From: Campylobacteraceae bacterium
Lineage (GTDB): Bacteria > Campylobacterota > Campylobacteria > Campylobacterales > Campylobacteraceae
Reading direction: 5' to 3'
DNA length: 13,502 nt
Assembly: GCA_031290675.1 (NCBI GenBank)
Contig: JAITNC010000172.1
Span: 1 to 13,502 of the forward strand
The position numbers and the translations under genes are program-made. Under the pieces are notes generated by a model that saw only the letters and a program-made list of their open reading frames with translations, was not told where the DNA came from and did not search any database. Position 1 is the stretch's first letter; each line of letters opens with the position of its first letter. Below, piece after piece: positions 1 to 13,502 of this stretch.

Positions 1-1223
1 TAACTAAGAGCTTGTGCGATATCCTCTCTCAAATCCTCTATATCTTCTATGCCGACAGATAGGCGCAGCATATTTGGCTTGATGCCAAGGCTCATCTTCT
101 CCTCGTGAGAGTTCAGAGGGTAGATGACAAAGTATGGGGATACTATCAGCGTTTTGTTGTCGTGGATATTTGTGGCACGCCTGATGATTTGGAGCTTGTC
201 CATAAACTTGTAGGCGGCTTTTTCGCTCTCAACCTCAAATGTCAATATAGAACCACAGCTTTTAAACTGTTTTTTTGACAATTCGTAAAACGGCGAGCTT
301 GAAAGCAGCGGATAATTGACCTCGTTTATCCCCTTCACGCCTTGCAGCCACGACGCTAAAGCGAGGGCGTTTTCACAGGCTCTGTCTATGCGAAGTGCCA
401 TAGTTTCAAGCCCCAAAGTTTGCATGTAGGCATTGTGCGGGCTCAGGACTGCGCCCAGAGCTTGAAAAATCTCTTTTCGCACTTTGTATAAAAACGCCAT
501 TGGCCCGACTTTGGCGTAGTATTTGTCTAAAAGCTTCACTTTTTTCCACTCAAAAATCCCGTGGTCTACGATAAGTCCGCCCACGCTCGTGCCGCCGCCG
601 CTTATAAATTTTGTAGACGAAAGCACCTCTACATCAATGCCGAACTTTTTAGCGTCAAACAAGTAAAATGGCGTCATAGTCGTATCAAGCACGAAAGGAA
701 CATCGTGCGAATGCGCTATTTTGGAGAGTTTTTCAAGGTCTGCTATCTGAAGCTGCGGATTGCTCACTGTTTCCAAAAACAGCAGCCTTACACGCTCATC
801 AAACGCCGCCTCTACGGCTTTTTCGTCCAAAACATCTACAAATTTCACCGTTACGCCCATATTTGGCAGTGTATTTTGGAAAAAAGAGAGCGTATGTCCA
901 AAGAGACGATTTGTCGTTATGACACTCTCACCTGCCCTTACCAACGTCAAAATAGCGGTCGTAATAGCCGCCATACCGCTTCCGAGAGCCACTACGCCGA
1001 TAGAATTTGTGAGAGCTTTGATGTGCAGCTCAAAATCCTCAACCGTAGGGTTGCTTGAGCGGCTGTAAACGTGTCCCATTTTTTTGCCGGCTGATACTAT
1101 GCTCAGCTCTTCGGAGGAGTCAAACTCATACGCCGCGTTTTCATAAATAGGCATTCTAAGTGCGCCGTGAGCGTCTTTGACGTGTTTTTTGATATGTAGT
1201 GATTTTGTGATAAAGCCTTTCAT
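1..1223 (-). CDS. metY: O-acetylhomoserine sulfhydrylase (MetY-type, PLP-dependent), essentially complete
   Basis: Cys/Met-metabolism PLP enzyme, expected to join a sulfur donor to O-acetylhomoserine and form homocysteine in the cytoplasm. Translating the minus strand from ATG at 1223 gives 407 codons with no stop. The window ends two bases into codon 408, which reads TA, so a stop (TAA or TAG) is likely and only one base is missing. Visible motifs are YSRSSNPT (53-60, substrate/phosphate region), GSGMAA (81-86), the LDTT stretch with the PLP-pyridine Asp (D180), and SSTKFISGGGTSVGG with the Schiff-base lysine K205. The GGGTS loop and the FGHT segment resemble O-acetylhomoserine sulfhydrylases more than cystathionine beta-lyases. 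A GAGGGG ribosome site (1230-1235) sits 6 nt before the ATG. It is divergent from the sulfate operon. In the Wolinella system MetY accepts the HcyS thiocarboxylate, and the hcySFD genes downstream suggest the same here. Cystathionine gamma-synthase or methionine gamma-lyase activity cannot be excluded. Confidence 0.85.
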   Translation of the reverse strand, partial: MKGFITKSLHIKKHVKDAHGALRMPIYENAAYEFDSSEELSIVSAGKKMGHVYSRSSNPTVEDFELHIKALTNSIGVVALGSGMAAITTAILTLVRAGESVITTNRLFGHTLSFFQNTLPNMGVTVKFVDVLDEKAVEAAFDERVRLLFLETVSNPQLQIADLEKLSKIAHSHDVPFVLDTTMTPFYLFDAKKFGIDVEVLSSTKFISGGGTSVGGLIVDHGIFEWKKVKLLDKYYAKVGPMAFLYKVRKEIFQALGAVLSPHNAYMQTLGLETMALRIDRACENALALASWLQGVKGINEVNYPLLSSSPFYELSKKQFKSCGSILTFEVESEKAAYKFMDKLQIIRRATNIHDNKTLIVSPYFVIYPLNSHEEKMSLGIKPNMLRLSVGIEDIEDLREDIAQALS

Positions 1224-1288
1224 CTATTGCCCCTCTTATTATAATTTATTGACGAAAAAATTCAGAGAAGTTTAGCACAATATGTTTA

Positions 1289-1306
1289 AACTTTATCTAT
1301 AAAGTT
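1289..1306. repeat. Perfect 8-bp inverted repeat, possible operator
   Basis: AACTTTAT-CT-ATAAAGTT: two perfect 8-bp arms around a 2-bp centre, 66 bp upstream of the metY start. Size and symmetry suit a dimeric regulator's operator. An all-AT-rich hairpin of this size would be weak as a terminator. Function is inferred only. Confidence 0.5.
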
Positions 1307-1327
1307 ACGAAAACAGGCTGTTTTTGT
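1307..1327. repeat. Imperfect 10-bp inverted repeat with single-base centre
   Basis: ACGAAAACAG-G-CTGTTTTTGT: ten-base arms matching at nine positions, with the inner seven (AAAACAG/CTGTTTT) perfect. It directly abuts the 1289-1306 dyad, so the two form a 39-bp composite. Candidate regulator site for metY. It has a short T run on the plus strand, but with almost no loop it is unlikely to be an intrinsic terminator. Confidence 0.4.
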
Positions 1328-1368
1328 CATCAGTTGAGGGGTAAAATCGCACCATTTTTGGCGTATGT

Positions 1369-1395
1369 ATTTTGTAATACAATGTAATACAAAAT
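1369..1395. repeat. Inverted repeat overlapping a 10-bp tandem repeat
   Basis: Arms ATTTTGTAATAC (1369-1380) and GTAATACAAAAT (1384-1395) pair at eleven of twelve positions around AAT. The same bases also hold two adjacent direct copies of TGTAATACAA (1373-1382 and 1383-1392), a period close to one helical turn. This is the arrangement expected of side-by-side binding of a regulator on one DNA face. It lies 130 bp upstream of the operon promoter's -35 box. The regulator is not identified. Confidence 0.5.
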
Positions 1396-1403
1396 ATTCC
1401 TAT

Positions 1404-1477
1404 CGTCACTGCGGGACTGTAATCAGGCGTGGCAATGACGGAAAGCTGAGATTGCTGGGACAAACTTGCAATGGCGG
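1404..1477. repeat. GC-rich, repeat-like patch with two stem-loops
   Basis: About 55% GC inside an AT-rich spacer. CGTCACTGC (1404-1412) pairs with GCAATGACG (1432-1440) except at one position, which would be a G-U wobble on the minus strand. A second stem pairs ATTGC (1451-1455) with GCAAT (1468-1472). Read on the minus strand it contains CCGTCATTGCCACG and CAGCAATCTCAG, resembling the CGTCATTGCGAGG...GGCAATCTCA type of palindromic intergenic repeat seen in many proteobacteria. The assignment rests on similarity by eye, so it is tentative. Confidence 0.4.
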
Positions 1478-1524
1478 AAAATATTACTCTTTTTATTTAT
1501 TCCTGATAAAACATACCAAAATAC

Positions 1525-1553
1525 TTGACAATAAAGAAAATTTTGTCTATAAT
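1525..1553 (+). promoter_or_regulatory. Perfect-consensus sigma70-type promoter for the operon
   Basis: TTGACA (1525-1530), a 17-bp spacer and TATAAT (1548-1553) match the textbook housekeeping consensus at every position. Transcription should start near 1560, giving a leader of about 23 nt that contains AAGGAG (1571-1576) and ends at the sbp ATG. It is the only strong rightward promoter found in front of the gene array. Confidence 0.8.
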
Positions 1554-1582
1554 GCCGTTAAATTTTTATGAAGGAGAGTTAA

Positions 1583-2584
1583 ATGAGTTTAGCAAAACAC
1601 ATTTTTATCTGGTCTATAGCGTTGGCGACTTCACTATTGCAAGCCGCCCAATTTGAGATACTAAATGTATCTTACGACCCTACGAGGGAGTTGTACAAAG
1701 AGTACAATGAGGCGTTTATCAAGCATTATAAAGCGCTGAGCGGCGATGATGTAACCGTCAGACAATCACACGGCGGTTCAGGCGGACAAGCGAGAAGCGT
1801 TATAGAGGGTCTTGAGGCTGATGTAGTTACATTGGCTCTTGGAGGCGATATAGACGCTATAGTTGAGAAATCAAAGAAAATATCTGTAGATTGGCAGAAA
1901 AGGCTTAAAAACAACAGTTCGCCTTACACATCTACTATCGTATTTTTGGTCAGAGCGGGCAATCCTAAAAAGATTAAGGATTGGGACGATTTGGTAAAAG
2001 ACGGCGTGAAAGTCATCACTCCAGACCCAAAAACTTCCGGCGGAGCGAGATGGAATTATCTTGCGGCTTGGGCGTACGCTTTGAAAAAATTTAACAATGA
2101 CGAAGCGAAAACAAGAGAGTTTGTAGCAAAACTTTTCAAAAATGTTCCTATACTTGACGCTGGCGCTAGGGGTTCAACAAACACATTTGTTCAAAAAGGT
2201 TTGGGAGATGTACTTTTGGCATGGGAAAACGAGGCATTTTTATCTATCAACGAGCTTGGCAAAGGCAAATTTGAGATAATAGTCCCAAGTCTTAGTATCC
2301 TAGCAGAGCCTGCTGTAAGCCTTGTAGATGAAAACATCAAGAAAAAAGGCACTGAAAAAGTCGCTACCGAATACTTAACCTATCTATACTCAAAAGAGGG
2401 TCAAAGAATAGCCGGTAAGAACTATTACAGACCAACAGACCCTGAAGTGGCTAAAGAGTTTACGGAGCTTTTCCCAAAACTTGACCTTGTTACTATAGAT
2501 GGAGCGTTCGGCGGTTGGACAGAGGCTACGAAAAAGCACTTTGCTGACGGCGGAGAATTTGATAAGATTTACACAAAAAAATAA
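1583..2584 (+). CDS. sbp: Sulfate ABC transporter periplasmic substrate-binding protein
   Basis: Periplasmic receptor that captures sulfate (possibly also thiosulfate) and delivers it to CysTWA. It has 333 residues, close to the usual 329-338 for Sbp/CysP. The N-terminus is a Sec signal peptide: K5, a hydrophobic core at 7-19, and probable cleavage after A21 or A22. Family hallmarks follow: [12 protein letters not shown] (28-39), [40 protein letters not shown], the GARGSTNTF and [10 protein letters not shown] segments, and a C-terminal [18 protein letters not shown] motif. The ATG is preceded by AAGGAG at 6-nt spacing and follows the consensus promoter closely, so it is the first gene of the operon. 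Only 8 bp separate its TAA from the next small ORF. Sbp and CysP cannot be told apart reliably by eye, but the link to APS-forming genes favours sulfate. Confidence 0.93.
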
Positions 2585-2592
2585 GGATATAT

Positions 2593-2691
2593 ATGGCGAG
2601 GGCTTTAAAAAGATTTGTAATTTTTATCAATGTTTTGGGGCTTTCGCCGATACTTATCGCGGGGTTGTTTGCGGGAGGCTTTGATGAGTAA
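2593..2691 (+). CDS. Small single-span membrane protein (32 aa), candidate
   Basis: A 32-codon ORF filling the gap between sbp and cysT. It has an ATG start, an AAGGA site (2583-2587) overlapping the sbp stop, and a TAA that overlaps the cysT start in ATGAGTAA. The peptide has a basic N-terminus (MARALKR), one hydrophobic span of about 20 residues (VIFINVLGLSPILIAGLFAG) and an acidic tail (GFDE), so it would sit in the inner membrane with its N-terminus probably inside. I do not recognise the family. Its position suggests either an accessory subunit of the sulfate permease or a leader ORF whose translation is coupled to cysT. Support comes from the ribosome site, stop/start coupling and clear membrane character. 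There is no homology evidence, so expression is inferred. Confidence 0.6.
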   Translation: MARALKRFVIFINVLGLSPILIAGLFAGGFDE

Positions 2692-4063
2692 GACTATCAA
2701 AAAGCCAAACATCAAAACAGCCTTGCTGTTCATATCAGCATTGACAGCCATATCGGGCGTATTTGCCGCATTTGCCGACTTGAGGGCGTTTGTATCGCTC
2801 ATCTTGACATCTGGGCTGTTCGCTCTAGTGGCTTTCAATATCATAAGAGTCCAATACGACGCCTCAAAAACCAAAACTACACTGTTTGCGATATCATTAG
2901 TCATAGCATTTTTGAGCATTGTCGCTATATTTATAGATGTGAGGTTTTCCGTAACGCTGATTTTGATATCGGGGTTGTTCGCCCTGATAGCCCTAAATAT
3001 CGGCAATTTCACGATAAGCCAAATCATCATCACTGTAGTTATTTTTCTCATAATATCCGCTATATTGTTCGTAGTTTATCAAAATCCGCAGAACTCTTTA
3101 GCGTGGGTATCGCTCATCATTTTTATCATCATAGCAGTGTTGGCAAACAAGACAGGATACAAAAAAAGCAATCCGAAACTTCCGGGTTTTAGTATCACGC
3201 TTGGACTTTCGCTCACGTATATGTCGCTTCTTATACTTATTCCACTAAGTGCGTTGGTACTTTACGCTATGCAGATGCCATTTGAAAAGTTTTGGACAAC
3301 TGTAACGGACGACAGAATTTTGACAGCTTTAAAGATATCTTTTACAGCAAGCCTCACAGCGGCTCTTCTCAACTGCTTTTTTGGGCTTGTGATAGCGTGG
3401 ATTTTGACCAAATACGACTTTGTGGGCAGACGCATAGTAGACTCCATAGTAGACTTGCCATTTGCCGTACCTACGGCTGTAGCGGGTATATCGTTGGCAT
3501 ATATCTTTTCGCCAAACGGCGTTTTGGGTGGTTTTTTGCAAACATTATCGTTGAAGTTGCAATCATTCGCTCCATATTTCTCGCCTGAAGTCGAGGGTAG
3601 TTTCGGGCAGTTTTTGCAAAATATAGACCTCGGTATCTCTTACTCAAAAACCGGCATAGTGATAGCTCTCGTGTTTATCGGACTTCCTTTTATCGTGCGG
3701 ACAGTTCAGCCCGTCATAGAAGAACTTGATAAAGAGTTGGAGGAAGCGGCAAGCTCTCTTGGCGCAAATTTTTATCAAATTTTTCGCAAAGTCATATTTC
3801 CCTCTATCTATCCGGCACTCCTGACGGGATTTGCTTTGGCGTTCGCAAGAAGCCTCGGCGAGTATGGCTCTGTCATATTTATATCAAGCAACATTCCTTA
3901 CGAAACGGAGATAGTCCCGCTGCTTATCGTCAAAAAACTGATGCAGTTTGACTATGTTGGGGCGAGTGTTATAGGCGTGATAATGCTTGTGGCGGCGTTT
4001 GTGCTGTTGCTTCTTATCAACTTCTTGCAATCCTTCGCCAGACGCAGAAAGAAGGGAGTTTGA
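2684..4063 (+). CDS. cysT: Sulfate ABC transporter permease CysT with long N-terminal membrane extension
   Basis: Inner-membrane permease that forms the sulfate channel with CysW. ATG 2684 was chosen because GGGAGG (2673-2678) lies 5 nt upstream; an upstream in-frame ATG at 2630 gives an N-terminus unlike a membrane protein and has no such site. The product has 459 residues against about 277 for E. coli CysT. The family core starts near residue 166 (LPGFSITLG) and contains the LPLxxL-like LIPLSALVL, the DLPFAVPTAVAG segment, the EAA loop (EEAASSLGA, 353-361) that contacts CysA, and SLGEYGSVIFI. The additional roughly 165 residues hold about five to six hydrophobic segments, including two tandem homologous units (12-53 and 65-106; 22 of 42 positions identical by hand alignment). 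Its TGA overlaps the cysW ATG (TGATG). The role of the extension is unknown. Confidence 0.9.
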   Translation: MSKTIKKPNIKTALLFISALTAISGVFAAFADLRAFVSLILTSGLFALVAFNIIRVQYDASKTKTTLFAISLVIAFLSIVAIFIDVRFSVTLILISGLFALIALNIGNFTISQIIITVVIFLIISAILFVVYQNPQNSLAWVSLIIFIIIAVLANKTGYKKSNPKLPGFSITLGLSLTYMSLLILIPLSALVLYAMQMPFEKFWTTVTDDRILTALKISFTASLTAALLNCFFGLVIAWILTKYDFVGRRIVDSIVDLPFAVPTAVAGISLAYIFSPNGVLGGFLQTLSLKLQSFAPYFSPEVEGSFGQFLQNIDLGISYSKTGIVIALVFIGLPFIVRTVQPVIEELDKELEEAASSLGANFYQIFRKVIFPSIYPALLTGFALAFARSLGEYGSVIFISSNIPYETEIVPLLIVKKLMQFDYVGASVIGVIMLVAAFVLLLLINFLQSFARRRKKGV

Positions 4064-5217
4064 TGAAACGGTATATAACTATATTTTTACTTGGGCTTGC
4101 GGCTATTTTGCTCGCACTAAATATATTTGAATTTAGCGGTTTTTTCAAGATATACAAACATTTGGCGTTTTTGATAGCTGTTTTGCTCATTTTTATCAAC
4201 ACAAGCCACGGGTGGCAAAAGAGCGTGATACTGCTTGCTACAGCCGTGCTTATCTCTTTTTTATACACTCTCATCGCAGGAAATGTGCAATGGGCTATCG
4301 TTGATGTGATATTTGCCGCTGTAGCCATCATCGCCATCGCTACGGACTCCACGAGGATTAAAGTTATCTCGGGCAGCAAAGAACCGCCCTTTATAAAGCC
4401 TCTGCTCATCACGATAACATTTCTATTTTTGGCGGTTTTTGTATTTTTGCCTCTGTATACCATCTTTACGCTAGCGTTCGCAAACGGCGCTACTACATAC
4501 CTCTCCTCCATAAAAGAGAGCGATGCGTTGTCGGCTATCAAGCTGACTATCATAGTAGCTGTTATCTGCGTGCCTGTAAATACATTTTTTGGCGTGCTGC
4601 TGGCGTGGGCTATAGCGAAGTTTGACTTCAAAGGCAAAAATATCATCACGACCTTGATAGAAGTGCCTTTCGCCATATCGCCCGTCATAGCGGGACTTAT
4701 ATTTATCCTGCTGTTCGGCTCATTTGGCTGGTTTGGACATTTTTTGGTAGAGCACAACATAAGAATAGTATTTGCGATACCGGGGCTGTTTTTGGCTACT
4801 GCTTTCGTAACATTTCCATTTGTAGCCAAAGAGTTGATACCACTGATGCAAGAGATGGGCAAAGATGACGAAGAGGCGGCTTTGACGCTCGGCGCTAGCG
4901 GTTTACAGACATTTTTCAAAGTTACGCTGCCAAATATAAAATGGGGACTTTTATATGGAGTCGTGCTCACAAACGCCCGTGCTATGGGAGAGTTTGGCGC
5001 AGTCGCTGTAGTTTCGGGACTTATAAGAGGCGTTACGATGACGATGCCTCTGCACATAGAGGTGCTTTATAACGAGTATCTCTTCTCAGCCGCTTTCTCA
5101 ATAGCGTCCCTGTTGACGTTTCTCGCTCTTGTAACTTTGGTCGTGAAGACTGTCATTGAGCATTTTATAGCTTTGCAGAGAAAACTTGTCGTATTTGATG
5201 TAAGTACAAAACAGTAG
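4063..5217 (+). CDS. cysW: Sulfate ABC transporter permease CysW with N-terminal membrane extension
   Basis: Second permease subunit of the sulfate importer. ATG 4063 shares TGATG with the cysT stop and follows AAGGGAG (4052-4058); a TTG one codon upstream is less likely. It has 384 residues, compared with about 290 for E. coli CysW. The conserved core begins around residue 110 and includes VPVNTFFGVLLAWAIAKF, EVPFAISPVIAGL, the EAA loop (DEEAALTLGAS, with E271-A272-A273), the LPNIKWGLLYGVVLTNARA stretch and MGEFGAVAVVSG, all typical of CysW rather than CysT. The extra N-terminal ~105 residues carry roughly four hydrophobic spans (5-22, 34-46, 54-72, 77-93) and show no obvious similarity to the CysT extension. 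Tandem stops TAG-TAA end the gene, 18 bp before cysA. Confidence 0.92.
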   Translation: MKRYITIFLLGLAAILLALNIFEFSGFFKIYKHLAFLIAVLLIFINTSHGWQKSVILLATAVLISFLYTLIAGNVQWAIVDVIFAAVAIIAIATDSTRIKVISGSKEPPFIKPLLITITFLFLAVFVFLPLYTIFTLAFANGATTYLSSIKESDALSAIKLTIIVAVICVPVNTFFGVLLAWAIAKFDFKGKNIITTLIEVPFAISPVIAGLIFILLFGSFGWFGHFLVEHNIRIVFAIPGLFLATAFVTFPFVAKELIPLMQEMGKDDEEAALTLGASGLQTFFKVTLPNIKWGLLYGVVLTNARAMGEFGAVAVVSGLIRGVTMTMPLHIEVLYNEYLFSAAFSIASLLTFLALVTLVVKTVIEHFIALQRKLVVFDVSTKQ

Positions 5218-5235
5218 TAAAAAAAGGATATTTTG

Positions 5236-6294
5236 ATGAGCATAGAGATTTCACATATTAGTAAAAATTTTGGTACATTTGCCGCACTTGATGATATAAA
5301 TCTTGCTATTCCCGACGGCGAGCTGACAGCATTATTGGGACCTTCCGGGTCGGGAAAAACAACTCTTTTGCGCATCATAGCCGGACTTGAAAACCCCGAC
5401 ATCGGAACTATCAGCTTTTTTGGGGAAGACTCTACGAGCAAACCCACAAAAGACAGAAAAGTCGGCTTTGTTTTTCAACATTACGCACTTTTTAAACATA
5501 TGAGCGTTTTTGAAAATATAGCTTTTGGACTCAAAATACGCCCGCACAAACCAAGCAAAAATGAGATAAAAGAGAAGGTTTACAAACTTTTGCAGATGGT
5601 ACAGTTAGAGCCTCTCGCAAATAGATTTCCAAGCGAGCTTTCCGGCGGTCAAAAACAGCGCGTAGCGTTGGCGAGGGCGTTGGCGGTTGAGCCTAAAGTC
5701 TTGCTTTTAGACGAGCCTTTTGGCGCACTTGATGCTAAAGTGAGGCAAGAGTTGAGGCGCTGGCTCAGGTATCTGCACGACGAGATACATATCACGAGCG
5801 TGTTCGTAACCCACGACCAAGAGGAGGCTTTGGAAGTTTCCGATAAGATAGTTATCCTAAACAAAGGCAAGATTGAGCAGATAGGAACTCCCGAAGATGT
5901 TTACGACAATCCCGCAAATCCGTTTGTGTATGGATTTTTGGGAAATGTAAATCTATTTCACGCTAGAATGATTAAAGGCTCTTTGAACCTTGAGCGCGGC
6001 AATAAAAACGATGACGATGACATCTCATTTTTCATACGACCGCACAATGTCAAGATAGCTTTCTCAAACGAGGACGGCAAAGGCATAGAGGCGAAAATCA
6101 TAGCGCACAGGATTTTGGGCGCACACGTGAGAATAGAGCTCAAGACTATCATCGGTGAGAAAAACATTGAGGCAGATGTGGATAAAAAACAGTGGAATGA
6201 GATAAAAACACAGCAGCCAAATTTTGTCTATATTAAATTTATAGAGGCCAAAATATATGCACACGACGAAAGCTGGAGCGACTATGTCATATAA
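5236..6294 (+). CDS. cysA: Sulfate/thiosulfate import ATPase CysA
   Basis: Cytoplasmic ATPase that powers sulfate uptake through CysT/CysW. ATG 5236 has AAGGA 7 nt upstream; the TTG one codon earlier is rejected. The 352 residues carry Walker A GPSGSGKT (35-42), Q-loop Q81 in FVFQHYALF, the signature LSGGQKQR (135-142), Walker B VLLLDEP (155-161), the D-loop GALD and switch H193 in [29 protein letters not shown] is typical of CysA among the CUT1-like ATPases. A C-terminal regulatory region of about 110 residues (TOBE-like, with [10 protein letters not shown]) completes the protein at usual length. Its last 11 bases overlap the favoured cysH start, suggesting coupled translation. Confidence 0.95.
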
Positions 6295-6955
6295 TGATTT
6301 GCTTCAACAAATCACGAGCAAGATAAAAGGCAAGGTAGCCCTCTCTTTCAGCTATCAGGCTGAAGATGTGGTGGTTTTACATCTGCTGCTGCAATGCGGC
6401 GTAAAATCTTTGGAGGTTTTCACGCTTGATACGGGCAAACATTTTCCACAGAGTGAGGAGTTTCACAAAGAGGTTGAGGAGTTTTTTGGTATCACTATCA
6501 AAAGATACCTGCCAAATCAAAACAGCGTGAAAAGCTTGGAAAAAAAGCTTGGGCTTTGGGGTATGAGAGACAGCTTGGAAAACAGACATTTGTGCTGTCA
6601 TATCAGAAAAGTAGAACCCCTAAAACGGGCATTGAAAAACAAAAGCGCATGGGTTACAGGACTTCGTGCTTCACAATCCGTAACAAGAAGCGACTTGAAA
6701 ATAGTAGAGTTTGATGAAAATTTTTCTCTATTTAAGATAAATCCTATCGCTTTTTGGAGTGAAAAGCAAACATTTGACTATATAAAAGAGTATAATCTCC
6801 CTCTCAATTCCCTATATCATCAAGGCTTCAAAAGCATAGGCTGCGCTCCCTGTACAAGAGCTGTCGGCAAAGACGATGATGTGCGCTCAGGCAGGTGGTG
6901 GTGGGAAGAGCCGGAACACAAAGAGTGCGGATTGCATATAAAGGAAAAAGCGTGA
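6284..6955 (+). CDS. cysH: Assimilatory APS reductase, [4Fe-4S] type
   Basis: Thioredoxin- or glutathione-dependent reductase that converts adenylyl sulfate (APS) to sulfite and AMP. 223 residues from ATG 6284, which has GGAG 5 nt upstream. An in-frame ATG at 6257, inside cysA, with a weak GAGG is the alternative. The fold is a PP-loop adenylyl-binding domain ([26 protein letters not shown]). Cluster ligands C104-C105 (in [14 protein letters not shown]) and C187/C190 (GCAPCTR) are those of APS reductases; PAPS reductases such as E. coli CysH lack them. [26 protein letters not shown] and catalytic C215 also match. No APS kinase gene is present, which agrees with APS as the substrate. Its TGA overlaps the cysD GTG. 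Specificity is inferred from cysteines and context; PAPS could be a minor substrate. Confidence 0.93.
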
Positions 6956-7830
6956 ACAAGATAGAGAAGCTGGAATCGCAAAGTATTTTTATCATACGCG
7001 AGGCTTACAAATCATTCAAAAATGTCGGTATGCTGTGGTCTATCGGCAAAGACAGCACGGTGCTTTTATGGCTCGCCAAAAAGGCGTTTTACGGGCATGT
7101 GCCGTTTGAGTTGATACACGTAGACACAAACTACAAAATCCCGCAAATGATAACTTATAGAGATAAGATAGCCAAAGAGTTGAAACTAAGGCTTGTGGTC
7201 GGTCAAAACAAAGAGGCGTTAGCGAACAAAAGGACTTTCGTGGACGGGTTAGACAGGATATCCTGTTGTAAGGAACTCAAAAGCAACGCCCTGAAACACA
7301 CGCTTGACGGCACTTGGGAAAGACGTGTATACGACCCCAAAAAAGACGCTTGGGAAGTACAGCAAAGCAGCGAGGCTTACAACGCCGTCATAGTCGGAGT
7401 CAGAAGCGATGAGGAGGGAAGCCGCTCAAAAGAGAGGGTTTTTTCCGCCAGAGATGAAAAGAGCGAATGGGACGCCAGCACGCAGCCACCCGAACTTTGG
7501 AATCTCTACAAGACAGAGTTCGCCCCCAAAACGCACGTGCGCGTACACCCTCTTTTGGAGTGGACGGAGCTAAATATCTGGGAATATATAGAAAAAGAGA
7601 AAATCCCCGTCATTCCGATATATTTTGACCAAGGGGACGGCAGCAGATACCGCTCTTTGGGCTGTTATCCGTGTACTACCCCCGTGGCGTCCACTGCCAA
7701 AAATCCTTCACAAATCATAGAAGAGTTGGTCAGCGGCAAATTTAAAAACATAGCCGAACGCTCGGGTCGTGCGCAAGATAAAGAGGGCGGCGGCACTTTG
7801 GAAGCTTTGAGAAAAGAGGGGTATATGTGA
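6952..7830 (+). CDS. cysD: Sulfate adenylyltransferase subunit 2 (CysD)
   Basis: Catalytic subunit of ATP sulfurylase, making APS from sulfate and ATP with CysN. The start is GTG 6952 in GTGA with the cysH stop, because AAGGA lies 6 nt upstream and the N-terminus [18 protein letters not shown] aligns with CysD; an upstream frame start at 6895 is discarded. The 292 residues (E. coli 302) show the PP-loop SIGKDS (30-35), the [16 protein letters not shown] segment, [20 protein letters not shown] and the C-terminal [13 protein letters not shown] plus [15 protein letters not shown]. An oddity is C105-C106 in SCCKELK and C238-x-x-C241 in GCYPCTTP. E. coli CysD lacks the pair and has only one cysteine in the second motif, and the set parallels the cluster ligands of the adjacent CysH. 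TGATG links it to cysN. Confidence 0.93.
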
Positions 7831-9191
7831 TGAGCGACAAGCACAACATAGAACGAATGAATATAGTCATAACAGGCCACGTAGACCACGGCAAAAGCAC
7901 GCTTGTAGGGCGGCTCTTGGCCGATACTGCCTCACTGCCGAAGGGCAAGCTTGACAGCCTTAAAGACAGGTGCGAGAAAAACGGCAGGGTTTTTGAGTAT
8001 TCTATGCTTTTGGACGCTCTTGAAGATGAGCAAAAACAGGGCATCACGATAGACAGCGCACGTATATTTTTCAAAAGTAGGCTTCGAGAATACATCATCA
8101 TAGACGCCCCCGGACACATTGAGTTTTTGAGAAATATGCTCAGCGGAGCGTCGAGAGCCGTAGCGGCGGTTTTGGTCATAGACGCCGTTGAGGGCGTAGC
8201 CGAAAACTCCAAACGGCACGGACTTCTTTTATCACTGCTCGGCATCTCGCAAGTGTTGGTAGCCATCAACAAACTTGATTTGTTTGGTTATGACGAGAGC
8301 GTTTTTAGAAAAATCAAAAACGAGTATGAAAAATACTTGGAAGAGCTCAAAGTAAAACCTTTGGCGTTCATACCGGTAAGTGCGAGAGAGGGCAAAAATA
8401 TCATCACAAATGCCCCCGAGATGCCTTGGTATCAGGGTAAAACCATACTTGAAACACTTGACAGTTTTCACAACCTGCCTTCAAATGAAAACTCATTTTT
8501 CGCTATGCCGCTGCAAGATGTTTATCGTTTTAGCAACGACAATGACGATAGAAGGATTTACGCCGGCACGATAGTCAGCGGAGAGGTAAAAAAGGGCGAT
8601 TTGGTACGATTTTTGCCTTCAAACAAAGAGGCGCACATAGACGATATACAGACTTGGAGCGCACCTGCAAAAGAGAGCGCCAAAGCGAACGAGGCGAGTG
8701 GTTTTACGCTCAAAGAGGAGATATACGTCAAAAACGGCGAAGTGATGATAAAATCAGACGAAAACGCCCTTGTGTCGGTCAGCTCAAAGATAAGAGCCAA
8801 CCTCATTTGGCTTGGACGTCAGCCGCTTATTTTTCACAAAAACTACCTCTTCAAACTCGGAAGCGCAAAGGTAAATATGCGGCTTGAAAAGATAGAGCGG
8901 GTTTTGGGCGATGAGAGTGTGCAAAACCACAACGACCTCAAAAGAAATGAGTGCGGCAGCGTGATACTCTCCCTTTCGCACAAGATAGCTTTGTCGTCGT
9001 TTTATGACAATGCCGCTTTGGGAAGGTTTGTCATAGTTGATGACTACGACGCTGTGGGCGGCGGAATTATACTGGAAAGTCTAAAAGATGACGAAGAAGA
9101 GAAAAAAAGCAGTTTTGAGGACGAGCTTTTCGCACTTCTGCGCAAGCACTTTCCGCATAGATTTAATGACAATATTTCATATCAGATATAG
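7830..9191 (+). CDS. cysN: Sulfate adenylyltransferase subunit 1, GTPase (CysN)
   Basis: EF-Tu-like GTPase whose GTP hydrolysis drives APS formation by CysD. ATG 7830 overlaps the cysD TGA; a GTG one codon earlier (7827) is possible, and AGAGGGG at 7815-7821 serves either. The 453 residues contain G1 GHVDHGKST (16-24), the [16 protein letters not shown] switch (60-75), G3 DAPGH (92-96) and G4 NKLD (147-150), followed by the two beta-barrel domains (for example [20 protein letters not shown]). Length matches stand-alone CysN (E. coli 475). There is no C-terminal APS-kinase (CysC) domain, so the protein makes APS only, consistent with the APS reductase upstream. The stop TAG overlaps the ribosome site of hcyS, 8 bp before its ATG. 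Confidence 0.94.
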
Positions 9192-9199
9192 GAGAAACA

Positions 9200-9409
9200 A
9201 TGAACATCATCATCAATGGCGAGGCGAAAAATTTTACGCAAAGCAGCCTCTCAATAAGCGAGCTTTTAAAGGTTGAGAAGGTTGAGATGCCAGATATGGT
9301 TTCTGTACAGTTAAATGACGATTTTTTGAGGCAACACGAGTATGAAAGCACGCTTTTGAAAGAGAACGACAGCGTGAACTTTTTGTATTTTATGGGAGGC
9401 GGTGCGTGA
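9200..9409 (+). CDS. hcyS: Ubiquitin-like sulfur carrier protein HcyS (C-terminal GGGA)
   Basis: Small beta-grasp sulfur carrier of 69 residues with a ThiS-like pattern: N-terminal strand MNIIINGE, a mid SISELLKVEKV helix, VSVQLND, and a final strand NDSVNFLYF before the flexible tail. The tail is GGGA (66-69) instead of the bare GG of ThiS. In the Wolinella succinogenes homocysteine pathway, HcyS is made with such a terminal Ala, trimmed by HcyD, adenylated by HcyF and turned into a thiocarboxylate. The matching hcyF and hcyD genes directly downstream make this assignment much stronger than ThiS. ATG has AGGAG (9190-9194) at 5-nt spacing. Its last codons contain the ribosome site for hcyF, and its TGA overlaps the hcyF GTG. 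Confidence 0.88.
   Translation: MNIIINGEAKNFTQSSLSISELLKVEKVEMPDMVSVQLNDDFLRQHEYESTLLKENDSVNFLYFMGGGA
9394..9399 (+). promoter_or_regulatory. Shine-Dalgarno of hcyF inside the HcyS C-terminal codons
   Basis: GGGAGG, 6 nt before the hcyF GTG at 9406, is made by the ATG GGA GGC codons for Met-Gly-Gly at the reactive end of HcyS. One stretch is therefore constrained both as the sulfur-accepting tail and as a translation signal. Confidence 0.75.
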
Positions 9410-10212
9410 GAGATTTTAGCGACGAGGAGTTAGAGCGCTACTCCAGACATATCATACTTGAAGATGTCGGCATTGAAGGGCAAGAAAAAATCCTTGAAAG
9501 CAAAGTCCTCATCATCGGAGCGGGAGGGCTTGGCTCTCCGATAGCTCTCTACCTTGCGGCGGCGGGCGTTGGCGAGATAGGCATAGTAGACGGCGATGTC
9601 GTAGACCTGAGCAACCTTCAAAGACAGGTGATACACACAACGAGCGAAGTCGGAACGCCAAAAGTGGAGTCTGCTAGGCGAAAAATGCTCGCTATAAATC
9701 CAAACGTCAAAGTCAATACTTACTACACGATGATAAGTGCGGACAATATTTTGGACATCATCACGCCTTACGACTTTGTGATAGACGGAACTGACAATTT
9801 CGCTACAAAATTTCTCATAAACGATGCTTGCGTTTTGGCGAAAAAACCCTATTCGCACGGCGGGATTTTGAGATTTGCGGGGCAGAGTATGACGATAGAA
9901 CCATACAAAAGTGCGTGTTACGCTTGCGTATTTAACGCTCCTCCTCCGCCAAACGTCGTGCCTACCTGCTCATCTGCGGGTATACTCGGCGCGGTCGCCG
10001 GAATGCTCGGCACGATACAAGCGGCTGAAGCTTTGAAGTTCATCACAGGTGCGGGAACGCCTCTGTACAATACGCTTCTTAGTTTTGACGCCAAAAATAT
10101 GTCTTTTAGAAGTGTGAAATTTAACAAAAATCCACGATGCAGAGTTTGCGGCGAACACGGCATCACAAGCTTAAGCGACTATGAGCAGGCTGTTTGCGAG
10201 GTCAAAAAATGA
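9406..10212 (+). CDS. hcyF: Sulfur-carrier adenylyltransferase HcyF (ThiF/MoeB/E1-like)
   Basis: E1-like enzyme that activates the C-terminal glycine of HcyS with ATP, so sulfide can displace AMP and give the thiocarboxylate. 268 residues, starting at GTG 9406 in GTGA. It shows YSRHIILEDVGIEGQEKI (12-29), nucleotide-binding GAGGLGS (38-44), VDGDVVDLSNLQRQ with N70, R73 and Q74, K86, GTDN with Mg-binding D130, zinc pairs C171/C174 and C245/C248, and C188 in PTCSSAG at the position of the ThiF/MoeB active-site cysteine. There is no rhodanese domain, unlike MoeZ-type fusions, so sulfur should come directly from another donor. By sequence alone MoeB or ThiF would fit; the placement between hcyS and hcyD decides the name. 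ATGA joins it to hcyD. Confidence 0.87.
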   Translation: MRDFSDEELERYSRHIILEDVGIEGQEKILESKVLIIGAGGLGSPIALYLAAAGVGEIGIVDGDVVDLSNLQRQVIHTTSEVGTPKVESARRKMLAINPNVKVNTYYTMISADNILDIITPYDFVIDGTDNFATKFLINDACVLAKKPYSHGGILRFAGQSMTIEPYKSACYACVFNAPPPPNVVPTCSSAGILGAVAGMLGTIQAAEALKFITGAGTPLYNTLLSFDAKNMSFRSVKFNKNPRCRVCGEHGITSLSDYEQAVCEVKK

Positions 10213-10607
10213 TAAAAATCCCAAAAGATATATATGAAGCCATCATACAACACGCCAAAGATGACGCCCCGATAGAGGCTTGCGGGTATTTAGCCGGCGT
10301 TGTTGGCGAAGTGAAAAGCATATATAAGATGAAAAACACGGACAATAGCGAGGAGCATTTCAGCTTTGACCCGCAAGAGCAGTTTGGCGCTTTCAAAGAC
10401 GCCGCAAAGCGTGGTGAGCGGCTTATCGCCTGCTACCATTCGCACCCCGCAACTCCCGCACGTCCTTCACAAGAGGACATCAAACTCGCGTACGACCCAA
10501 ACATAAGCTACATCATCGTATCTTTGGCAGGTGGCAGGGTTGATTTGAAATCATTTAAGATAAAAAGCGGCGAGGTTACAAAAGAAGAAGTGGAGGTATC
10601 ACAATGA
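10209..10607 (+). CDS. hcyD: JAMM/MPN+ metalloprotease HcyD
   Basis: Zinc peptidase of 132 residues acting on the sulfur carrier. In the Wolinella pathway HcyD first removes the terminal Ala of HcyS and later hydrolyses HcyS-homocysteine to free homocysteine. The full JAMM signature is present: general-base E23 in PIEACGYLAG, H77-S78-H79, then seven residues to S87, and D90 (HSHPATPARPSQED). ATG 10209 was chosen because it makes ATGA with the hcyF stop and has GAGG (10198-10201) at 7-nt spacing; an upstream extension by five codons has no support. The length is that of a minimal Mec+/JAMM domain such as M. tuberculosis Mec, which pairs with the CysO carrier. The coupled ATGA start of sir follows. 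Confidence 0.88.
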   Translation: MIKIPKDIYEAIIQHAKDDAPIEACGYLAGVVGEVKSIYKMKNTDNSEEHFSFDPQEQFGAFKDAAKRGERLIACYHSHPATPARPSQEDIKLAYDPNISYIIVSLAGGRVDLKSFKIKSGEVTKEEVEVSQ

Positions 10608-12904
10608 GCGGATATAACATACCCAAAGCGGTGGAGAACGATTTTACAACGTTCAGACAGCAATACAGCGATTTTGTCAGCGGCAAGATGGACGCTCTTC
10701 TCTTCAAAACTATTCGTGTTCCGTTTGGCATTTACGAGCAGAGAGAAGCGAACACTTATATGGTCAGGGTCAAATTGGCTGGCGGCGTCATCACGCCAAA
10801 ACAGCTGCTTGAGCTTTCTGATTTGGCTACGACTTACGCTTCCTCCTCACTGCACGTTACGACAAGAGGCGGCGTACAGCTGCATTATGTGAAGATAGAG
10901 GACTTTTTAAAAGTCGTGGAGCGTCTGCACAAGATAGGTCTTACGGGCAGAGGCGGCGGCGGAAATACTGTGCGAAATATCACAGCCGACCCATACGCCG
11001 GAGTCGCCAAAGACGAGCTGTTTGACGTAACGCCTCACGCCTTAGCTCTCACTTCCAAGATGTTGGAGCTCAAAGACTCATACGCACTTCCAAGAAAGTT
11101 CAAGCTATCTTTCAGCGGCAGCAGTGCAGATAGAGGTGGAGCGACATTTATAGATGTTGGTTTTATAGCCAAGATAAAAGACGGCGCAAAGGGCTTTCGT
11201 GTTTTCGTGGCTGGCGGTATGGGAGCGAAGTCAAAAACAGGACAGCCATTTTTGGACTTTTTGCCCGAAGGTGAGATATTTTTGCTCTCGCAAGCTATCA
11301 AAGAGTTGTTTGACGAGAGAGGCAACAGAAAAAACAAACACGCCGCAAGACTTAGATTTTTAGTGGAAGAGTTGGGGCTTGAGGAGTTCAGAAAACTCGT
11401 AGAAGCCAAAGTAGAAAAGGTAAAATCCGAAAACAAGTGGCAGATAGAGTTTGAAAAGCTGCACGAAGTCGCTCCTTTGAAAAACGCCTCTTTGCCATTG
11501 CTGAAAGTTGAGGAAAAACTTTGGTGGGACAGATATATCTACGCTCAAAAGCAAGATGGGTATTTCAGTGCGAAAGTGCCGCTCGCTTTGGGCGACATAC
11601 CAGCGCAAAAAGCCAAAGAGTTAGCGTCTTATCTTGAGAAAATATCAGGCGAGCGAGATGTTATTCGTTTTGGAAGCGACCAAAATATATATCTCAGAAA
11701 TCTCACAGCCGATGAACTTATCGCCCTATATCCGATACTCAAGGGTATCTCGCCTGTCGTTACAAAGCCCGCCATCATCGGCGATAGCGTAGTTTGCACC
11801 GGAGCGGCGACTTGCCAGCTTGGTATAACCATACCGCGAGGAGCGATAAAAGCGATAGAACAGACACTCATCAAAGAGGGTGTGGAGATTGAGCGGCTCA
11901 AAGGCTTCAAGATACATATGTCAGGCTGTCCAAACAGCTGTGGCAGACACGCCATAGCCGACCTTGGCTTTTTTGGCAAAGTCTTGCGGGAAGGGGCGAA
12001 CCCATACCCTGCGTACAATATACTCGTGGGAGCGAAAATAGGCGAAAATATCACAAGATTTGGCAAAAAAATAGCCGATATCAGCGCATATCATCTGCCC
12101 GCATTTGTCGCGCGGCTGCTCAAGATTTGGATAAGCGTGCAGGAAAAACACGCCTCATTTGCCGACTGGATAGACGCCGAGGGCGAGCAGAGAGCTATAG
12201 ATTTGGCTGAGAGTTACGCAGTCGTGCCATCATTTGATGAGGATAAAAATCCATATTATGACTACTCGGCAAAAGAGATATTTTCACTCAAAGGCAGAGG
12301 TGCAGGAGAGTGTAGTGCGGGAATGTACGACTTGATAGAAGCGGACAAAAAAGCCCTCAGCGTGGCGTTGGGCGAGAAGGCAGACGCTGCAAACTTCGCA
12401 AACATAAGACTGCTCGCCACAAGAATGCTGCTTGTAACAAGAGGCGAGGAAGCACGGAGCGAAAAAGAGGTCTTGGCGGCTTTCAAAAAACTTTTCATTG
12501 AAACGAAACTTATCAGCTCTGAGTATGCCTCGTCTTTGGAAGGCGAGGCAGGCAAAGATGTCCTGAAACTCGCCAACGCCGTGATAGAACTTTACGGCAC
12601 TATGGACAATACTCTCAAATTTGCCGCAGAGTTAAACAAACCAACCGCGCCTCAAGTGAATGACGAGAGCCGCAAGAGCGCCGATAGATTTAAGGATTAT
12701 CGCGGCGTGGCTTGCCCTATGAACTTTGTGAAGACAAAAATGGATTTGGCGCAGATGAAAAGCGGCGAGAGTTTGGAGATATTTTTGGACGACGGCGCAC
12801 CTATAGAAAATGTCCCGCGCTCCGTATCGGCTGAAGGCCACACGATAGAGGAGCAGACGCAAAAAGCCGAAGGGTATTGGCTCGTCAAAATTCGCAAAAA
12901 ATGA
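10604..12904 (+). CDS. sir: Siroheme sulfite reductase with C-terminal helical and TusA domains
   Basis: Reduces sulfite to sulfide by six electrons. 766 residues; ATG 10604 has GGAGG (10592-10596) 7 nt upstream and overlaps the hcyD stop. The first ~520 residues form the two-fold ferredoxin-like plus siroheme/[4Fe-4S] architecture: TTRGGVQ (86-92), GNTVRNITADP with R124, and cluster ligands C398-x5-C404 and C442-x3-C446 (MSGCPNSCGRH). No flavoprotein partner (CysJ) is nearby, so electrons probably come from ferredoxin. Beyond the usual end lies a helix-rich segment (~560-680, starting near GAGECSAGMYDLIEAD) that I cannot name, then a TusA-like sulfur-relay domain (~690-766) with active C704 in RGVACPMNFVKTK. 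A nitrite reductase is formally possible, but the sulfur operon argues for sulfite. The cysG ATG overlaps its TGA. Confidence 0.9.
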   Translation: MSGYNIPKAVENDFTTFRQQYSDFVSGKMDALLFKTIRVPFGIYEQREANTYMVRVKLAGGVITPKQLLELSDLATTYASSSLHVTTRGGVQLHYVKIEDFLKVVERLHKIGLTGRGGGGNTVRNITADPYAGVAKDELFDVTPHALALTSKMLELKDSYALPRKFKLSFSGSSADRGGATFIDVGFIAKIKDGAKGFRVFVAGGMGAKSKTGQPFLDFLPEGEIFLLSQAIKELFDERGNRKNKHAARLRFLVEELGLEEFRKLVEAKVEKVKSENKWQIEFEKLHEVAPLKNASLPLLKVEEKLWWDRYIYAQKQDGYFSAKVPLALGDIPAQKAKELASYLEKISGERDVIRFGSDQNIYLRNLTADELIALYPILKGISPVVTKPAIIGDSVVCTGAATCQLGITIPRGAIKAIEQTLIKEGVEIERLKGFKIHMSGCPNSCGRHAIADLGFFGKVLREGANPYPAYNILVGAKIGENITRFGKKIADISAYHLPAFVARLLKIWISVQEKHASFADWIDAEGEQRAIDLAESYAVVPSFDEDKNPYYDYSAKEIFSLKGRGAGECSAGMYDLIEADKKALSVALGEKADAANFANIRLLATRMLLVTRGEEARSEKEVLAAFKKLFIETKLISSEYASSLEGEAGKDVLKLANAVIELYGTMDNTLKFAAELNKPTAPQVNDESRKSADRFKDYRGVACPMNFVKTKMDLAQMKSGESLEIFLDDGAPIENVPRSVSAEGHTIEEQTQKAEGYWLVKIRKK

Positions 12905-13502
12905 ACGTCCTCCCCATAGCCCTCACCCCAAAAAATGTCCTCTTAATAGGCGCTGGGGACGCCGCCGCTCTGAAGGCGAAAAATATCCTTCAGAGCGATT
13001 GTGCGCTCGTCATCATAGCCCAAGAGATAAAAAACCCATACTTTGCGGACAAACAAGTAACCCTAAAACCTTTTGGATTTGAGTTTTTAAAAGAGAGAGA
13101 TTTTGACATTGTCATTGACGCTTCGGGCGATGAGAGCTTGTCAAAGCAGCTTTGGGAGAGCCGCAAACGATTTGGTTATCTGCTCAACTGTGTTGATAAG
13201 CCGCAATTTTGCGACTTTTACTTCGGGGCGAACTTCAAAAACCACGACCTTAGCGTATCTGTAAGCACGGGCGGAAGCTCGCCCAGATACGCCCAATACG
13301 CACGGGACTTGGTGGAAGCCGTACTACCGCAAGAGCCAAAAGAGTTTTACGCCGAGCTCAAAGAGCGCAGAGACAAAGGCGACACAAGCGTGAGGGTCAA
13401 AAAAAGCGTTGGAGATGTCTATCTGATAGGCTGCGGCACGGGCAGCAGGGACAACTTGAGCCTCAAAGCGTTGAAAGCCTTAAAACTCGCCGATGTCGCT
13501 CT
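12901..13502 (+). CDS. cysG: Siroheme synthase (SirC-like domain fused to uroporphyrinogen-III methyltransferase), 3' truncated
   Basis: Supplies siroheme to Sir. Two hundred codons are visible from ATG 12901 (ATGA with the sir stop), open to the window end. No clear Shine-Dalgarno precedes it, so translation probably depends on coupling. The N-terminal precorrin-2 dehydrogenase/ferrochelatase-like domain has the NAD-binding VLLIGAGDAAALKA (13-26), DIVIDASGD, LLNCVDKPQFCDFYF with D99 at the place of the CysG catalytic Asp, and STGGSSPRYA (122-131). From about residue 171, GDVYLIGCGTGSRDNLSLKA starts the methyltransferase domain. Its glycine motif reads GCGTGS where most family members have GAGPGD. 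The remainder of the methyltransferase is outside the window, so whether CysG is complete and active cannot be judged. Confidence 0.88.
   Translation, partial: MNVLPIALTPKNVLLIGAGDAAALKAKNILQSDCALVIIAQEIKNPYFADKQVTLKPFGFEFLKERDFDIVIDASGDESLSKQLWESRKRFGYLLNCVDKPQFCDFYFGANFKNHDLSVSVSTGGSSPRYAQYARDLVEAVLPQEPKEFYAELKERRDKGDTSVRVKKSVGDVYLIGCGTGSRDNLSLKALKALKLADVA

Follow-up and report, generated by a model that had tools for sequence, protein, structure and literature searches.

We found that a sulfate-assimilation operon in a Campylobacteraceae genome most probably carries a protein-thiocarboxylate homocysteine module of the Wolinella succinogenes HcyS type, working alongside a free-sulfide route. 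The stretch of DNA analysed here (the window; 13,502 nucleotides) is the whole of contig C221 of a 1.44-Mb draft genome that is 81% complete (G000). Its genes run in the order cysPTWA-HDN-hcySFD-sir-cysG on the plus strand, with metY divergent on the minus strand. An initial annotation had described a complete HcyS-HcyF-HcyD module in a sulfate operon with metY divergent, and had pointed to the linkage of uptake, activation, reduction, siroheme synthesis and carrier genes in one locus; both descriptions agree with the gene run, the open reading frame coordinates and the intact domains reported below. We observed directly the identity of the genes, their intact motifs, their linkage, the placement of MetY beside the W. 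succinogenes enzyme and the co-occurrence of the parts. Each chemical step of the HcyS route, by contrast, we infer from the work on W. succinogenes, as described in papers that cite it.

The window opens with metY (1 to 1223, minus strand), an O-acetylhomoserine sulfhydrylase (OAHS) placed in an HcyS-linked clade by its match to PDB 3ri6 and by a tree; its stop codon is missing at the contig edge, where 407 codons (1223 to 3) are followed by two bases (TA) of the next codon. The divergent intergenic region between metY and cysP (1224 to 1582; 359 bases) contains a dispersed repeat and a 12/12 sigma-70-type promoter match ahead of cysP (TTGACA-17-TATAAT, 1525 to 1553, plus strand), which is a consensus match only, from a scan that counts weaker matches too and gave 1 where 1.8 were expected in shuffles. 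On the plus strand follow genes for a cysP-like solute-binding protein, assigned to sulfate by context (1583 to 2584; Pfam SBP_bac_11), the permease cysT with about 170 extra N-terminal residues (2684 to 4063; TIGR02139 above cut-off), the permease cysW (4063 to 5217; BPD_transp_1, named from position) and the ATPase cysA (5236 to 6294; named by eye from sequence and position). These are followed by cysH, a PAPS/APS reductase (6287 to 6955; PRK02090 above cut-off, TIGR02055 at 227 bits against a cut-off of 235), and the sulfate adenylyltransferase genes cysD (6952 to 7830; NF003587 above cut-off) and cysN, the GTPase subunit (7830 to 9191; TIGR02034 at 331.8 bits against a cut-off of 336.1). 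The hcySFD genes sit between cysN on the 5' side and a sulfite/nitrite-reductase-type gene, sir (10604 to 12904), on the 3' side, and four-base start/stop overlaps chain hcyS, hcyF, hcyD and sir (GTGA at 9406, ATGA at 10209 and ATGA at 10604). The contig end cuts the last gene, a cysG-type siroheme synthase (12901 to 13502, plus strand; TIGR01470 above cut-off). Rfam at gathering thresholds gave no RNA families in the window.

The carrier gene hcyS (9200 to 9409, plus strand, ATG start) encodes a 69-residue ThiS-like protein (Pfam ThiS, E 2.3e-9) whose C-terminus, ...NFLYFMGGGA, extends at least one residue past the glycines (FLYFMGGG-A). The E1-like adenylyltransferase HcyF (9406 to 10212, plus strand, GTG start; 268 aa) has Pfam ThiF as its sole Pfam domain (E 7e-85) and lacks a rhodanese domain. 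Its closest PDB relatives are ThiF, MoeB and Uba4, all of which have a cysteine at the site of HcyF Cys188; by analogy with ThiF, this residue may form a persulfide or acyl-disulfide. Cys188, two CxxC pairs (171, 174, 245, 248) and Cys264 near the C-terminus were invariant in 81/81 aligned sequences (the window's and those of 80 named loci among the matches listed), which is not a mark of the module because these loci include HcyF relatives outside it. HcyD (10209 to 10607, plus strand, ATG start; 132 aa) is a JAMM metalloprotease (Pfam Prok-JAB, E 1.5e-26) with the motif HSHP-x6-S-x2-D and an upstream EACGY intact; the metal ligands, in the stretch HSHPATPARPSQED and the upstream Glu, are intact.

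The same domain matches could describe an ordinary ThiS with a MoeB or ThiF partner, serving thiamine or molybdopterin synthesis and lying in a sulfate operon by chance. NCBIfam would in fact label these parts of the module so, its ThiS model scoring the carrier at 49.8 bits (cut-off 37.45) and its MoeB model scoring HcyF at 281.2 bits (cut-off 266). However, the genome has its own ThiS (contig C233, ending FVGGG with no tail), its own MoaD (C103, ending CGG with no tail) beside what by eye is a MoaE-like ORF, and another E1-rhodanese protein (C155), and HcyS-type carriers combine FLYFMGGG and a tail with a JAMM, Sir and usually MetY. Because the genome holds separate ThiS and MoaD carriers for those roles, we rejected the ThiS or MoeB identity, and we regard this explanation as highly improbable.

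To describe the distribution of the module, we used 60 genomes: the window's own and 59 relatives. Genes for hcyF (at least 75% identity) were present in 16/60, and in 16/16 of these the carrier lay upstream, the JAMM downstream and the reductase next (in G007, just the start of sir is on the hcyF contig). The adjacency of carrier, JAMM and reductase to hcyF is therefore not due to chance. Pfam Prok-JAB was found in 17/60 genomes, these 16 and G013, whose JAMM belongs to another system. HcyS-type MetY (at least 46% identity) occurred in 14/16 genomes with hcyF versus 3/44 without (G003, G024 and G031; p 4e-9), and a Sir-TusA protein in 16/16 versus 1/44 (G031, a fragment; p 1e-13), both p values being overstated because related genomes are not independent. 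The HcyS-type MetY is in pieces in G002 and G007, and Sir-TusA is split over two contigs in G002, G007 and G037. The two hcyF genomes without HcyS-type MetY, G008 and G049, count against our preferred explanation: the G008 contig stops within cysG, and in G001 metY sits behind cysG (L048, L041); G049 has only other MetY types.

A scan of named genomes kept 80 loci, none of them from W. succinogenes, among at least 545 HcyF relatives. The protein-bound sulfur route is widespread, the 80 HcyF matches listed including Campylobacterota, Bacteroidota, Spirochaetota, Fibrobacterota and Margulisbacteria. The nearest by HcyF, among the matches listed, are Campylobacteraceae and Helicobacteraceae MAGs, five of them at 81 to 89% identity, whose sample names we take to refer to termite-gut surveys. 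Within these 80 loci, again among the matches listed, a FLYFMGGG-type carrier was present in 73, a JAMM match in 72 (70 with the full motif and two cut short) and a MetY of more than 36% identity within the flanks in 47. Among the misses, three loci (L071, L092 and L104) begin where the contig does, at a point within metY or ahead of it. Four HcyF relatives at 62 to 68% identity (L057, L060, L085 and L116) had neither carrier nor JAMM in their flanks, with TusA beside the one in L060, and at three loci (L054, L062 and L063) the carrier was present while the flanks held no JAMM; both sets count against our explanation. A fourth carrier locus without a JAMM, L089, is cut downstream, its stretch ending 200 bases after hcyF. 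We rejected the proposal that all close HcyF relatives are module members, given the four loci that lack both carrier and JAMM.

The initial annotation held that the GGGA end of HcyS needs removal of one Ala. A survey of carrier ends upheld the trimming, not the specific single Ala. FLYFMGGG-type carriers were obtained from 86 of 95 examined loci, leaving 79 distinct carriers after removal of copies; one ended FIYFMGGG and the others FLYFMGGG. Residues of many kinds extended beyond this end in 78/79, with tail lengths of 0 (n=1), 1 (n=33), 2 (n=19), 3 (n=11) and longer, up to 22. A trimmable piece past GGG is thus nearly universal, and Ala is not the conserved feature. The single exception (L056) stops exactly at GGG though it adjoins a JAMM, and counts against our explanation. 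The 33 one-residue tails comprised A (19), Q (6), K (3), C (3), E (1) and R (1), and with non-Ala in 14 of 33 we rejected the idea that Ala is specifically selected. The overlap of stop and start codons may shape the tail residue: in 30/38 one-residue-tail rows, copies included, the TGA stop is preceded by a codon whose third base is A or G, which creates an overlap with the following ATG or GTG. The solved structure closest to HcyS, PDB 2k5p/3cwi, is labelled ThiS; it shares the FLYFMGGG end, so the label probably hides a carrier of the HcyS type.

As a control, we examined the ends of other ThiS-family carriers in the 60 genomes, for which a search gave 126 places; 16 HcyS carriers, five places ending in TPG rather than GG and one below the cut-off (G050:C1:1339534) were left out. 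GG-ended carriers continued past the glycines in 10/30 cases in JAMM-encoding genomes versus 0/74 in genomes without a JAMM (Fisher 1.2e-6), and in 7/27 versus 0/74 (p 5e-5) when three carriers fused to an E1 domain were removed. Eight of the ten tailed carriers are CysO-like (ending IAGG) and two are ThiS, for which alone (n=2) the p value of about 0.05 is suggestive only. These two ThiS proteins have SI (L171, in G037) and A (L188, in G055) after GGG, and both genomes encode HcyD, whose JAMM activity may trim ThiS there too. A C-terminus that stops at the glycines, as in the window genome's own ThiS (GGG) and not in HcyS (GGGA), is accordingly a feature of ThiS with exceptions. IAGG-plus-tail carriers were found in eight other genomes (G001, G002, G006, G007, G008, G009, G013 and G049); the window's own genome (81% complete) gave three ThiS-family matches, none of this type. 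In G013, one locus (L037, contig C3, 2 to 4055) holds in a row part of a JAMM, an E1-rhodanese protein with a carrier fused to it, a protein of 314 aa that looks by eye like an encapsulin of family 2, and a SufS-like cysteine desulfurase. Judging from these genes, the genus has a second sulfur-carrier system, of a CysO-like kind.

MetY connects the locus to the W. succinogenes enzyme. Against PDB, the window MetY matched 3ri6, the crystallised W. succinogenes OAHS, at E 1.3e-186, and the next structure at 1.4e-87. We built a maximum-likelihood tree of 76 MetY-type proteins (midpoint root for drawing only), in which the window MetY joined 3RI6 with support of 100/100, together with eight further MetYs from its genus and family. 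All 54 HcyS-linked rows fall in the enclosing group of 56 (99/87). Canonical OAHS proteins are excluded from it and make up their own group of 19 (98/94), and the one remaining row, L155_284, sits on a very long branch apart from either group. The label "HcyS-linked," which for named loci was assigned in part from similarity to the window MetY, needs 3 changes in the tree because two of the 56 rows, L038 (G024) and L151 (G031), come from genomes without detected hcyF. Independently of the label, 18/18 MetY-like ORFs of at least 330 aa and at most 1.5 kb from hcyF in named loci fell inside the group, and five canonical MetYs at 2.6 to 7.3 kb from hcyF all fell outside it. In the alignment, an insert with the motif SYH(G/N) was present in 19/19 canonical OAHS proteins and 0/56 rows of the HcyS-linked group. 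This insert and the FLYFMGGG-plus-tail end are simple marks by which each kind of MetY, and each kind of carrier, can be told from the other.

The reductase gene sir (10604 to 12904, plus strand) encodes Pfam NIR_SIR domains and a C-terminal TusA domain (residues 698 to 765, about 12695 to 12898; whole-protein E 1.1e-18), a domain that the initial annotation passes over. The best solved relatives of Sir are nitrite reductases, which counts against our explanation, so sulfite is predicted as its substrate from context. TusA, fused or separate, lay in the flanks of 63 of the 80 named relatives, 18 times fused to the reductase, and the Cys-Pro was retained in 63/63 TusA matches, all among the matches listed. 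The presence of TusA beside such genes is not new: in the 2006 survey, neighbourhoods of this kind (class 4e) always include SirA (TusA), with a predicted role like that of rhodanese (PMC1779556). Among the papers listed by literature searches, judged mostly by title, none was more specific than that paper on a link between TusA and sulfite reductase, or on JAMM, carrier and methionine together.

In the mechanism that we favor, HcyD would trim HcyS after GGG, and HcyF with ATP would adenylate the exposed glycine. Sulfate would yield sulfur by way of CysDN, CysH and the reductase with its TusA tail, and this sulfur would then turn the HcyS acyl-adenylate into a thiocarboxylate; MetY would join the thiocarboxylate sulfur to O-acetylhomoserine, and HcyD would cut homocysteine off HcyS. 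Most likely, the module would run alongside, not instead of, a free-sulfide route through CysK and a canonical MetY; we infer this parallel route, like the role of TusA, from gene content. A canonical OAHS of 422 aa is encoded on contig C128 (nearest solved relative 4oc9, E 1.2e-156 over 417 residues), in a locus (L136, G000:C128:2500-9000) with cysK at 1083 to 2009 (by eye and Pfam PALP), an Rrf2-like regulator gene at 2022 to 2435 (by eye) and this metY at 2455 to 3723, on the minus strand. A MetX homologue on C135 scored 373.7 bits, below the NCBIfam cut-off of 500 that was reached by 0 of the 15 genomes and 14 controls searched. By identity and Pfam score, a second, canonical MetY is present in 15/16 hcyF genomes, the window's included; of these enzymes, only the window's own and that of G049 entered the tree. 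The one hcyF genome that lacks it, G023, has a completeness of 66%.

These genes bear on the idea, implied by the initial annotation, that this bacterium makes homocysteine through the module and by no other route. The tight linkage to sulfate uptake and reduction and the confinement of Sir-TusA almost entirely to hcyF genomes would suit a sole route, but the canonical OAHS beside CysK and the Rrf2-like regulator, and the second MetY in 15/16 hcyF genomes, speak against it, and we consider it unlikely. At the level of the whole cell, there is no support for the claim that sulfide arrives at homocysteine bound to a protein instead of free, because a canonical OAHS beside CysK, with a MetX homologue, is encoded in the same genome. 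Given the second MetY in 15/16 genomes, the HcyS module probably adds to free-sulfide assimilation and does not replace it. For the same reason, loss of the carrier alone may have no visible effect, and methionine auxotrophy of an hcyS mutant, the proposed test, is confounded. The coexistence with free-sulfide genes in 15/16 genomes makes the question "why two?" testable. One possible, though doubtful, reading is that TusA takes sulfur from the siroheme of Sir as a persulfide and delivers it to the HcyS adenylate held by HcyF, never free, while the second MetY and CysK serve outside sulfide only; there would then be two homocysteine routes with separate sulfur sources, marked by the canonical-MetY insert.

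The proposed module can be compared with known systems. A 2011 JACS paper reportedly gave the biochemistry of the W. succinogenes HcyS pathway, and the cluster in that work is said to comprise a carrier with a post-glycine residue, an E1 without rhodanese, a JAMM, MetY, sulfate genes and a sulfite reductase. On these details, the two loci are alike in clustering the tailed carrier, the E1 without rhodanese, the JAMM, the 3RI6-type MetY, the sulfate genes and the reductase gene; they differ in organism, and a second canonical MetY with CysK is documented for the window's genome. In the CysO-Mec-CysM system of Mycobacterium tuberculosis, a carrier thiocarboxylate supplies the sulfur and a JAMM frees the amino acid; thiocarboxylate carrier and JAMM release are thus shared, whereas the product there is cysteine, made by cysteine synthase. 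The cassette itself was catalogued in 2006 by Iyer, Burroughs and Aravind as operon class 4e, with W. succinogenes included (Table 1; PMC1779556). According to that paper, class 4e comprises a ThiS/MoaD-like protein, a JAB, an E1 without rhodanese, a sulfate ABC transporter, ATP sulfurylase, PAPS reductase, sulfite reductase, OAHS and adenylylsulfate kinase (PMC1779556). Our locus shares the carrier, JAB, E1, TusA, sulfate transport and reduction genes and OAHS. In the window, TusA forms part of the reductase protein, and adenylylsulfate kinase is absent. The chemistry in W. succinogenes was reported in 2011, as described in papers that cite it (PMC5764234, PMC6225789, PMC6271081). The initial annotation was thus right both to match the locus to the W. 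succinogenes protein-thiocarboxylate methionine pathway, with MetY grouping with 3RI6 and the same cassette in PMC1779556, and to say that the pathway is not new, having been predicted in 2006 and, reportedly, studied biochemically in 2011. The locus adds one more case to an already described system.

The 2006 authors also suggested a protein modifier function for JAB-linked E1 systems (PMC1779556). Here, that would make the carrier a ubiquitin-like modifier and the JAMM its deconjugase, in keeping with the architecture of E1, carrier and JAMM and with the only NCBIfam match of HcyD, a desampylase model (77.7 bits against a cut-off of 130). There is, however, no E2 among the identified window ORFs, the genes are linked to metY and sir, and the MetY group occurs with the carrier. 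We consider a conjugation system very unlikely indeed and retain the homocysteine module as the preferred reading.

Finally, we noted several features of the surrounding DNA. The dispersed repeat between metY and cysP (1404 to 1436; about 33 bases) is matched by 40 other places in the genome at 83 to 91% identity, with 40 of 85 candidates scored. CysT (459 aa) and CysW carry long extra hydrophobic N-terminal stretches (2684 to 3200 and 4063 to 4400), and the CysT frame is far shorter, at 281 to 339 aa, in some relatives (L043, L047, L053 and L055). Elsewhere in the window's own genome, the E1-rhodanese protein on C155 (L034, 4447 to 6559) is followed by an ORF that, by eye, is serine acetyltransferase-like.
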